Positions 1 to 60,251 of a stretch of DNA of 60,251 nucleotides are shown one piece after another. A program made the translations under genes and the position numbers. The stretch is from a virus. The DNA lies in the IMG/VR virus record IMGVR_UViG_3300033153_001386, positions 1 to 60,251 of that record. One strand, written 5' to 3'. Every line of letters starts with the position of its first letter. The first letter of the stretch is position 1. The notes under the pieces are model-generated. The model was not told where the DNA came from and did no database searches. It saw nothing but the letters and a program-made list of their open reading frames with translations.

Positions 1-13
1 TGTTTCCGTACTG

Positions 14-1981
14 ATGAGCTATTACAAGTATGCAGAACGGTCATCTGAATCTCGGGTAGACTGGAATGAGATTAGCAAGGGCATGGTCGACATGCTCAAG
101 GAGCAGACGCGCCTTCGCAACGAGAAGCTCGACGATGCGGTAAAGCTCCAAGGCGAAGTCACGACCACCCTATCCGACGCCCCTATGGGCTCTGATGTCA
201 ACGCTAACCAGCGGGTATCTGAGTTCGCGTCCGATGCTCAGGAGTACTCGCTCATGATGAATAAGCTGTGGCGTAGTGGAGAGATGAGCTACCGCGAGTA
301 TATAGCTGCCACCAACAACTTTAAAACCAACACCGAGGGCTACCTCGGTCAGGCGGAGAAGTACGCGGCCAACTACGAGAAGCATGTCAAACGCATGGAG
401 GAGCAGCTTGCCTCTGGCGTAGAGGTATCTGAGCTGGCCCGGGTAGAAGACTTCGGCAACTTCAACAAGTTCACTCCCATTATCGATGCACCTACGGGTA
501 GTATTGGCTTGGTCGGTGAGGACGGAACCAAGTATGCCAGTGTCAGTCAGTTAGGAGTAGCTGTTATGTCGCAGTACGACAGGCTCGATGTGGAGGGGCG
601 CACCACAGATGTGGCAACGCAGATGGGGAAAACCGTTAACGTCATTAAAGCCGGCGGAGTACGCACCCTTGAGAGCGCATTGCAGAACCCTGATTATGTG
701 GCTGCCGAAAACGATGCGGTCTCTGGTGTCCTTATTGGTGACAACGCCCACACTTCTGTTCTAGTGGATTTCAAGCGGGGTTTGTACAGCACTACTCATG
801 ACATCAACGACGCTATCAACGACCCCAACGCCGTGCTTATGGTTCCGAGCTCTAGGAATTCAGATAGGATGGTTGGTGCTGTCGAAGATGACGCTGCTTT
901 TGATAGGTATATCGATGAGCAAGCTACCCGCGACGGTCAGCCCTTGACCGATGGAGAAAAGGCTACGCTACGCCGTCACCGAGACGCCCAGAGAGAGCAG
1001 GCTTTCGACACCGTTCGCGACCAGCTCCGTGCCCGTCTTCCGTTTGTTGAGACTCCTACGGCAGATGCTACTTCGAGGGACAGCGACGCAGCGCGGAAGG
1101 CTCGTGAGCGTGCGGGCCGTGAAGCCCGGATGGTAACCAACTGGGACACCCTTGGTACGGGGACACCCGAGGAACAGACGGTAGCCGCAGAGGCTATAGT
1201 TGGTATGCTCAACGAGGGCAAAGAAGCCGATGAGCGTATTGTAGACCGTATCGTTCCTGATGCTGATGGGCAGCGGGTGACGTTCTTCTATCCCGACGGA
1301 ACCTCGCGTCCCGTGTCTCTCGTTGACGAGTCTGGGCAACGCTTGAGTCGGTCACAGTGGCTCAGCGAGGGCACCGAGTTCCATGGCGTAGAGGGTGACT
1401 ACGGTCGATTCTATGAGGGCGGTATTGTCCCCGCAGGCAGTACCGTTCTCGAGCGCGGTGAGCGCACCGTGGGATACGAGGAGCCAGCCGTGGACTACAA
1501 CACTGAGACTCAAGGTTTTGACCCTGCTACAGGGAAGCTTATAGAGGTTACACCAAGGTCAAGCTATGTGGCTTCAACCGAGGCAGACAAAAGCTCCCAG
1601 AGCGTAACTTCTGCGGCGCTGGGAGCATTGAATGCGATGAACTTCGACAACCCTCAAGTGTCGGTGGTTTATCTGAGCCCAGAGGGGCCATTAAATAATA
1701 CTAACGCCGTCAAATACTTTGTTCCCGGAGTCATGCCATATCAGGTATTCGTGCCAGAGGAGGGAGCCAACGCCGTTGTTGGGGTATTGAACGAACTGGT
1801 TTCCGAGGCTAGGGCGCAGGGCCGGGAGGTAACCATTGAGGAGTTGAAGGCAGCTATTGGCCCGAACAATTACGACCTTTATAACACGCAGGAGTTTAGG
1901 AACGCCAACCCTGTAGAGCAGCCCGCTATTGAGCGACCGGCTGACAACACGCAAACACCTTCAGGAGGTAAAGTACGGTAA
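14..1981 (+). CDS. Putative internal virion (ejection) protein B
   Basis: The product has 655 residues and no recognised enzymatic motif. The N-terminal 150 residues are charged and helix-prone, with a further charged helical stretch near residues 325-380; no signal peptide or membrane segment is visible. The stop codon shares its last base with the ATG of the giant gene at 1981 (TAATG), so the two are probably translationally coupled. Position is the best clue. It follows the tail genes if the window ends are joined, and precedes a giant protein, matching the middle gene of the podovirus ejection trio (T7 gp14-gp15-gp16). The role in genome delivery is therefore inferred from order and size, not from sequence similarity. 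The start is chosen because a TGA at 12-14 in another frame overlaps this ATG, the overlap style used throughout this genome. Confidence 0.85.
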   Translation: MSYYKYAERSSESRVDWNEISKGMVDMLKEQTRLRNEKLDDAVKLQGEVTTTLSDAPMGSDVNANQRVSEFASDAQEYSLMMNKLWRSGEMSYREYIAATNNFKTNTEGYLGQAEKYAANYEKHVKRMEEQLASGVEVSELARVEDFGNFNKFTPIIDAPTGSIGLVGEDGTKYASVSQLGVAVMSQYDRLDVEGRTTDVATQMGKTVNVIKAGGVRTLESALQNPDYVAAENDAVSGVLIGDNAHTSVLVDFKRGLYSTTHDINDAINDPNAVLMVPSSRNSDRMVGAVEDDAAFDRYIDEQATRDGQPLTDGEKATLRRHRDAQREQAFDTVRDQLRARLPFVETPTADATSRDSDAARKARERAGREARMVTNWDTLGTGTPEEQTVAAEAIVGMLNEGKEADERIVDRIVPDADGQRVTFFYPDGTSRPVSLVDESGQRLSRSQWLSEGTEFHGVEGDYGRFYEGGIVPAGSTVLERGERTVGYEEPAVDYNTETQGFDPATGKLIEVTPRSSYVASTEADKSSQSVTSAALGALNAMNFDNPQVSVVYLSPEGPLNNTNAVKYFVPGVMPYQVFVPEEGANAVVGVLNELVSEARAQGREVTIEELKAAIGPNNYDLYNTQEFRNANPVEQPAIERPADNTQTPSGGKVR

Positions 1982-4900
1982 TGAACGACGAGCAGGTACT
2001 CAAGGATTTTATTGCGACCGCGCAGGCCAATAATTACAACTACGATGTGGTCATGCCCAAGTTCCCCGAGCTTGAGGGCTATGACCTTCAGGTGCTCAAG
2101 GACTATATCGCTACGGCAGAGGCCAACGAGTATGACTATGGTGTGGTGAACCCCAAGTTCCCCGAGCTCTTCGGCGAAAAAAAAAAAGACGATACGGAAT
2201 CTGTATCGGAGGATGGTTCATTGGAGCCACCCGTTGTTGAAGAGGAGATTGTCGAGGAGGACGTTGTCGAGGAGGTTCAACCCCGTACCGAGTCGGATGA
2301 GTTCTTTGATATGGCTTTGGAGGGCGTTACTCCAGAGGTCATAGGGAGGACAGACGACGACGATACTGTGATGGAGATGAACAATCTCCTTGGTCAGTAT
2401 GGTTTCTCTTTTGAGACGGCGAACATCTTGGGTGATGCCATGACCGTCACCGCAAAGAATGGTGAGACACTGAGGGTAGACCTCGACCCATGGCGCAGTA
2501 AAACTGAGGTCGCTGAGGCAGAGAAGCTCAACAACTTCCTCAAACAAAACCGAAAGGAGTCAGAGAACTTGCTCAAGCAAGAGGACGACTATCAAGCGGC
2601 TAAGCTGAAGTTCGCCAACGAGAAGCAGATTGACCAGCGTGTCAACCAATTGAGTTCGGAGATGGACGGCTTCCAGCAGTTCTCTCGTGAGCTTGGCGAG
2701 ATAGAGTCCGCCTTCAATGAGAAGTATGCCGGAATAGATAAGTATACTGAAGAGTACTTGCGTGCCAACCCCGAGGAGTTTGACGAGTACAAAGCTCAGG
2801 TTGAGGCTTACAACGCTGACCTTCAGGGCATCCAAGATTTACGTGGTCAACTTCAGGGTCGGTCTCAGGAGCTGCTATACGCGAACCAAGAGATTAACCG
2901 TGCGGCAGCAGAGTTCGTAGAGGTGCAAGGTGGTATCTCCACTTTGCCCGGTCTTGTTAAGACGGCGTTGTCTCGTGGTACAGCCATTATGGCTCGGGGT
3001 ATGACGGACTTTGTTTTGGACGCAGCTTCTCCCGGCCTCTTGCTTGATATGCGCAACCACGAAAACTACGGTGCGCAGTTCCTTCAGACCTATGACGACA
3101 TGGGCGGGACTATCTCTGAGGAAGCAACAAAAGATTTCGATAGTTGGTACGAGGGTTTGCCCGACGACTTAAGACACGACGTCGACATGAAAATGTTTGA
3201 CGATATGCGCAAGGCGCAGAAGTATGGGGGTAAAGAGCTGGAAGAGAGCCTATTGATTGATGAGGCCGGAAGAGAATTTATTGGAGAAGGACTAGGGGAA
3301 GAAGTTTATAAGGGCATTATGTGGGCTACGGGTGAGGACCAAAAGATTCCCTACGCTTATGAGATGGCTCAGCAGAACTGGTGGGGCGGCTCCATCCTTG
3401 GTGCCATTGAGTCTATCCCTGCTTTCGTTGGTCTTGGAAAGAAACTATTTACGACAGGGTTTAAGGCTGCGTCTCGTACCGCCCGTATGTTTGGTCAGGT
3501 CACCGACCACGTAGACCAAGAGTTCCGTGACAACCCAGAGTTGCGTGGCGTCACTGAGCAGGACAAGCTCTTGCTGAAGGTACCTCTCGGCGCTACCGTT
3601 GCGGTGCTGGAGAACATCGGGTTTCGAAATGTGATGGCCAACAAGGGTTTTGCCAGTCACTTTTTGATGAAGGCGTTAGGCAAGTCTTCTCTCGGTGTGG
3701 GGAAAAGGTCGTTCAGAGAAACCGTTGCTCTGGAGGTGAACAACGCTATGGCCCGTGGCCTACTTACCCTTGGTAACGCTGGTGCCGCAGAGTTTGAGAC
3801 GGGTATGGCTCAGGAGATTGCCGATATCGGAGCCAAGGAAGTTTGGAACGCTGTCAGCGACAACCCTGATTTAGACACTCCGGAGCTGAACGAAATACTT
3901 GGGCAGGTCGTCAACGCCGGTGCTCAAGAGGCGGTCGGTTCTTTCGTTCTCGGTACCCCAGCAGCGGTCGGCGCGGCTTTCCAAAAGGATGACTATGCAA
4001 GCTTGAGCGACGAGCAGTTGGCTATCCTTGACTTCTTGTCCGACCCCGGCAACCGTGGCGCTACCAAGCCTATGATTGCTGCTCACCTTAAGAACCTTGT
4101 CAACCAAGGCAAGCTTACGGGTAAGCAGGCCAAGGACGCTTTGGACGGATATGAGAATACGGTTCAGGCCCTCGACGGAATACGAGATGTAGATGGCATG
4201 TCTTCTGAGCAGAAGAAGAAGGCCCTTGCCCTTGAGGTTCGTAAGCAGGAGCTGGAGCGCCGCATGAATAGCACGGCCAAGCCATTTCAGAGGAGGTTGC
4301 AAAGCCAAATCGACGACCTAGTAATCCAACAAGAAGAGATAGCCGATGCCATTCAAGAGCAAAGCACAGAGGAGGTTCCTACACGCGACGAAACCGAAGC
4401 TGGCCCAGAAGTGGGAGGCCAAGTACAAGACGAGCAAGAAGCTCCCGAAAAGAAAGGGCTAGTAGACCGCATGCGTGGCCGATTGCAACAGCGTCGCTTA
4501 CGTAAGTCTAAGGAGGAATACGACAAGGCCATGGCCCGTGTAGCCGAGCTGGAGAAGCAGGGTGCCACCCAAGAAGAGATACAGAAAGCGAAGCTCGACG
4601 CGATTAAGCCCCGCCTTAAATATGTGTCCGGCCTTATGACCGAGGAGCAGCTCGACAAGGCTTCTGATTTCAATGATGAAACGAATAGGCTGTCGGAAGC
4701 GTATCAAGCAGCTAAGGGTACGGAGCAAGAGCAGTCCGCGAAGGATGAGCTTGACAGTCATACGGCAGAAAGGGACGCATTCATTGACTCCGTAGAGCAG
4801 GGTGCTACTCAAGATACCGCGCCAGAAATCGAGACCACCGAAGACGCTGCCTCGGAAGAAATTGTGCCGGAGCAAGAGGCCGCCCCGACAGAGGAGGTGA

Positions 4901-7900
4901 CCCCTACTGAAGATGAAGTGGCAGTCGAGGAGGAGGCAGCCGAGCTCGCCGCCGCATTTGAAGCTGAGGGTACGCCCGACAGAACTGAAACCACCGATGC
5001 TGGTGTGGACGTACAAAGACAGGAGGGGTCCGACTTGACTAAGAAGCAGCAGCGCGTTGTCGACCAAGCCAACAACGTACTTACCTCACTCAAGTCTCTC
5101 ATCCCGGACATCAAGGTTATCGCCCACCAAACGCAGTTGCAATACGAGGCAGCTACAGGTATGAGGGGTAGGGGAACATACGTTTCCGATGGCAAGACTA
5201 TACACATCAACCTCAGCCGTGCCAACAGTCGTACTGCTTTCCACGAGGCGTTCCACGCCATCTTCTTGGAGCAGATTAAGAACGGCGACCCCGACGCTCA
5301 AGCTAAGGCGAAGGTGCTTCTTACCACCATTGCTAAGGCACTGCCTCCGAAGTCGGTTTTGAAGAACCGTATCGATAGTTTCCTTACTCAGTATGACCAG
5401 CAGGATATTAGTGAGGAGGCTTTGGCGGAGGTCTTCAGTTATATCGCCAGTGGATACCGTGGTCTCGGGCCGCAGGTCAAGGCAAAGATTAAGGTTGCCA
5501 TCAAGAATTTAATCGAGAGCGTCCTCGGTCGTAAGCTCGGTGCTTCTTGGTCTGAGGGCGACCAAGCTGTGCTTGACGCCATGGAGATTCTGGCTGGTAA
5601 AGTTGAGCGTGGCGAGGCCATTACGTCTGAGGACGTGGGTGGTATTGAAGTTACTGAGGAGGCTGCCGCTGAGGTCAAGGCTGAGACGGAAGTTGACGCT
5701 GCTATCGGTCGTATTCAGGAGCTTCGGCGCAAGGCTGTTGGTCAAGCCAACGACTTGTTTGGAGACTTGTTTGTTTTGCTAGAAGAATCTGGCAAGGGAG
5801 ATGGGAGTTTATTCTCTGTTGCTATGCGTCGTCTTTTCAAAGATGTTGGTGACAGCAACCTTAAAGCAATAGAGAAAAAGATTCGAGACGTCAAGAAGGC
5901 GAAGAAGCTGTCTGATTCTGACAAAGCTGAGCGGGTAGCTAAGCTAGAGCGGGAGGCGGAGAAGGAAGTTGCTCGTCTAGAGGAGGCTCGGGAGCAGGCT
6001 AAGCCCGGTATCAAAGAGGCTATGGCTAAGCTTGAGCCTTTCGCTGAAAAGAAGCGTGCGAAGGCTGCTCTAGCTGACGTAAAGAAGCGACAGGCAGAGG
6101 TGACCAAGCAACTTGATAAGGATAGGAAGGAAGCGAAGAAACAATTCGAGGGCGAGGAGCTGAAGGAGTATCTCGCTATGCTAAAAGAGGAGGCCGACAC
6201 CAAGCGTGCTGCGTTTAGACAAGAGATTGCTGAGCTGCGTGGTGAGAAGAAGAAGCCTGCGGTAGAGGAGAAGGTGACAGAGCCTGCGGTAGAGGAGAAG
6301 CCTACCGTAGAGACGGAGCAAGAAGTAACGCCGGAGGAGGAGACCAAGACGGAGGCCGAGCCCGCCGTAGAGGAGCAGCCCACCGTCGCTACCATCCGCA
6401 CAAAGGTTGGCGTCGAGGCGTTCGGGAAGTTGGAGGCTGCGGTGCGTAGCTACTTGGAGTATATGGATGCTCTAGACTTTGAGAACATCACGCGGGGTCA
6501 GAGTTCTACATCCACACGCCGAGTAAACAAGGTGGTGAATTTGTCATCCGAGCTTGGGTTAACTGATGCCGAGCAGGCGGTGATGCAGAACTCCGTGCTG
6601 GAGAAGATTGAGGCAGAGAAGCGTGCAGCCGAGGCGAAGGAGGCCGAGCAGGCTGAGCTCAAGGACGCAGCCGAGCGGGCTAAGAAGGCAGCGGAGGAGG
6701 GTGCCGTTGAGGAGACGCCCACACCAGAGGAAAAGCCCACGGTATCGGAAGCGGAGAAGCGTGCTGCCCTTGATGACATCACCGTTGAGGAGGCGGAGAG
6801 GCGGACAAAGGCTGAGTCTTTGGAAGCTGAGGGACGAGCCAAGAAAGATGAGGTTCGCAAGACCGATGCCGAGCTGGCAGAGCTGAAGGGAAAGACCGAC
6901 GCGAAGTCTAAGGCTAGACGTAAGGCTCTCAAGGAATACAGGGACAACCTCGGTACCATGTCTATCGCTGAGGCCAAGGCTAAGCGGGACAAGGCGCCTG
7001 CCGTTGTTAGTGAAAAGGTTCAGCTCCTTGAGGAGGAGTTGCGTCAAGCTCAGGAGGACCTTGACTTTTACAACCGTGACGAGCCGGACAACACCAAGTA
7101 CCCGAAGTATAAGAGTTGGAGGCAGTTGGTTGCTGCTGTCAGGGCGGGAAAAGACCCTCGGTTCTACAGTGTTGAGGTCGAGTCTGACGACAGCTTTGGC
7201 TCCGGAAAAATATACATCGCCAACACAAACCCCGGTTACGAAACGGGTTATGGCACGGTGAATTTGATGGAAGGAACCGCAGCTAACGCGGTTGCGTCTG
7301 CCAATGGAACCACTCGGGCTACCAAAAGCACGGACACCGCCGGTGTGGGCCAACAGCTTGAGAGCAGGGTCGAATCCCTAAAGAAAGAACTCGCCAAAGA
7401 GACTCAGGCGCCCACGGAATACAGGGCCGACCTCGGCACCATGTCCGTGGACGAGGCGCAGGCTAAGCGTACGGAGAGTAAGCTCAAGGCCCGTGAGCAG
7501 AAGGCTAGTGAGTTCAGTGACGACCGCATCAAAGAGCTGGGCGAGCGTGGCATAATGTCACACTTTACTCAGTCTCAAATCGAGAGATTTCGTGCGGGGT
7601 TGGGAAGGTTGCAATACTACGGTGAGGGTATCTACTTCACCAACGACAAGGAATACGCGGCTCGTTTCACGGATACAAACCTTCGCGTTTCGTTCGTTGA
7701 CACAAACGACATGACACTCCTGACCCGTCAGGAAGCTACAAGTACGTTAGTGGACCCTAACGACTATGACACCATCGTCAGAATCGTAGGCGGATTGGTG
7801 CGTAGGACGGGGTACAGAATATCACCTGACGAAATCAGGGATGAGTTGTTCCGTGGGCGCGGTGGGCGGACTGAGACCACGCTATTTGAACTGCACCGTA

Positions 7901-10900
7901 GGTTGATGCGAATCGGTGAGGACATCGAGTTGTATCGCAAACGAACCAACATCGAGGCCAATGCCGGACAGCTCGTTCGCCCGGTCTTCAATGCTGTATT
8001 GCCAAAGTATCAGGGCATAATGAGTGCGGGGCTTCGTGACGTCGTCATTTGGGATTACGATGCCATCAATGAAAATATCGTTAGTGACGTAAGTCCGGAG
8101 ATGGGGGCCGAAGTGAAGGCTCCCAAAGCCCGTGAGCAGCGGGTCTTCGTAAACGAGAGGGGGACTGAATACCGTAGGGCTGGGGAGTCTCGCATGCGCC
8201 CGATGACGCTTGAGACACTTGAGAACTTTGTCTATAGGTCTGGTAAAGTAACGGACAAGGCCGAGCCGCGAGGTATGATGGACGGCGGACGAAGCACGGG
8301 ACACTTTGGTACAGGCGCATACTTCTTTTCCGACAGGAAGAGGGCGGAAGCTTATGATGACCGCGACGTTACTGCCGTAGATATCCGCGACTACAACCTC
8401 GCTCCGGCAAGTTGGTATCTGCACAAAATGCTGAGGGCGATAAACTCTAGGGTGGAGTATAAGCAGCCACACACGTTTAATGCCAAGGAGGTAGAGGCTG
8501 TTCTGGATGCAATTCGATTCCCCGGTATACAAAGCCCGGAGATTCTGGCTCAACGCAGAGCTCAAATGCCTGAAGCCGAGAGGGCAGCGAAGGAGGCCAC
8601 CCGTCTGTACAATAAGGAGGGTAACCGCGACAGTGCGTCTACATCGGTGATGAAAGCACTCGGATATGAGGGCGTGTACGCCACCCCCCGTAGTGACATG
8701 GACAACTCCACCTACGGCACGGTCATATACGATGTGAAGACTGAACCCAAAGCCCGTGAGCAGCGGGTGGCTGATGTGGTGGAGCGGTATGACTTCAGGC
8801 CCAACGGAAGCTTGCGGGAGTCTAGCCTAGCCGCCGAGCTACGTCGCAACCTGAAGCGTTATGGCTTTGGTGTCAAGCAGTTTGGTACCCGTATGGATGA
8901 CTTCCATATTGTCAACCCCACCACGGGTCGTAAGGTAGACCCCAAGAAGCTCATCGAGAAAGACCGTGCCGACGAGCGTGCCGAGCGTGCCGATGTGGAT
9001 GCGGTAGAGCGGGAGGTGGCAGAGGAGAGAGCAATCGAAGCCGAAGCCGAAGACCTACGTAGCGAAGGTCTCAAGAGATACCAAGACGAGTACCTCGACT
9101 TCCCGGACGGGATGATTCCGCCGAGCGACCTATCTCCACGTGAGCAAAGGGACAGTCTCAACGATGAGATATCTGACGAGGACTCCACCTACTCGGCAGT
9201 TAAGTTCGCTAAGGAAAGGGGGTACTCCAACGCAGCTATCTTAAAGTTCCGTCCCGGAGCACAGCAGGCTATCGACACCTACGAAGCCAAAGAGAACCGG
9301 CTGAAGGAGCAGATTAAGGGAGTCATCGTAAAGGCTACGGAGCGCATCCGTGCTGACAAGGATATCCAAGGGTTGCCTACGGTAAAGAAGCGTGACGCTG
9401 CTGCCTTGGCTAGGCTGGAGAACGATGTCATCAGATACCTTCAGAAGAGTAGGTTCTATCAGAACGCCTCTGACGTAGGCCGTGAGGCTATGGTACGTGG
9501 GGTAAAGAAGCAGCTTGGCATCAACATGAAGTCAGCTCCGTCAGCAAACAGGTTGTTGAACGGACCGCTCGATAAGAATGGATTCTCTGAGCAGGAGAAG
9601 AAAGGGTTGCGGGACCAGATTCGTGCTATGGCACGGAGCTCTAAGACCACGGCTACTGCCATCGCTGAGGCTAGGAAACAGATTGCTAAGGACGTAGCTA
9701 AGCTGCGTAAGGATGGTGTCTTGACAACGGCTCAGGCTACGGCCCTACTGAACCGTATGGCCCGCACCAATCCTCTCAACGAGGCTTCCGTTAATTCGTT
9801 TATCGAGTATGCGAACAAGGTGTTTATGGATGCCGACTACGCCAAGAAGATGAACGACCTCAACAAGATGCGTAAGCGGGCGTTGAAGTATGCGGAGGAG
9901 AAGACGGGTATCAACACCGATGTCATCGATGTCATCAGGATTATAGCTGGCATCAATGCGGAAGCTATCCCTGAGGAGGTGCTTGAGGAATACACCGAGG
10001 TTATGACGCAGCTTTCTGAGCGCAAGGCCGTGCTCGATTTAGAGAACCGCGTATCGCTACGCAATAAGCTCGAGACTATCATTGATGCTATCGACCAAGA
10101 GCTGAACGCAAAGAACGAACTGCTGGCTGAGTTCGAGAACTTCGAGGCCAAGGTGCCCGCGAAGGAAAAGGTGAGTGTTGCCAAGACCATAAAGGCTATG
10201 ATAGAGGCAGGGGTCATCACTAAGGACGAAGCCAAGCTGCTGCGAAAGTATCAGGGTGAGCTGTCCCCCGAGCCAGAGGGTAAGGATGAGGCCGAGCTAC
10301 AGCAAGAGAGGGAGAACGAGGCAAGGTTCCTACGCGGTGTAGTCGAGGGTCTCCCTGAGCTTACCCATAAGTTCCCTACCCGGGAGGAGAATATCTTGCT
10401 CCGTCAATTCAATGAGCTTATCAAGACCAGCGGCATCGAGGGATTAGATAACGCCGAGCTAAAGAACCTACTGCGCGTAGCCAACAATATCGAGAACGGA
10501 TTCCTACCGCATATGGCGGAGGTATTGGTAGAGAAGATTGATGCGGAGAACAAGCGTGCCGAGGTGATGAAGTCGGTAGTTAACGATAAATCTGGGCTTG
10601 CTAGACTGATTGATAGGACGGGCCTTACTAGTTTGAATCGTCGCGGGCGTAAGAACCCCACCCGTTATGTCGACCAAGTATGGGGTGACTTCAAGTCTAC
10701 CCGCCTGTTCGATGCGGTGTTTAAGGATTTGGCTGTGGCATCAGCGTCATATCGCGCCGACCTACAGGTTGTCGAAGCGCGTATGGATAAGGTTCAGGAC
10801 GCACTCATCAAGGCCCTCGGTCGCAACCCCAACAAGGTTACCCGTGCTAAGTTCTTGCTCGGGGCATACCTGATGCAGAAGGAGTTTGAGGCTAACCCTA

Positions 10901-12921
10901 ACGTGAAGGGTGTCTTCTCGGCAATAGACCTTCTCGATGCTACCATCAAGCAGTCACAGAAAGTCAGCACAAGCACTCGATACAACGACGCTTCCGTAGA
11001 AGTATTGAAGTCTATCCGAGACCAAATTGAATTGCGTACAGCCGATGAGATTGAGGCCATCATAAAGAAGGAACAGGGCGGGAAACAGATGCTCGCTGTG
11101 GCTGATGAGATTCGTAAAATCAACGACGAGCTTACGCCTAAAGCTCAGTATGTAGCTGGTGTCATCCGTGGCGTTCCGTTCATGCCGTACTCCCAGTACA
11201 TGCACCGGGTGGTACTCAAGGGTGAGAACGAGTACGGAGAGGACAGCGATAAGGCTTTGTCAGATGTCATGAATAAAAACATGATGCCTTCGACAAGGGC
11301 TAAGAACCTCATCAAGCGTGAGGCGAAAGGGGCTCCCGCCGTAAACTTCGACCCGTTCGCATCAGTAAATCGTGGTGCCAAGTTTGTCCTCACCGATTAC
11401 TATATGACCAAGCCCGTTCGTACCAACAAGCGGCTAGTCAATAAGTTGGGAGACTTGGAAGACTTGAATGCAAGGCAGAGGGAGATGGTTCAGTTCCTGA
11501 TGAATGCATCGGAAACGTTGGTGAAGGATATGCTTGTACAGGCTGTCAACCAAGATAGCATGACAACTAAGGTGTTGAACTACATCAAAAGGAAGGGGTA
11601 TCAAGTTACCCTTGGTCAGGTAGAGCGGGCCGTAGCTGAGCTAGGTTCTAACGCAAGCTATGCCGCTTGGGTAGACCCCGGCGCTTTCAAGCTTGGAACA
11701 ACGTATCGAAACATATACGGTAACGACGGCACGGATATACTCAGGAACGTAGGTAGTATGCAGACCACAAGGCTTTTCCCCGGTGATGAAGGCACTCGCT
11801 TTGAAAGTTCTGGTCTAGACCAGATGCGTGCCGCCACTTCTCCGGGCCGTGCTGAGATGCGTAACGAGGCTGCAAATAAGGGGCGTCAAATTATAAACCA
11901 AAGCTTTGGTCGATTAGAGAGTTGGTCTGGAGGTATTGCCGACTACCTAATTACAAAGCCGGACCAGATGATTTCTCGTCCCCTTTGGTTCGGGTCTTTC
12001 GCTCGGGAGTTTGAGGCACGCACGGGACAGAAGCCCGACATGAAAAAGATTGCGGAGAACAATGGGGAGTATATGGATAGATACAGCCAAGCTATCGAGT
12101 CGGCTACGGCAAAGGCTGATGATACATCTATCAAGGCCGGTGCTACCGATAACGCATTCTTGGGTATGCTGAACGGAACCATCCGTCCCGACCAAGCACC
12201 TCTAAAAAATGTCGTTACGTACATAAACAGTTACATGACCCGCTTCCTCATTTTCGAATATGTCACGGCTCGTACCGCTGTACAAGCCATGGTGGGTAAC
12301 GGGATGATGCGTAAGCGAGATGGCGTAAGGCTATTGGCTGGTGTATCCAGCAGGATGTTTGCCTATCAATTCATTGCGGGAGCCTTAAGAGACACTGTCG
12401 CATCGATACTGTACGGTGATGACGACGAGGAGAAGGACCTTGTTGAACGCGCCTCTGAGTCCGTGGTCCAAGGAATGGCTTCGCTAGTATTGGGCAATAC
12501 AATGGGTCAACTTGGTAGAGGTGCTGTTGCCATTCCGGTAGAGCTTCTCAATAGAAACTTGATTGAGTCTAGTGGCGATGAGTATGGCTTTGGTAAAAGA
12601 AGGGTAATGCCGCTGATAGACATCAATGATGACAAGCAATGGGATGCTAGAGTTTTAGACGCCGGTGTAAGGACTTTCGGTCCAATGAGTTCTGCTGTAA
12701 GGGCCACTCTCCTTGGTGGTGAGCTTGCCGCAGAAGAGATAGGCATGAAAAAGAAAAGGACAGACAGGGCCCGTGCCGAGCAGGAGCAAATGCGATTTGC
12801 TATCAAGGCGTTGGGTGCTGCCGGAGTCCTTCCGTTCGCTAACGATATCAACTACCACTACCAGAGGTCCATCTACAAAGACATCGACAAGAAGAAGAGC
12901 AAAGTCATGCGGGCTAGATAA
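1981..12921 (+). CDS. Giant polyvalent virion protein (3646 aa) with zincin and ADP-ribosyltransferase-like segments
   Basis: One open frame of 3646 residues. It opens with two copies of a ~33-residue repeat (LKDxIATAxANxYxY...PKFPEL, residues 7-66). A zinc metallopeptidase motif HEAFH lies at 1088-1092, with a downstream EEALAEVF at 1145-1152 typical of phage zincins. Two segments carry PARP/ART-like signatures: YYGEGIYFTND around 1879-1889 and GHFGTGAYFFSD around 2107-2118. Linkers are repetitive (EYRxxLGTMSxxEAxAKR twice, KAREQ several times) and rich in E/K/A. The last ~400 residues resemble the C-terminal regions of large polyvalent proteins. Such proteins are packaged and delivered with phage DNA to act early in the new host; here it is the last gene of the rightward arm, in the position of T7 gp16. 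Catalysis is inferred from motifs only. An A10 run at 2177-2186 lies inside the frame. Confidence 0.9.
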   Translation: MNDEQVLKDFIATAQANNYNYDVVMPKFPELEGYDLQVLKDYIATAEANEYDYGVVNPKFPELFGEKKKDDTESVSEDGSLEPPVVEEEIVEEDVVEEVQPRTESDEFFDMALEGVTPEVIGRTDDDDTVMEMNNLLGQYGFSFETANILGDAMTVTAKNGETLRVDLDPWRSKTEVAEAEKLNNFLKQNRKESENLLKQEDDYQAAKLKFANEKQIDQRVNQLSSEMDGFQQFSRELGEIESAFNEKYAGIDKYTEEYLRANPEEFDEYKAQVEAYNADLQGIQDLRGQLQGRSQELLYANQEINRAAAEFVEVQGGISTLPGLVKTALSRGTAIMARGMTDFVLDAASPGLLLDMRNHENYGAQFLQTYDDMGGTISEEATKDFDSWYEGLPDDLRHDVDMKMFDDMRKAQKYGGKELEESLLIDEAGREFIGEGLGEEVYKGIMWATGEDQKIPYAYEMAQQNWWGGSILGAIESIPAFVGLGKKLFTTGFKAASRTARMFGQVTDHVDQEFRDNPELRGVTEQDKLLLKVPLGATVAVLENIGFRNVMANKGFASHFLMKALGKSSLGVGKRSFRETVALEVNNAMARGLLTLGNAGAAEFETGMAQEIADIGAKEVWNAVSDNPDLDTPELNEILGQVVNAGAQEAVGSFVLGTPAAVGAAFQKDDYASLSDEQLAILDFLSDPGNRGATKPMIAAHLKNLVNQGKLTGKQAKDALDGYENTVQALDGIRDVDGMSSEQKKKALALEVRKQELERRMNSTAKPFQRRLQSQIDDLVIQQEEIADAIQEQSTEEVPTRDETEAGPEVGGQVQDEQEAPEKKGLVDRMRGRLQQRRLRKSKEEYDKAMARVAELEKQGATQEEIQKAKLDAIKPRLKYVSGLMTEEQLDKASDFNDETNRLSEAYQAAKGTEQEQSAKDELDSHTAERDAFIDSVEQGATQDTAPEIETTEDAASEEIVPEQEAAPTEEVTPTEDEVAVEEEAAELAAAFEAEGTPDRTETTDAGVDVQRQEGSDLTKKQQRVVDQANNVLTSLKSLIPDIKVIAHQTQLQYEAATGMRGRGTYVSDGKTIHINLSRANSRTAFHEAFHAIFLEQIKNGDPDAQAKAKVLLTTIAKALPPKSVLKNRIDSFLTQYDQQDISEEALAEVFSYIASGYRGLGPQVKAKIKVAIKNLIESVLGRKLGASWSEGDQAVLDAMEILAGKVERGEAITSEDVGGIEVTEEAAAEVKAETEVDAAIGRIQELRRKAVGQANDLFGDLFVLLEESGKGDGSLFSVAMRRLFKDVGDSNLKAIEKKIRDVKKAKKLSDSDKAERVAKLEREAEKEVARLEEAREQAKPGIKEAMAKLEPFAEKKRAKAALADVKKRQAEVTKQLDKDRKEAKKQFEGEELKEYLAMLKEEADTKRAAFRQEIAELRGEKKKPAVEEKVTEPAVEEKPTVETEQEVTPEEETKTEAEPAVEEQPTVATIRTKVGVEAFGKLEAAVRSYLEYMDALDFENITRGQSSTSTRRVNKVVNLSSELGLTDAEQAVMQNSVLEKIEAEKRAAEAKEAEQAELKDAAERAKKAAEEGAVEETPTPEEKPTVSEAEKRAALDDITVEEAERRTKAESLEAEGRAKKDEVRKTDAELAELKGKTDAKSKARRKALKEYRDNLGTMSIAEAKAKRDKAPAVVSEKVQLLEEELRQAQEDLDFYNRDEPDNTKYPKYKSWRQLVAAVRAGKDPRFYSVEVESDDSFGSGKIYIANTNPGYETGYGTVNLMEGTAANAVASANGTTRATKSTDTAGVGQQLESRVESLKKELAKETQAPTEYRADLGTMSVDEAQAKRTESKLKAREQKASEFSDDRIKELGERGIMSHFTQSQIERFRAGLGRLQYYGEGIYFTNDKEYAARFTDTNLRVSFVDTNDMTLLTRQEATSTLVDPNDYDTIVRIVGGLVRRTGYRISPDEIRDELFRGRGGRTETTLFELHRRLMRIGEDIELYRKRTNIEANAGQLVRPVFNAVLPKYQGIMSAGLRDVVIWDYDAINENIVSDVSPEMGAEVKAPKAREQRVFVNERGTEYRRAGESRMRPMTLETLENFVYRSGKVTDKAEPRGMMDGGRSTGHFGTGAYFFSDRKRAEAYDDRDVTAVDIRDYNLAPASWYLHKMLRAINSRVEYKQPHTFNAKEVEAVLDAIRFPGIQSPEILAQRRAQMPEAERAAKEATRLYNKEGNRDSASTSVMKALGYEGVYATPRSDMDNSTYGTVIYDVKTEPKAREQRVADVVERYDFRPNGSLRESSLAAELRRNLKRYGFGVKQFGTRMDDFHIVNPTTGRKVDPKKLIEKDRADERAERADVDAVEREVAEERAIEAEAEDLRSEGLKRYQDEYLDFPDGMIPPSDLSPREQRDSLNDEISDEDSTYSAVKFAKERGYSNAAILKFRPGAQQAIDTYEAKENRLKEQIKGVIVKATERIRADKDIQGLPTVKKRDAAALARLENDVIRYLQKSRFYQNASDVGREAMVRGVKKQLGINMKSAPSANRLLNGPLDKNGFSEQEKKGLRDQIRAMARSSKTTATAIAEARKQIAKDVAKLRKDGVLTTAQATALLNRMARTNPLNEASVNSFIEYANKVFMDADYAKKMNDLNKMRKRALKYAEEKTGINTDVIDVIRIIAGINAEAIPEEVLEEYTEVMTQLSERKAVLDLENRVSLRNKLETIIDAIDQELNAKNELLAEFENFEAKVPAKEKVSVAKTIKAMIEAGVITKDEAKLLRKYQGELSPEPEGKDEAELQQERENEARFLRGVVEGLPELTHKFPTREENILLRQFNELIKTSGIEGLDNAELKNLLRVANNIENGFLPHMAEVLVEKIDAENKRAEVMKSVVNDKSGLARLIDRTGLTSLNRRGRKNPTRYVDQVWGDFKSTRLFDAVFKDLAVASASYRADLQVVEARMDKVQDALIKALGRNPNKVTRAKFLLGAYLMQKEFEANPNVKGVFSAIDLLDATIKQSQKVSTSTRYNDASVEVLKSIRDQIELRTADEIEAIIKKEQGGKQMLAVADEIRKINDELTPKAQYVAGVIRGVPFMPYSQYMHRVVLKGENEYGEDSDKALSDVMNKNMMPSTRAKNLIKREAKGAPAVNFDPFASVNRGAKFVLTDYYMTKPVRTNKRLVNKLGDLEDLNARQREMVQFLMNASETLVKDMLVQAVNQDSMTTKVLNYIKRKGYQVTLGQVERAVAELGSNASYAAWVDPGAFKLGTTYRNIYGNDGTDILRNVGSMQTTRLFPGDEGTRFESSGLDQMRAATSPGRAEMRNEAANKGRQIINQSFGRLESWSGGIADYLITKPDQMISRPLWFGSFAREFEARTGQKPDMKKIAENNGEYMDRYSQAIESATAKADDTSIKAGATDNAFLGMLNGTIRPDQAPLKNVVTYINSYMTRFLIFEYVTARTAVQAMVGNGMMRKRDGVRLLAGVSSRMFAYQFIAGALRDTVASILYGDDDEEKDLVERASESVVQGMASLVLGNTMGQLGRGAVAIPVELLNRNLIESSGDEYGFGKRRVMPLIDINDDKQWDARVLDAGVRTFGPMSSAVRATLLGGELAAEEIGMKKKRTDRARAEQEQMRFAIKALGAAGVLPFANDINYHYQRSIYKDIDKKKSKVMRAR

Positions 12922-13060
12922 CCCAATGCACGTCGATGGTGCGGACCTCGCAGTCCTCGTTGACGCAGCGCCAAGAGACCTTTAGGCCGGGGACACGCTC
13001 TTCATCAGAGTCGTGGTCCCCGGTCCACATCAAGTTCCTTCGGCACTCTGGACACTTCAT
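12914..13060 (-). CDS. Small zinc-ribbon protein (48 aa)
   Basis: This short gene encodes 48 residues. It begins MKCPECRRNL and has a second cysteine pair in RCVNEDC, so CxxC...CxxxxC, a one-domain zinc ribbon. Such proteins usually bind nucleic acid or protein partners. The ATG overlaps the stop of the DnaA-domain-IV-like gene (ATGA at 13057-13060), which argues strongly that it is translated as the last gene of the leftward operon. Its own stop lies inside the 3' end of the giant gene on the other strand (8-nt convergent overlap). It contains an 8+8 bp inverted repeat (12987-12994 with 13016-13023). The function is unknown. Confidence 0.7.
   Translation of the reverse strand: MKCPECRRNLMWTGDHDSDEERVPGLKVSWRCVNEDCEVRTIDVHWVI
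12987..13023. repeat. Inverted repeat at the convergent junction
   Basis: CCGGGGAC (12987-12994) pairs with GTCCCCGG (13016-13023) across a 21-nt loop inside the zinc-ribbon gene, where leftward and rightward transcripts meet. It could slow polymerases on either strand. No T run follows. Confidence 0.4.
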
Positions 13061-13563
13061 AACCCGTTGTATACCCTGTTGATTCTTTGCAATGCATCGT
13101 CCTCAAAGCCACGCTTGGTGCGCTCACGGATGACGTTGATGATGGGTTGGATGCGGCGGTCGTAATGCGCGTTGTTGCGTAGCTTCTTCAGCTCGTCCTT
13201 GGCCTCCTCTAAGTCTGCGCGTAGCTCCATATACTTCTTGCGAAGTTCGGGAGAAGAGTAGTAATACACAGGGTCGTGACCAGAGTAATCTTCACGGGCC
13301 ATAACCATGTTCTTTCGGAACGCCTTGTCGGATTGCATGAGCGCCTCACCCCTATTGAAGTAGTGGATGATGGTGCTGTGGTCACGGCCAAGGATGTTTC
13401 CAATATCGCTAGGACCTAAGCCCTGTTCCTTCAGTAGGATAGCGAAACACATGCGTGCGTCGACAACCTTTCTCTTGCGAGTGCGGGCATAGACGTCTCC
13501 GTTGAAGATGATAAAGCAGATGTCGGCAAGGCGACGGATTTGTTCGGGGTGGTGGGGAATCAT
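13057..13563 (-). CDS. DnaA domain IV-like DNA-binding protein
   Basis: The 168-residue product resembles the C-terminal helix-turn-helix domain (domain IV) of the replication initiator DnaA. The stretch VVDARMCFAILLKEQGLG, followed by SDIGNILGRDHSTIIHYF (residues about 33-69), matches the DnaA signature in which GRDHTTVLHA contacts the DnaA box. The AAA+ ATPase domain is absent, and the rest is a charged helical tail. It probably recognises a specific site at the phage origin or at promoters; candidates are the GTGAC word clusters at 18.06-18.24 kb and 27.87-28.04 kb. It starts 4 nt inside the upstream gene (13560 stop) and ends in an ATGA overlap with the zinc-ribbon gene. A second, more divergent member of the family is at 19863-20150. 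Confidence 0.85.
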   Translation of the reverse strand: MIPHHPEQIRRLADICFIIFNGDVYARTRKRKVVDARMCFAILLKEQGLGPSDIGNILGRDHSTIIHYFNRGEALMQSDKAFRKNMVMAREDYSGHDPVYYYSSPELRKKYMELRADLEEAKDELKKLRNNAHYDRRIQPIINVIRERTKRGFEDDALQRINRVYNGL

Positions 13564-13868
13564 TGTAGTAAATTTTTGCCCTCGTTCATGTAGTCGAGGT
13601 AATCGTCAAGGTCTATGACCGAGAAGTCGAGGAGGATAACCATGTCCTCATCTTTGTAGTATTCTATTTCGTAGTACATCTCCCCGTCTAATCGACCGGA
13701 AGCAATCTGTGTATTCTCTTCATCGAATGTAAAGGAGTCTACAGCAGCGTTGAGTTGACGGACGATTCGCACCCGGTCAATGGACGGCAAGTCCATCAGG
13801 CCATCGACAAACTTCTCGTCTAGTTCGTAGGCTTGTTCAGCCTCGATATACTTCTGTTCGGACTCCAT
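13560..13868 (-). CDS. Hypothetical acidic protein (102 aa)
   Basis: The product is a 102-residue acidic protein rich in D, E and Y (for example YYEIEYYKDEDMVILLDF), with no recognised domain, signal peptide or membrane segment. It sits tightly in the leftward operon: its start overlaps the end of the VRR-NUC gene by 32 nt and its end overlaps the DnaA-like gene by 4 nt. The tight overlaps support it as a real gene. Its role is unknown; the neighbours suggest DNA metabolism. Confidence 0.75.
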   Translation of the reverse strand: MESEQKYIEAEQAYELDEKFVDGLMDLPSIDRVRIVRQLNAAVDSFTFDEENTQIASGRLDGEMYYEIEYYKDEDMVILLDFSVIDLDDYLDYMNEGKNLLQ

Positions 13869-14076
13869 GTTCTTTTAACTCTTTAAGGCGGTACTCTTGC
13901 AGTCGAGAGAGCTTTCCCTCGGGTCGCTTGACCTCCGAGAAAAGAACTCCGCAGTCGGGAGGGATAGCAACAAGGTCGGGGATACCGTTCTTGTTGGTCT
14001 TGATGAGCTTGATGACATAGTAGCCCTCCTCCTCTAATTGCTTTATGCGTTGGCTCTGTATCTTCTGCTCGGTCAT
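13837..14076 (-). CDS. VRR-NUC domain nuclease
   Basis: This 79-residue protein is essentially one VRR-NUC domain, a minimal PD-(D/E)XK-type nuclease common in phages. The catalytic signature is visible as GIPDLVAIPP (31-40), SEVKRPEGKLS (47-57) and Q60. This corresponds to the D, E-x-K and Q residues of the family. Standalone phage VRR-NUC proteins are thought to act as structure-specific nucleases in replication or recombination. It lies in the leftward replication operon beside a second nuclease-like gene and a SNF2-type helicase, an arrangement often seen for VRR-NUC genes. Confidence 0.88.
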   Translation of the reverse strand: MTEQKIQSQRIKQLEEEGYYVIKLIKTNKNGIPDLVAIPPDCGVLFSEVKRPEGKLSRLQEYRLKELKEHGVRTEVYRG

Positions 14077-14095
14077 CCTACCTACAAGGTAATAT

Positions 14096-14464
14096 CTAGA
14101 CCTTTGAAATGAGCTCGCATAAAGGAATCAAGACCGCAACGGAGGTGTTGTTGTCACCCATTTTCTTTATGCTGCCACGGGAGTGGTAGCCTCTTGCTAT
14201 TTTTTTCAACCTCTCCGTGTCCATTATTAGTATGACCTCCTTATTGTACTGTCCGTCAAAGACGAAGGCCCAGTAGTCAGCCTCGGTAGTAGCGATGCCG
14301 GAGGGCTTGCCTCGGCTCTCATACTCGACGGCTATGTTCTGTGTCCTAGCAATCCAACTGTCGGTCTTAACCTCTAATGTCTTGTCCTCTAGTATCTTGG
14401 CTAGGTGCTCCTCTCCAATCTTGCCTCGACTCAGGTCGAATTTGAAGTCGTTGTTGTACTCCAT
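14096..14464 (-). CDS. PD-(D/E)XK-like nuclease, small
   Basis: The product has 122 residues. LEVKTDSWIARTQNIAVEYE (residues 30-49) resembles the D/E-x-K core of the PD-(D/E)XK fold, preceded by GKIGEEHLAKIL (14-25), a helix carrying the E-E pair often found upstream of the core. It is followed by GIATTEADYWAFVF, in which tyrosine and tryptophan pack against the active site in resolvase-like relatives. The likely role is a Holliday-junction resolvase or another structure-specific nuclease in replication or recombination. The start overlaps the end of the helicase gene by 34 nt. The nuclease assignment is moderately sure, the substrate unsure. Confidence 0.75.
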   Translation of the reverse strand: MEYNNDFKFDLSRGKIGEEHLAKILEDKTLEVKTDSWIARTQNIAVEYESRGKPSGIATTEADYWAFVFDGQYNKEVILIMDTERLKKIARGYHSRGSIKKMGDNNTSVAVLIPLCELISKV

Positions 14465-15669
14465 TCCTTAAAGTGCTTTAGGGTGTAGTCCTTCTTGTTC
14501 GACACCGTGCTGTAAATCTTTGTCTCGATACCGCGCTCGGAGAACACCCAGTAGATGTCGCTCTCGGTACGTTCCTTGGTTGTCATCCTATCTCGTGATT
14601 GCCAATAGCTTGTGGCGGAGAAGTCGATGTTGTAGTACACCAATGCCGAGGCTTGGCGTAAGCTGATGCCCTCCCGACCGCTGACAATCTGTAGCGCAAT
14701 GGTCTTGTCTCCATCGTAGAATTCGTTCAGGTCGGTGGTAAGCTCGTCGCCATACACATCCTTCAACGCCTGTAGCTCAGCCTTAAACTTGTAGAAGATG
14801 GCAATCTTATCTCGGCAGAACCTGTCGTAGATGAACTGCGCTTTGCTGTGGTCGAAGACCATGTACTCTCCGCTCTCAAACTTCACCGTTCCCGAGTACA
14901 TCTGATGCAGCTTACCCATAAGCTTGACCGGGGTGTCGGCTAGGACAACCTCTTTCTTACCTTCTATAACGCGGTGCTTACGTAGCTCCGAGCACATGGC
15001 ATACGTCCGTGGCTCCATCGGTACGCGCAAGACGTGCTCGTTGAGTTGACTCTTAAAGCCTGCCTCCTTTTGGCTGAAGCTAATGGTGTATGGCTTCATT
15101 GCCTCAAGGATAGAAGGCAGTCCCTTGTTGTAGAACTTGAGCATAATGGAGTTGACCATGCGCGAGGTGACATCGACGTAGTCGTCGCAGAACCTGTAGA
15201 AGTTCTTGTATCTACGGAATGGATTGCCCGGGATGCCATACACCTGATGGTACATCTGACTGTACGACTCGGGCGTGGGGGTTCCAGACATCAAGATAAC
15301 GTAGGCGCCACGCGACAAAGCCTTGACCTGCTTAGCACGCTTGCTAGGCTTGGGGAAAGCACCGAGGCCATGCGCCTCGTCCAAGATGATGAGGTCCCAC
15401 TTCAAGTCGGGTAGCTTGTGTATGCTCTCGTAGTTCATGATGAACAGCTCGTACGAGGGGCACAGCTTCATGCTGTCTTCCTTGATGCTGCCCATGGCCT
15501 TCTTCTTTGTTAGGAACAAGACCTTGTCTACGCCCATCTCATCGGCGATGGCTAAGCTCGTTAAGGTCTTGCCTGTACGCACCTCCATAGCTAGGTACAC
15601 GAAGCGATTGACGCCAAGGATTTGCTTGGCCCGAGCCACGATGCTCTTCTGATAGTTTCTTAGCTCCAT
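14431..15669 (-). CDS. SNF2/DEAD-type superfamily 2 helicase
   Basis: The product has 412 residues with superfamily 2 helicase motifs in order. These are a Q-like ELRNYQKS at 2-9, motif I MEVRTGKTLTSL (28-39, K34), motif II LDEAH (96-100), motif III SGTPTPES (128-135), and a C-terminal RecA domain with IVSGREGISLRQASALVYYN and a QSRDRM motif VI. The compact size matches phage SNF2-like helicases, which commonly sit beside a VRR-NUC gene, as here. It probably remodels DNA at forks or recombination intermediates. It overlaps the primase-helicase gene by 10 nt. Confidence 0.92.
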   Translation of the reverse strand: MELRNYQKSIVARAKQILGVNRFVYLAMEVRTGKTLTSLAIADEMGVDKVLFLTKKKAMGSIKEDSMKLCPSYELFIMNYESIHKLPDLKWDLIILDEAHGLGAFPKPSKRAKQVKALSRGAYVILMSGTPTPESYSQMYHQVYGIPGNPFRRYKNFYRFCDDYVDVTSRMVNSIMLKFYNKGLPSILEAMKPYTISFSQKEAGFKSQLNEHVLRVPMEPRTYAMCSELRKHRVIEGKKEVVLADTPVKLMGKLHQMYSGTVKFESGEYMVFDHSKAQFIYDRFCRDKIAIFYKFKAELQALKDVYGDELTTDLNEFYDGDKTIALQIVSGREGISLRQASALVYYNIDFSATSYWQSRDRMTTKERTESDIYWVFSERGIETKIYSTVSNKKDYTLKHFKEWSTTTTSNST

Positions 15670-18074
15670 GTCATCTCGCTTTGCTGTTCTCCCTCATGCT
15701 TGTTGCGGATGCGCAACCACCGCCCCAACCTATCCCGGCCTTCCTCCGGAGCTATGCCATACTTGTGCATGCAGTATGACACGAGCCACTTGTAGAACTT
15801 AGTCCGTGATATGCTCTGCTTGGCAGTAGGTCCATAGTCAGGGTACTCTTGAATGAAGTCTAGGTACACGTCCTTCTTGTACAGCTTGATGTATGGCTCA
15901 ATGGTTTTGTTTTCCTCACCACCAACAAGGCCGCACCACTCGATGAAGTCGTGGCTTGTCTCGGCACTGAGCTGACGGATGCCTAGGTTAATGAACTTGC
16001 TTTCGACAAGGCCCGTGTTGAGGTATCCGGCCATGCACGACACCATGTAGTTGTCGAAGACAGCCCAGTCCTCCTCATCCCAGTCGGCAAAGAAGTGCTT
16101 CTTGAATTCCATCAGTGGCGTACGACCTTTGTTGTAGTACTGATGTAGCTCGAGTTCCCACTTGCGTCGGGCGAAGCTGTTGCCCGCACCCTTGATGGCG
16201 TAGTTGGTGGTGATACCAATCTTAGGTGACCGCTCGAAAGGAATCTTGATGGCGTCCTTGTTCTTCTTCTCCAGTGTCAAACCCTCTGTTACTACGCTGA
16301 ATAGGCGCTCGAAGTCAAAGTTCTTCTTCACGTCATCGAAGCAAAGTATCTGAGTGTCAGCACTTACGAGCTGATACGGGAAGCTACGCTCGAAAGCAAA
16401 CGCCTTGCCGTCTATGACCACAAGCTTCTTCATCTGACTGAGCGCGTTCATGAACAAGCCCTTGCCTGTACCACCCTCGGGATTGTCGCTGATGACCTCG
16501 TCGTTGAGGATGACGGCAGGGCAATAGCTTAGGTTCTTATAGCCGTGCATCATGTAGCCTATGGTAGACTCCATGGTCTCCCGTCTACCCTCGTCGTTGG
16601 CACAGATGTTACCGATGAATGTCTTGAAGTCGCAGTCGCTACTGTCCTGTGACGTGAACGTGCGGTCTATGATGTGGTCCTGCCACACGTATCCACCGAG
16701 GTCGAGGTAGTCGATGGTCTCCACCCCGCTTGTCGTTACCCGCACCGCGCAGTTGCGGTAGTACAGGTACGCCGTGGTCGAGGTGTCCTCCATGAAGTAC
16801 ACATCGATGGTACTGAGAAGGGTAAGGAACTCCTCGCGGAAGTAGCGCACGGCATCAGCGAAGAAGTTGTAGATGGTCTTGTCCTCAAGGTCGATGAGGT
16901 ATCCAAGGATGAAATCCTTAATCTCTTTCTCACTCGTGTGGTCGATGAGGTTGTTGGTGACCTTGACGAAGACGTAGTTCTTGCTCCCCTCGGGTGCGTA
17001 CTTGTAGAACCCGTTGTCTTCGAGGAAGGTCTTGAAGTCCAAGGGCACAAGCTTGATGACGCCCTTCTCATTCTTCATCCAAAACGTTTGCTCCTCGTTC
17101 TCTCTCTCCACACGCTCGAGGACGGCCTCTACTACATCGCTCTCAACCTCGCCCTTGAGTTGGGAGCGGACTTCTTTTTTTGATACGCCACGCTTGAGCT
17201 GACCCTTGATGTTGTTGATACGGTCGCTGTCCTCATAGTATCGAGTGCCGTGGTTGGCGGTGTTGCTATACGCTGAGTCGAGGGTGCGCTCAATCTCTGA
17301 CACCGGGAAGTCGGACTGCTCGAACTGTCGGAGGATGTGCGAAGCAAGGCTCTTGTTGATGCCGAAGTCATTGAATGCCATGGCCAGCTTGTAGATGTTG
17401 GCGTTGCGCTCGCCGTCTACCATGCCGTACTTCTTGGTCCACCACTTGACAAGGATGTCTACCACCTTGTTGTCGTCGGTGATGGGGATGGTGGGTGCGT
17501 CACGCTTGACCTCAACCTCTACATAGTCTGGGTCTTCGATGCTTGTCCAAAGCTCGCTGCCTTCGTTGACGTAGATGAGTGGGTCGTAGCTCTCGTAGCA
17601 CACGCGGCTGATGTTCTTGCAGGTCTTGTCAAAGTTCTCCGAGTTGAAGTGCTTCTCTAACGCGTTGAAGTAATTGGTATGATTGTCAGGGTCTTGAGGT
17701 ATACGCACCAATGCCTTCAGCCCGAGACCAGAGGGGGAGGTGAAGACGGAGTAGACGTACCTGTCTTTGGACAGTCGTTCTCGCTCGGCCTTCATCTCTT
17801 TCTTCGTGGCGTAGCTATCGAAGTCAAGGCAGATGAATCCGCTGTGCTCCTGTATAGCTGAGTCAGAACGCTTGTTGAATTGACCGGAGAAGCATACCGC
17901 AGGTAGCTCTTTCTTCAGCTCGTTCCTGTTGGCCTTGTCTGTCTCTTTGCGGATGCGTTGGACCAAGTCCTTGGAGGAACCATCCTTGATTCTGCCAAGC
18001 ACAAACTTGACTGAGCGATGGAAGGGAGTCGCTGTTTCCCTGATATTTTTGAAGACTGTGACGATTTGTGACAT
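15660..18074 (-). CDS. Primase-helicase: VirE/BT4734-like N-terminus and SF3 helicase
   Basis: The protein has 804 residues. The N-terminal ~180 residues match the VirE-N/BT4734-like primase-associated domain common in Bacteroidetes elements, with CLDFDSY (82-88) and SPSGLGLKALVRIP (113-126) as the likely metal and nucleotide site of a prim-pol fold. The C-terminal half is an SF3/D5-like helicase: Walker A GGTGKG (534-539, K538), Walker B LCFDD (D580, D581), sensor ITTNY, and arginine-rich AGNSFARRKWELEL. It probably primes and unwinds at the phage origin. No phage DNA polymerase was found, so the host replisome may be recruited. The start codon (18072-18074) is flanked by two copies of CTGTGACGATTT on a 21-bp period, suggesting autoregulation or an origin at the promoter. 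Confidence 0.92.
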   Translation of the reverse strand: MSQIVTVFKNIRETATPFHRSVKFVLGRIKDGSSKDLVQRIRKETDKANRNELKKELPAVCFSGQFNKRSDSAIQEHSGFICLDFDSYATKKEMKAERERLSKDRYVYSVFTSPSGLGLKALVRIPQDPDNHTNYFNALEKHFNSENFDKTCKNISRVCYESYDPLIYVNEGSELWTSIEDPDYVEVEVKRDAPTIPITDDNKVVDILVKWWTKKYGMVDGERNANIYKLAMAFNDFGINKSLASHILRQFEQSDFPVSEIERTLDSAYSNTANHGTRYYEDSDRINNIKGQLKRGVSKKEVRSQLKGEVESDVVEAVLERVERENEEQTFWMKNEKGVIKLVPLDFKTFLEDNGFYKYAPEGSKNYVFVKVTNNLIDHTSEKEIKDFILGYLIDLEDKTIYNFFADAVRYFREEFLTLLSTIDVYFMEDTSTTAYLYYRNCAVRVTTSGVETIDYLDLGGYVWQDHIIDRTFTSQDSSDCDFKTFIGNICANDEGRRETMESTIGYMMHGYKNLSYCPAVILNDEVISDNPEGGTGKGLFMNALSQMKKLVVIDGKAFAFERSFPYQLVSADTQILCFDDVKKNFDFERLFSVVTEGLTLEKKNKDAIKIPFERSPKIGITTNYAIKGAGNSFARRKWELELHQYYNKGRTPLMEFKKHFFADWDEEDWAVFDNYMVSCMAGYLNTGLVESKFINLGIRQLSAETSHDFIEWCGLVGGEENKTIEPYIKLYKKDVYLDFIQEYPDYGPTAKQSISRTKFYKWLVSYCMHKYGIAPEEGRDRLGRWLRIRNKHEGEQQSEMTWS

Positions 18075-18098
18075 GTCTGTGACGATTTAGGTGTCGAT
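18056..18098. repeat. GTGAC/GTGTCGAT word array over the primase start
   Basis: CTGTGACGATTT occurs at 18056-18067 and again at 18077-18088, exactly 21 bp apart. Another TGTGAC lies between them at 18067-18072 and GTGTCGAT follows at 18091-18098. The words lie on one helix face (spacings 10 and 11 bp) and cover the primase start codon. They look like iterons or operators. Confidence 0.65.
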
Positions 18099-18130
18099 AT
18101 TTTAATGCTATTGTATTGATAGTCAGGGGG

Positions 18131-18235
18131 TGTGACACGAATGTCGATTCTTCCTCTCGTATATGTAGGAAGAAGGGAAAGATAGAGTACTCTCTCTCTC
18201 TCTAAAGAGAAAAGAAAAATCTGTCACCGCGTCAC
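18131..18235. promoter_or_regulatory. Control element, copy A
   Basis: This 105-bp element begins TGTGACACGA (18131-18140), contains a (CT)7 run (18190-18203) and ends CTGTCACCGCGTCAC (18221-18235). The same end words, with identical 90-bp spacing, occur at 27934-28038. It lies in the gap upstream of the primase-helicase gene. GTGAC words point inward from both ends. It may be an origin or an operator. Confidence 0.65.
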
Positions 18236-18264
18236 AAAAAAAAGAGGGGGGCCGTTGCCCCCCT
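18236..18264 (-). terminator. Rho-independent terminator of the recombination operon
   Basis: Read on the minus strand, GGGGGG-CAACGG-CCCCCC (18263-18246) is followed by TC and a run of eight T. It lies about 30 nt beyond the stop of the gene at 18294 and separates that operon from the primase operon. Confidence 0.85.
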
Positions 18265-18293
18265 CCCGCTCCGTTCATCAGAGTAAGGGGTAA

Positions 18294-18542
18294 TTAGAAC
18301 GGAGACTCTTCTTCATCTTGTTGCTTGGGCTCCCACTGGTCAAGCTCCCAGTAGTACTTGCCCTCCTTGCTTTCCTTCATCTCGAAGTTTATCCAACCCG
18401 AGGGCTTGACGTTGGCTTTCAAGAACTCGACGAACTCTTCGACGACGATGCCGACTTTGCCCTTGACAAAATCCGGTGCTCCATCACGTGGGGCTGACCA
18501 ATTCATGGCGGGTGGGTACACCCTGTCTTTCTCTTCACTCAT
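18294..18542 (-). CDS. Small protein with SSB-like acidic C-terminal tip
   Basis: The 82-residue protein ends QQDEEESPF, closely resembling the acidic tip (DDDIPF) with which bacterial single-stranded DNA-binding proteins recruit partners. The body (VGIVVEEFVEFLKANVKPSGWINFEMKES) has no obvious OB-fold signature but is compatible with a small beta-rich domain. It is the last gene of a cassette with a RecE-like exonuclease and an annealing protein, just before a strong terminator. An SSB-like or SSB-mimicking role in phage recombination is inferred from the tip and neighbourhood. The start overlaps the exonuclease stop (ATGA). Confidence 0.8.
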   Translation of the reverse strand: MSEEKDRVYPPAMNWSAPRDGAPDFVKGKVGIVVEEFVEFLKANVKPSGWINFEMKESKEGKYYWELDQWEPKQQDEEESPF

Positions 18543-19270
18543 AGTGTTTGGGTTATATAAAAGGTTTCAATGTTGTGTGTGGCATTAGCTCCGAAGAACT
18601 TGTCGTGGACCTCAAGGGCCCGTTCGACTTTGTCCCTGCCACGGAGGACGAAGTCTTCACTCGGTTCGTACATGCCCATCCTACCCGTCTTCTTATCGAT
18701 GGCGAAGAACACCAGCGGTACGCCGAATAGGCTTTGGTAGATGTAGCATTGGCTGTCGTAACCATACTTGCGTGCCGACCACTTGAAGTCGTCGATGTTA
18801 CCGGTCGTCTTCAGGTCAATGATTCGGTCAGGACAGAGGATGTCTGCCTTGGCCTTGAACTGTCGACCCATGATGGTTCCCACGATAGGCTCCTCATACT
18901 TGTTCTCCTCAGCACGAATGGCCTCGAAGAAGTCGTAGTTGCCGAGCATCTTATTCGCCCAACCATGGATGTCCTCCACCTCCTTGGTCAGGAGCATGAA
19001 CTCTGCGTCACGCTCAGCACAAGTGTCTTTATACACCTTGCTGTTGCGGCTTGCAGTGTTGACACTCTCGACCTTGGCTGCCTTCTCCGGCTCGAGGATG
19101 AGCTGATGGAAGAGACGGCCCTTGGCAAAGGCGGGGTTGTCAGGGGTGGGGACACCGAACATGGAAGGGTTGTCAAGCAGCACCTTGATGTCCGAGTTGG
19201 ACATGTACTGCCGACCGACCTTGCCATAGTACTTGGCATCGTCACGTAACTCCTCTATGATGTCGCTCAT
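18539..19270 (-). CDS. RecE-like 5'-3' exonuclease (PD-(D/E)XK)
   Basis: The product has 243 residues with the features of phage exodeoxyribonuclease VIII/RecE-type nucleases. These are GRLFHQLILEPE (51-62, the family G-x-x-x-H signature), KADILCPDRIIDLKTT (141-156, catalytic D143 and D152-x-K154), and SQCYIYQ further on, giving the Q/Y motif. It would degrade one strand of double-stranded DNA ends to create tails for annealing. The next gene upstream encodes a DUF1071-type single-strand annealing protein (4-nt overlap) and the one downstream an SSB-tip protein, together a complete recombination cassette. Confidence 0.9.
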   Translation of the reverse strand: MSDIIEELRDDAKYYGKVGRQYMSNSDIKVLLDNPSMFGVPTPDNPAFAKGRLFHQLILEPEKAAKVESVNTASRNSKVYKDTCAERDAEFMLLTKEVEDIHGWANKMLGNYDFFEAIRAEENKYEEPIVGTIMGRQFKAKADILCPDRIIDLKTTGNIDDFKWSARKYGYDSQCYIYQSLFGVPLVFFAIDKKTGRMGMYEPSEDFVLRGRDKVERALEVHDKFFGANATHNIETFYITQTL

Positions 19271-19866
19271 AGGTTATCCTTGAGAGCTTTCTGAACGGGA
19301 GTGCTGACCTTGTACTTGGTGCGCAGTTGCTTGAGCAGGTTGTCGAAGCCCTTGTCTTTGTTCTCGACCACGTACTTGAGAACCTTACTCCAATTGTCAT
19401 CGTCGACCTCAAGAGATATCCGCGTTGGCTCGCTCGATGATTTAGAGGGGGCGTCCTTGGATTCGGTTGGTTGAGACGGAACGTCCTCACCTGTCCATAG
19501 AGAAAGTCCAAGGCCGTGCATCGCAATGGCCTTAGCGGTGGCACGTTGGATAGTCTTGTTGACCTCGAAGCTGCAAACCTTTTCGATAGGGATGGACTTG
19601 TTGCGATGGTCCATGACGCAAAGCATATCGATGTGCTCCAAGTCGTTGACTACAATGCCCACCTTAACGTAGGCTGTCCTGCCGTCGGTGAAGTAGTTGA
19701 GTCCAGTCTCGGGTTGCTCATAGATGATGCGCTGTGCTTGAGGGTAGTTGCTCTTCATCATGTCCCAAGCGTGAGCCCATGATAGGTAGTCGGCACGTCC
19801 CTTCTTCTCTGCCTTGGGCCGGACGTCGATGGCCTTGAGGTTGTTGTATACTGATTCCATTTTCAT
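19267..19866 (-). CDS. DUF1071-type single-strand annealing protein
   Basis: The product has 199 residues with the hallmark motifs of the DUF1071 group of phage single-strand annealing proteins: DYLSWAHAWDMM (26-37) and KTIQRATAKAIAMHGLGL (104-121). A Ser/Pro-rich linker (about 130-150) leads to a charged C-terminal domain. It would bind single-stranded DNA made by the adjacent RecE-like exonuclease and anneal complementary strands in replication-linked recombination. The gene overlaps both neighbours by 4 nt. Confidence 0.88.
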   Translation of the reverse strand: MKMESVYNNLKAIDVRPKAEKKGRADYLSWAHAWDMMKSNYPQAQRIIYEQPETGLNYFTDGRTAYVKVGIVVNDLEHIDMLCVMDHRNKSIPIEKVCSFEVNKTIQRATAKAIAMHGLGLSLWTGEDVPSQPTESKDAPSKSSSEPTRISLEVDDDNWSKVLKYVVENKDKGFDNLLKQLRTKYKVSTPVQKALKDNL

Positions 19867-20150
19867 TTCAATTCATTGATTAGAGTTACGTAGTCGGGGT
19901 CTGTTGTCATCACGCTCTCTACCTTTTTGATTCCGTGACCGATAGAGGGAAGGTCAATTTTGTATCCGTTCTGACCCATGTAGTGCCTGATGTATGAACT
20001 TTTGATGGGCCGTTGGTGACACAGGTAGTACAGACAATGCCTTGCGTCGGATAGGTGGCGCGACTTGTCCTTGGTAAAGAGCTGCTCACGGCTGATGCCG
20101 AAGCGGTCGGTTACACGTTCGACGTATTGTTCAAAGATGTCTTGTTTCAT
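19863..20150 (-). CDS. Divergent DnaA domain IV-like protein
   Basis: The 95-residue product has the layout of DnaA domain IV: a helix SDARHCLYYLCHQRP (about 34-48), a helix-turn-helix, then a recognition region IDLPSIGHGIKKVES in place of GRDHTTVLHA. The key D-H-(S/T)-T residues are changed (LPSIGHG), so a different DNA sequence is expected from that of the member at 13057-13563. It overlaps the annealing-protein gene by 4 nt. A role in origin recognition or transcription control is inferred; the relationship to DnaA is suggested by pattern only. Confidence 0.72.
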   Translation of the reverse strand: MKQDIFEQYVERVTDRFGISREQLFTKDKSRHLSDARHCLYYLCHQRPIKSSYIRHYMGQNGYKIDLPSIGHGIKKVESVMTTDPDYVTLINELK

Positions 20151-20362
20151 TCGTTTTCAATTAAAATTTCTTGGATGTACAGTCGCCCGTGCCTCAGCAT
20201 CACCATGTCTTGGTCGCCGGACTTGAAGTCATTGCCTTGGGTCAACTCTTCGCCCAATGCCTTGTTCAATCCCTTTCGTGCTGATAGCTGACCGCGAAAC
20301 GCCTTAGACCACACGATGCCGATGCCGTCAGTCTCGTAATGGAGGAGATAAATATATTCCAT
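20147..20362 (-). CDS. Hypothetical protein (71 aa)
   Basis: The start is placed at the ATG at 20362, two bases after the stop of the ParB-like gene (20365). An upstream in-frame ATG at 20416 would overlap that gene by 52 nt. The product begins MEYIYLLHYETDGIG and ends IQEILIENE; no domain is recognised. It overlaps the DnaA-like gene by 4 nt and belongs to the same operon. Function unknown. Confidence 0.65.
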   Translation of the reverse strand: MEYIYLLHYETDGIGIVWSKAFRGQLSARKGLNKALGEELTQGNDFKSGDQDMVMLRHGRLYIQEILIENE

Positions 20363-20364
20363 AA

Positions 20365-21105
20365 TCAGAAGAATCTCGTGTGAGTTTTGCGACGAAAATT
20401 GTACACGTTCTCCCATACACGAAGCATCTCCTCAGCAGTGGCGGCGTACACAAACAGGTGTGGGTTGGCCTCGGCACGCTTGAGCAACTCCGATGGATTG
20501 AAACCATCCATGGTACGTACACAGCGCAGGAACGCAGTGACGAAAGACATACGAAGGTAGAAGTCCCAACGCTTGAACTGACCCAAAGAGTACAGTCTCT
20601 TGAGTGCTACGTCATAGTCCTCCCGGAACTCCCAAGTACCCTTGCTGATGTTCATCTTGCCGGTCTTGTTGCTGGCGTTGGAGGCACTGCCCTGAGCAAT
20701 CATGGCCGCGATGCGTACACTGATGCGCTTGTCCATGTCTACGCAATCCTTGTGGAAGTTGACGAGCTTGATGTAGTGCTCGTTGCCTTGGGCCGCATAG
20801 CTATGTACCTTGTCCGGGATGGTCCATGGCTTGGATGCGTTGTTGAGTTCCACAACTTCGCTCATACGCAAGGCGTCAGAGACGATGTACTTGACCGGGA
20901 TGCCAAGCTCACGGCAGGCGTGGAAGCGGTGCTGTCCGTCGATGATGTATCCGTCAGGCGTAACACTGATGGGTTGCATTAACCCCTGTCTCTTGATGAG
21001 CTTCTTGAGCTTGCGAACGTGAGCGGCATCGACACTGCGATTGTATTCTGTGAATTCGAACTGACTGTAGTCAGACGTGGTTGTTATTGTGTCTGTTAAT
21101 GACAT
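20365..21105 (-). CDS. ParB/sulfiredoxin-fold nuclease-like protein
   Basis: The 246-residue product has an N-terminal ParB-like domain: LIKRQGLMQPISVTPDGYII (36-55) followed by DGQHRFHACRELG (56-68), the conserved G-x-H-R nucleotide-handling motif. The C-terminal 150 residues are helical and unlike the ParB HTH. Phage proteins of this type have been linked to DNA nicking, CTP-dependent switching or transcription control; which applies here is not decided. It sits at the head of the recombination part of the leftward operon. The leader just upstream of the start reads ATACAATAGACAATG. Confidence 0.85.
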   Translation of the reverse strand: MSLTDTITTTSDYSQFEFTEYNRSVDAAHVRKLKKLIKRQGLMQPISVTPDGYIIDGQHRFHACRELGIPVKYIVSDALRMSEVVELNNASKPWTIPDKVHSYAAQGNEHYIKLVNFHKDCVDMDKRISVRIAAMIAQGSASNASNKTGKMNISKGTWEFREDYDVALKRLYSLGQFKRWDFYLRMSFVTAFLRCVRTMDGFNPSELLKRAEANPHLFVYAATAEEMLRVWENVYNFRRKTHTRFF

Positions 21106-21232
21106 TGTCTATTGTATTTAGGGTTTCTTTTAGTTGTCTGAGGATAGCGTCCTCGTGATAGCGAATGCTGTATCCGTCACACAACTCTTGTATGACGATA
21201 CGCATTGCAGATAAGTCTTCATGTTCCGACAT
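21071..21232 (-). CDS. Possible small overlapping gene (53 aa)
   Basis: An open frame of 53 codons starts with ATG at 21232, 14 nt inside the end of the upstream gene, and ends 35 nt inside the ParB-like gene. It fills what would otherwise be a 113-nt gap in a tightly packed operon. The product is MSEHEDLSAMRIVIQELCDG followed by a charged helical tail. No domain is recognised. The overlap with the ParB start makes this only moderately likely. Confidence 0.45.
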   Translation of the reverse strand: MSEHEDLSAMRIVIQELCDGYSIRYHEDAILRQLKETLNTIDNVINRHNNNHV

Positions 21233-21647
21233 AGATGGGGGAGTCAAACCTTTCGATGTTGTACACAGCGTCTACAACAATATCGCTTTCGAACGACTCA
21301 AGTTCTGAGCTCTCCAATGCCCTGCCCTCAACGTATGTGTGTCGCACAACCTTCATGAAGACGAGGTTGCCTGTGCGCAGAATCATAACACCATAGGTAC
21401 ATGGGTCGTGGCCTCGAGCCGAAGCCATGTCTTCAGCGTGACGCATGGTCTCTATCCAACAATCGAATTGGTATCCACTGAATGCGTCTTCGATACTGGA
21501 CTGAGATTCACATGGGTCGTTAGTACCATGAACGAACCCTGAGTTGACAGGGCTTTGGAAGATGTCACACGTGGTGACAGCATGACCGAAGGCCATGGCT
21601 TGGCCCATCGCCTCGGCGAATGGACGGGTCTTGATTGAGTTCTTCAT
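21219..21647 (-). CDS. Hypothetical protein (142 aa)
   Basis: The 142-residue protein has no recognised domain. It contains several Cys/His residues (THVTTCDIF-like N-terminus, CESQSSIED, CWIETMRHAED) and a beta-rich C-terminus ending RFDSPIYVGT. It overlaps the upstream 66-residue gene by 4 nt, so it belongs to the operon. Function unknown. Confidence 0.75.
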   Translation of the reverse strand: MKNSIKTRPFAEAMGQAMAFGHAVTTCDIFQSPVNSGFVHGTNDPCESQSSIEDAFSGYQFDCWIETMRHAEDMASARGHDPCTYGVMILRTGNLVFMKVVRHTYVEGRALESSELESFESDIVVDAVYNIERFDSPIYVGT

Positions 21648-21844
21648 ACTAGCATACCGCCGTCACCGACGTCGTTGAGGTTGAGGTATTCGCGAACGGC
21701 ATCAGGTCCGTAATCATGGTAGATGGCGGCCAATTCGTACATCTTGTCAGTAGATACTGAATCGGGTTCAACGCCGCACCCTCTTAGGAATGCAACACAG
21801 GATATTGCAGCGTCCTGTATTCGCTTCTTGTATTCTTCACTCAT
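21644..21844 (-). CDS. Hypothetical protein (66 aa)
   Basis: A 66-residue protein beginning MSEEYKKRIQDAAISCVAFL, mostly helical and acidic, without a recognised domain. The start codon lies 4 nt beyond the palindrome at 21849-21864, so expression may be set by whatever binds there. It overlaps the next gene by 4 nt. Confidence 0.72.
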   Translation of the reverse strand: MSEEYKKRIQDAAISCVAFLRGCGVEPDSVSTDKMYELAAIYHDYGPDAVREYLNLNDVGDGGMLV

Positions 21845-21848
21845 TGTA

Positions 21849-21864
21849 ATTAATCCGGATTAAT
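21849..21864. repeat. Palindrome copy 1 (ATTAATCCGGATTAAT)
   Basis: Perfect 16-bp palindrome between two leftward genes. It contains the stop codon of the 235-residue gene and lies just ahead of the start codon of the next gene (21844). It is one of seven copies in the window, all between 21.8 and 27.5 kb. Confidence 0.85.
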
Positions 21865-22567
21865 GGATGTTGATTGTAATGTTCTTGCGGCCCTTGCCCT
21901 TGACTCCACTGCACAGGCCACACTTGGCGCAGTTGGATACGTAACCCATCTCCTTGCTTGCCGGGCACTGAACACCGTCGGCAGTGTCACCCTTAGATAG
22001 AGAGACGAAGTGCCGCCATGACGGAAGCTTGTCGGCCCCCTCTTGGTCGTGCGATGACGCCATGAAGAAGTCCTTGTAGTCGTCAGCCCAATCCTTGCCG
22101 GCTTGGTGCGTGTACCCAGTGTGGGTAGCAGAGGCGTCAGCCATGTCAGAGACAAGGTCGATAGGCAGAAGGCTTGGTTCACCATAGCTACCGAAGCGGG
22201 TGAGCTGTGACTCAGCACACCAGTCCTTGATGGGAGCAAGGTCGGTGCGCTCACGGGAATGGATGTCCTCGGTGCTGAGCGAACGTAGCATAGAAATGAA
22301 CCCGGAGTACTGCATGTACTTGTGGGTATAGCAACCCTTGAGACTAGCAAGGGGGCAGTCCAAGCAGTTGGCTCCGTCCATGCGGAAGAAGTTGCCACGG
22401 TCTACCTTCTTGGATTGTGCCGAGCGAACCATGGCCGCTTGACGTAAGTCAAACGTGTAGGTCTGTACGACACTGGCTTTCTCAGGTGCAATCTTCTTGT
22501 TAGTGGTGCGCCCCTTGCGCACCACGAATAAGTTGTCGCCCTCGGTCCAAGCGATACGGCCCTTCAT
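21860..22567 (-). CDS. Cysteine-rich protein related to phage gp88/DUF7227-type proteins
   Basis: The product has 235 residues with cysteine clusters CLDCPLASLKGC (about 68-79) and CPASKEMGYVSNCAKCGLC near the C-terminus. The second matches the end of the gp88/DUF7227-type proteins found in many phages. In all, nine or so cysteines could hold a zinc or iron-sulfur centre. The biochemical role of the family is not known to me. The stop codon lies in palindrome copy 1. It follows the 133-residue gene with a 4-nt overlap. Confidence 0.78.
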   Translation of the reverse strand: MKGRIAWTEGDNLFVVRKGRTTNKKIAPEKASVVQTYTFDLRQAAMVRSAQSKKVDRGNFFRMDGANCLDCPLASLKGCYTHKYMQYSGFISMLRSLSTEDIHSRERTDLAPIKDWCAESQLTRFGSYGEPSLLPIDLVSDMADASATHTGYTHQAGKDWADDYKDFFMASSHDQEGADKLPSWRHFVSLSKGDTADGVQCPASKEMGYVSNCAKCGLCSGVKGKGRKNITINIH

Positions 22568-22965
22568 GACTTGAGAATCCCTTCGAGCTGCTCGTCAGTC
22601 ATGCCGTGGTCGTTGAAGGTGACCGCCTCCTTGATGGTGTCCTCATCGATAGTGACCTCGCCGCTAAAGCTGAAGCCACCCTCTTCCATATCGACATGCA
22701 CCTCGACGCCGTCACTCCATCCCTTTATCCGCACTGCCATACTTTCCTCGCGGGCCTCACCACCGAGGGAGTATGCATCAAGCAACATCTTGATGACCTG
22801 CTCCTTGGTATAGGTGGTCTCGGGCTTGAGCAAGGGGCCGTCGATGGCAAGGCTTGCCTTCATGTCCATGAGATTGGAACGCGCTCCGTCGATAAGGAAG
22901 TTGAGCTGTTCGAGCAATGTGTCACGAGTCTGCGGCGTGACGTCCGGGGTAGTTGGGTTGTCCAT
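22564..22965 (-). CDS. Hypothetical protein (133 aa)
   Basis: The 133-residue protein has an N-terminal Pro/Thr-rich part, a helical middle (about 12-75) and an acidic beta-rich C-terminus (VRIKGWSDGVEVHVDMEE). No domain is recognised. It is the first gene behind promoter P1 (22988-23018), with a short leader of about 20 nt and no Shine-Dalgarno sequence. Function unknown. Confidence 0.75.
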   Translation of the reverse strand: MDNPTTPDVTPQTRDTLLEQLNFLIDGARSNLMDMKASLAIDGPLLKPETTYTKEQVIKMLLDAYSLGGEAREESMAVRIKGWSDGVEVHVDMEEGGFSFSGEVTIDEDTIKEAVTFNDHGMTDEQLEGILKS

Positions 22966-22987
22966 AGTGTATTGAATTATTGATATG

Positions 22988-23018
22988 CAAATATAAGGTA
23001 TTTATTACTACTGTGCAA
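22988..23018 (-). promoter_or_regulatory. Promoter P1 (Bacteroidetes type)
   Basis: On the minus strand TTG (23018-23016) is followed by 20 nt and TATATTTG (22995-22988), a perfect TAnnTTTG -7 element. Transcription would start near 22982 and read the gene starting at 22965. Confidence 0.75.
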
Positions 23019-23041
23019 GTTTTTCCACAGTTAATGTCTCT

Positions 23042-23269
23042 TCATCTGTTGTCGTGTTTCTCGTCAGGGTCTCGGTCCATGCACTCGCATGGTCGGGTCG
23101 TAGCATACGGGTCAGCGTAGTGGGTTGAGTAAACAAACCCCTCGCCGCCGCACTGCGGACACTCCTCTTCCTCTTCCTGAAGGCTCAATACATACCGAGC
23201 CATCTGTTGGAACGAGCCGAACCCCTTGAGATGCGCGACCATGTTGTCAATCAACTTTTCCTGTGTCAT
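23042..23269 (-). CDS. Small zinc-finger protein with DnaJ-like CxxCGGxG motif
   Basis: The 75-residue protein has a helical N-terminus, a run of glutamates and then CPQCGGEGFVY (about 37-47) with a second pair CEC near residue 60. This resembles half of the DnaJ-type zinc centre found in many small phage proteins. It probably binds zinc; the partner is unknown. Its start overlaps the gene upstream (ATGA style). The stop lies just behind promoter P1. Confidence 0.75.
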   Translation of the reverse strand: MTQEKLIDNMVAHLKGFGSFQQMARYVLSLQEEEEECPQCGGEGFVYSTHYADPYATTRPCECMDRDPDEKHDNR

Positions 23270-23451
23270 TCGTTTATCTCTTTGATGATGTAGATGCGGC
23301 GATACTCCTCTCCATCATTGAAGTCCTCGACGTTGCGGTACTCCGTACCCATGTCGTTGTTGAAGTCCTCGAGGTAGTAGTCAAGGCTCTTGAAGGCGAA
23401 GCCCTCGTCTCGTGGGTCGTCGGTCTCGACGACTAAGTAGAATGGTTTCAT
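23266..23451 (-). CDS. Hypothetical acidic protein (61 aa)
   Basis: The start is placed at the ATG at 23451, which overlaps the upstream stop in the ATGA pattern. A longer reading to 23574 would overlap the neighbour heavily with an unrelated Arg/Gln-rich stretch. The product MKPFYLVVETDDPRDEGFAF and following residues are acidic, with no recognised domain. Confidence 0.68.
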   Translation of the reverse strand: MKPFYLVVETDDPRDEGFAFKSLDYYLEDFNNDMGTEYRNVEDFNDGEEYRRIYIIKEINE

Positions 23452-23783
23452 AGCTTTCCTGATTCGAGGTCGAATTCTGTGTTGATTTCCCCGTTCTTGA
23501 CGGGGTACATTTTGAACTGCCACCCTTCTGCATAGAAGACATTGATGTCGAGTTGCATGCTGTAGCTGAACCACATGTCGTCGTCGCCGTTGCTCATCTT
23601 GGTGATGACGTCATGCGGGATGGTGATTTCTCCGAACAGCTTGCTCGGAACGATGCACTTGCCGCCTTGCAAGGCGGCCATGGCTTCGACCTCAATATCT
23701 GCGAGCAGATTGAGCGTGACTTCGGCGTCCTTGCCCATGGCGTTGCGGGCATTGCGAAGGATGCTGAGGATATGGTCTCTCAT
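23448..23783 (-). CDS. Hypothetical protein (111 aa)
   Basis: The 111-residue protein has an N-terminal helical part (ILSILRNARNAMGKDAEVTL) and a beta-rich C-terminus (WFSYSMQLDINVFYAEGWQF). No domain is recognised. It overlaps both neighbours by 4 nt in the leftward operon. Function unknown. Confidence 0.75.
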   Translation of the reverse strand: MRDHILSILRNARNAMGKDAEVTLNLLADIEVEAMAALQGGKCIVPSKLFGEITIPHDVITKMSNGDDDMWFSYSMQLDINVFYAEGWQFKMYPVKNGEINTEFDLESGKL

Positions 23784-24241
23784 GACTCTTGCATTGAATT
23801 TAACTTGGCGCGGTTGGCGTCGCGGTCAAGGTTGAGGGAGTGGATGTACTCGCGGGCATCGTTCCAAACGTCGAACGCCTTGCCGTCGATGCGGTACTTG
23901 AAAGTCTTGTAATCGTTGGGCTGTCCGTCGTTGTCGTACACCTCCGTCACGTCGATGCTGAACTCGTTGGTCAGGATGTCCATCACCACAGTGGGCAACG
24001 ACCCGACACCATCGTAGTCAACGAGCTTGCCGCCGTCAATCTCAAGGCCACCCTCGGCGTAGTACTTCTCGCCGTGCCACTTGGTGTCGTGGAACTCGAA
24101 CCACGCATGGCCCGAAGCCTTAGTGCCTACATGAACAATGACCTCGACGTTCTCGTCTCGGTGAATATCCTGACCCGTACTGAGTACGGTGTGACCAAGG
24201 GTAGGATAGATGACCTTGGCGTTGATGAGTTGGTCTTTCAT
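23780..24241 (-). CDS. Hypothetical protein (153 aa)
   Basis: The 153-residue protein is acidic and beta-rich (VIVHVGTKASGHAWFEFHD) with a helical C-terminal end. No domain is recognised. The start codon directly abuts palindrome copy 2 (24242-24259), with no space for a conventional ribosome-binding site. Either the palindrome is an operator in a very short leader, or initiation is of the Shine-Dalgarno-independent Bacteroidetes type. Confidence 0.78.
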   Translation of the reverse strand: MKDQLINAKVIYPTLGHTVLSTGQDIHRDENVEVIVHVGTKASGHAWFEFHDTKWHGEKYYAEGGLEIDGGKLVDYDGVGSLPTVVMDILTNEFSIDVTEVYDNDGQPNDYKTFKYRIDGKAFDVWNDAREYIHSLNLDRDANRAKLNSMQES

Positions 24242-24259
24242 AATTAATCCGGATTAATT
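24242..24259. repeat. Palindrome copy 2 (18 bp)
   Basis: Perfect 18-bp palindrome AATTAATCCGGATTAATT immediately before the start codon of the leftward gene at 24241. Confidence 0.85.
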
Positions 24260-24268
24260 GTATTTGTG

Positions 24269-24288
24269 GCTCGCTCAACGAGCCGGGT
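24269..24288. repeat. 20-bp hairpin repeat, copy 1
   Basis: GCTCGCTCAACGAGCCGGGT, identical to 24692-24711. With the preceding G it folds as GGCTCG-CTCAA-CGAGCC. It overlaps the stop codon of the leftward gene and encodes its terminal Pro-Ala-Arg. It may act as an intergenic mRNA hairpin. Confidence 0.7.
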
Positions 24289-24673
24289 CTAGTTCGAGGA
24301 TGCGCTCTGCACACTCGTGGATGTTTGCGATGAGACACCCAACGTCAGCACCACCAAGTGGAGTGTCCAACTCAAGAACCATGGGAGGTATAGACTTGAG
24401 TAGTCGGTCGATGTCTTCGTGAATGGCGCGGCAAGCCTCGCCTGTTGTCATGGTTTCAATGGCCATTGTATTTGTTCTTAATTGATAGTGCAATATAAGG
24501 AATATATTCCATGTATACAAGTAATTACTAAGAAATCTTCTGTGATGGACTTGAGTCACCACGTTCATCCATCCGTCACTCTCGTCGAAAACCTCGTATT
24601 CTGTGTGGGATTTGAGCGCGTTCTCTGCAAGCCATTCTTCAAAGGCTCTGTCTTCTGATATATAATCGTACAT
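24275..24673 (-). CDS. Hypothetical protein (132 aa, or 63 aa from internal start at 24466)
   Basis: The frame is open from ATG 24673, but promoter P2 lies inside it (24491-24520) and an ATG at 24466 follows with a leader of about 20 nt. The short product (MAIETMTTGEACRAIHEDID onward, 63 residues, helical, ending LDPAR) is likely made from P2. The longer form adds an acidic N-terminus (EDRAFEEWLAENALKSH) and a hydrophobic stretch (WNIFLILHYQL) encoded by the promoter itself. Either two genes have fused in frame or both forms are made. Its last codons fall in a 20-bp hairpin repeat shared with the neighbouring gene. Function unknown. Confidence 0.6.
   Translation of the reverse strand: MYDYISEDRAFEEWLAENALKSHTEYEVFDESDGWMNVVTQVHHRRFLSNYLYTWNIFLILHYQLRTNTMAIETMTTGEACRAIHEDIDRLLKSIPPMVLELDTPLGGADVGCLIANIHECAERILELDPAR
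24491..24520 (-). promoter_or_regulatory. Promoter P2 (Bacteroidetes type)
   Basis: Minus strand TTG (24520-24518), 20-nt spacer, TATATTG (24497-24491). The upstream flank GATTTCTTAGTAATTACTTG is nearly the same as at P3. It drives the ATG at 24466. Confidence 0.7.
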
Positions 24674-24691
24674 GGATATGGGTGTTTGAAT

Positions 24692-24711
24692 GCTCGCTCA
24701 ACGAGCCGGGT
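24692..24711. repeat. 20-bp hairpin repeat, copy 2
   Basis: Identical to 24269-24288 and likewise placed over the last codons (Pro-Ala-Arg-stop) of a leftward gene. Confidence 0.7.
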
Positions 24712-24952
24712 ATTTCTTGTAAGACTTCTCCTCGTCAGTCTCAGGGTCGGAGACGATGTACTCCACCCTCTGCCCGAAGCACGAGGCGATGGTCACGCCG
24801 TTCTCAAGGGCGATGTATACGTTGCCGGTGTATTCGTTGAAGCCGCAACACATGATGTCTACAGGCTCAGGAACCTCAGATAAGGCAGTGACGACAAGGG
24901 CCGCAGACACAAGGTCGGAGCCGTAAAGGGGTGGGAATTCAATGTTCATCAT
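24698..24952 (-). CDS. Hypothetical protein (84 aa)
   Basis: The start at 24952 is chosen for its ATGA overlap with the upstream stop; ATGs at 24958 and 24949 are alternatives. The product has a hydrophobic middle (VSAALVVTALSEVPEPVDIM) and a beta-rich part (NEYTGNVYIALENGVTIAS), and ends KKYPAR. No domain is recognised. The last codons lie in the 20-bp hairpin repeat. Confidence 0.68.
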   Translation of the reverse strand: MMNIEFPPLYGSDLVSAALVVTALSEVPEPVDIMCCGFNEYTGNVYIALENGVTIASCFGQRVEYIVSDPETDEEKSYKKYPAR

Positions 24953-25140
24953 GTCCATGGTTTGCCGCTCATCACGTCCGTGTAGAACAAGATGAACAGA
25001 GGTTTGTGAATGCGGTTGACACCGCTGTACTCCTTGACGAAACCCCGCATCTGCTCACGGGTATAGTCAACGCCGTTGGGAGCCGTGGCACTGCCGTCAA
25101 CATGCACGATGCCGTGCTTGGTCTTGCCTTTAATCTTCAT
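24949..25140 (-). CDS. Hypothetical protein (63 aa)
   Basis: The start at 25140 (MKIKGKTKHGIVHVDGSATA) gives an ATGA overlap with the upstream stop at 25137; ATG 25149 is also possible. The protein is small, basic at the N-terminus, and ends with an aromatic-rich segment (HKPLFILFYTDVMSGKPW). No domain is recognised. Confidence 0.68.
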   Translation of the reverse strand: MKIKGKTKHGIVHVDGSATAPNGVDYTREQMRGFVKEYSGVNRIHKPLFILFYTDVMSGKPWT

Positions 25141-25493
25141 GGCTTCCATAATGATTTTATTTCATTGCGGCGGGCAGCGACCAACTCTTCACGCTCCACA
25201 CTGCGCTCAGAAAACCAATTGGCACACAACACCTCGTTGTCTACGCTCATGATGCCCCATGTCTGAACGACCTCGCCGCCAAGGATTACAGTGACGTCGG
25301 TCTTCCATCGCGGAGCCATGCATGATTTGGTGTCGGGGTCCCACGGGATGTGTCGGGCCGTAACCCTCCTGATGATAATCGGCTCGCCCTTCCACTCCCC
25401 CTCGATAGAGTCGCGGTTGTAGTTGTCAGCAGTGCTGATGTCAAGGTGGTTGTCTATATGTTCAAGTAGACCAGAGAATGTTCTATAGCTCAT
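25137..25493 (-). CDS. Hypothetical protein (118 aa)
   Basis: The start is at ATG 25493, overlapping the small membrane-protein gene by 4 nt. A longer reading to 25952 runs antisense-like through the HAD gene and is rejected. The product (MSYRTFSGLLEHIDNHLDIS onward) has a beta-rich middle with TDVTVILGGEVVQTWGIMSV. No domain is recognised. Confidence 0.7.
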   Translation of the reverse strand: MSYRTFSGLLEHIDNHLDISTADNYNRDSIEGEWKGEPIIIRRVTARHIPWDPDTKSCMAPRWKTDVTVILGGEVVQTWGIMSVDNEVLCANWFSERSVEREELVAARRNEIKSLWKP

Positions 25494-25633
25494 CTGTATA
25501 GTATTAGTGAAAGTGTAAACGTGGGTGCTGTCACAAAGAGGATGATGTATGGTGCGATACCCTCCGTGACAAGAGAGAGTAGGCACGCCAACAGAAAGCT
25601 GAAGGCAGAGAAGTCCATAAGCCGCTCGCTCAT
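25490..25633 (-). CDS. Small membrane protein (47 aa)
   Basis: The 47-residue product has two hydrophobic segments separated by a short turn: SAFSFLLACLLSLV and GIAPYIILFVTAPTFTLSLI. It probably sits in the host inner membrane. The ATG overlaps the HAD gene stop by one base (TAATG), which fixes the start. No homolog is recognised; small early phage membrane proteins may act in host takeover or exclusion, but nothing here shows that. Confidence 0.65.
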   Translation of the reverse strand: MSERLMDFSAFSFLLACLLSLVTEGIAPYIILFVTAPTFTLSLILYR

Positions 25634-26148
25634 TAGAACTCTCCTTGCTCTCGTGGTACAACTTGGATGCAGTCGATGCCATTGGACCGCCACATGTCGA
25701 CAACCTGATTGCGGTCGTCATACACCCGCTCGATGAGGTCGTCACCGTTCTTGCGGATGTTGTCCAACAACTCTTGCTTGAACACATTGTCGGGCCGATA
25801 GTCCCCGTCCTTGCGCATATACAAGGCGTCGTAGTGGATGCCGTAATTGGCAAGCCATTCCTCCGTGACCGCACGGTTCTTGTCGTTTCGGGCCGATACA
25901 ATGGTGATGACCTTGCCCCGCTCTCTCCAGTCTCTGAGGACGCTGACCACAATCTCGTTGGGTACGTCGAGCCTGAGTATGTGGAACGGCTCTTGCCACG
26001 CTTTCCACCACTCCTTCCGGGTCAGAGGAAACAACTTGCTGTCATCCATAGAGATGTTGGCGTTGTGGAACTCGTCTGCCGCTTGGTCTGCCGCTTTGCG
26101 TCGGGCATCGACGTTGGCAATCGTGCCGTCTAAATCGAATAGTATCAT
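25633..26148 (-). CDS. HAD-family phosphatase, like the 3'-phosphatase half of T4 polynucleotide kinase
   Basis: The 171-residue product has HAD motifs in order: motif I DLDGTI (5-10), motif II VSARND (84-89), motif III with K124 in RPDNVFKQELL, and motif IV YDDRNQVVDMW (143-153). The section KDGDYRPDNVFKQELL resembles the phosphatase domain of T4 Pnkp, but the kinase domain is missing. It may remove 3' phosphates from nucleic-acid ends or act on nucleotides. The start codon lies immediately behind palindrome copy 3. Confidence 0.85.
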   Translation of the reverse strand: MILFDLDGTIANVDARRKAADQAADEFHNANISMDDSKLFPLTRKEWWKAWQEPFHILRLDVPNEIVVSVLRDWRERGKVITIVSARNDKNRAVTEEWLANYGIHYDALYMRKDGDYRPDNVFKQELLDNIRKNGDDLIERVYDDRNQVVDMWRSNGIDCIQVVPREQGEF

Positions 26149-26149
26149 G

Positions 26150-26165
26150 ATTAATCCGGATTAAT
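26150..26165. repeat. Palindrome copy 3
   Basis: ATTAATCCGGATTAAT, one base from the start codon of the HAD gene (26148) and overlapping the stop of the gene upstream. Confidence 0.85.
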
Positions 26166-26342
26166 TACCTCAATCTCTTTTGTCCACTCACCCACCGTAA
26201 ATCGGATGAGTCCCTGACGCACGAAGCAAGTCACGCCGCGCTGTTGAATCTGTTCGACCAAACCCTTGAACGATGGCGCCCACTGAAAAGATGGCTCGCT
26301 GTGTCGTCCCTGACTGTCGATGGTGGTTACTCTGATGTCCAT
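26151..26342 (-). CDS. Hypothetical protein (63 aa)
   Basis: The 63-residue protein (MDIRVTTIDSQGRHSEPSFQ onward) has no recognised domain. It is bracketed by two palindromes: copy 4 lies 3 nt before the start, and copy 3 encodes its last residues Ile-Asn-Pro-Asp-stop. It is the first gene behind promoter P3. Two GTCCCTGAC words lie inside it. Confidence 0.62.
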   Translation of the reverse strand: MDIRVTTIDSQGRHSEPSFQWAPSFKGLVEQIQQRGVTCFVRQGLIRFTVGEWTKEIEVINPD

Positions 26343-26345
26343 TAG

Positions 26346-26363
26346 AATTAATCCGGATTAATT
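26346..26363. repeat. Palindrome copy 4 (18 bp)
   Basis: AATTAATCCGGATTAATT, between promoter P3 and the start codon at 26342, a classical operator position. Confidence 0.85.
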
Positions 26364-26398
26364 GGCCCGGGCGCCTTGTTGTTGTTTTAATGATAGCG

Positions 26399-26428
26399 CA
26401 ATATACGTAGAATGTTTCGATTATACAA
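26399..26428 (-). promoter_or_regulatory. Promoter P3 (Bacteroidetes type)
   Basis: Minus strand TTG (26428-26426), 20-nt spacer, TATATTG (26405-26399). The flanks TTTCTTAGTGATT and GCGCTATCA match P2. It reads the 63-residue gene, the HAD gene and beyond. Confidence 0.7.
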
Positions 26429-26473
26429 GAAATCACTAAGAAATCCGCATTGCGTAGGTGCAACTTTTTTCGC

Positions 26474-26541
26474 GTCCCTGACTCGACGTCCCTGACTCGC
26501 ACTCGCAGAGCGAGCGCCGTCCCTGACCCACCGTCCCTGAC
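26474..26541. repeat. GTCCCTGAC repeat cluster
   Basis: GTCCCTGAC occurs at 26474, 26488, 26519 and 26533 (spacings 14, 31 and 14). Two more copies lie at 26306 and 26210. The 26343-26651 gap contains no gene; it holds P3, palindromes 4 and 5, these repeats and a terminator. Confidence 0.65.
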
Positions 26542-26577
26542 TCACCGTGGAGGAACGATGGTGGCGCGGTGGCCCGG

Positions 26578-26593
26578 ATTAATCCGGATTAAT
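26578..26593. repeat. Palindrome copy 5
   Basis: ATTAATCCGGATTAAT, just beyond the terminator of the 201-residue gene. Confidence 0.85.
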
Positions 26594-26612
26594 TCCAGAA
26601 AGAAGAGGGCAT

Positions 26613-26643
26613 AAAAAAACCCCCACCCGGTGAGGGATGGGGG
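26613..26643 (-). terminator. Rho-independent terminator
   Basis: Minus strand CCCCCATCCC-loop-GGGTGGGGG followed by seven T. It ends the 201-residue gene (stop at 26652) and insulates it from promoter P3. Confidence 0.85.
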
Positions 26644-26651
26644 TTATGGGG

Positions 26652-27257
26652 TTACGCGTTCACCTTTGCAAGCTCAGGGAACAAGCTTTCGAGGGTGATG
26701 TCGGACGCTTTGCAGTGCGCTTCGATAGCCTCCCGAAGGTTCGCTTTTGCTGTGGCCGTCATGACCAAAGGGGCGGACAAGGTGCAACGTGTCGCCGCAT
26801 CTTTGCCTTTCGTGTGGGTGTCGTGGGTGCGCGTCTTGGTGGGCGCATCCTCGACCTTAGCGGGGGCCGCTTTCGTAGCAGGGGCCAACTTTTGGCCCGC
26901 CAACGACTTCGCGAAATTTTCAACGCCTGTTTTCACGTTGTCCTTTTTCGCTTTGCGGTTGAACGTTTCGAGACCTTTAAAAGTCGCTTTGCCCTCGACC
27001 AACCTTTTTCCCTGTGAACAATACACCGGGATGGTGGACGCGCTCAAACCTGTAGACTTCGCAAGCTTGGGGGCCATGGCCTTAATTTTCAGCTTCTTTG
27101 ATTCGCAGTAGATAGCGAACACGCCGAGTTGAAAACGTAGGTTGAACATAGCCGCCTCAGTTTTGCCGTGTGCCTCCTTAATGGATGCAACGGTTACAGG
27201 GGCTGTTTTGCCGTTAATGGTGGCACTTCCGAATTGGGTTGAGTTATTAAAGCTCAT
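26652..27257 (-). CDS. Unknown Ala/Lys/Thr-rich protein, possible DNA-binding regulator
   Basis: The product has 201 residues in two parts. The N-terminal domain (about 1-110) contains KAMAPKLAKSTGLSASTIP and a following helix, a plausible helix-turn-helix. An Ala/Pro/Lys/Thr-rich linker (about 120-160) leads to a helical C-terminus. It is a single-gene unit with its own terminator, at the head of the leftward arm next to the divergent control region, and is flanked by palindromes 5 and 6. That is where a master early regulator would be expected; this is inference only. The leader has two potential hairpins and ends in AATACAATACAATG. Confidence 0.8.
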   Translation of the reverse strand: MSFNNSTQFGSATINGKTAPVTVASIKEAHGKTEAAMFNLRFQLGVFAIYCESKKLKIKAMAPKLAKSTGLSASTIPVYCSQGKRLVEGKATFKGLETFNRKAKKDNVKTGVENFAKSLAGQKLAPATKAAPAKVEDAPTKTRTHDTHTKGKDAATRCTLSAPLVMTATAKANLREAIEAHCKASDITLESLFPELAKVNA

Positions 27258-27319
27258 TGTATTGTATTGTGTGGCCTTTTGGCCGTTGGTGGCCCCCGCT
27301 TGAACCGGAGGGGGGCCGG

Positions 27320-27335
27320 ATTAATCCGGATTAAT
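27320..27335. repeat. Palindrome copy 6
   Basis: ATTAATCCGGATTAAT, 63 nt upstream of the 201-residue gene start. Confidence 0.85.
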
Positions 27336-27471
27336 TATGAGCATCATTTCAAAGAACTTACACCCTTCACGCGGTCTCCATGTGTTAGGCTCCTATGCCC
27401 CCCGTTGGGGACGACTGCAATGATAGGAACAAACTTCTAATACGCAAAGAAAACAGGGGTGTATTTGCTTG

Positions 27472-27487
27472 ATTAATCCGGATTAAT
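27472..27487. repeat. Palindrome copy 7
   Basis: ATTAATCCGGATTAAT in the divergent intergenic region, at the left edge of the G-rich block. Confidence 0.85.
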
Positions 27488-27559
27488 TCGGGGCGCGTCC
27501 GTAGCCCTACTGGGGCGCGGCTTTGCGGGGTGCGGTATTCGGGCGATACGTTAAACGAG

Positions 27560-27615
27560 ACCGGGGGCGGGGGCTGTGTCACCCCCGGGGGGCGGGCGTG
27601 TGCCGGGGGCGGAGC
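27560..27615 (+). other. G-tract cluster, potential G-quadruplex
   Basis: The + strand carries several runs of 3-6 G separated by short spacers, with one CCCCC run between them. It can fold as a G-quadruplex or as a GC hairpin. Composition differs sharply from the flanks. Confidence 0.5.
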
Positions 27616-27933
27616 AAAACGGCAAAAAATCCGGACGGGGACGGGAAAAGACGACCCCCCCTGCTCGAATGCATTTCGTTTCTCTTGGGGGTCCATGACC
27701 GTGGGGGGTGGGGTTACCCAAACAGTACAGACGTCTCCCAAATCGACACAGGTTCATGTCGTGCTACCAGTTTATGCGTCACGCCTTACCTTTGTTGAGG
27801 CCCGTCAAGGGGGCCATGGCAGTTTATTGGTTAAGGTGAAGGGGTGGTCAAACGTGGCTACCCCTTTTACGTGACAGAAAATCGACACACTTGTGACAAA
27901 AAAATGTAACCTAAGTTACTGGTTCTCATAGTA

Positions 27934-28038
<105 letters not shown>

Positions 28039-28055
28039 GGTATGTTTGCAGGACT

Positions 28056-29591
28056 ATGAATGAAATACCTAAAGACCTTCACTTCGAGGGCACCAAGCTT
28101 ATCTCCGGAATCGAGAAGCTATCCAAAGCTGTCAAGAGTACTCTAGGTCCTAGCGGGCAGACTGTTCTCATCGAGAGTCCTCATCACACTCACGGCATTA
28201 CTGTAACCAAGGACGGTGTTACTGTGGCCAAGGCTGTCGACTTGATTGACCCTGTCGAGAACTTGGCGGTACGCATGATGAAGGAGGCTGCTGACAAGAC
28301 GGCTAGTGAGGCTGGCGACGGTACTACTACGAGCATTGTTTTGGCTGAGGCATTGGTCAAGGGCGGGGTTGGTTCTTTAGATGCCAACAAGACGGACGTG
28401 CTTCGGGACTTGGTGTCTTTAACTGAGGAGGTTGTTGAGGAGTTGACCAGTCGTAGCCGTCGTTTAACTAAGAAGCACTTGCGTAGTGTAGCTACCATCA
28501 GTGCTAACAACGACCGTTCGATTGGGAAAATCATTGCTGACGTTTACGATAAGGTGGGCAAGGACGGCGTTGTTACAGTTGAGAAGAGTATGACTAGCGA
28601 CACTGGGTTTAGCGTCACTCACGGCTTTAAGTTGGACCGGGGTTATTCTACTGAGTTGTTCATCAACGACCAGAGTCGTGACGAGTGTGTATTGGAGGGT
28701 TGTCACGTTATGGTATGCGACGGAGAGATTAGCAACGTATTGGCTATCGAGAAGGTCTTGGGTCCGATTATCCGTGACGGCAAGAAGCTATTGATTGTTG
28801 CTCCATGCAGCACTCATGTGGTGAACACATTGGCTGCGAACGTGATGAAGAAGGGTTTGAAGTTGTGCGTTGTTCCTCCCCCGAACTTTGGATATAAGCA
28901 GCACGAGCTTATGCAGGACTTAGCTGTGAGTGTTGGTGCCACGTACTTCAGTGAGAAGACTGGCGACGACTTGAGCTTGATGGAGTTTTCGGACTTGGGT
29001 TATGCGGACCGTGTTGTTGTTGGTCGCGGCGACACTGTTATTGTCAAGGGTGACAAGGAGGATGGTGTCGATGAGCGCATTGCCGAGTTGCAATCTGCTT
29101 TGGAGCTTGCCAAGCGAAAGGTTGACAAGGACTTCATCCGTCAGCGCATTGCCGGTTTGGTTGGAGGTATAGGAGTGATTGAGGTTGGGGGGCGTACTGA
29201 CTTGGAGCAGAAGGAGTTATACGACCGTGTCGACGACGCGGTATGTGCTGTTCGTGCTGCTATGCAGGACGGCATTGTTGCTGGCGGCGGGGTCACTCTA
29301 TACAACATAAGTCGCTGGTTATCAGACCGTGACGGTGTTGCTGCTAAAGTATTGCGTGAAGCTTTGCGTGCTCCCTTGAATCAAATCATGGAGAACTGCG
29401 GCGAGGGTTTCGATTACAGCATGTCACCTGACGGCGAGGGATACAACCTGAAGACTGGCGCGTACGGTGATATGATTGATATGGGCGTCATCGACCCTAC
29501 TCGGGTTACGAAGTCTGCGTTGCAGAACGCGGTCAGCGTTGCGGTCACCATCTTGAGCACTCAGGCCATCATCACACTTGCACGAGCATGA
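28056..29591 (+). CDS. groEL: Chaperonin GroEL (Cpn60), phage-encoded
   Basis: The 511-residue product is a group I chaperonin across its full length. Nucleotide-binding motifs are LGPSG (30-34), TKDGVTVAK (51-59), GDGTTTS (87-93, D88), and VAGGGV (408-413). The catalytic aspartate in VDDAVCAVRAAM (D393) is kept, so it should be an active ATPase. It is shorter than the ~545 residues of bacterial GroEL and ends ITLARA without the GGM tail. It probably folds the phage capsid or appendage proteins together with the phage GroES 240 nt downstream. It is the first gene of the rightward arm, under a promoter overlapped by the duplicated control element. Confidence 0.96.
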   Translation: MNEIPKDLHFEGTKLISGIEKLSKAVKSTLGPSGQTVLIESPHHTHGITVTKDGVTVAKAVDLIDPVENLAVRMMKEAADKTASEAGDGTTTSIVLAEALVKGGVGSLDANKTDVLRDLVSLTEEVVEELTSRSRRLTKKHLRSVATISANNDRSIGKIIADVYDKVGKDGVVTVEKSMTSDTGFSVTHGFKLDRGYSTELFINDQSRDECVLEGCHVMVCDGEISNVLAIEKVLGPIIRDGKKLLIVAPCSTHVVNTLAANVMKKGLKLCVVPPPNFGYKQHELMQDLAVSVGATYFSEKTGDDLSLMEFSDLGYADRVVVGRGDTVIVKGDKEDGVDERIAELQSALELAKRKVDKDFIRQRIAGLVGGIGVIEVGGRTDLEQKELYDRVDDAVCAVRAAMQDGIVAGGGVTLYNISRWLSDRDGVAAKVLREALRAPLNQIMENCGEGFDYSMSPDGEGYNLKTGAYGDMIDMGVIDPTRVTKSALQNAVSVAVTILSTQAIITLARA

Positions 29592-29845
29592 GGGAGGAGA
29601 TTACTGATTGGCTTGAGGCTGTTGAGGCCGGGGCTATGTTCGCCGACGGATTTGACGATGCCATCATGGGCATCACTGAGGTTCCGGACGGGTATCGGGT
29701 ATGCTATGATATTGGCCGCATCTTAGAGCTCCTTATCACCGACCACGGCATGGACGAGGTTGGGGCGATAGAGTATTTCGATTTTAATATTGCGGGCGCC
29801 TATGTGGGTCCGCTTACACCAATTTTTGTGCAATGCGTCCTATAG
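29588..29845 (+). CDS. Hypothetical protein between groEL and groES (85 aa)
   Basis: The 85-residue acidic protein (MREEITDWLEAVEAGAMFAD onward) overlaps groEL by 4 nt (ATGA) and groES by 13 nt, so it is co-translated with both chaperonin genes. No domain is recognised. Its position suggests a link with the chaperonin, for example a substrate adaptor, but the sequence does not show this. Confidence 0.78.
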   Translation: MREEITDWLEAVEAGAMFADGFDDAIMGITEVPDGYRVCYDIGRILELLITDHGMDEVGAIEYFDFNIAGAYVGPLTPIFVQCVL

Positions 29846-30093
29846 GAAAATATATTGTTTTAGACCAAGTCAAGGAGGAGACCACTACTGACAGCGGTTT
29901 GCTTTTGAGCGGTGAAGACACCGACAAGTTGCGCTACGGTCGTGGCGTTGTTGTGGCATCGGGTACCGACGTTGAGGTCATCTCCTCTGGCGAGGAGCTA
30001 TACTACGACAAGCGGGCGAGCTACACCATGTTGATTGACGGCATCGCTCGCACCATCATTTCTGAGCGCGATGTTGTCGTTGTACTTCATTGA
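29833..30093 (+). CDS. groES: Co-chaperonin GroES-like protein
   Basis: The 86-residue product has the GroES layout: PIGKYIVLDQVKEETTTDSG (3-22), a mobile-loop segment with a hydrophobic LLL (24-26) in place of GroES IVL, then the LRYGRGVVVASG strand (36-47), EELYYDKRASY in place of the usual KVGD-V-F segment, and a closing IISERDVVVVL (75-85). It would cap the phage GroEL, as T4 gp31 caps host GroEL. Gene order (groEL first) is the reverse of bacterial groES-groEL. Its 3' end overlaps the convergent HTH gene by 38 nt. Confidence 0.88.
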   Translation: MRPIGKYIVLDQVKEETTTDSGLLLSGEDTDKLRYGRGVVVASGTDVEVISSGEELYYDKRASYTMLIDGIARTIISERDVVVVLH

Positions 30094-30478
30094 TTTCCAT
30101 CATCACGTTCCGGTACATCTTATCGGTAAATGACACGTCGCGTTTGAATACGGGATTGTTCTGGTCGTCTGTCGGGAACTCCTTGCCTTCTATCAGTGCG
30201 TATGCGTACCCTACTACTCTCTTGGCTTTGTAGGTCAGGTTGTATACGCCTAGGCGCGACTTTGATTGTACGGACACTTTCTCTACCCACCCGTTTTTCA
30301 CTAGGCGGTTGAAGCGGTCTTTGTCCCACGAGAAGACTTTATCGAACTCTTTGAACTTAGCCCGAGTGAAGTAGGGCTCATCATATAGGAAGATGAGCAT
30401 TTCTAGGTCGGGTTGGGTGATGCCGTATTTGGCGTTGATGAAGTAGCGCACTACGCGCCAGTACTTTAAATAGTTCAT
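30056..30478 (-). CDS. Winged-helix (MarR-like) DNA-binding protein
   Basis: The start at ATG 30478 gives 140 residues; the upstream extension to 30577 lies antisense to the histone-like gene and is rejected. YGITQPDLEMLIFLYDEPYF, then a recognition region (about 41-65, FKEFDKVFSWDKDRFNRLV) and a wing with GWVEKVSVQ, fit a winged helix of the MarR type. It is the only leftward gene in the rightward arm, is divergent from the histone-like gene, and probably controls early/late switching. The family is a reasonable but not certain match. Confidence 0.78.
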   Translation of the reverse strand: MNYLKYWRVVRYFINAKYGITQPDLEMLIFLYDEPYFTRAKFKEFDKVFSWDKDRFNRLVKNGWVEKVSVQSKSRLGVYNLTYKAKRVVGYAYALIEGKEFPTDDQNNPVFKRDVSFTDKMYRNVMMEINEVQRQHRAQK

Positions 30479-30506
30479 TGTAATTTGCTGCCACAAGATA
30501 TTCGAT

Positions 30507-31064
30507 ATGGCAGTCAAAGCAGTCAAACGCACAGTCACGAAGTCCAAGAAGGACGGCGTCAAAAAGAAAACGGTCACCTATAAGTCCAAGGCGGGCACGG
30601 CGACTCGGACCAAAAACAAGAGCAAGTCCGGTAAAGACAAGACCACCACGGTGTCCAATAAGAAGGGCAAGATGGTTGGTACGGCCAGCAAGGCTAAGGC
30701 AAAGCCAAACGGAATAGTCCGGAAAGACACCAAGGCAACTGCTAAAAGCAAAACGGTTGCTCTGGGCAAAGGCCGGACTGCAAGCACCAAAGGAACAAAG
30801 GGTCGAGCCTTCGTTGGAAAAGCCAAAGAGCGCACCGTCACTAGCGGTGGTTCGGGAGACACTTACTCCCGCACGGACAAGATTAAGTTTGGTCAAGGCG
30901 GCCTTCAAGGCAAGCGTAAGGACACTACACGCGGCACGACCAAACAAGTTGTTAGCCGTGGCAGCATGAAGAGCGGTATGGCCAAGGCTACCGGCGGAAC
31001 TAAAGTTGCCGGAATGCGGACGGGGACCAAGAAGGGTCGCGGCCCGATTAAACGCCGCAAGTGA
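30507..31064 (+). CDS. Histone H1-like basic protein
   Basis: The 185-residue product is extremely rich in Lys, Thr, Gly, Ala and Ser and contains almost no hydrophobic core (SKSGKDKTTTVSNKKGK, GTKKGRGPIKRRK). It looks like the C-terminal tail of histone H1 and other disordered DNA-condensing proteins. It probably binds DNA inside the capsid or host DNA early in infection. It is the first of a run of small basic proteins ahead of the appendage genes. Function is inferred from composition. Confidence 0.8.
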   Translation: MAVKAVKRTVTKSKKDGVKKKTVTYKSKAGTATRTKNKSKSGKDKTTTVSNKKGKMVGTASKAKAKPNGIVRKDTKATAKSKTVALGKGRTASTKGTKGRAFVGKAKERTVTSGGSGDTYSRTDKIKFGQGGLQGKRKDTTRGTTKQVVSRGSMKSGMAKATGGTKVAGMRTGTKKGRGPIKRRK

Positions 31065-31153
31065 CCCGCGAAGAGTTTTCATATCGGATGGTGTGCCTCG
31101 GCCTTGTCGGGGCCACCATCTGTATGATTATCCATAAGTTTACTAATGGCTAA
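31061..31153 (+). CDS. Small membrane peptide (30 aa)
   Basis: A GTG start overlaps the stop of the histone-like gene (GTGA). The 30 residues include one membrane segment, MVCLGLVGATICMII, and the frame overlaps the next ATG by 8 nt. An internal ATG at 31088 is possible. Support comes only from packing and hydrophobicity. Confidence 0.4.
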   Translation: MTREEFSYRMVCLGLVGATICMIIHKFTNG

Positions 31154-31292
31154 GAGCGGACGCACTAAGAAGAGCAACAAGATTTGCCCGGCGGGAATCG
31201 CTTGGGCGAAGAGAACGTTTGATGTTTACCCCAGCGCGTATGCCAACATGGCTGCGAGCAAGTACTGTAAAGACCCCAATTATGGCAAGTAA
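31146..31292 (+). CDS. Small basic protein (48 aa), KxCPAG...YPSAYANxxASKYC family
   Basis: The product has 48 residues, MAKSGRTKKSNKICPAGIAW followed by AKRTFDVYPSAYANMAASKY and CKDP. I recognise the 'VYPSAYAN-x-x-ASK-x-C' motif as a recurring small phage protein, found as a domain in larger proteins too; its function is not known to me. Two cysteines and many lysines suggest metal or nucleic-acid contact. It overlaps the next tiny gene. Confidence 0.65.
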   Translation: MAKSGRTKKSNKICPAGIAWAKRTFDVYPSAYANMAASKYCKDPNYGK

Positions 31293-31368
31293 AGGATATG
31301 GCAAGCCGTGTACGGTTAAGGTGAAGGCTAAGACTATGAAGCCCAAGCGTCCCAAGACTAAGAAGTAA
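31282..31368 (+). CDS. Tiny basic protein (28 aa)
   Basis: MASKGYGKPCTVKVKAKTMK and eight further basic residues. The ATG is inside the end of the preceding gene and the stop forms TAATG with the next gene. The tight coupling at both ends supports it as a real gene. Function unknown. Confidence 0.5.
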   Translation: MASKGYGKPCTVKVKAKTMKPKRPKTKK

Positions 31369-31601
31369 TGGGCGAGCTCAAGAAGTGGCGCGACGAGAAA
31401 TGGGTGCGCATCGGTTTAGATGGCAGCATCAAGGGCGAGTGCGGCACGAGCAAGAACAAGAAGAACCCGGACCGGTGTTTGCCTTTATCTAAGGCCAAGT
31501 CTTTGACTAAGGCTCAGCGTGCTGCTACGGCGCGGAAGAAGAAGCGTGGCAAAGGTCAGTTCGTTCCTAACACTCCTGCCGCAAGGGTTAGTCGTAAATA
31601 A
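31368..31601 (+). CDS. Small basic protein of the DUF5872 type (77 aa)
   Basis: The 77-residue product has LKKWRDEKWVRIGLDGSIKG (4-23), then CGTSKNKKNPDRCLPLSKA and a Lys/Arg-rich tail. This layout (W-V-R-I, CGTSK, NPDRCLP, AATARKKK) is that of DUF5872-like proteins common in marine phages. Role unknown; the basic charge suggests packing with DNA. The start overlaps the upstream stop by one base. Confidence 0.78.
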   Translation: MGELKKWRDEKWVRIGLDGSIKGECGTSKNKKNPDRCLPLSKAKSLTKAQRAATARKKKRGKGQFVPNTPAARVSRK

Positions 31602-31602
31602 T

Positions 31603-31610
31603 TATCTTTG
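31603..31610 (+). promoter_or_regulatory. Possible -7 promoter element
   Basis: TATCTTTG matches TAnnTTTG four bases before the ATG at 31614, but no TTG lies 20 nt upstream. The whole stretch ATTATCTTTGAGAATG recurs with one extra base at 52565-52581 before another start codon. Confidence 0.35.
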
Positions 31611-31613
31611 AGA

Positions 31614-31730
31614 ATGAATTTTCAAGAAAGAACCCAGTATCATAGGGAGCTACGAAAGTGGCGCCGGGATAGAATTAAGGCTAAAAAGAAGGGTGAGTCT
31701 ATTCCTACCAAGCCTGTTCGGCCTGAATGA
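31614..31730 (+). CDS. Tiny basic protein (38 aa)
   Basis: MNFQERTQYHRELRKWRRDR and a Lys/Pro-rich end. It is positioned behind a possible -7 element and ends in an ATGA overlap with the next small frame. No domain is recognised. Confidence 0.5.
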   Translation: MNFQERTQYHRELRKWRRDRIKAKKKGESIPTKPVRPE

Positions 31731-31867
31731 AACCCCTCCTTCAGTTTTTGAGTCGCAAGGGGGTTAAGCGTATTGCTCGTTGGGTCATTCCGTATCTTGT
31801 AAAAAAAATCAAGCGTAATGCCTATACCCGCAGGAACAAAATTTCACGGCGTCGCCCCAAGCGTTGA
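31727..31867 (+). CDS. Possible small basic protein (46 aa)
   Basis: MKPLLQFLSRKGVKRIARWV, then IPYLVKKIKR and an Arg-rich end: an amphipathic, strongly cationic peptide. ATGA coupling with the upstream gene supports it, but its last 50 nt overlap the appendage gene at 31818, so it may be shorter or not real. Confidence 0.4.
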   Translation: MKPLLQFLSRKGVKRIARWVIPYLVKKIKRNAYTRRNKISRRRPKR

Positions 31868-32447
31868 CACTGTCGACAGGGGCGGTGCTACCGTGCAGCC
31901 TTTGCGCGATGTGTATACTATCGAAGAGATTAGTTCTGCGGGGACTTCTGATGTGTACACTCTGGGCTCGAGTACTGACGGCGACAACGTAGACTTGAAC
32001 TTGAATGCTGTCAGCGGTGTAGACTCTACGGTCCAGCTAACGGCTGGTTCTGGCATTGGCCTTTCTCAGTCTGGAGGCAACAACGTCACCATTGACAATA
32101 CGCTAAACAACGTTGGCGGCGTAGCCATTCTAGAGCCGGAGTTTATGACTGTCGGTCCCGGCGGGTCATCTACTATTACTACGAGCAAGAACCTTGTGGA
32201 CTTGAATTGGGTTGGTGGTTCTGGCACCCACGACCTTACGTTACCTTCTGCTGCTGCCATCCCGTATCGTGTTTTGCGTATCGTCAACAACGGTACCGTT
32301 ACGGCACAGGACAAGGTCGACGTCTACGCTCCGGGTTCTGAGACCATTGACGGTCAGGCATCGTATAGGATTAACAAGGTGTACAATGGTATTGCTGTCT
32401 GGTCTGACGGCAACAACTGGATTGTCATCCAAGCAAAGAGCACGTAA
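31818..32447 (+). CDS. Virion appendage protein with shared N-terminal anchor
   Basis: The product has 209 residues. Residues 1-16 (MPIPAGTKFHGVAPSV) and the RDVYTIEEI segment (about 30-38) are almost the same as the start of the 430-residue protein at 35656, in protein and in DNA, so they probably form a common virion-attachment peptide. The rest is Gly/Ser/Thr/Asn-rich and beta-predicted, ending in a fibre-tip-like segment (NKVYNGIAVWSDGNNWIVIQ). A tail or head fibre is inferred. The stop overlaps the next ATG by one base. Confidence 0.8.
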   Translation: MPIPAGTKFHGVAPSVDTVDRGGATVQPLRDVYTIEEISSAGTSDVYTLGSSTDGDNVDLNLNAVSGVDSTVQLTAGSGIGLSQSGGNNVTIDNTLNNVGGVAILEPEFMTVGPGGSSTITTSKNLVDLNWVGGSGTHDLTLPSAAAIPYRVLRIVNNGTVTAQDKVDVYAPGSETIDGQASYRINKVYNGIAVWSDGNNWIVIQAKST

Positions 32448-32731
32448 TGAAGAAAGACATGCCCTGTAACAAGCCTCGCCGGTCTACGAGCAAGGGCAAG
32501 AAGAAGATGGTTAAGGCGTGCGCCAATGGCAAGGAAAAGATTATTCACTTTGGTGCAAAGGGTTACGGTCACAACTACAGTCCTGCGGCGCGTAAGAGTT
32601 TCAAGGCACGGCACAAGTGTGATACGGCCAACGACAAGTTGACGGCACGGTATTGGTCGTGCAAGAAGTTGTGGGCAGGCAAGGGGGGAAGTAAGAAGGC
32701 AAGCCCTAGCGGACGAAAGGGAAAGTATTAA
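32447..32731 (+). CDS. Small basic cysteine-containing protein (94 aa)
   Basis: The 94-residue product has the layout KKMVKACANGKEKIIHFGAK, GYGHNYSPAARKSFKARHKC and LTARYWSCKKLW. I recognise this as a small protein found in many marine phages next to structural genes; its function is unknown to me. Lysine-rich ends flank a cysteine-containing core that might bind zinc. Confidence 0.78.
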   Translation: MKKDMPCNKPRRSTSKGKKKMVKACANGKEKIIHFGAKGYGHNYSPAARKSFKARHKCDTANDKLTARYWSCKKLWAGKGGSKKASPSGRKGKY

Positions 32732-32741
32732 CTTAGTCGTC

Positions 32742-32888
32742 ATGAAAGGTTTAGGCGACAGCATCGAGAAGGTCACCAAAGCCACCGGCATTAAGAAGGT
32801 GGTTGATTCTGTGGCCAAGGCAACGGGTAAGGATTGCGGCTGCAACAAGCGTCGTGACACATTAAACCGAATGTTCCCATACGAATAA
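32742..32888 (+). CDS. Small protein (48 aa) with CGC motif
   Basis: MKGLGDSIEKVTKATGIKKV, then VDSVAKATGKDCGCNKRRDT and a short end. This 'IEKVTKATGIK...GKDCGC..R...LN..FPY' pattern is a recurring small protein in Bacteroidetes phages. The stop overlaps the next ATG by one base (TAATG). Function unknown. Confidence 0.65.
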   Translation: MKGLGDSIEKVTKATGIKKVVDSVAKATGKDCGCNKRRDTLNRMFPYE

Positions 32889-33355
32889 TGGCATATCAGA
32901 AACTACAAGTCGAACGGGCCCTTGCGGTCATCGCCAGCGACACCATCAACATCCCTAACGTTGCAGGCGCCAGCACTAGCGGAACTACTGACGGGGCGGC
33001 GGCCAACAAGCTTATTGACAGTGATGCTGATTTCACTAGCAACCTACTCAACTACATCGTGTACAACACTACTGACGGTAGTGTGGCTAAGGTTACGGCG
33101 GTTGACGATGATAATACCCTTACCCTCAGCGCCAACATTATGGCCTCGGCAGAGGATTACGTCATCTACGAGGACAACAATACGGGTTGCGTTCTGTACA
33201 ATGGTACAGGCGGTCCGGCTGACATTGAGGTAATGACTTCTGGTGGCGATGTAGTTACGTTTAGCGCGGTTGGTTCTGGGGCATTTATTCCTGTACAGGT
33301 CATTCGTTTGTTTGAGTCCGGCACGAGCGCAACCAACGTAATTGCTATGTGGTAA
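32888..33355 (+). CDS. Putative virion surface/decoration protein (155 aa)
   Basis: The product is 155 residues, beta-rich and acidic, with many Thr/Asn/Asp and almost no Lys in the core; it contains GSVAKVTAVDDDNTLTLSAN and ends FIPVQVIRLFESGTSATNVI. The C-terminal style is typical of phage head-decoration or head-fibre proteins. Position among appendage genes agrees. The assignment is by style only. Confidence 0.7.
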   Translation: MAYQKLQVERALAVIASDTINIPNVAGASTSGTTDGAAANKLIDSDADFTSNLLNYIVYNTTDGSVAKVTAVDDDNTLTLSANIMASAEDYVIYEDNNTGCVLYNGTGGPADIEVMTSGGDVVTFSAVGSGAFIPVQVIRLFESGTSATNVIAMW

Positions 33356-33356
33356 T

Positions 33357-33506
33357 ATGCCCATTCAGATAGCGATAAACAATGTTGTTAAAGGAGAAGA
33401 CGGTTCTTCTGGTTCAATTCCTCGTCCCAGCAATTTTTTGCTACAAGAGAACGGAGGTAGAATCCTTCTTCAAAACGGAATTGATTTCCTCCTAACAGAA
33501 GCATAG
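33357..33506 (+). CDS. Small appendage-associated peptide (49 aa)
   Basis: MPIQIAINNVVKGEDGSSGS, then IPRPSNFLLQENGGRILLQN and a short end. The 'LLQENG-x-x-LLQNG-x-x-LL' pattern is common in phage structural proteins. It fills the space between two structural genes with one base before the next ATG. Confidence 0.6.
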   Translation: MPIQIAINNVVKGEDGSSGSIPRPSNFLLQENGGRILLQNGIDFLLTEA

Positions 33507-33507
33507 T

Positions 33508-34170
33508 ATGGCAAACCAAAAAATTACAGAGTTAACCGCTCTTAGTTCCCCGTCTGCTACGGACGTATTAGCCATTGTTGACCTTGGCACAAACACCACC
33601 AAAAAAATCGAGGTTCAAAATCTCGTTAGCGGTGTAAGTGTTGCAAGCCAAGCTAACAACCGGCTTATTACAGCAACGTCTGTAAACGATGCTCTTGAGG
33701 GCGAGGCTCAGCTAACTTTTGATGGGACGTCTTTGATTTGCGGTGGCAATATCGAAGCCGATTCAATTACAGAAACCACTACAGGAACAGGTTCTGATGG
33801 GGGTTTTGGGCAAGGTGCTACACTAATTGAGTTGAGTGGAAGCGTAGTAATTGCTGGGTATTTGTATGCTAACACATCCACTGGTTGGTCTGGCACATCA
33901 GCCACTAGTCTTGGTCAAGTCAGCACTGGTTTGATTGCGATGGCTACTACGAGTGCTTCTGGAGACGGAATGGTTACTCGAGGCATTGTCAGCCTTGCTG
34001 TTGACCCGGGAGGAAGCATTGGAGATGTTGTCTATTTAGACACCACCTCCGGTCGGGCAACCACAACACCTGTATCGGCTTCGGGTAATGTGTCGCGGGT
34101 AATCGGCTACAAGGTTGCTCCCAAAATTATTTATTTGAACCCTTCTCAAGATTGGATTGAAATTAGTTAA
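33508..34170 (+). CDS. Virion appendage protein with shared C-terminal knob
   Basis: The product has 220 residues. The N-terminal MANQKITELTALSSPSATDV is the typical start of phage tail/head fibre proteins. The last ~90 residues (GIVSL..., GDVVYLDTTSGRATTTP, VIGYKVAPKIIYLNPSQDW) match the C-terminus of the 271-residue protein at 36941. It is probably a trimeric fibre with an exchangeable knob. Host contact is inferred. Confidence 0.8.
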   Translation: MANQKITELTALSSPSATDVLAIVDLGTNTTKKIEVQNLVSGVSVASQANNRLITATSVNDALEGEAQLTFDGTSLICGGNIEADSITETTTGTGSDGGFGQGATLIELSGSVVIAGYLYANTSTGWSGTSATSLGQVSTGLIAMATTSASGDGMVTRGIVSLAVDPGGSIGDVVYLDTTSGRATTTPVSASGNVSRVIGYKVAPKIIYLNPSQDWIEIS

Positions 34171-34173
34171 GGC

Positions 34174-35376
34174 ATGGCAAGCATATCCGGACAGAACACA
34201 AGCAGCATTGACCAAGTAGACGGGTTCTTTACTACTCAGGGTGGTGGAGCAACGGCTGCCCCTGTGGTAACTAATGGAACCCAATTAGGACAGGTGGGCG
34301 TATCGTGGTTTAATGCCGCTGTTACTCCTGATTTTTTTAGGTCGCCAACTACAACACACAAGTTTGTCAAGTTGGCTTCTGTCCATGACTACGGACAGTA
34401 TATCGGAATCAAGGCTAATGGCGAGCTGTGGTATTACGCCAACGTAAATACCTACGGTCAGGGGATGTTTACGACTTTGAATGCGTGGACTCAATACGGA
34501 ACCGACACTGATTGGACAGACGTGACAGGCGGTCAGATTACTTGGGGCTTCATTAAAGGTGGCGACTTTTACTTCATGGGCTACGGAGGGTGGAGGATGA
34601 GAGGCGATGGAGGCTCCGCTAGTCCAAACTCGCCTGAACTTATTAGTAGCGCGGAGACATGGGAGGCGGTATCTATGTCTAATCAGACTACTTGTATTAG
34701 GAACACTTCAGGAGAGATGTTCTTTGCTGGATACAATTACGATTACGGCACAGGTCAAGGAACTACATCAGGTCAAACGGCTACGTTCACCCAAGAGCAG
34801 AACGGACTTACGGGCGTGACCCATCACACGGCGGGATACCGTAGGTGCATTATGGTAAAAGGGGGTTCAATCTATACCACAGGCAACAATCAAAACAAGA
34901 TGGCCGGGCCGTTAGTTTCGACTAACGCTGACATTAACGGGCCAATCATTACATACTCTGGAACTGACATCACTCAGGTGGCCGCCTTTGGAGATGACGC
35001 GACCTTGGCAATCACCACGGGCAGCCAAATCAGATTCGCGGGTGCGGGCGGGCAATCCCCAAGACCTGACAACAGTACTGCTAATCAACAAGGAACCACT
35101 GGCCAATCAAACGAAGCGTTCTCAATCCTATCAGGTGCAGGAACGGGGTGGACTTTTATCGGTGGAGGCAAGACGTCTTCAGGTACTAATTATGGATTTG
35201 GCATACAAAACGGTCAAGCGAAAATTGGTGGCACATACTCCAATGGGCTCGGCGTTGTTATGGGCGAGGCTCAAACGAATCAATGGAAAACAATAGGGAG
35301 CACATCAAACTTTGTTGCGCTTAACATATCAGGTGCCAGCACTGATGAGATGCACTGCGCATTTAGCACATCATGA
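34174..35376 (+). CDS. Appendage protein with RCC1-like propeller repeats
   Basis: The 400-residue product has an N-terminal attachment segment (MASISGQNTSSIDQVDGFFT) and then repeats of the RCC1 style: W-x-x-V..., G-x-x-x-x-I-K-x-x-G-E-L-W-x-x-G-x-N, seen as FVKLASVHDYGQYIGIKANG, WGFIKGGDFYFMGYGG, TCIRNTSGEMFFAGYN and RRCIMVKGGSIYTTGNN. This suggests a seven-blade beta propeller as receptor-binding or glycan-binding head. RCC1-type propellers occur in other marine phage tail genes. It overlaps the next gene by 4 nt. Confidence 0.8.
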   Translation: MASISGQNTSSIDQVDGFFTTQGGGATAAPVVTNGTQLGQVGVSWFNAAVTPDFFRSPTTTHKFVKLASVHDYGQYIGIKANGELWYYANVNTYGQGMFTTLNAWTQYGTDTDWTDVTGGQITWGFIKGGDFYFMGYGGWRMRGDGGSASPNSPELISSAETWEAVSMSNQTTCIRNTSGEMFFAGYNYDYGTGQGTTSGQTATFTQEQNGLTGVTHHTAGYRRCIMVKGGSIYTTGNNQNKMAGPLVSTNADINGPIITYSGTDITQVAAFGDDATLAITTGSQIRFAGAGGQSPRPDNSTANQQGTTGQSNEAFSILSGAGTGWTFIGGGKTSSGTNYGFGIQNGQAKIGGTYSNGLGVVMGEAQTNQWKTIGSTSNFVALNISGASTDEMHCAFSTS

Positions 35377-35618
35377 GAGTAGAGGTATTTACAGACACAG
35401 ATTTCGAGCAGGGGTGGACAGACGCCGCCGTTCCTAACATGTCATTTAACTATGACCAACCATCTATAGAAGAGTGCGAATACAGTGATGGCGCTTATTG
35501 GGCTACTTACGAGCCCATGGTTCTTACTGAAAGCCACACCTTTACATACTTAACACCTACAGGCAGGGAAACTGTATCCGTACCACCGGGTACTTATGGA
35601 CTTAAGCCTAATGCCTGA
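35373..35618 (+). CDS. Hypothetical small protein (81 aa) downstream of propeller gene
   Basis: The 81-residue acidic, aromatic-rich protein (MRVEVFTDTDFEQGWTDAAV onward) ends ETVSVPPGTYGLKPNA. ATGA coupling to the propeller gene suggests a chaperone or co-assembled partner for it. No domain is recognised. Confidence 0.7.
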   Translation: MRVEVFTDTDFEQGWTDAAVPNMSFNYDQPSIEECEYSDGAYWATYEPMVLTESHTFTYLTPTGRETVSVPPGTYGLKPNA

Positions 35619-35655
35619 GATAGCTAAGTTTAGAAACGAATCAGAAGAATAAGAC

Positions 35656-36948
35656 ATGCCTATACCTCCCGGAACAAAATTTCACGGCGTCGCTCCCGAT
35701 GTCGAGACAGAAAACAAGGGGTCTGCGAGCCGCAATGCTAACCGTGACGTCTACACCATTGAGGAGTTTGGCGGCGGCGGCGGCGGCGGAATCTTTGAGA
35801 CAGACATTCTCTACAACCTTACCAACGGACACACGTTTGGCCGCCTATCTGGCAACGGCACGTACGCTGTTGGAGATAGCGGGGTCACTGTCGTTGATTT
35901 CATTCGTGACGTTCTCATTATGCAGAGCGCTACGTTCAGCGCGACCCCAATCCCTGCGTGGCAGTATAACCTTACGAGTGTTGACATCAACGTTCAGTGG
36001 CAATATACCGGCGGTGACAATGCGACATTGGTTCGGCGCGTCAACGGAGGTGCTATCGAAGAGTTGCAGACAGGCATCGCTCCCGGCAGTGGGACGTTTT
36101 TGGATGAGACGCTTCCTACGTTCCCTGAGTTCGCTATCAACTACGTCTACTACTACCTCAACATCTTTGATGCCGAGGGCAATCAGCTCCTTCAGGACGT
36201 AGCTATTGCTACTCAGCAAGCGTATATGGTTCCTGCTGTCACGACAAGTGTTGAAGCCGACAACGACGGTCGCTCTCCTGACGAGACTGGACTTATCCGA
36301 GAGTGGGGTAATGACGCTAGTAGTATCGAAGGTGTAGCCACGAAGATGTCTACCTACGTTCCTATGACGGAGGTTCGCATGTATCGCGGTGCTACTGAGC
36401 TTGCTTCAGTGACTGTTGTTGGTGACCCTGCCAGCGAAACTCTAAACGTTAATGGAGACACTCCTGCTAGTCCTACTACTGACTTTACGTATACGACGCA
36501 GGTTTCGGATACGCAGAGCGACAACGATGGCGACATCTATGCCAACATCAGTTCTGACCAGACGGTAAGCATGCGTCCTCCAATGATGTTTATCGCAAGC
36601 TCTCTGGATGGTTCTGGCGCTACTCCCGGTCAGGCTTTGTACGACTCTTACGCTTCTGCTTCGGACGGTTACTTCCGTCTTTTCTCTGGTGAGTTTGCCG
36701 ACACGTTCTCTACTGTAGCCACTATGGCTGACGTAGCTAACTACGCTTGGATTATTTACGATGACTCCCTTGGGGCTCCCGAGCTTCGTCAGGGCGGCCC
36801 TACAGGTCCTATCGTCAACTTTGACGACTATGGTACCGAGACTATCACTAACGACTTTGGCGTAAGCGTAACTGTTCGCTTGCTCCGCTCACCCTTCACT
36901 GGTCCTTTCTCTACAGGCACCAACTTCTACATTTCATCTAATGGCTGA
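35656..36948 (+). CDS. Virion appendage protein with shared N-terminal anchor (430 aa)
   Basis: Residues 1-38 repeat the anchor of the protein at 31818 (MPIPPGTKFHGVAPDV..., DVYTIEEF). A glycine run (about 39-46) acts as a hinge before the remaining ~380 beta-rich residues, which include Ig-like segments. The end (GPFSTGTNFYISSNG) overlaps the next gene by 8 nt. It is probably a fibre or baseplate-like protein whose distal part was exchanged while the anchor was kept. Confidence 0.8.
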   Translation: MPIPPGTKFHGVAPDVETENKGSASRNANRDVYTIEEFGGGGGGGIFETDILYNLTNGHTFGRLSGNGTYAVGDSGVTVVDFIRDVLIMQSATFSATPIPAWQYNLTSVDINVQWQYTGGDNATLVRRVNGGAIEELQTGIAPGSGTFLDETLPTFPEFAINYVYYYLNIFDAEGNQLLQDVAIATQQAYMVPAVTTSVEADNDGRSPDETGLIREWGNDASSIEGVATKMSTYVPMTEVRMYRGATELASVTVVGDPASETLNVNGDTPASPTTDFTYTTQVSDTQSDNDGDIYANISSDQTVSMRPPMMFIASSLDGSGATPGQALYDSYASASDGYFRLFSGEFADTFSTVATMADVANYAWIIYDDSLGAPELRQGGPTGPIVNFDDYGTETITNDFGVSVTVRLLRSPFTGPFSTGTNFYISSNG

Positions 36949-37756
36949 ATTTCCCGACCTACTAATCAACCCGAACCCTGACGCCCCTACTCTGGACGCT
37001 TCGGGAAACCAAGTCCGTGGAATCAACATCTTTGAGACTACGGCAGAGCGGGACGTACTGAACGCTACGGTTCGTATCCCGGGGGCCTTGGCTATCATCA
37101 AGGGTTCTGACGAGCTGTACCAGTATACTGCCGACACCGTTGACGATACTGCTTGGCAAGACGCAGGCAACTGGTTGGGCGTTGGTTCTGCTGGCGGTTC
37201 TGGTGTACAGAATCTAAACAACCTAAACGGCAATGTCACTCTCATTGCGGGAGATGGCATTGAGATTGATGTGATTACCGGGAACAACGAGATTGAGATT
37301 ACCTCCACTGGAGGAGGGGGAGGGAGCACTGATGGAGAAGACATTTCTTTTATCGTTCGCGACGCTCCATACACGAGTGACTATGACCACGAGGGCACTG
37401 TATTCAACTTTGGTCTCATTGGCACCCTAAGCTTTCGTGTTTATCGGTGGAGTGGAGCTTCATGGATTGCAGCGGACAACACGGGAGTTTCTAATGCTAC
37501 TGGTTTATTGGCACTTGGATTGAATAGTGACGCCTTCGTTTTAGAAAAAGGGATAGTGTCTTTGACTTTTGCTCCTCCTTTTACTGCGGGTGATGTTTTG
37601 TATCTCGGCAGCGGAGGCGCCCCATCCATCACTAATGACATCAGCACATTGACTTCGGGTGAAATCGTTCGGGTTGTTGGTGTCTATCTAGGTCAGTCTG
37701 GTAGCGTTTACAAAACCTACTTCAACCCAAGTCCGGATTGGATTGAGATTGCATAA
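36941..37756 (+). CDS. Virion appendage protein with shared C-terminal knob (271 aa)
   Basis: The product starts MAEFPDLLINPNPDAPTLDA and has an SGGGGG-type hinge near 125-130. Its C-terminal ~140 residues (about 132-271) match the knob of the protein at 33508 (GDVLYLGSGGAPS, VVGVYLGQSG, TYFNPSPDWIEI). Fibre protein by architecture. The stop overlaps the next ATG by one base. Confidence 0.8.
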   Translation: MAEFPDLLINPNPDAPTLDASGNQVRGINIFETTAERDVLNATVRIPGALAIIKGSDELYQYTADTVDDTAWQDAGNWLGVGSAGGSGVQNLNNLNGNVTLIAGDGIEIDVITGNNEIEITSTGGGGGSTDGEDISFIVRDAPYTSDYDHEGTVFNFGLIGTLSFRVYRWSGASWIAADNTGVSNATGLLALGLNSDAFVLEKGIVSLTFAPPFTAGDVLYLGSGGAPSITNDISTLTSGEIVRVVGVYLGQSGSVYKTYFNPSPDWIEIA

Positions 37757-38745
37757 TGGAGATAGGTAAAATATCTGGAGCCCCTGCATCGGGAGTTAGT
37801 GTTTCCGGCGTAAGCGATTGGGCTGCGATTGGCGGATATTACAACACCCCTCCTATGGAGCTTAAGTTTAATACCGCTCTTGGTGATGGATTGCCTCAGC
37901 TTTCGATTGGGTTGAGCGGTCTTGCCGGCAGTCCGATATGGCCCAATTTTGTTGATTGGGGTGACGGAACTTTAGAGGAGCTCGTCAGTAATCCGCAGAC
38001 ACACACGTATTCAACGGGTGGTGTGTATGATGTTAAGTTTTTCGGATATGGGGTTTTTTCCGCTCAAAACGATTTACAAACCAAGCTTGTTGAAATCAAT
38101 AAATGGGTAGACACTATTGAGCTTCTATCACTTAATAGTTGCTTGCAGCTAACCGCAATAAACGACTCCAATCCGGCTGTTATTACTAGCGGTGCTGGAG
38201 TATTGTTGTTGAGCAACTGCCCGCTTCTTTCCGTTACATCTGGTATAAACAACTGGGATGTCAGCTCTCTTACCACTTTAAATAGCGCCTTTTTAAATTC
38301 TTTGCTTTTTGACGGAGACGTCAGTGGTTGGGACGTTAGTGGGGTTTCTCAGTTTGGTTTTTTGTTTAATGGCGCCAGTTCATTTAACCAAGATGTCAGT
38401 GGTTGGGACGTAAGCAGCGGCTCATTTTTTGGCAGCATTTTTAATAATGCCACTTCCTTTGACCAAAATGTAGGGGCATGGCAGTTTGGAAATAATGCGT
38501 TATGTGATTTCTTTTTTGCTAATTCCGGTATTAGCGATGCTAACGTAGCGTTGTGTCTAGAGGATTGGGATAGCGTTGGTCAAGGCACGGGAGTCGTTAT
38601 GACCAATATGTTTGGGACGACAGCTAGTGGTGGCGGCCCAAGGACATTAAGTGAGTCTACTTATCCGAACGCGAAGACTGCTTACGATAACCTCATTGCA
38701 AACAACAGTTGGAATTTTACCGGTTCATTTAACTGGGTTGCATGA
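37756..38745 (+). CDS. Appendage protein with PKD-like and DUF285-like repeats
   Basis: The 329-residue product has a PKD-like patch (DWGDGT at 67-72, then THTYSTGGVYDVKFFG). This is followed by DUF285/BspA-like repeats (about 164-243) of the form F-N-x-D-V-S-G-W-D-V-S-S...F..A-S/T-F, seen as NNWDVSSLTTLNSAFLNS, GDVSGWDVSGVSQFGFLFNG and QDVSGWDVSSGSFFGSIFNN. These repeats are common on surface proteins of Bacteroidetes and Mollicutes; here they probably form a receptor-binding tip. The N-terminal 20 residues may anchor it. It ends in ATGA overlap with a small frame. Confidence 0.82.
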   Translation: MEIGKISGAPASGVSVSGVSDWAAIGGYYNTPPMELKFNTALGDGLPQLSIGLSGLAGSPIWPNFVDWGDGTLEELVSNPQTHTYSTGGVYDVKFFGYGVFSAQNDLQTKLVEINKWVDTIELLSLNSCLQLTAINDSNPAVITSGAGVLLLSNCPLLSVTSGINNWDVSSLTTLNSAFLNSLLFDGDVSGWDVSGVSQFGFLFNGASSFNQDVSGWDVSSGSFFGSIFNNATSFDQNVGAWQFGNNALCDFFFANSGISDANVALCLEDWDSVGQGTGVVMTNMFGTTASGGGPRTLSESTYPNAKTAYDNLIANNSWNFTGSFNWVA

Positions 38746-38909
38746 ATTATATTTACGGGAAGAATGACCACGACCAGTATTGGATTTATTGGGAGGGCAC
38801 ATCATACGAGGCGACATGTCCAGCACCATTACCTTATTCGAAATCCTTACCCTCGCGGGGGCGCTTATTGGAGTATACTTCAAGCTTCAAACCGAAATCG
38901 GAAAGCTAA
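38742..38909 (+). CDS. Possible small overlapping gene (55 aa)
   Basis: The ATG overlaps the previous stop (ATGA). The 55-residue product begins MNYIYGKNDHDQYWIYWEGT, and its second half overlaps the holin-like gene by 94 nt in another frame. The first half is aromatic and credible as a protein; the second may be a by-product of the overlap. Confidence 0.38.
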   Translation: MNYIYGKNDHDQYWIYWEGTSYEATCPAPLPYSKSLPSRGRLLEYTSSFKPKSES

Positions 38910-39025
38910 AGGGACGCATCGCTATGTTGGAAAAGCAGGAGTTGCAGGTCATGAGTATGCTAGAGAAGCTCATGAATTCTGTTGACGAGCTCAAGCTTCT
39001 CCTCGCTCAAAAGGGAATGAAATGA
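38816..39025 (+). CDS. Holin-like membrane protein with coiled coil (69 aa)
   Basis: The start at ATG 38816 gives MSSTITLFEILTLAGALIGV, one N-terminal membrane segment (about 5-24), then a charged coiled coil (KLKGRIAMLEKQELQVMSML and following). This is the layout of small phage lysis proteins of the one-membrane-segment holin or i-spanin type. It overlaps the M15 peptidase gene by 4 nt, so it belongs to the lysis cassette. Which of the two roles it plays is not clear. Confidence 0.75.
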   Translation: MSSTITLFEILTLAGALIGVYFKLQTEIGKLKGRIAMLEKQELQVMSMLEKLMNSVDELKLLLAQKGMK

Positions 39026-39375
39026 AGTACTTCACCTACTCTGAGTTTGACAGTCCTGACCTCCCCGGCTCTGGCCATGAGATGGAGGATATCTTCCTAG
39101 AGAAGCTGGATTTGGCTCGTGAGCAGTCTGGAGTTCCTTACGTTATCAACTCTGGCTTTCGGACGCCTGAGCATAATGCTGAGGTGGGGGGAGTCCCGGG
39201 AAGCTCACACCTTACGGGTTGGGCTGCTGACATCCGTGCCGATAGTTCCAACCGACGGTTCCTTATTCTTCGCGGCCTCCTTGCCGCTGGATTCAATCGT
39301 GTGGGTATAGGCCAGAACTTCATCCATGTGGACTGTGACCCGAGCAAATCGGGCAACGTTTCTTGGTTGTATTGA
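39022..39375 (+). CDS. Endolysin, M15-type D,L-carboxypeptidase/endopeptidase
   Basis: The 117-residue single-domain peptidase of family M15 (M15_3 type) has SGFRTPEHN (44-52), SSHLTGWAADI (61-71, zinc ligands H63 and D70) and FIHVD (100-104, H102). It cleaves peptide cross-links in peptidoglycan at the end of infection. No signal peptide is visible, so it needs the holin. Neighbouring membrane-protein genes on both sides complete the lysis cassette. Confidence 0.92.
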   Translation: MKYFTYSEFDSPDLPGSGHEMEDIFLEKLDLAREQSGVPYVINSGFRTPEHNAEVGGVPGSSHLTGWAADIRADSSNRRFLILRGLLAAGFNRVGIGQNFIHVDCDPSKSGNVSWLY

Positions 39376-39393
39376 ATTGCGTACCTTGGTTCT

Positions 39394-39558
39394 ATGATTG
39401 ATTTTATCGTAGAGAACTGGATTCCATTGACTGTTGCGGCCATGGCGCTTTTGAAAGTCATCGTGAATCTAACCCCTTCTGAATCTGACAATGCCGTATT
39501 TGGTTATCTCGATATCCTTATTACTGCTATTACTGGCGACCGCCGTAAGAAGAAGTAA
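39394..39558 (+). CDS. Small membrane protein, likely holin (54 aa)
   Basis: MIDFIVENWIPLTVAAMALL, then KVIVNLTPSESDNAVFGYLD, and a short second hydrophobic segment followed by GDRRKKK. A membrane segment with a cationic tail, next to the endolysin gene, is the pattern of a phage holin, and I recognise similar small proteins in other Bacteroidetes phages. The stop lies one base before the next start codon. Confidence 0.72.
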   Translation: MIDFIVENWIPLTVAAMALLKVIVNLTPSESDNAVFGYLDILITAITGDRRKKK

Positions 39559-39559
39559 G

Positions 39560-40798
39560 ATGGCTAAGATTAATAACGGAAATAGCTATCCGGTTAAACC
39601 CGCTCCTCTGAGTGGGGCGGATACGGCTATTGGTACTGATTCTGAAACGACAGACAAAGAGACCAAGCAGCTTAGTGTTCAAGCTATTGCTGACTTTACT
39701 CTGGACCAGAGTAACGTAGTCAACTCCGTTACTGGTTCTGACCCAATTAAAGTAACCCCTACTTCGGGAGACGTTGTCGTTAGTCATGATACAAGTGGCG
39801 TAACGGCCACTTCATATCAGTACGCAAACATTGTTGTAGATGAGTACGGCCATGTTACTGCCGCCTACGACGGTACTCCTGTCACTTCGGTAAATGGTGT
39901 TGACGGAGCTGTTACTCTTAGTGCTGGAACAGGAGCTAGTGTTGTGACGGACCCGAGTAACCCTCAGAACATCATCATCTCCGCTCCGGGTGGCGGAGGA
40001 GGTTCGGGTAGCGTTACTGAAGTTAATACAGGAATTGGACTGTCAGGCGGTCCAATTACTACCACGGGCACCATTGACCTAGATAATACGGGAGTCGCTG
40101 CGGGAACATACGACCTTGCTACCGTTACTGTCGACCTTCAGGGTCGTATTACGTCTGCTTCTAACGGGCCAAATATTGACCTTCAGTACGTACTTGATAA
40201 CGGAGGTGTAGCGAATTCAGGCAGCATCACTCTTACGGGTGGAGGTGTCATTGCTCCCACTGCCGTTGTTGGGACTATTAGTTCTTCAGCCGCTACTATT
40301 CAGGACTTGACCCTTACAGAGTCTTTGATTGATGGCAACTCCTCGACAGGTACTTTGGGTCAGGTGTTGGTTTCAGACCCGACTCTTAATGGTGGAGCTG
40401 GAGGTGTAGTGTGGAGCGATGTTACTACCCGAGTTGCTAAGGCTACGGTTAGTTCTGCTGCTTTGAACGCAGCTACCCCAGTTACTGTGGTGGCGGCACC
40501 CGGAGCGGGGAAGTACATTCAGGTAATTTCGGCGGCGGCGAAGTACAACTACGGGACTTCTAACTATAGTTTTTCATCTCCTTTGAAGTTGTATAGCAAT
40601 TTAAATTCTGCTCAATTTGAGCTCAACGAAGCATTTCTTCTTCTTCCAGCCTCTCAGATTAGAGCTATGTCGTTGACCGATAGTGGTGCGTTAGACGAAA
40701 ACACAGCCGTGTTCTTTTCTCCGACAACTATTCCTTCAGGTCCTGCTGGAGACGGGGATATTGAGCTTAACATAGAGTATCGGATTGTAGAATTTTAA
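39560..40798 (+). CDS. Tail-fibre-like protein (412 aa)
   Basis: The start at 39560 (MAKINNGNSYPVKPAPLSGA) is preferred; an extension to 39491 would overlap the membrane-protein gene. The N-terminal segment (ADTAIGTDSETTDKETKQLS) is typical of Bacteroidetes phage fibres. Then come repeats of the fibre style (VTSVNGVDGAVTLSAG; EVNTGIGLSGGPITTTGTID; VTVDLQGRITSASNG) and a globular C-terminus. The stop overlaps the next ATG by one base. Receptor binding is inferred. Confidence 0.82.
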   Translation: MAKINNGNSYPVKPAPLSGADTAIGTDSETTDKETKQLSVQAIADFTLDQSNVVNSVTGSDPIKVTPTSGDVVVSHDTSGVTATSYQYANIVVDEYGHVTAAYDGTPVTSVNGVDGAVTLSAGTGASVVTDPSNPQNIIISAPGGGGGSGSVTEVNTGIGLSGGPITTTGTIDLDNTGVAAGTYDLATVTVDLQGRITSASNGPNIDLQYVLDNGGVANSGSITLTGGGVIAPTAVVGTISSSAATIQDLTLTESLIDGNSSTGTLGQVLVSDPTLNGGAGGVVWSDVTTRVAKATVSSAALNAATPVTVVAAPGAGKYIQVISAAAKYNYGTSNYSFSSPLKLYSNLNSAQFELNEAFLLLPASQIRAMSLTDSGALDENTAVFFSPTTIPSGPAGDGDIELNIEYRIVEF

Positions 40799-41022
40799 TG
40801 CGTGACATACGCAAGGTTTGTATCGGTCCTGACTATAAGGACTCTATGTGCTACGTGGTGGGACAGTCCGTACTGGGCGGCTCCCACCGTGTGCATTTAA
40901 TTAAATACAGTGATGAGACCGGGGGTATCCTTATCTACATCCAGAAGGGGGACATCGTGGTGCTTTGGAAAGAGTTCAACGGAACCATGCCCATTTCAAT
41001 AGAATACAATATCAACTTTTGA
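40798..41022 (+). CDS. Hypothetical protein (74 aa)
   Basis: MRDIRKVCIGPDYKDSMCYV, then a beta-rich body (HRVHLIKYSDETGGILIYIQ) ending SIEYNINF. No domain is recognised. Its stop overlaps the TTG start of the next gene. It has position and coupling like a partner of the packaging or GroES-like gene. Confidence 0.75.
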   Translation: MRDIRKVCIGPDYKDSMCYVVGQSVLGGSHRVHLIKYSDETGGILIYIQKGDIVVLWKEFNGTMPISIEYNINF

Positions 41023-41573
41023 GAGCAGTCAATCAGTTTATCGTAAAGGGAAAGAGATACAACAACACCAAGGGCGACCTCATCGTAAGCACGAGTGAGG
41101 AAGACCACCTCTTCTCAAACCGAGAGGGGGAGGTCGTAGCCCTTCCGTTGGGGTATGAGGGTCCTATTGCCATTGGGGATACCCTACTGGTGCATCACAA
41201 CGTCTTTAAGTTCTACAACGACATAAAGGGTCGTCAGCAGAGCGGGCGCAGTTTCTTTCGTGAAGACCAGTTCTTTGTTGACTTCGACCAGTTCTATATG
41301 TATCGGACTCCCGGTGGTGGGTGGATTCCCCAAGGAAGGTATTGTTTTGTACAGCCCGTACCCCCAGAAGATTCAACCATCTTCAAGCCAATAACTGAAG
41401 AACCACTGGTTGGTATAATGCGTTACCCGAATGATTATCTTACGGGTCAAGGAATTGAGTCTGGTGATGCAGTGACTTTCTGTCCGGAGAGTGAGTATGA
41501 GTTTACAGTGGACGGTGAGAAGTTGTACCGGATGTTCGACCATCAAATAACATGCAAGATTCAAAGAAGCTAA
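41019..41573 (+). CDS. Possible tandem GroES-like protein next to terminase (184 aa)
   Basis: The start is placed at TTG 41019, overlapping the upstream TGA (TTGA); an ATG at 40965 would give a long overlap. The product shows GroES-like features twice. The first is GEVVALPLGYEGPIAIGDTLLVHHNVF, a strand-turn-GD-strand unit. The second is GIMRYPNDYLTGQGIESGDAVTF followed by TVDGEKLYRMFDHQITCKI, where DGE-x-L-Y-R and the closing strand recall the GroES ending. This suggests a duplicated GroES fold, possibly an assembly chaperone for the large terminase or capsid. It is a pattern-level inference; a plain beta-barrel structural protein is an alternative. Confidence 0.7.
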   Translation: MRAVNQFIVKGKRYNNTKGDLIVSTSEEDHLFSNREGEVVALPLGYEGPIAIGDTLLVHHNVFKFYNDIKGRQQSGRSFFREDQFFVDFDQFYMYRTPGGGWIPQGRYCFVQPVPPEDSTIFKPITEEPLVGIMRYPNDYLTGQGIESGDAVTFCPESEYEFTVDGEKLYRMFDHQITCKIQRS

Positions 41574-41833
41574 AGCAGAGCATCATCGCAGCGGGGCGGG
41601 TAGCTGTTGAGCAACTAATTAAGGTGGCTCAAGAGGATATCCTAAAGCCTAGCGAAGACGATGAGCTTGCGGCGGATAGGTTGAAGAATGCGGCGGCTAC
41701 CAAGAAGCTCGCCATCTTCGACGCCTTTGAAATTTTGAACCGCATCGACTCGGAAGAGGAGGAGCTGGAGTTGGCGTCGGGCACCACCAAGACGGAAAGC
41801 AAGGTGGGTTTTGCAGAGCGAAGGTCAAGATAA
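41552..41833 (+). CDS. Putative small terminase-like protein (93 aa)
   Basis: The 93-residue helical, charged protein (MQDSKKLKQSIIAAGRVAVE onward; KKLAIFDAFEILNRIDSEEE) lies directly upstream of the large terminase and overlaps it by 23 nt. Small acidic helical proteins in this position are usually terminase small subunits. No DNA-binding motif is evident, so the role is based on position. Confidence 0.72.
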   Translation: MQDSKKLKQSIIAAGRVAVEQLIKVAQEDILKPSEDDELAADRLKNAAATKKLAIFDAFEILNRIDSEEEELELASGTTKTESKVGFAERRSR

Positions 41834-44042
41834 TCTGTACCGCCCCGTAGTGGGTTTGGTTACAAAGTCCGTTGTGTCTAACAAGAACCGCGCTAAGACG
41901 TGGGTCTATGGATACAATGAGAAGTACGATATGGTGGTCATCTCCAAGTCTGGAAAGATTGGTGACATCATTAACATCAACGGCGTTAACATAGCGTTGC
42001 CACCCTCGCCAAAGGACTTGGATAGGGGCGAAGATAGGTGGGTTCGTAAAGAGTTCCCTCGTGCCCTAAGCCGCGTTCAGAACATCTTCCAGTGGAACGA
42101 TATGCCTAAAGGCTTTAAGGCCGATTGGGTGGACTATATCGAGAGCGAGTTCGACCGTCGGGAGGAAGGCCATTGGTTCTACAACAACGGTAAGCCTACG
42201 TACGTCACTGGCGCCCACTATATGTATTTGCAATGGACAAGTATCGACGTGGGTTATCCTGATTTCCGTGAGGCCAATCGAATATTTTTTATCTTCTGGG
42301 AAGCGTGCAAAGCTGACAACCGATGCTTTGGAATGATGTACCTCAAGATTCGTCGTTCCGGATTTTCTTTCATGGGCTCTTCGGAGTGTGTCAACACTGG
42401 TACTCTAGCCAAAGACTCACGAGTAGGGATACTATCTAAGACCGGTTCTGATGCGAAGAAAATGTTTACGGATAAAGTGGTACCCATTGCCAACCGACTT
42501 CCGTTTTTCTTCAAGCCGATACAGGACGGCATGGATAAGCCGAAAACGGAATTGGCTTTTCGCATACCTGCTTCGAAGATTACAAAGAAGAATATGTACG
42601 ATGTGGAGGACGAAGAGATTTTCGGACTGGACACCACCATCGACTGGAAGAACACTGACGACAACTCTTACGACGGAGAGAAGTTAATCCTACTGGTACA
42701 CGACGAGAGCGGGAAGTGGGTCAAGCCCAACAACATCCTAAACAACTGGAGGGTAACCAAGACGTGCCTACGTTTGGGAAGTAAGATTATTGGAAAGTGC
42801 TTGATGGGCTCGACGTCGAACGCTTTGGCTAAGGGCGGTTCAAACTTTAAGAAGTTGTACGAGGACTCGGACCCTACGTCACGAAATGCCAACGGTCAGA
42901 CTAAGAGTGGGATGTACTCTTTGTTCATCCCTATGGAGTACAATATGGAGGGGTTCATAGACCAGTATGGACACCCCGTATTCAACGCTCAGGACAAGCC
43001 CGTGCGCGGCGTTGATGGGGAGATGATTCGCGGTGGCGCCATAGACTATTGGGACGCGGAGGTAGAGAGCATGAAGGGAGACCCTGACGCGCTCAATGAA
43101 TTCTACCGTCAGTTCCCTCGAACTGAGTCACACGCGTTCCGTGACGAGAGTAAGCAGAGCTTGTTCAACCTGACTAAAATCTATCAGCAGATAGACTATG
43201 CAGATAGCCTTGTTAAGGAACACTATCTAACCCGTGGGTCCTTCAGTTGGGAGAACGGCATTAAAGATAGCCGCGTGATATTTAGGCCCGATAAGAGAGG
43301 CAGGTTTAATGTTTCGTGGACCCCGAACAAGGGGCAGCAAAATAGGTGGATAGAAAAGAGAGGAATCAAATATGCTGGCAACGAACACCTTGGTTCATTT
43401 GGATGTGACTCTTACGACATTAGTGGCACTGTGGGTGGCGGTGGTTCTAACGGTGCTCTTCATGGAATGACCAAGTTCCATATGGACGACGCCCCTACCA
43501 ACGAGTTCTTCTTGGAGTATGTGGCTCGACCGCAGACGGCAGAGATATTCTTTGAGGAGGTGTTGATGGCGTGCGTATTCTATGGCATGCCCATCCTTAT
43601 CGAGAACAATAAGCCGAGGTTGCTTTACCACTTCAAGAACCGGGGTTACCGTGGGTTCTGCATGAACCGTCCGGACAAGAACTTCAACAAGCTAAGTAAA
43701 ACGGAGAGGGAACTGGGAGGTATCCCAAACAGTTCTGAAGATGTTAAGCAGGCTCACGCCGCTGCTATCGAAAGCTACATCGAGAAGCACCTTGGTGTAG
43801 ACATGGACGGAACGTACCGTGATGTAGGAGAGATGGGCAGTATGCCTTTTGTACGTACTCTCGAGGATTGGGCTCGTTTTGACATCAGTAATAGGACTGC
43901 TTTCGACGCTACTATCAGCAGTGGTTTGGCCGTTATGGCCAACCAAAAGCACCTCTATATGCCTGAGCAGAAGAAGAGTTCTATAAGCATTAACTTGCCG
44001 AGATACAACAACCGTGGTTTTCGTAGTGAGAGATTGGACTAA
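41811..44042 (+). CDS. terL: Terminase large subunit (crAss-like)
   Basis: The 743-residue product has an ATPase with a variant Walker A KIRRSGFS (179-186, lacking the usual P-loop lysine order) and Walker B LILLVHDE (D298, E299). It also has an RNase H-like nuclease with GCDSYD (531-536, D533 and D536) and LIENNKPR (E598). Sequence style (CVNTGTLAKDSRVGILSKTG) is that of crAss-like phages. It pumps DNA into the prohead and cuts the concatemer. The portal gene follows at once. The start codon (ATG 41811) lies within the upstream gene. Confidence 0.93.
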   Translation: MQSEGQDNLYRPVVGLVTKSVVSNKNRAKTWVYGYNEKYDMVVISKSGKIGDIININGVNIALPPSPKDLDRGEDRWVRKEFPRALSRVQNIFQWNDMPKGFKADWVDYIESEFDRREEGHWFYNNGKPTYVTGAHYMYLQWTSIDVGYPDFREANRIFFIFWEACKADNRCFGMMYLKIRRSGFSFMGSSECVNTGTLAKDSRVGILSKTGSDAKKMFTDKVVPIANRLPFFFKPIQDGMDKPKTELAFRIPASKITKKNMYDVEDEEIFGLDTTIDWKNTDDNSYDGEKLILLVHDESGKWVKPNNILNNWRVTKTCLRLGSKIIGKCLMGSTSNALAKGGSNFKKLYEDSDPTSRNANGQTKSGMYSLFIPMEYNMEGFIDQYGHPVFNAQDKPVRGVDGEMIRGGAIDYWDAEVESMKGDPDALNEFYRQFPRTESHAFRDESKQSLFNLTKIYQQIDYADSLVKEHYLTRGSFSWENGIKDSRVIFRPDKRGRFNVSWTPNKGQQNRWIEKRGIKYAGNEHLGSFGCDSYDISGTVGGGGSNGALHGMTKFHMDDAPTNEFFLEYVARPQTAEIFFEEVLMACVFYGMPILIENNKPRLLYHFKNRGYRGFCMNRPDKNFNKLSKTERELGGIPNSSEDVKQAHAAAIESYIEKHLGVDMDGTYRDVGEMGSMPFVRTLEDWARFDISNRTAFDATISSGLAVMANQKHLYMPEQKKSSISINLPRYNNRGFRSERLD

Positions 44043-46478
44043 ATGAAAGACGTCAAGATAAATATCTCCAGTGCTGGGTTTCCTAATCAGTTCGTTTCTG
44101 ACGCGGAGAAAGCTAGTGATGAGTATGGCTTGATGGTCGGTCAGGCCATTCAGTATGAGTGGTTTAAGAAGGATGGTAGCCAGTGCCGGTTTTACAACCA
44201 GTGGCGGGAGTTCAATCGCCTGCGTCTTTACGCTCGTGGTGAGCAGAGTATTGCTAAGTACAAGAACGAGCTTGCCGTCGACGGCGACCTTTCGTATTTG
44301 AATTTGGACTGGACCCCGGTTCCCATCTTGCCGAAGTTTATTGACATCGTAGTCAACGGTATGTCTGAGCGCGTCTTCAAGGTAAAGGCTTACGCGCAAG
44401 ACGCGTTGTCTCAGGCCAAGCGAAGCAAGTATCAGGATATGATTGAGGGTCAGATGGTAGCCAAGCCTGTCTTGGAAATCATCCAGCAAAAGACTGGTGT
44501 CGACCCATTTACCATGAACCCCGACGACTTGCCTAGCAGCGACGAGGAACTCAAGGTATACATGCAGCTTAACTACAAGCCTGCCATTGAGATTGCTGAA
44601 GAGGAGGCCATCAATACCATCCTCGAAGAAAACCACTACACCGACACGCGCAAAAGGTTGGACTACGACCTCGCTGTTTTGGGACTTAGTGTGGCTAAGC
44701 ACGAGTTCTTGCTTGGTTCTGGCGTTCAGGTATCTTATGTAGACCCGGCTAACGTAGTGTATAGCTATACCGAAGACCCGTACTTCAAGGACTGTTTCTA
44801 TTGGGGAGAGATTAAGACTTTGCCGATTACGGAGCTCATGAAGATTGACCCCAGCCTCACCAACGAGGACTTGGAGGAAATCAGTAAGTACAGTCAAAGC
44901 TGGTACGACTACTACAACACAGCTCAGTATTACGAGAACGATATGTTCCATCGTGATACAGCCACGTTGATGTACTTCAATTACAAGACGACCAAGAAGG
45001 TGGTCTATAAGCGTAAGAAGCTTGAGGGCGACGGCGCTCGCGTTATTGAAAAGGACGACCAGTTCAACCCTCCCGAGGAGATGATGGAGGAGGGTTCATA
45101 CGAGAAGGTTGAGAAGACCATTGACGTATGGTACGACGGCGTTATGGTTATGGGGACCAACATCCTATTGAAGTGGGAAGTGGCACAGAACATGGTGCGC
45201 CCTAAGTCTGCGTCTCAGCATGCCTTGCCAAACTATGTGGCTACAGCACCACGGATGTATAAGGGCGTTATCGAGTCGCTTACGCGGCGTATGATTCCTT
45301 TCGCGGACCTCATTCAAATTACGCACCTCAAGCTACAGCAGGTTATCTCTCGCACCGTTCCTGACGGAGTGTATATCGATGCTGATGGATTGAGTGAGGT
45401 AGACCTTGGTACGGGCAATGCCTATAGTCCAGAGGATGCTTTGCGCTTGTACTTCCAAACTGGTAGTGTAGTGGGGCGCTCATACACCCAAGACGGAGAG
45501 TACAATCAGGGAAAGGTTCCTATCCAAGAGCTGAATAGCAACAGCGGTGCCGCCAAGACGCAGATGCTGATTGGTAATATGAATCATTATTTGCAGATGA
45601 TTCGTGACGTAACGGGACTCAACGAGGCCCGCGACGGAAGTACTCCTGACCCCAACAGTCTTGTTGGATTGCAGAAGCTGGCTGCTGCCAATAGCAATAC
45701 GGCTACCCGACACATCTTGGATGGTAGCCTGTATATGTTCCGCTCTCTGGCTGAGGCACTTACATATCGTGTTAGCGATATTCTGGAGTACGCTGACTTC
45801 AAGGATGAGTTCGTTAATCAGATTGGTAAATACAACGTCAGTATCCTCCGTGAGATTAGTGAGCTGTACATCTATGACTTCGGTGTATTTATTGAGATTA
45901 GCCCCGACGAGGAGCAGCGTGCTCAGCTTGAGGCGAATATCCAAATGGCTTTGAGCAAGGGTGGTATCGACCTTGAGGACGCCATAGATATCCGAGAGAT
46001 TAAAAACATTAAGCTCGCCAACCAACTTCTCAAGATTAAGCGTGTTGCGAAGCAGGAGGAGGAGCGTCAGTTCCAGCTCCAGCAGCAGCAGATGCAGGCG
46101 CAGAACAACATGCAGTCACAGCAGATGGCGGCGCAGACCGCTATGCAAAAGATTCAGGCTGAGGCCCAGAGTAAGATGCAGGTCAAGCAGGCGGAGATTG
46201 CTTTCGAGATTGAGAAGATGCAAGCTGAGGCTCAGGCTAAGGCTCAGCTTATGGACCTTGAGTTCAAGTATAACCAACAGCTTCATGGCATGCAGGAGCA
46301 GCAGTTGCAGGTTCGGGAGGATAAGCGTGAAGACGCTAAGTCAAGCAGAATCAGTCAACAAAATACTGAGCAGAGCAAGCTTATTGACCAGCGGAAGAAT
46401 AACTTGCCGCCTATGAATTTCGAGTCGAACGAGGACAGCCTCGATGGTTTCGACTTGGCCGAGTTTAGTCCACGATAA
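44043..46478 (+). CDS. Portal protein (crAss-like)
   Basis: The 811-residue product follows terL with no gap, as portals do. The N-terminal segment has WFKKDGSQCRFYNQWREFNR and LNLDWTPVPILPKFIDIVVN, the style of crAss-like portals. The C-terminal ~130 residues are Gln/Ala/Glu-rich (coiled coil; LQQQQMQAQNNMQSQQMAAQ) and may form the barrel extending into the capsid. It forms the dodecameric ring for DNA passage at the packaging vertex. Confidence 0.9.
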   Translation: MKDVKINISSAGFPNQFVSDAEKASDEYGLMVGQAIQYEWFKKDGSQCRFYNQWREFNRLRLYARGEQSIAKYKNELAVDGDLSYLNLDWTPVPILPKFIDIVVNGMSERVFKVKAYAQDALSQAKRSKYQDMIEGQMVAKPVLEIIQQKTGVDPFTMNPDDLPSSDEELKVYMQLNYKPAIEIAEEEAINTILEENHYTDTRKRLDYDLAVLGLSVAKHEFLLGSGVQVSYVDPANVVYSYTEDPYFKDCFYWGEIKTLPITELMKIDPSLTNEDLEEISKYSQSWYDYYNTAQYYENDMFHRDTATLMYFNYKTTKKVVYKRKKLEGDGARVIEKDDQFNPPEEMMEEGSYEKVEKTIDVWYDGVMVMGTNILLKWEVAQNMVRPKSASQHALPNYVATAPRMYKGVIESLTRRMIPFADLIQITHLKLQQVISRTVPDGVYIDADGLSEVDLGTGNAYSPEDALRLYFQTGSVVGRSYTQDGEYNQGKVPIQELNSNSGAAKTQMLIGNMNHYLQMIRDVTGLNEARDGSTPDPNSLVGLQKLAAANSNTATRHILDGSLYMFRSLAEALTYRVSDILEYADFKDEFVNQIGKYNVSILREISELYIYDFGVFIEISPDEEQRAQLEANIQMALSKGGIDLEDAIDIREIKNIKLANQLLKIKRVAKQEEERQFQLQQQQMQAQNNMQSQQMAAQTAMQKIQAEAQSKMQVKQAEIAFEIEKMQAEAQAKAQLMDLEFKYNQQLHGMQEQQLQVREDKREDAKSSRISQQNTEQSKLIDQRKNNLPPMNFESNEDSLDGFDLAEFSPR

Positions 46479-46489
46479 AATATATATAA

Positions 46490-47557
46490 ATGGAAATTAA
46501 AGTAAGAGAGGTAACTGAGGTGGAGTCTAAGTCTACACAGCAGGTAGAGCAGGAACTGCTCGATAAGCACGCGGCGAAACAAGAGGGTAACGTTACTCCC
46601 GAGTCCGAGCCCGAGCCCGAGGCTCCCTCGTTGTCTGAGGACGAGGTACGGTCGTTCTTGAGTACGCGATACGGGCGTGAGATTGGCTCGTTGGACGAGC
46701 TAAACGAGGTGCGTGAAACGCAGGTGGAGTTGCCAGAGGATGTGGCGGCGTACTACAAGTACAAGCAAGAGACCGGTCGCGGTCTGCAAGATTTTATGAA
46801 AGTCAACCAAAACCTTGCCGAAGCAGACGGGGATGGGTTACTAAAAGAATACCTCCTACAAACTGAAGACGGCCTCGATGCAGAGGACGTAGAGATGATG
46901 ATGGAGGACTATAAGTTTGATGAAGACCTCGATGACGAGGCCGACATTAAAAAGGCTAAATTAGCCAAGAAGAAAGCTGTTGCTAAAGCACGGAAATACT
47001 TCGAAGAAGAGAAGGAGAAATACCAAGCACCTCTTGAGTCAAGGGGCGCAGGTTCTCTGGAGCAATCTGAGGAGTACAAAGAGTACAAGCAATATGTTGA
47101 GCAGGCGAAGACTTACCAAGAGGAGCAAAAGCGCAGGAAGGATTGGTTTGACGAAAAGACAGGAGAGGTGTTCAGTGAACAGTTCAAAGGTTTTGAGTTC
47201 AATCTAAACGACAAGTCCTACGTGTATTCTCCCGGTGACCGTGGTGAATTGAAGAAGTTGCAGCAAACTCCCGAGGCTTGGTTAAACAAGTATCTGGATG
47301 AGCAGGGCTTAGTCAAGGACGCTAAGGGGTACCACAAGTCATTAGCCGTCGCGATGAACCCCGAGAAGTTTGCCGAGTTCTTTTACGAGCAAGGCAAAGC
47401 GGCTGCGGTGGATGACGTGATGCGAAAGACTAAAAACATTAACATGTCCGAGCGTCCCGTTCCTCAAGCTGTTTCTAAGGGGGAATTCAAAGTTCGAGCC
47501 GTAACACCTAATTCGGGTAACGGCTTGAAAATTCGTAGTCCAAGAAACAAATCATAA
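46490..47557 (+). CDS. Putative scaffolding/prohead protein (355 aa)
   Basis: The 355-residue protein is strongly acidic and helical (EDVEMMMEDYKFDEDLDDEA; KAKLAKKKAVAKARKYFEEE), without cysteine, and lies between the portal and the major capsid gene. This is the normal place and style of a scaffold. It ends with a basic patch (GNGLKIRSPRNKS), which could contact the capsid protein. No protease motif is seen. Preceded by an A/T-rich leader, no Shine-Dalgarno. Confidence 0.83.
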   Translation: MEIKVREVTEVESKSTQQVEQELLDKHAAKQEGNVTPESEPEPEAPSLSEDEVRSFLSTRYGREIGSLDELNEVRETQVELPEDVAAYYKYKQETGRGLQDFMKVNQNLAEADGDGLLKEYLLQTEDGLDAEDVEMMMEDYKFDEDLDDEADIKKAKLAKKKAVAKARKYFEEEKEKYQAPLESRGAGSLEQSEEYKEYKQYVEQAKTYQEEQKRRKDWFDEKTGEVFSEQFKGFEFNLNDKSYVYSPGDRGELKKLQQTPEAWLNKYLDEQGLVKDAKGYHKSLAVAMNPEKFAEFFYEQGKAAAVDDVMRKTKNINMSERPVPQAVSKGEFKVRAVTPNSGNGLKIRSPRNKS

Positions 47558-47563
47558 GAAAAC

Positions 47564-49003
47564 ATGGCAGGTTCAGTAAACACAACCCCGGGGTTCCAAC
47601 TCCAGCCGAGCGCAGACCAAGTCCCGCTCTCGACAAACTACATCACCAACTTCAACTTTCTCAACCAGTATCTCCCTGATACTTACGAGAAGGAGTTCGA
47701 GCGTTATGGAAATCGCACAGTAGCATCGTTCCTCCGTATGGTTGGCGCGGAGTTGCCATCCAATTCAGACCTCATCAAGTGGGCTGAGCAGGGTCGTCTC
47801 CACACCAAGTATGTCGAGTGTGGCACGACAGCCGCTGCTGCTGCTAATGTCGCAACATTTCAAGTCAATGACGTCTTGAACGCTAACGGATTTGTTGGTG
47901 GCCATACAGCTAACAACATCGCTATCCGTGTCGGTCAAACTGTAATGCTTGACCAGAACAATGGCACCGGAAGTAACAAGGCTATCGTGACCGACGTTGA
48001 CCTTACGCTCAATCAGTTTGACGTTGCGTTCTATGACGCTGGTGGATACGCTGGTGTTGCTGGAGCCCTTACGGACACTAATGTAACTGTGTTCATTTAC
48101 GGTTCTGAGTTCGAGAAAGGAACTTTAGGAATGGATGGTTCACTCGAAGCTGAGGACGAAATCTTTGAGTGCAGCCCTATCATTCTGAAGGACAAGTATG
48201 CGGTCAATGGTTCTGACATGGCTCAGATTGGATGGATTGAAGTGACCACCGAGAACGGTGCGAATGGATACCTCTGGTACATGAAGTCTGAGCACGAGAC
48301 CCGTCTCCGATTCGACGACTACCTCGAGACATCTATGCTGGAAGCAGTTCCTGCTGACGTAGGTGGTGCTGGTTCAGGTGCAGCGTCTGCTGGTTACAAG
48401 GGTACCGACGGTATCTTCTATACCCTCGAGACTCGTGGTAACGTTTGGTCTGGCGGTATCCCCGCCGCTTTGGCTGACTTCGATGCAATCATCTCTCGCT
48501 TGGATAAGCAGGGTGCCATCGAGGAGAACGTCATCTTCGTTAACCGTGACTTCGGGTTTGCCATCGACGATATGTTGGCTGCTCAGAATAGCTACGGTGC
48601 TGGCGGAACTAGCTACGGCTTGTTCGACAACGACGAGCAGATGGCTCTCAACCTTGGCTTCACAGGCTTCCGCCGTGGTTACGACTTCTACAAGTCTGAC
48701 TGGAAGTACTTGAACGACCCAACTATGCGTGGTGGTCTCGCTTCTGGCGGAATCAACGGCATGATGGTTCCTGCCGGTAGCACTACCGTGTACGACCAAG
48801 TGTTGGGTAAGAACGCCAAGCGTCCGTTCCTCCACGTCCGCTACCGTGCCTCTGAGACTGAGGACCGCCGGTACAAGACTTGGATTACAGGTTCTGCTGG
48901 CGGAGCTATGACTAGCGACCGTGACGCGATGGAAGTAAACTACCTCTCTGAGCGTGCAGTATGCACCATGGGAGCGAACAACTTCTTCCTGTTTAACGAC
49001 TGA
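47564..49003 (+). CDS. Major capsid protein (crAss-like)
   Basis: The 479-residue product sits behind portal and scaffold and matches the crAss-like major capsid style (LSTNYITNFNFLNQYLPDTY; RTVASFLRMVGAELPSNSDL). The C-terminal half contains GTSYGLFDNDEQMALNLGFT and a conserved RRYKTWITGSAGGAMT region. An HK97 fold is expected from the family. A strong GC hairpin follows the stop. It is the likely main client of the phage chaperonin. Confidence 0.92.
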   Translation: MAGSVNTTPGFQLQPSADQVPLSTNYITNFNFLNQYLPDTYEKEFERYGNRTVASFLRMVGAELPSNSDLIKWAEQGRLHTKYVECGTTAAAAANVATFQVNDVLNANGFVGGHTANNIAIRVGQTVMLDQNNGTGSNKAIVTDVDLTLNQFDVAFYDAGGYAGVAGALTDTNVTVFIYGSEFEKGTLGMDGSLEAEDEIFECSPIILKDKYAVNGSDMAQIGWIEVTTENGANGYLWYMKSEHETRLRFDDYLETSMLEAVPADVGGAGSGAASAGYKGTDGIFYTLETRGNVWSGGIPAALADFDAIISRLDKQGAIEENVIFVNRDFGFAIDDMLAAQNSYGAGGTSYGLFDNDEQMALNLGFTGFRRGYDFYKSDWKYLNDPTMRGGLASGGINGMMVPAGSTTVYDQVLGKNAKRPFLHVRYRASETEDRRYKTWITGSAGGAMTSDRDAMEVNYLSERAVCTMGANNFFLFND

Positions 49004-49018
49004 TTCTAACCGGGTATT

Positions 49019-49039
49019 GGGGGCGCAATCGGCGCCCCC
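49019..49039 (+). terminator. GC hairpin after the capsid gene
   Basis: GGGGGCGC-AATCG-GCGCCCCC forms a perfect 8-bp stem 15 nt behind the capsid stop. There is no T run after it, so it may protect the capsid mRNA end or partly reduce downstream transcription rather than fully terminate. Confidence 0.6.
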
Positions 49040-49066
49040 ACTATCCATCCCTTTAAATAAATTATT

Positions 49067-49798
49067 ATGAAAAACAAAGTATACCGCTTGAAGCGGAAGA
49101 ACACCCCTATCGCATTTATGATTCCCGGTCGCGGAAACGGCTCTAACCCCCTTCTGTATTGGGATGAGGACCGAGGAGAGAACCGCCCCTTGCGCTACGC
49201 GCGGAATCAGAAGAGCCCTTTCGAGGATGAGCAGGACGGCAACGCCATTGTTGAGCCCATCGTATTTGAAGACGGGTTCTTGAGTGTCCCAAAAAACAAC
49301 CCTGTCTTGCAGGAGTTTCTCCATTACCATCCTATGAATGGTATTAAGTATGAGGAGGTCAACGAAGAGCGTGACGCAGGCGCTGAAGTTGAGCAGCTTA
49401 ACCTCGAGGTGGACGCCTTGGTTGAGTGCAAGAACATGAGTATCGAGGCTTTGGAGCACGTCTCACGGGTCTTGTTGGGCATTGACCCCACTCGCATTAC
49501 TACGTCGGAGTTGCGCCGCGATATGCTCATCTATGTGCGTCGCGACCCAGAGACGTTCCTGCGCGTAGTGAACGACCCAGACTTGAAGTTGCAGTCTAAG
49601 ATTCAGAGATTCTTTGACGACAACCTGTTGTCTTTCCGACGCAACAAGACGGAAATTTGGTTCAACGGACCGACGAATAAAAAGAAGCTTGTCACCATTC
49701 CATTCGGCGAAGACCCTGTGGCTTTGGCTACGGCCTACTTGCTTAGTGATGAGGGCCTCGACCACCTTCGCTCTCTCGATGCTTTAATTTCAGAGTAG
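49067..49798 (+). CDS. Capsid-associated protein downstream of MCP (243 aa)
   Basis: The 243-residue product has a basic start (MKNKVYRLKRKNTPIAFMIP), an acidic middle (VNEERDAGAEVEQLNLEVDA) and a globular C-terminus with LVTIPFGEDPVALATAYLLS. The same position in crAss-like phages holds an auxiliary head protein. Its exact role is not known. Confidence 0.8.
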   Translation: MKNKVYRLKRKNTPIAFMIPGRGNGSNPLLYWDEDRGENRPLRYARNQKSPFEDEQDGNAIVEPIVFEDGFLSVPKNNPVLQEFLHYHPMNGIKYEEVNEERDAGAEVEQLNLEVDALVECKNMSIEALEHVSRVLLGIDPTRITTSELRRDMLIYVRRDPETFLRVVNDPDLKLQSKIQRFFDDNLLSFRRNKTEIWFNGPTNKKKLVTIPFGEDPVALATAYLLSDEGLDHLRSLDALISE

Positions 49799-49810
49799 TA
49801 CATTTGAGTC

Positions 49811-50122
49811 ATGGACAGGTATATTTCAATCCCCATTAAGCCAGCGTCGGGCTCTCCGTACGAGAAATTGGTTAACGTCAGTTCAGTTACCATTAAGGAC
49901 GACGAAGGCCAAGGCACTCTTCTAGTTGCGCAAAACATGTACGACCCACGAGTGTGGAGTTTTGATGCAAGGCAGACCACGGGGGGGCCGGCCACTGATG
50001 ATGATGTTTGCGGATGGATGAGTCGCGCCATTGTGGCTTTTAACGGAGTATCTGGCCCTGTTCAAAAGGCTCTAGATAGTCCTAAGTTTTACTTCAGAAG
50101 CTTTTCTTACGTATCATCATGA
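49811..50122 (+). CDS. Hypothetical structural protein (103 aa)
   Basis: MDRYISIPIKPASGSPYEKL, then a beta-rich body with an acidic loop (TGGPATDDDVCGWMSRAIVA). ATGA overlap with the next gene. It lies between head genes and connector genes and is probably a virion component, for example a head-decoration or connector protein. Confidence 0.75.
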   Translation: MDRYISIPIKPASGSPYEKLVNVSSVTIKDDEGQGTLLVAQNMYDPRVWSFDARQTTGGPATDDDVCGWMSRAIVAFNGVSGPVQKALDSPKFYFRSFSYVSS

Positions 50123-50505
50123 GCACTAAATTTTTAGGTCCGTTCATCACTTCTTTTTCTGGACCGCGTTCAAGTTCGTCTACGCGTAGCTACGCTAACT
50201 TCTCTAACATCATGGCCATCGATTCCCTTTCCGGTGGTAACGAAAACGATGACCAGTACGCAGCGATTAAGACTATTCCTGCGGGATATGATTCAGGTTC
50301 AGATAGCATGTCGTTGATTGGGTTTGATTTTGTCAATGCAGACGGAACTGCTCCAGTTCCCGATGTGGACCGTGGGTATTTAAAGTTTCTCAACAGAAAC
50401 CTCATCAACGTTCTTACGTCTAGACCTGACGATGTAGTTGTCCCTGTTGATTACACTGTCGGTCTTCAGACCAGACACATTAACGTATACACAGATTACA
50501 CCTGA
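50119..50505 (+). CDS. Hypothetical structural protein (128 aa)
   Basis: The 128-residue Ser/Asp-rich protein (FSGPRSSSSTRSYANFSNIM; SLSGGNENDDQYAAIKTIPA) has a beta-rich C-terminus ending RHINVYTDYT. It overlaps both neighbours by 1-4 nt. Related small proteins occur in the head-tail region of Bacteroidetes phages. Confidence 0.75.
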   Translation: MSTKFLGPFITSFSGPRSSSSTRSYANFSNIMAIDSLSGGNENDDQYAAIKTIPAGYDSGSDSMSLIGFDFVNADGTAPVPDVDRGYLKFLNRNLINVLTSRPDDVVVPVDYTVGLQTRHINVYTDYT

Positions 50506-51275
50506 TGAAAACTATTTCAACTCCGCTCCGTCGGATTCTTGAAGATGTGGTCGACAACTCACTCACCAGTCTGGGAGAGTTCGATTCATTTGACGCGAAT
50601 ACCTATGTCTTGGTCGACGCTAGTGCAAACTTCCCTACTACGGGTGGCGTTGGCGACATCGTATTTAATCCAGATGACTCTCGTCGATGGGCAACTATTG
50701 TTAGTGTAGATAGTACCACTCAGATTACTCTTGATGGCCCTATTGGCGCTCCGTCATATACATACTATTCCGTCTCACCTGCCGCTACCGCCTTCCAAGT
50801 TGTCACAGATAGTAATTCCGTCGCTCAGAAATGGATTAGCACCTATAGCGTAGGCGATAAAGTTACTTGTCTAGGGGGTCAAGAAATTACCTATTTCAAC
50901 TTGGGAGTAGCTACAATCTTGTCTATCGACTATGATGCGACTGTGGGTTCAGAAACCGCTACGCTGACGTTGGATTTACCAATGTATACTTCCGATAATG
51001 TTTACGGATATGTGAAAGGGGAAATACAAACTATTCCAGTTAATGAGGTGCAGCTGGTAAACTTCATTCTCGAAGAAGATTCGTTCTACGCCGAGATTAC
51101 TTTTAATGGAGATTCGGCTGCGCAACTGTATACGGGAATTGCTTCAGGTGATGAAGCGAGTTATCTTGAATTTGAGAAGAATTTTATGGATGCCGTTCAA
51201 AAGGTACTTCGCAGTCCTTGGCCTACAGCCAACGCTATGATTAAAGACTCTTACGGAATGTACTTTGAGTATTAA
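50505..51275 (+). CDS. Connector/head-completion protein (256 aa)
   Basis: The product has an N-terminal helix (RRILEDVVDNSLTSLGEFDS), a beta-rich body and a helical C-terminal part (ASYLEFEKNFMDAVQKVLRS). It is the last gene before a strong terminator, so it ends the head operon. Its place corresponds to ring or head-completion proteins; no motif decides. Confidence 0.75.
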   Translation: MKTISTPLRRILEDVVDNSLTSLGEFDSFDANTYVLVDASANFPTTGGVGDIVFNPDDSRRWATIVSVDSTTQITLDGPIGAPSYTYYSVSPAATAFQVVTDSNSVAQKWISTYSVGDKVTCLGGQEITYFNLGVATILSIDYDATVGSETATLTLDLPMYTSDNVYGYVKGEIQTIPVNEVQLVNFILEEDSFYAEITFNGDSAAQLYTGIASGDEASYLEFEKNFMDAVQKVLRSPWPTANAMIKDSYGMYFEY

Positions 51276-51302
51276 TATAGTTACTCTTTCAGAATTCAAA
51301 AG

Positions 51303-51328
51303 AGCCACCTTCGGGTGGCTTTTTTTTT
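51303..51328 (+). terminator. Strong rho-independent terminator with UUCG loop
   Basis: AGCCACC-TTCG-GGTGGCT followed by a run of nine T: a 7-bp stem with a stable tetraloop. It lies 28 nt behind the connector gene and 14 nt before the start of the T9SS cargo gene. Confidence 0.93.
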
Positions 51329-51341
51329 AGACCTTCGTTTC

Positions 51342-52565
51342 ATGAAGCGTTGGCTCCTACTACTCTACTTCCCTTTATCTTCTTACGCCCAGTGCGACCT
51401 TGAGCTCCTTGACTTTAACTCCGTGAATGGGTTGGTTACGGTGGCGTTTCACAATACCAATGGTTGCGGTGGTACGGGCGGTCCCGATGGGGTGTCCGAA
51501 ATTCAATTCGGATTCCAAGCTGTAGACGAGGACTGTAATGCCATGAATATCGGGTGGGACTTCCCGTTTGAATTTTCTATCTCGGGCACAAACAACCATC
51601 CCGGATGGATATTCTCTTCTACTACTACTGAGCTCGGAGGGAATTGGACGAACCTGTATGACGACTCTCTAGACCCCCCGTACTATACGGGGGATACGGT
51701 CTCGTTCCCTGTATTCAATTCATATCAGAACGATTGTGTGGACGGTGAGTTCTCCGGCTTTGCTAGTTGTGAGCTTTCTAACGTCATCGACTACTGGGCT
51801 AGTGAGGGGTACAGCATTCAGGTTGTGATATGGCAGATTAGCTATGGGCCTACTATGTATGCGGCTGACGGAGGTTGGGCTGAGGTTGGTGTTAATGGTG
51901 ACGGTACTTCGTGGGGAAGCGGATTATATGAAGATGCCAACTTCATAGACAATTGGATTGTGGTGGGCCCATGCGGTGAGCCGCTACCTGAGGTTGTCGT
52001 GGACACGGTGTATATCGAGCTGCCAGCGGATACCGTTGTGATAGTAGAGTACGACACGCTATACATTGAGTTGCCGCCCGATACGATTCTTTTGGTAGAG
52101 TACGACACTACGTTTGTGGAGCTCCCTACCGATACGATTCTTTTAGTAGAGTACGATACCACCTATATCGAGTTGCCACCTATTTCCGTGGTGGTTTGGG
52201 ACACGGTCTATATTACGCTTTTAGACACCATAATCGTAGAGGTAGACTGTCAGACTGGGCAGGAGTGCTTAGAGGTTATCGAGTGCCCCATATATGCTCC
52301 TAACGCCTTTACACCGGACAACGACGGGGTCAACGACACTTGGTTTATTGAGGCTCCCAACGACTGCTGGGACAACGTGTACATCAGGGTGTATTCTAGG
52401 TGGGGAGATTTGGTATGGGTTTCGAAAGACTTCAGCGAGAGATGGGACGGTGGTTTCGACAAGGCTTATGTTCGTGACGACGTGTATGTCTATCACTTTG
52501 TGGCTAGAAATATCTATAGCAATCAGTGGGTTGAGCGTACTGGTCACGTGCTAGTATTGAGATGA
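51342..52565 (+). CDS. Exported protein with type IX secretion (T9SS) type B sorting domain
   Basis: The start at ATG 51342 gives 407 residues with a signal peptide (MKRWLLLLYFPLSSYAQ); an upstream start (51315) lies inside the terminator. The mature part has an N-terminal domain with several Cys/Trp residues, then about four 17-residue repeats (DTxYIELPxDTILLVEY; about 221-285). The C-terminal ~93 residues (315-407) begin CPIYAPNAFTPDNDGVND, continue with VYIRVYSRWGDLVW and end ERTGHVLVLR. This is the gliding-motility-associated type B sorting domain used by the Bacteroidetes T9SS to export proteins through the outer membrane. The phage thus appears to make a host-surface or secreted protein during infection. 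It sits as an insert between connector genes and looks acquired from a host. Confidence 0.92.
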   Translation: MKRWLLLLYFPLSSYAQCDLELLDFNSVNGLVTVAFHNTNGCGGTGGPDGVSEIQFGFQAVDEDCNAMNIGWDFPFEFSISGTNNHPGWIFSSTTTELGGNWTNLYDDSLDPPYYTGDTVSFPVFNSYQNDCVDGEFSGFASCELSNVIDYWASEGYSIQVVIWQISYGPTMYAADGGWAEVGVNGDGTSWGSGLYEDANFIDNWIVVGPCGEPLPEVVVDTVYIELPADTVVIVEYDTLYIELPPDTILLVEYDTTFVELPTDTILLVEYDTTYIELPPISVVVWDTVYITLLDTIIVEVDCQTGQECLEVIECPIYAPNAFTPDNDGVNDTWFIEAPNDCWDNVYIRVYSRWGDLVWVSKDFSERWDGGFDKAYVRDDVYVYHFVARNIYSNQWVERTGHVLVLR

Positions 52566-52578
52566 TTATCTTTAGAGA

Positions 52579-53295
52579 ATGATTGATTCAGTCCGTCAAA
52601 CCGTGCTATCCATTCTTAATAAGAACAATTACGGTTACGTATCTCCATCCGACTTCAATCTCTTTGCCAAGCAGGCGCAGCTAGAGATTTTTGAGAACTA
52701 CTTTACTGGCCTCAACCAAGCCATCAACGCGGAGAACGCGCGTATGTCTGGTACGGACTACGCCAATATGACCAAGGGCATCAACGAGGACATCGACATC
52801 TTCTCGGTGTCTAAGGATTTGACACAGAATACAAACAACCTGTTCTTTACACCAAGTGTCACAACCACCAGTGACGACTACTACTTGCTGAACAAGGTAT
52901 TGGTCAACGGAGCTGAAGCCGAGCCTGTTACGCATAGCCGCATCACCATGTTGGCCAACTCGAACTTGACGGCTCCGTCGGAACAGTATCCTGCTTACAC
53001 CATCGACAATCCCGCCGCTGGTCAGGTGGTCACAGTATATCCTACAGGCACTACGTACGCACAGGGCGATGTGGTGTGCCAATACGTGCGGTATCCCTTC
53101 GACCCGAAGTGGACGTATGTCACGCTTGCCAACGGAGAGCCTGTATTCAATCAGTCCTCTACGGACTACCAAGACTTTGAGCTGCCTATCGATGATGAAC
53201 CTAGGCTTGTGTATGGCATCTTACAGATGGCTGGCATGAGCATCCGAGAGGGCGACGTCTATCAGTACGCTAACGCAGAAGAGAAAGAGCAGTAA
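52579..53295 (+). CDS. Ring/adaptor protein, crAss-like (238 aa)
   Basis: The product opens with IDSVRQTVLSILNKNNYGYV and LFAKQAQLEIFENYF, the recognisable N-terminus of the ring (head-tail adaptor) proteins of crAss-like phages. The C-terminal part DDEPRLVYGILQMAGMSIRE is helical. It would form a dodecameric ring below the portal. The start is fixed by the ATTATCTTTAGAGAATG leader. The stop overlaps the next ATG by one base. Confidence 0.87.
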   Translation: MIDSVRQTVLSILNKNNYGYVSPSDFNLFAKQAQLEIFENYFTGLNQAINAENARMSGTDYANMTKGINEDIDIFSVSKDLTQNTNNLFFTPSVTTTSDDYYLLNKVLVNGAEAEPVTHSRITMLANSNLTAPSEQYPAYTIDNPAAGQVVTVYPTGTTYAQGDVVCQYVRYPFDPKWTYVTLANGEPVFNQSSTDYQDFELPIDDEPRLVYGILQMAGMSIREGDVYQYANAEEKEQ

Positions 53296-54218
53296 TGGCA
53301 TACATCACAGACTACCAGTATTACGAGAACGGGGGCAATACTCCTGAAGACGCGAACTGGGGAAGCTACCAATACGTTTCGTTGCAGGATATCGTCAACA
53401 ACTTCCTGTTGATGTACAACGGCAACCACTCTCTTGTTAATAACGAGGAGCGGTACAAGATTTTGTTTCATGCCAAGCGGGCCATTCAAGAGTTGAACTA
53501 CGACTCCTTGAAAGAGATTAAGGTTCTTGAGCTCAGTGTCTGTGATAGCTTACGGTTTGTCCTACCTCCCGACTACGTCAATTGGGTGCGTATCTCTCTT
53601 TATAAGGACGGAATCCTGCGACCGTTAACGGAGAATATCCAGACAAATTGGAGTTCGGCGTATCTGCAAGACAACAACTGCCGTATTCTTTTTGACGAGA
53701 CGGGGGCTACGCTACGCCCTCAAGATTCTACCATCGACTTCGACCGTATTACTGGAACCAAGCCTAGTATCTACCTCAACGGAAACAATCAGTTCGACGG
53801 TCAGCTCGGGTATTGCTGCGATGGTTCTTGGTATTTCGACTACAACATAGGCGCCCGCTATGGCTTGAACACGGAGACTGCTAACGCAAATCCCACGTTT
53901 AGCATCAACAAGAAGGGGGGTGTCATCAACTTCAGCAGTCACATGGCTGACGAGCTGTGCGTCATCGAGTACGTTAGCGACGGCATGGAGGGCGGTAACA
54001 ACGCTGAGATTAGCGTGAACAAGATGTTCGAGGAATATGTGTACGCATACATCCAGTACGCCATCCTTGACGCTAAGTTGGGTGTACAGGAATACATCGT
54101 GGGTCGGGCGAGGAAGAAAAAGAACGCGCTTCTTCGCAACGCGAAGCTTCGTGTCAGTAACATCCACCCCGGGCGTTTGCTGATGAATATGCGTGGTCGC
54201 GACAAGTGGATTAAGTAA
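53295..54218 (+). CDS. Ring/adaptor protein 2, crAss-like (307 aa)
   Basis: The 307-residue product begins MAYITDYQYYENGGNTPEDA and contains YVSLQDIVNNFLLMYNGNHS and RYKILFHAKRAIQELNYDSL, the pattern of the second ring protein of crAss-like phages, tail-tubular-protein-like. The C-terminus is basic. The stop shares its last base with the muzzle gene start (TAATG). Confidence 0.87.
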   Translation: MAYITDYQYYENGGNTPEDANWGSYQYVSLQDIVNNFLLMYNGNHSLVNNEERYKILFHAKRAIQELNYDSLKEIKVLELSVCDSLRFVLPPDYVNWVRISLYKDGILRPLTENIQTNWSSAYLQDNNCRILFDETGATLRPQDSTIDFDRITGTKPSIYLNGNNQFDGQLGYCCDGSWYFDYNIGARYGLNTETANANPTFSINKKGGVINFSSHMADELCVIEYVSDGMEGGNNAEISVNKMFEEYVYAYIQYAILDAKLGVQEYIVGRARKKKNALLRNAKLRVSNIHPGRLLMNMRGRDKWIK

Positions 54219-57200
54219 TGGCGAATCTGGTAAGGAACTTCATCAAGGGGCGTATGAACAAGAGCGTCGACGAGCGCCTTGTCCCCAACGGAGAGTATAT
54301 CGATGCCCGTAATATTCGGATGGGTTCCACCGAGGACTCTGAGATTGGAGCGGTAGAGAACACCAAGGGTAATACACGCCTTACCAATTTGGTATACCCA
54401 CCTACGGGTACTGCCATCAGTAACAAATCAACTTGCCTTGGGGCATATAGCGATGGTGCCAACGAGACCATGTACTGGTTCGTTCACGACCCTGCGTTTA
54501 CTGAAGGTGGTACGGGAAAGCTCGACCTCATCGTTTCGTACAATATGCGTAGCGACCTACTGACGTACCATGTGGTCAGTATCGAGGACGCTTCCGACCC
54601 TACGAATAGCAATACCACGCTGAACTTCGACCCGCAGTATCTAATTACGGGTATCGACTTGGTTGACGACCTGTTGTTCTTTACCGACGACTTCAACCCT
54701 CCGCGCCGAATCAATGTAGGCACGGCCTATCCTGAGCCTGTGGCTTTTGAGGATAGTGGCGTTTTAGGAAACGACATTCTCGTTATCAAGCGCCCGCCTT
54801 TAGAAGCCCCTGTGGTAGCACCTGTTGCGGTGGTCTCTAGGGAAGACTATATGGAGGACAGGCTGTTGTGCTTTGGTTACCGGTGGGAGTATGCCAACAA
54901 CGAGTACTCAGCAACGTCTATGTTCAGTGCTCCTGTATTTGAGAGCGAACCGTTTGCCTTTACCACTGAGTCGTACCTCAACGAGGGTATGGTCAACTCC
55001 GTGCAGGTGTGCGACGTTACGGTGCGTACTGGGGACTCTTTGGTGAAGGGTATCGACATCTTGTTCAAGGAGATGGATGACAATATCATCCGTGTCATTG
55101 AGAAGGTAGACAAGGCAGACTCCGCTTTGACGGACAACTCTGACTACACCATCCAGTTCAGCAAGCAAAAGATTTTCACCATCCTTCCGGAGAGTGAGAT
55201 ACTGCGACTGTATGACAACGTCCCTCGGTTGGCTAAGGCCCAGACCTTGATGGGCAATAGGATTGTCTATGGCAACTACCTCGAGGGGTACGACATGGTC
55301 AATATGAACGGCCTGCCCAATAAGCTTGGATACAACGTGTCACTGGTTCAGACACCTTTGGATGCCGAAGCGGCAAGCACTCAACCTACGTTCTCTGCCC
55401 CTAGCCTACACAGCAACCGTGTGTATGAGATTGGAATCGTATACATGGATGAGTTCGGACGGTCTAGTACTGCCCTTGTTGCGCCTAATAATAAGGTTGA
55501 ACTTGAGTGTGGGGACTCTATTTTTCAAAACCAGATTCGTGCGACCATCCCTTCGTTGATGTTACCCCCCTCGTGGGCTAGTAGATACAAGTTTGTCATC
55601 AAGCCCGACAGTGAGAATTACGAGACCATCTACACCAACCAGAACTTTGTGTGGCCTGCGCTGCCCGACCCGGATGACCCTCAGCCTGATGTAATTGATG
55701 TTTATTTCCTGCTCGAAGGAGAGAACGCGGCCAAGGTAGAGAAGGGGGACAGATACGTTGTGAAGAGCGACACCTCTGGTGCGGTTACGTCATGTACTTA
55801 CGCTGAGGTTCTAGAGAAGAAGGCATACGGTGTGGGTGAGCTGGATAACAGCGACCCTCTCGAGCCTATTCCAGCTATTGCGGGTACGTATATGAAGATG
55901 AACCCGGACTTCTCTTACTCGGCTCCTCCGGAGGCAAACACCGCCCCCGGAGAGCAGTCGGCAGGAACAAACGGTGGCGCAGACCAAAGGACGGAGAACG
56001 GACCGGGCGACTCCGGCGATTACCCTGTACTCGTATACAAGTTCAATGACAAGGACGGTGGTGTTTTGCGTGAGGTCCCCGCAGGGAGCCGCATCCGTCT
56101 TACGTTCAGCCTTACCCGTCAGGGCCGAGGCGACGGAACGGGCTCGTGCGAAAAGCGTACCCTTGACTTCGACCATACGTGGGAGGTGGAGCAGGACTAC
56201 GCCTCTATTATCGAGTGGTTCTACGACACTGGAAACGGCGTGATTGCCACTATCGAGGCAGCGGAAGGATTTACCGGAGACCCCAACGGAACTCCGCCGG
56301 ACATAACGGTCTTATCCGAGTACACCGGAACCAACACGGATAACTTTGGCGTGGCTTCCGGCACAGGTGAGGTCATGCTATGGACCGACCAAGGTGGCGC
56401 CGGAGGCCCATGGCTCATTATCTATGGCTCTGAAAAATGCGGTGGTGTAACTGGTGGCAGCAGTCCTAATCGCAGGTCTAGGGTTAAAGCAAGCCTTGCC
56501 ATCACACGGGCTACTGATGTTGTCGTTTTCGAAACCGAGCCGCAGCCAGCTTTGCCCGACCTGTGGTATGAGTCGAGCGCGTCGTTTTTTATTGACCAGC
56601 AGAATGGTCGGCACTACGGCAATGTACAAGACCAGACGGGGGCTCAACCGGCCATCATCGACACGGCGTTCTTCAACTGCATAAGCTACGGCAATGGTGT
56701 CGAGAGCTATAAGATTCGTGATTCGATTAGCGGCAAGCCCATTACCTTGGGCAACCGCGTTACTACGACCAGCGACGAGCGGTTCTCTCAGGTGCGACGC
56801 TTTGCTGACCTGACGTATAGCGGTGTCATTAACGATGAGACCAACATCAACAAGCTCAATGAGTTCAACCTTGGGTTGCTCAACTTCAAGCCGCTAGAGG
56901 ACAGCTATGGGAGGATAAGATTAGCTATGTCTTGGCAGGCAAGAACCTCCTTACCGACGCTACTGGTGAGAGCGTGGTTACGTCTGTGCCGGAAGTATTG
57001 GGTAATCAGGTGGCCCGCGTTGAGGACTTTGGTATCAGCAACAACCCCGAGAGCTTTGCTGAGTGGGGCCCGCACAAGTTCTTTACCGACGCCAAGCGTG
57101 GCTCTGTCATCCACCTCTATGGCGATGGGCAGAACGAGCAGCTCACGGTCATCAGTGAGAACGGTATGCGGAGCTGGTTCCGCGATGAGTTTATCGAAAG

Positions 57201-57241
57201 CTTCAACACGCAGAAGCTTGGGGGGTACGACCCGTATATGA
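54218..57241 (+). CDS. Tail muzzle/stabilisation protein, N-terminal part (frameshifted)
   Basis: This 1007-codon frame starts MANLVRNFIKGRMNKSVDER, the recognisable start of the tail muzzle/stabilisation protein of crAss-like phages. It is sound until about residue 898 (EDSYG). From 56909 the frame turns Arg/Ser-rich, while the neighbouring -1 frame continues the protein (GEDKISYVLAGKNLLTDATG). One base seems missing in GGG at 56909-56911; with GGGG the gene would run to 58053 as one protein of about 1278 residues. It is either a sequencing or assembly indel, a real mutation or a -1 ribosomal frameshift. The last 110 codons of this frame are probably not translated. The protein closes the tail tip in the family. 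Confidence 0.85.
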   Translation: MANLVRNFIKGRMNKSVDERLVPNGEYIDARNIRMGSTEDSEIGAVENTKGNTRLTNLVYPPTGTAISNKSTCLGAYSDGANETMYWFVHDPAFTEGGTGKLDLIVSYNMRSDLLTYHVVSIEDASDPTNSNTTLNFDPQYLITGIDLVDDLLFFTDDFNPPRRINVGTAYPEPVAFEDSGVLGNDILVIKRPPLEAPVVAPVAVVSREDYMEDRLLCFGYRWEYANNEYSATSMFSAPVFESEPFAFTTESYLNEGMVNSVQVCDVTVRTGDSLVKGIDILFKEMDDNIIRVIEKVDKADSALTDNSDYTIQFSKQKIFTILPESEILRLYDNVPRLAKAQTLMGNRIVYGNYLEGYDMVNMNGLPNKLGYNVSLVQTPLDAEAASTQPTFSAPSLHSNRVYEIGIVYMDEFGRSSTALVAPNNKVELECGDSIFQNQIRATIPSLMLPPSWASRYKFVIKPDSENYETIYTNQNFVWPALPDPDDPQPDVIDVYFLLEGENAAKVEKGDRYVVKSDTSGAVTSCTYAEVLEKKAYGVGELDNSDPLEPIPAIAGTYMKMNPDFSYSAPPEANTAPGEQSAGTNGGADQRTENGPGDSGDYPVLVYKFNDKDGGVLREVPAGSRIRLTFSLTRQGRGDGTGSCEKRTLDFDHTWEVEQDYASIIEWFYDTGNGVIATIEAAEGFTGDPNGTPPDITVLSEYTGTNTDNFGVASGTGEVMLWTDQGGAGGPWLIIYGSEKCGGVTGGSSPNRRSRVKASLAITRATDVVVFETEPQPALPDLWYESSASFFIDQQNGRHYGNVQDQTGAQPAIIDTAFFNCISYGNGVESYKIRDSISGKPITLGNRVTTTSDERFSQVRRFADLTYSGVINDETNINKLNEFNLGLLNFKPLEDSYGRIRLAMSWQARTSLPTLLVRAWLRLCRKYWVIRWPALRTLVSATTPRALLSGARTSSLPTPSVALSSTSMAMGRTSSSRSSVRTVCGAGSAMSLSKASTRRSLGGTTRI

Positions 57242-58053
57242 ACGAGTACGTGTTAGCAAGTAACGATGTCTTCCTACCCGGTCAGGAGGATTGCATCGAG
57301 TGCAATACGGTGCAGACGTTCCTGCTTACTCCGGCTCAACAGAGTTTCTGCGTCAACCTCGGCAATATCACTGGCGACGTTTCCATTAGCTACAACGTAA
57401 TTGAGGCGTCTCTACCGGACTCGGCTACTATTACCACTACGTATGGTGGTTCGAGCGTTACCACTGGCCCGATTACTTATGGTGCTCAACCCCCTGTACC
57501 AGATGTAAATAAAAATTCTATTACGGACAACACCGTAAAGATTGACCTTAACTACTCAGGTTCAAGACGTTTCGTGTTGCAGGTTCAGGTCAAGTGTCCT
57601 GACGAAGTGGACTTGAAGTTGAGATTGATTACGGTTAACCGCCCCAATGAAGCACGGCAATCCATCCATAGCGAATTCTTTTGGCAAGATGGTGTGTTCG
57701 TATCTCCTTTGAGCAGTACCGCCGTTACGTTTGACTACGCCGCGTTAGGTCCTGTCATCTCAGACTGGCAGGAGTTTACTGTAGCTCAGGGTAGCAACCT
57801 TGGTCCAACCAATGGTAGCACTATTACCATGGCGTACAATAGGATTGGCACGGACAACTATACGTTGCGCCCCTCCGACACGTTCAAGTGGTTGCGTACT
57901 AATGTTGAGTATCTGAAAGGGGACATTGTGACGCTCTTGGGTGCGGCTAACACTGAGACACCTGTAGGCGCACAACCCGAGTACACTGCCGACTTCCTTA
58001 TGCCACCGGGCACCGATGAGTACCTCTACCTAATCTGGGATTATTCGAACTAA
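56932..58053 (+). CDS. Tail muzzle/stabilisation protein, C-terminal part (frameshifted)
   Basis: This part continues the muzzle protein in the -1 frame. The coding similarity starts upstream of the TTG at 56932, so this is not an independent start codon but the middle of a gene. It contains FGISNNPESFAEWGPHKFFT and GMRSWFRDEFIESFNTQKLG, then a beta-rich C-terminal domain ending EYLYLIWDYSN. The last base of the stop is shared with the next ATG (TAATG). See the N-terminal part for the frameshift at 56909-56911. Confidence 0.85.
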   Translation: MAGKNLLTDATGESVVTSVPEVLGNQVARVEDFGISNNPESFAEWGPHKFFTDAKRGSVIHLYGDGQNEQLTVISENGMRSWFRDEFIESFNTQKLGGYDPYMNEYVLASNDVFLPGQEDCIECNTVQTFLLTPAQQSFCVNLGNITGDVSISYNVIEASLPDSATITTTYGGSSVTTGPITYGAQPPVPDVNKNSITDNTVKIDLNYSGSRRFVLQVQVKCPDEVDLKLRLITVNRPNEARQSIHSEFFWQDGVFVSPLSSTAVTFDYAALGPVISDWQEFTVAQGSNLGPTNGSTITMAYNRIGTDNYTLRPSDTFKWLRTNVEYLKGDIVTLLGAANTETPVGAQPEYTADFLMPPGTDEYLYLIWDYSN

Positions 58054-58898
58054 TGCCAAGCTACACACTCACATATAGCCCGCCTGCTGAGGGTTGGCCT
58101 TCGTTCTACTCGTTTGAGCCTGAGTGGATTCAGGGAATGAATCAGTTCCTCTATACGTTCAGTGGCGGCAACATCTTCCGCCACAATACCAACAAGGAGC
58201 GCAATACATTCTACGACAGCTACGACCCTGCGGTAGACTCGAGTACCATTACGAGCGTATTCAACGATGAGCCCATCGTCAACAAGATTTTCAAGACGAT
58301 GGCCATCGAGGGCAACCGACCTTGGTCGGCTACGCTTATCTCCGACCAGCAGGACGGGAGGTTCATGGACGTGGACTTCTTTGAGAAGAAGGAGGGTGAC
58401 TACTTCGCGTTTGTACGCACGGTCAATAACAACCCCGCTGAGCCTGACGACTATGCCTTGCGTTCACTCAACGGCATTGGTATAAGCCAAACGGTAGTGG
58501 GCAACGTGGTCAACTTCCCTCTGACCCTAGACATCGGCAGTATCCTCAGTGCGGGTGACCCTCTTGTTGCGGGTAGCGGCGACGCGTTCTACTTTGCCCT
58601 CCCACCTGACTACAACGCTATCACTTTTGCTGGGTATGTCCAAAGTATCGAGGTCGATATCCCCAACGGAATCAACCGAGTTACCCATGACGGTAGCGGT
58701 ACTTCACCCGGCATCAACGACCCGCTCTGGCTGGGCATCAAGAACCAGCAGGCTGAGTCCAACGGCCTGCTCGGGCACTACGGAGTATTCAAACTAACCA
58801 ACGAGGATACATCCCGGCTAATCCTTACTTTTATAGTTGATGGAAGAGATTCTGTATCATGTACACAAGGAGCGAGGCTTGCTCTGGGAATCCATTGA
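58053..58898 (+). CDS. Tail protein, crAss-like (281 aa)
   Basis: The product begins MPSYTLTYSPPAEGWPSFYS and continues FEPEWIQGMNQFLYTFSGGN, a recognisable crAss-like tail protein N-terminus. The body is beta-rich. The last ~20 residues overlap the next gene in another frame (58840-58898). It may assemble on the muzzle, whose gene ends with TAATG into this start. Confidence 0.83.
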   Translation: MPSYTLTYSPPAEGWPSFYSFEPEWIQGMNQFLYTFSGGNIFRHNTNKERNTFYDSYDPAVDSSTITSVFNDEPIVNKIFKTMAIEGNRPWSATLISDQQDGRFMDVDFFEKKEGDYFAFVRTVNNNPAEPDDYALRSLNGIGISQTVVGNVVNFPLTLDIGSILSAGDPLVAGSGDAFYFALPPDYNAITFAGYVQSIEVDIPNGINRVTHDGSGTSPGINDPLWLGIKNQQAESNGLLGHYGVFKLTNEDTSRLILTFIVDGRDSVSCTQGARLALGIH

Positions 58899-59319
58899 GG
58901 ATTTGCGGAATCAGCTTGCCCCTTTAGACAATACGGTATCTCACCACACGGAGGATATGCAGGACTTGATGCCTGTCACCCACAAGCTTGAGAACGGACT
59001 GTATACTCGTGAGGTATTTATGCCTGCGGGTCAGCTCGTCGTCAGCTTCATCCACAAGCAAAACCACCCGTCTTTCTTTATGGAGGGTGAGATGTCTCTG
59101 CTGATGGATAGCGGCGAGGTCAAGCGCGTCAAGGCCCCTATGGTGGTACATACTGAGGCGGGTACGCAGCGTGTTGCCGTCATCCATGAGGACACGCGGT
59201 GGGCGTGCGTATATCGCACCGATGCCAAGACCATTGAAGAGGCGGAGAAAGAGGTGTACACTATGGACTTCCGGGAATTGCCGGAGGCCGTAATACAAAA
59301 GAAACTATGTCAGGAGTAA
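58840..59319 (+). CDS. Cupin-like tail-associated protein (159 aa)
   Basis: The start at ATG 58840 gives a helical N-terminus (EILYHVHKERGLLWESIEDL) followed by a cupin-type beta barrel: YTREVFMPAGQLVVSFIHKQ, HPSFFMEGEMSLLMDSGEVK and APMVVHTEAGTQRVAVIHED. The pattern of a small cupin is clear but metal ligands are reduced to one or two histidines. Such small cupins occur near internal-virion-protein genes of podoviruses; the role is unknown. It overlaps the preceding gene by 59 nt and the next by 13 nt. Confidence 0.82.
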   Translation: MEEILYHVHKERGLLWESIEDLRNQLAPLDNTVSHHTEDMQDLMPVTHKLENGLYTREVFMPAGQLVVSFIHKQNHPSFFMEGEMSLLMDSGEVKRVKAPMVVHTEAGTQRVAVIHEDTRWACVYRTDAKTIEEAEKEVYTMDFRELPEAVIQKKLCQE

Positions 59320-60251
59320 TTCTAGCTACAGCTATCGGAAGCGGTGTCACCGCTGCGGGTGGTATTGGAGCCGTCGCTGCCGCCGGTATCGGCGCGGGCA
59401 CAACCCTGTACGGGGGAGCCAAGTCTTTCAGCGATGCCAACAAGGCACGTAAGCGTGGTGATGCCGCGCAGCGTGCTGCGGACAAAGCGATTGAAGAGGC
59501 CAAGAGGCGTGTCGACGTCAACGTCTACGAGCAGTTGTCCATTGCGAAAGAGCCGTACGAGCTTATGCGTGAGGCGCAACTCGTTCAAGGGGCTACTGGT
59601 ATGCAAGCCGGCGTCGAGGGTGATACGCGCGGCGCAGCAGCTACGGCAGGCCGCATCCAAATGGCTCAGGGTCAGCAACAGGCTGCCATCCGTGCTCAGC
59701 AGTCCCAACAGATGGATGAGATTAACAAGCTCGTAGCTAAGGAGGACGCACGTCGGCAGCAACAGCTCGCGGGCATCGCCATGGACGAGGCAGCGGGAGC
59801 GCAGCTCGCTATCCGCGACGCCGAGGAGGACCGGGCAAACTACATCGCTCAGGGTGTGGGCACACTGGGTAGTATCGCTGAAGGCTTGAGCAGTTCGTAT
59901 GCCGAGGGGAACTTTGGTCAGGGTAACACCCGTCGTCAGCAACGCCTTGCCGAGGAGGCTCGGTTGAATGAGATTACACAGGGTGCCGTGGGTGCTGCAC
60001 AGCGTAACGCCGCCCTTCGGCCCGTGACCATGGATGGTGTTGACGCCGAGGGTTATGAGATTCCTTTGGATGAGCCCCTGACTCCGTTTCCTGTTTCTAA
60101 CCAACCCATGGCTCCGCGTCAGGCATCGGCTTTTGCACCGCAGACTCCGGTTCCAACCTTGCAGCCCTTAATGGGACCTCCGGTTATTCAGCAGCCACCA
60201 TACGTTGCTCCGCCACCGTCGGGGCCGTATGACGCGTTTGGCTTGCCACGA
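59307..60251 (+). CDS. Putative internal virion (ejection) protein A, truncated by window edge
   Basis: The ATG at 59307 overlaps the end of the cupin gene. At least 315 residues: a hydrophobic glycine/alanine-rich N-terminus (GVILATAIGSGVTAAGGIGA, likely membrane-active), a long helical Gln/Ala-rich middle (QMAQGQQQAAIRAQQSQQMD) and a Pro-rich end (QPPYVAPPPSGPYDAFGLPR) that is cut at 60251. This matches T7 gp14-like ejection proteins. The next two proteins of that trio are at the left edge of the window. If the ends are joined directly, the frame continues 15 codons to a TGA at 46-48. Confidence 0.8.
   Translation, partial: MSGVILATAIGSGVTAAGGIGAVAAAGIGAGTTLYGGAKSFSDANKARKRGDAAQRAADKAIEEAKRRVDVNVYEQLSIAKEPYELMREAQLVQGATGMQAGVEGDTRGAAATAGRIQMAQGQQQAAIRAQQSQQMDEINKLVAKEDARRQQQLAGIAMDEAAGAQLAIRDAEEDRANYIAQGVGTLGSIAEGLSSSYAEGNFGQGNTRRQQRLAEEARLNEITQGAVGAAQRNAALRPVTMDGVDAEGYEIPLDEPLTPFPVSNQPMAPRQASAFAPQTPVPTLQPLMGPPVIQQPPYVAPPPSGPYDAFGLPR

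Follow-up and report, generated by a model that had tools for sequence, protein, structure and literature searches.

The cargo gene and its product

The window analysed here is the whole of a 60,251-nucleotide stretch from an IMG/VR virus record, in which terminase, portal and virion structural proteins recognised with PHROGs flank the gene under study on both sides. This gene (51342..52565, + strand) is an open reading frame of 407 aa that begins with ATG and encodes a cargo protein of the type IX secretion system (T9SS), type B. An alternative GTG start at 51315 was ruled out, since translation from it would run through a terminator hairpin. The neighbours on the same strand include the portal gene (44043..46478; phrog_6547, E=1.3e-145), an upstream virion structural gene that is probably the major capsid gene (47564..49003; phrog_13704, E=4.6e-99) and a downstream virion structural gene (52579..53295; phrog_14543, E=1.6e-43). 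Relatives of the window's portal were found in phages of Flavobacterium, Cellulophaga, Maribacter and Tenacibaculum, which are the hosts of the nearest phages whose hosts are known, and in the uncultured Manatee Spring podovirus. Two other features of the window were recorded. At 28056-30093 (+) the phage encodes a GroES-like protein and a GroEL-like chaperonin of its own (phrog_5725), both of which are also encoded by relatives. A frame break at 56905-56920 splits the large virion gene, so that the 1286-aa homologue from another phage (L053) matches 54218-56920 and 56905-58050 in two different frames. This break may be an assembly error, a disrupted gene or a programmed shift.

The cargo protein begins with a Sec signal peptide, MKRWLLLLYFPLSSYA (51342..51389, +), which read by eye has the form K/R-hydrophobic-SYA|Q of a signal peptidase I substrate. 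The Q that follows the cleavage site is invariant in the aligned homologues (alignments A1 and A2) and corresponds to the Bacteroidetes Q-rule (PMC5837995). The mature N-terminal domain of about 197 aa (51390..51980, +), hereafter the N-domain or payload, contains Cys and ends at about residue 213. It is followed by 17-residue repeats of the form DTxYIELPPDT that would serve as a linker or stalk (51990..52241, +); in the window they read DTVYIELPPDT, with a period of 51 nt (17 aa) detected by Tandem Repeats Finder at 52042-52156, and their number differs among aligned homologues. The C-terminal sorting domain (CTD; 52284..52562, +) comprises residues 315-407, the last 93 residues of the protein, starting CPIYAPNAFTPDNDGVND and ending ERTGHVLVLR. 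An earlier note on this DNA had described a signal peptide, repeats of about 17 residues and a C-terminal domain of about 93 residues, and all three were confirmed. That note had also recognised a type B T9SS sorting signal, and this was borne out when the protein was searched against the two relevant models: residues 319-403 matched TIGR04131, the T9SS type B sorting domain (E=4.9e-11, 42.6 bits, curated cut-off 35), and Pfam PF13585, CHU_C (E=1.1e-14, 54.7 bits, cut-off 27). Both matches are far beyond chance, and TIGR04131 also matched 25 of 25 homologues scanned. The lack of a type B match, which the note had given as grounds for dropping its reading, was thus not what the search returned. 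The cargo gene is under purifying selection, because dN/dS is mostly 0.05-0.25 where dS is unsaturated, with a few small-sample segments reaching 0.37.

The insertion site

A perfect hairpin resembling an intrinsic terminator (GCCACC-TTCG-GGTGGC followed by T9; 51298..51328, +) ends 13 nt 5' of the cargo ATG. On the other side, the element TTATCTTTAG (52566..52575, +) directly follows the stop codon and precedes the ATG of the downstream virion gene; it is similar to the Bacteroidetes -7 box TAnnTTTG and lies at the boundary of the insertion. The gene is thus placed between a terminator on its 5' side and a promoter-like element on its 3' side. A consensus promoter was searched for upstream of the cargo ATG and was not found, and copies of the promoter motif GGACCTTNG, which occurs near the cargo gene, are not in excess in the window. 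In dozens of related phages (L187-L245) a conserved terminator and, after it, TATCTTTG, a -7 box of Bacteroidetes type, lie 5' of homologues of the downstream virion gene, which suggests that another late promoter follows the capsid block.

The comparison of related phages for presence or absence at this locus, which the earlier note had proposed, revealed a precise occupied and empty site. Among the ten close loci, chosen because their next (virion) gene is at least 89% identical to that of the window, the cargo gene is present in seven and absent from three (L176, L177 and L178), a count that rests on these near loci only. In the alignment of loci the hairpin is kept in occupied and empty sites alike, and in the three empty sites a short T-rich stretch leads from it directly to CTATCTTAG and the start codon of the virion gene. 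More distant relatives, including the Flavobacterium elemo, Manatee Spring and Maribacter Panino phages, are also without the cargo gene here. Occupied and empty sites share the same junction elements, and the cargo gene is therefore an accessory ('moron') insertion with sharp borders rather than a constant member of the virion operon. The earlier note had placed the T9SS cargo within a virion structural operon; the structural neighbourhood was confirmed by PHROGs, but the gene itself is an accessory insertion that stands outside the structural programme.

Genomic settings and other T9SS cargo

Scans combining sequence patterns with tblastn found the cargo gene at 37 and then 79 viral loci, and a third scan with other patterns returned about the same set; these loci were collected by possession of the cargo gene, so that frequencies among them are biased. 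With about 79 viral contigs carrying the gene, the view in the earlier note that such a T9SS cargo is unusual did not hold. Clustering of gene neighbourhoods placed the homologues in at least five genomic settings. In the window's clade (setting A) the gene lies before a virion gene, while in a second podovirus-like lineage, with TerL 47-49% and portal about 30-33% identical (setting B), it lies just 5' of TerL. In phages such as L084 and L099 (setting C) it is antisense to its neighbours and beside a DUF5675 gene. In the 100-110 kb phages L031 and L066 (setting D) it is found among QueC/D/E-, ThyX- and FolE-like genes, right after an M43 metalloprotease gene, and in L037 and L098 (setting E) it follows a very long ORF. 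Several clade B phages have a tRNA-Ile (anticodon TAT) directly before the cargo gene or a short distance 5' of it (L026:3551-3625, L027:2601-2675 and L062:7782-7856).

One alternative is that the protein belongs to the virion, as an Ig-like decoration or tail protein whose likeness to T9SS cargo is only superficial. Ig-like domains are often carried by phages, and in the window the gene does sit among virion genes. However, the protein has a signal peptide with an invariant Q and, as in every homologue scanned, a true match to the type B model, and the gene is absent from close relatives whose flanking virion genes otherwise match. It also has no PHROG match and no constant place in a structural operon, lying elsewhere on the opposite strand or in a region of metabolic genes. 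The varied settings therefore disfavour a virion role, which we regard as very improbable, and the idea of a T9SS cargo tied to the virion operon was dropped after the settings had been compared.

Some of these phages carry further T9SS-type cargo. In L099 (9758-13984, - strand) and its relatives L161-L166, a second cargo protein of 841-911 aa combines GCxDPxAxNYxxxANxDDGSC repeats with a type A CTD (TIGR04183, 32.7 bits). Next to its gene are those for an exported thioredoxin-like protein and for a protein of 347 aa that resembles an outer-membrane barrel and has a Q-rule signal peptide. Type A cargo was present in 6 of 15 phage records having the type B gene; a type A CTD was searched for elsewhere in the window and was not found. 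In the 100-110 kb phages, the gene directly 5' of the type B gene (L031:1494-6443, +, equivalent to L066:4494-9440) encodes an M43 pappalysin-like metalloprotease that ends in a type A-like tail, and a fasciclin-domain gene lies nearby, amid the queuosine-, ThyX- and FolE-like genes.

A virus-restricted payload domain

The payload is almost exclusively viral, whereas the tag that it carries is of host type. Only one contig in GTDB matched (L042), with a 134-position fragment in a Flavobacteriales MAG, and a profile of the N-domain matched 1 of 399 genomes of the order and 1 of 395 genomes of the phylum, in both cases this MAG. The type B CTD by itself, searched as a positive control, matched 198 of 199 genomes of the same order. 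The L042 contig was considered as evidence of a bacterial family and rejected, as it holds a contig-end fragment in an in-frame fusion that may be chimeric. At this contig end (L042:7830-9410) the initial part of the N-domain gene lies just after a tRNA-Ser and runs into a truncated hydrolase-like ORF, and the fragment is possibly a phage remnant at a tRNA or a chimeric assembly.

These data also bear on the possibility that the gene was recently captured from a host and is carried as a passenger without a phage function. The CTD and the Q-rule signal are host-type features, as such an origin would predict, but the N-domain is nearly absent from bacteria, and the gene is under purifying selection and is spread over many phage lineages. 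This reading is disfavoured, and we consider it hardly credible.

About 60 positions of the N-domain are invariant among 34 sequences, and in comparisons across lineages it is the most conserved part of the cargo protein. Searches of Pfam, NCBIfam, PHROGs, PDB sequences (best E=0.035) and Foldseek/VIA returned nothing significant for this domain, and BFVD returned only a viral homologue, A0A516LPX6, which is 55% identical. When superinfection-exclusion families were considered, the N-domain had no significant Pfam match and its fold-search matches were below significance. A first AlphaFold model of the full-length protein was poor (pLDDT 53), and modelling with 34 homologues gave a moderate model of the N-domain (pLDDT 69, pTM 0.72) whose resemblances to beta-sandwich folds are weak and below significance, so that a beta-sandwich is only weakly predicted. 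The comparison of the mature region with structure databases, which the earlier note had proposed, thus gave no significant match.

Apparent exchange of the payload between lineages

The mature payload appears to move between phage lineages, with the signal peptide and CTD staying with the lineage. In a set of 74 sequences, the identity of the N-domain is only loosely coupled to that of the CTD (r=0.42). In the pairs L061/L072 and L028/L057 the N-domains are 94-95% identical and the CTDs 39-41%, and some members of clade A, a group defined by its flanking genes, have N-domains that are 60-68% identical yet CTDs that are 89-92% identical. In the maximum-likelihood tree of the CTD, the 17 clade A rows fall on one side of a branch with support of 99/96. 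In the corresponding N-domain tree clade A needs six changes, and its grouping is rejected (AU p=1.25e-8). The signal peptide starts with MKRWLLLL at 26 of 26 clade A loci and at 0 of 52 others. At the DNA level, cross-lineage pairs are 73-90% identical over the mature domain, and their signal peptides, CTDs and flanks are mostly near background, although L061 and L073 have a downstream flank in common.

For L028/L057 the synonymous distance (dS) of the N-domain is 0.49 (0.49-0.58 when L028/L054 is included) and the TerL dS is saturated, which supports a recent exchange of the N-domain in these two pairs, and a dS of 1.1 for L014/L059 is consistent with such an exchange. For cross-lineage pairs in which dS is saturated, strong purifying selection and not recent exchange may lie behind part of the similarity. 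The 5' and 3' ends of the gene may also simply be anchored by lineage-specific flanks. We infer that signal peptide and CTD are matched to the host shuttles of each lineage. The chances seem evenly balanced for a broader proposal, in which Bacteroidota phages draw on a common stock of secreted surface-effector domains, and payload cassettes swapped inside lineage-specific export frames re-address one payload to the T9SS shuttles of different hosts; this would be a virus-evolved system of address labels and payloads and, together with the type A cargo, the barrel-like protein and the thioredoxin-like protein of some phages, a small viral secretome.

Predicted export and possible function

The earlier note had proposed that the phage hijacks the host T9SS. 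Because the phage encodes a T9SS type B cargo, export by the host Sec and T9SS machinery is the best inference, though the idea is not new, having been raised for type A cargo of Cryophage (PMC7468147). In Bacteroidota, PorP/SprF-like barrels collect and anchor type B cargos (PMC9143113), and in F. johnsoniae secretion needs five CTD motifs and three orphan cargos use one shuttle in common (PMC12618676). A PorP homologue was found in 0 of 14 phage records, the positive control being 14 matches in a Flavobacteriales MAG (G016). As with the orphan type B cargos of F. johnsoniae, the shuttle would therefore be that of the host. Nor was a cognate PorP/SprF gene found adjacent to the cargo gene in these records; such a neighbour is common but not universal in type B cargo, and its lack is not disqualifying.

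The interpretation that we consider probable is that this is an accessory phage gene whose product is exported by the Sec and T9SS pathways of Flavobacteriia, with lineage-kept address labels on an exchanged payload, and alters the surface of the infected cell. Export itself, the shuttle, the timing and the surface role are predictions from sequence. Sec and signal peptidase I would release the protein into the periplasm with an N-terminal Q, and the host T9SS translocon (SprA) would carry it across the outer membrane by means of its type B CTD. A host barrel of the PorP/SprF family would probably then retain it on the surface or release it, and the repeat stalk would hold the virus-specific mature domain away from the cell. 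The payload would be common to several phage lineages, with signal peptide and CTD as address labels that are presumably matched to the host, and its most likely task would be to change the surface of the infected cell to the benefit of the phage.

What that change might be can be weighed against the conservation of the payload. If the protein acts in superinfection exclusion or receptor masking, both of which the earlier note had given as examples, its domain on the cell surface would bind or cover the receptor of the phage and thereby keep other phages, or released progeny, from adsorbing. The CTD matches predict surface display, the accessory presence and absence of the gene fits an arms-race gene, and this role has been proposed for the type A cargo of Cryophage (PMC7468147). 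However, the payload is strongly conserved, with its many invariant positions, and it is swapped among lineages with different structural genes, which is a poor fit to a lineage-specific receptor. A payload that is both conserved and traded points to a target found in many hosts, which weakens simple receptor masking, and we regard superinfection exclusion or receptor masking as possible but not probable. A conserved common ligand would also explain how one payload serves many phage lineages if the protein were a repeat-stalked adhesin through which infected cells adhere to one another or to particles or glycans, helping progeny to spread. The signal peptide, Cys-containing mature domain, repeat stalk and type B CTD do resemble those of Bacteroidota surface adhesins, but no adhesin or carbohydrate-binding family was recognised in sequence searches and structure matches were below significance, which leaves adhesion or aggregation doubtful. 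A third possibility is competition for shuttles: by taking up the PorP/SprF shuttles of the host, the phage CTD would crowd out SprB or other host type B cargo, with effects on gliding and on whatever phage receptor that cargo carries. Type B cargo needs such shuttles (PMC9143113) and orphan cargos share one (PMC12618676), the 14 phage records yielded no PorP, and the CTDs diverge between lineages. Competition of this kind would, however, make a conserved payload needless, yet the N-domain is the part best conserved across lineages, and this explanation seems unlikely.

With a conserved and widespread virus-restricted payload on type B tags, it can be tested whether the T9SS serves phages to remodel the surface of the living infected cell. 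The natural swaps of payload and CTD are also a ready-made panel for what in a type B CTD specifies the PorP/SprF shuttle.

Comparison with known systems

To our knowledge, there are few known cases in which a phage exports a protein by a dedicated secretion machine of its host. The closest precedent is Cryophage (Nat Commun 2020, PMC7468147), in which T9SS type A cargo varies between close phages and for which both hijacking of the secretion system and superinfection exclusion were suggested. Both cases involve phage-encoded proteins with a T9SS sorting domain and variable presence. However, the Cryophage proteins have type A CTDs on an endoglucanase, a GH39 protein and a PA14 protein in one phage (PMC7468147), whereas the cargo of the window has a type B CTD on a virus-restricted domain that is found in at least five settings with mosaic exchange. 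The ORFs of BACON cluster 2 in crAss-like phages, which lie near proteins with a T9SS sorting domain, are similar in that such domains are encoded upstream of head genes in phages of Bacteroidota, but differ in their BACON carbohydrate-binding repeats (PMC6949934).

Among the hosts, type B cargo proteins such as SprB, PG1035 and the orphan cargos of F. johnsoniae also combine a signal peptide with a type B CTD, and the orphans use a PorP/SprF shuttle encoded elsewhere (PMC9143113, PMC12618676). Those genes are chromosomal and often beside porP/sprF, whereas the gene described here is phage-encoded and no porP was detected in the phage records searched. Q-rule proteins of Porphyromonas gingivalis phages are likewise adapted to host Sec and signal peptidase I and were proposed to modify the outer surface, but a T9SS sorting domain was not reported for them (PMC10367356). 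In open-access text, the phrase 'type B sorting domain' together with phage returned no paper under that wording. Phage T9SS cargo, including the idea of hijacking, is therefore already known. As far as the literature was searched, what is new is a type B cargo, a widespread virus-restricted payload family, an exact occupied and empty site, and the mosaicism of payload and label.
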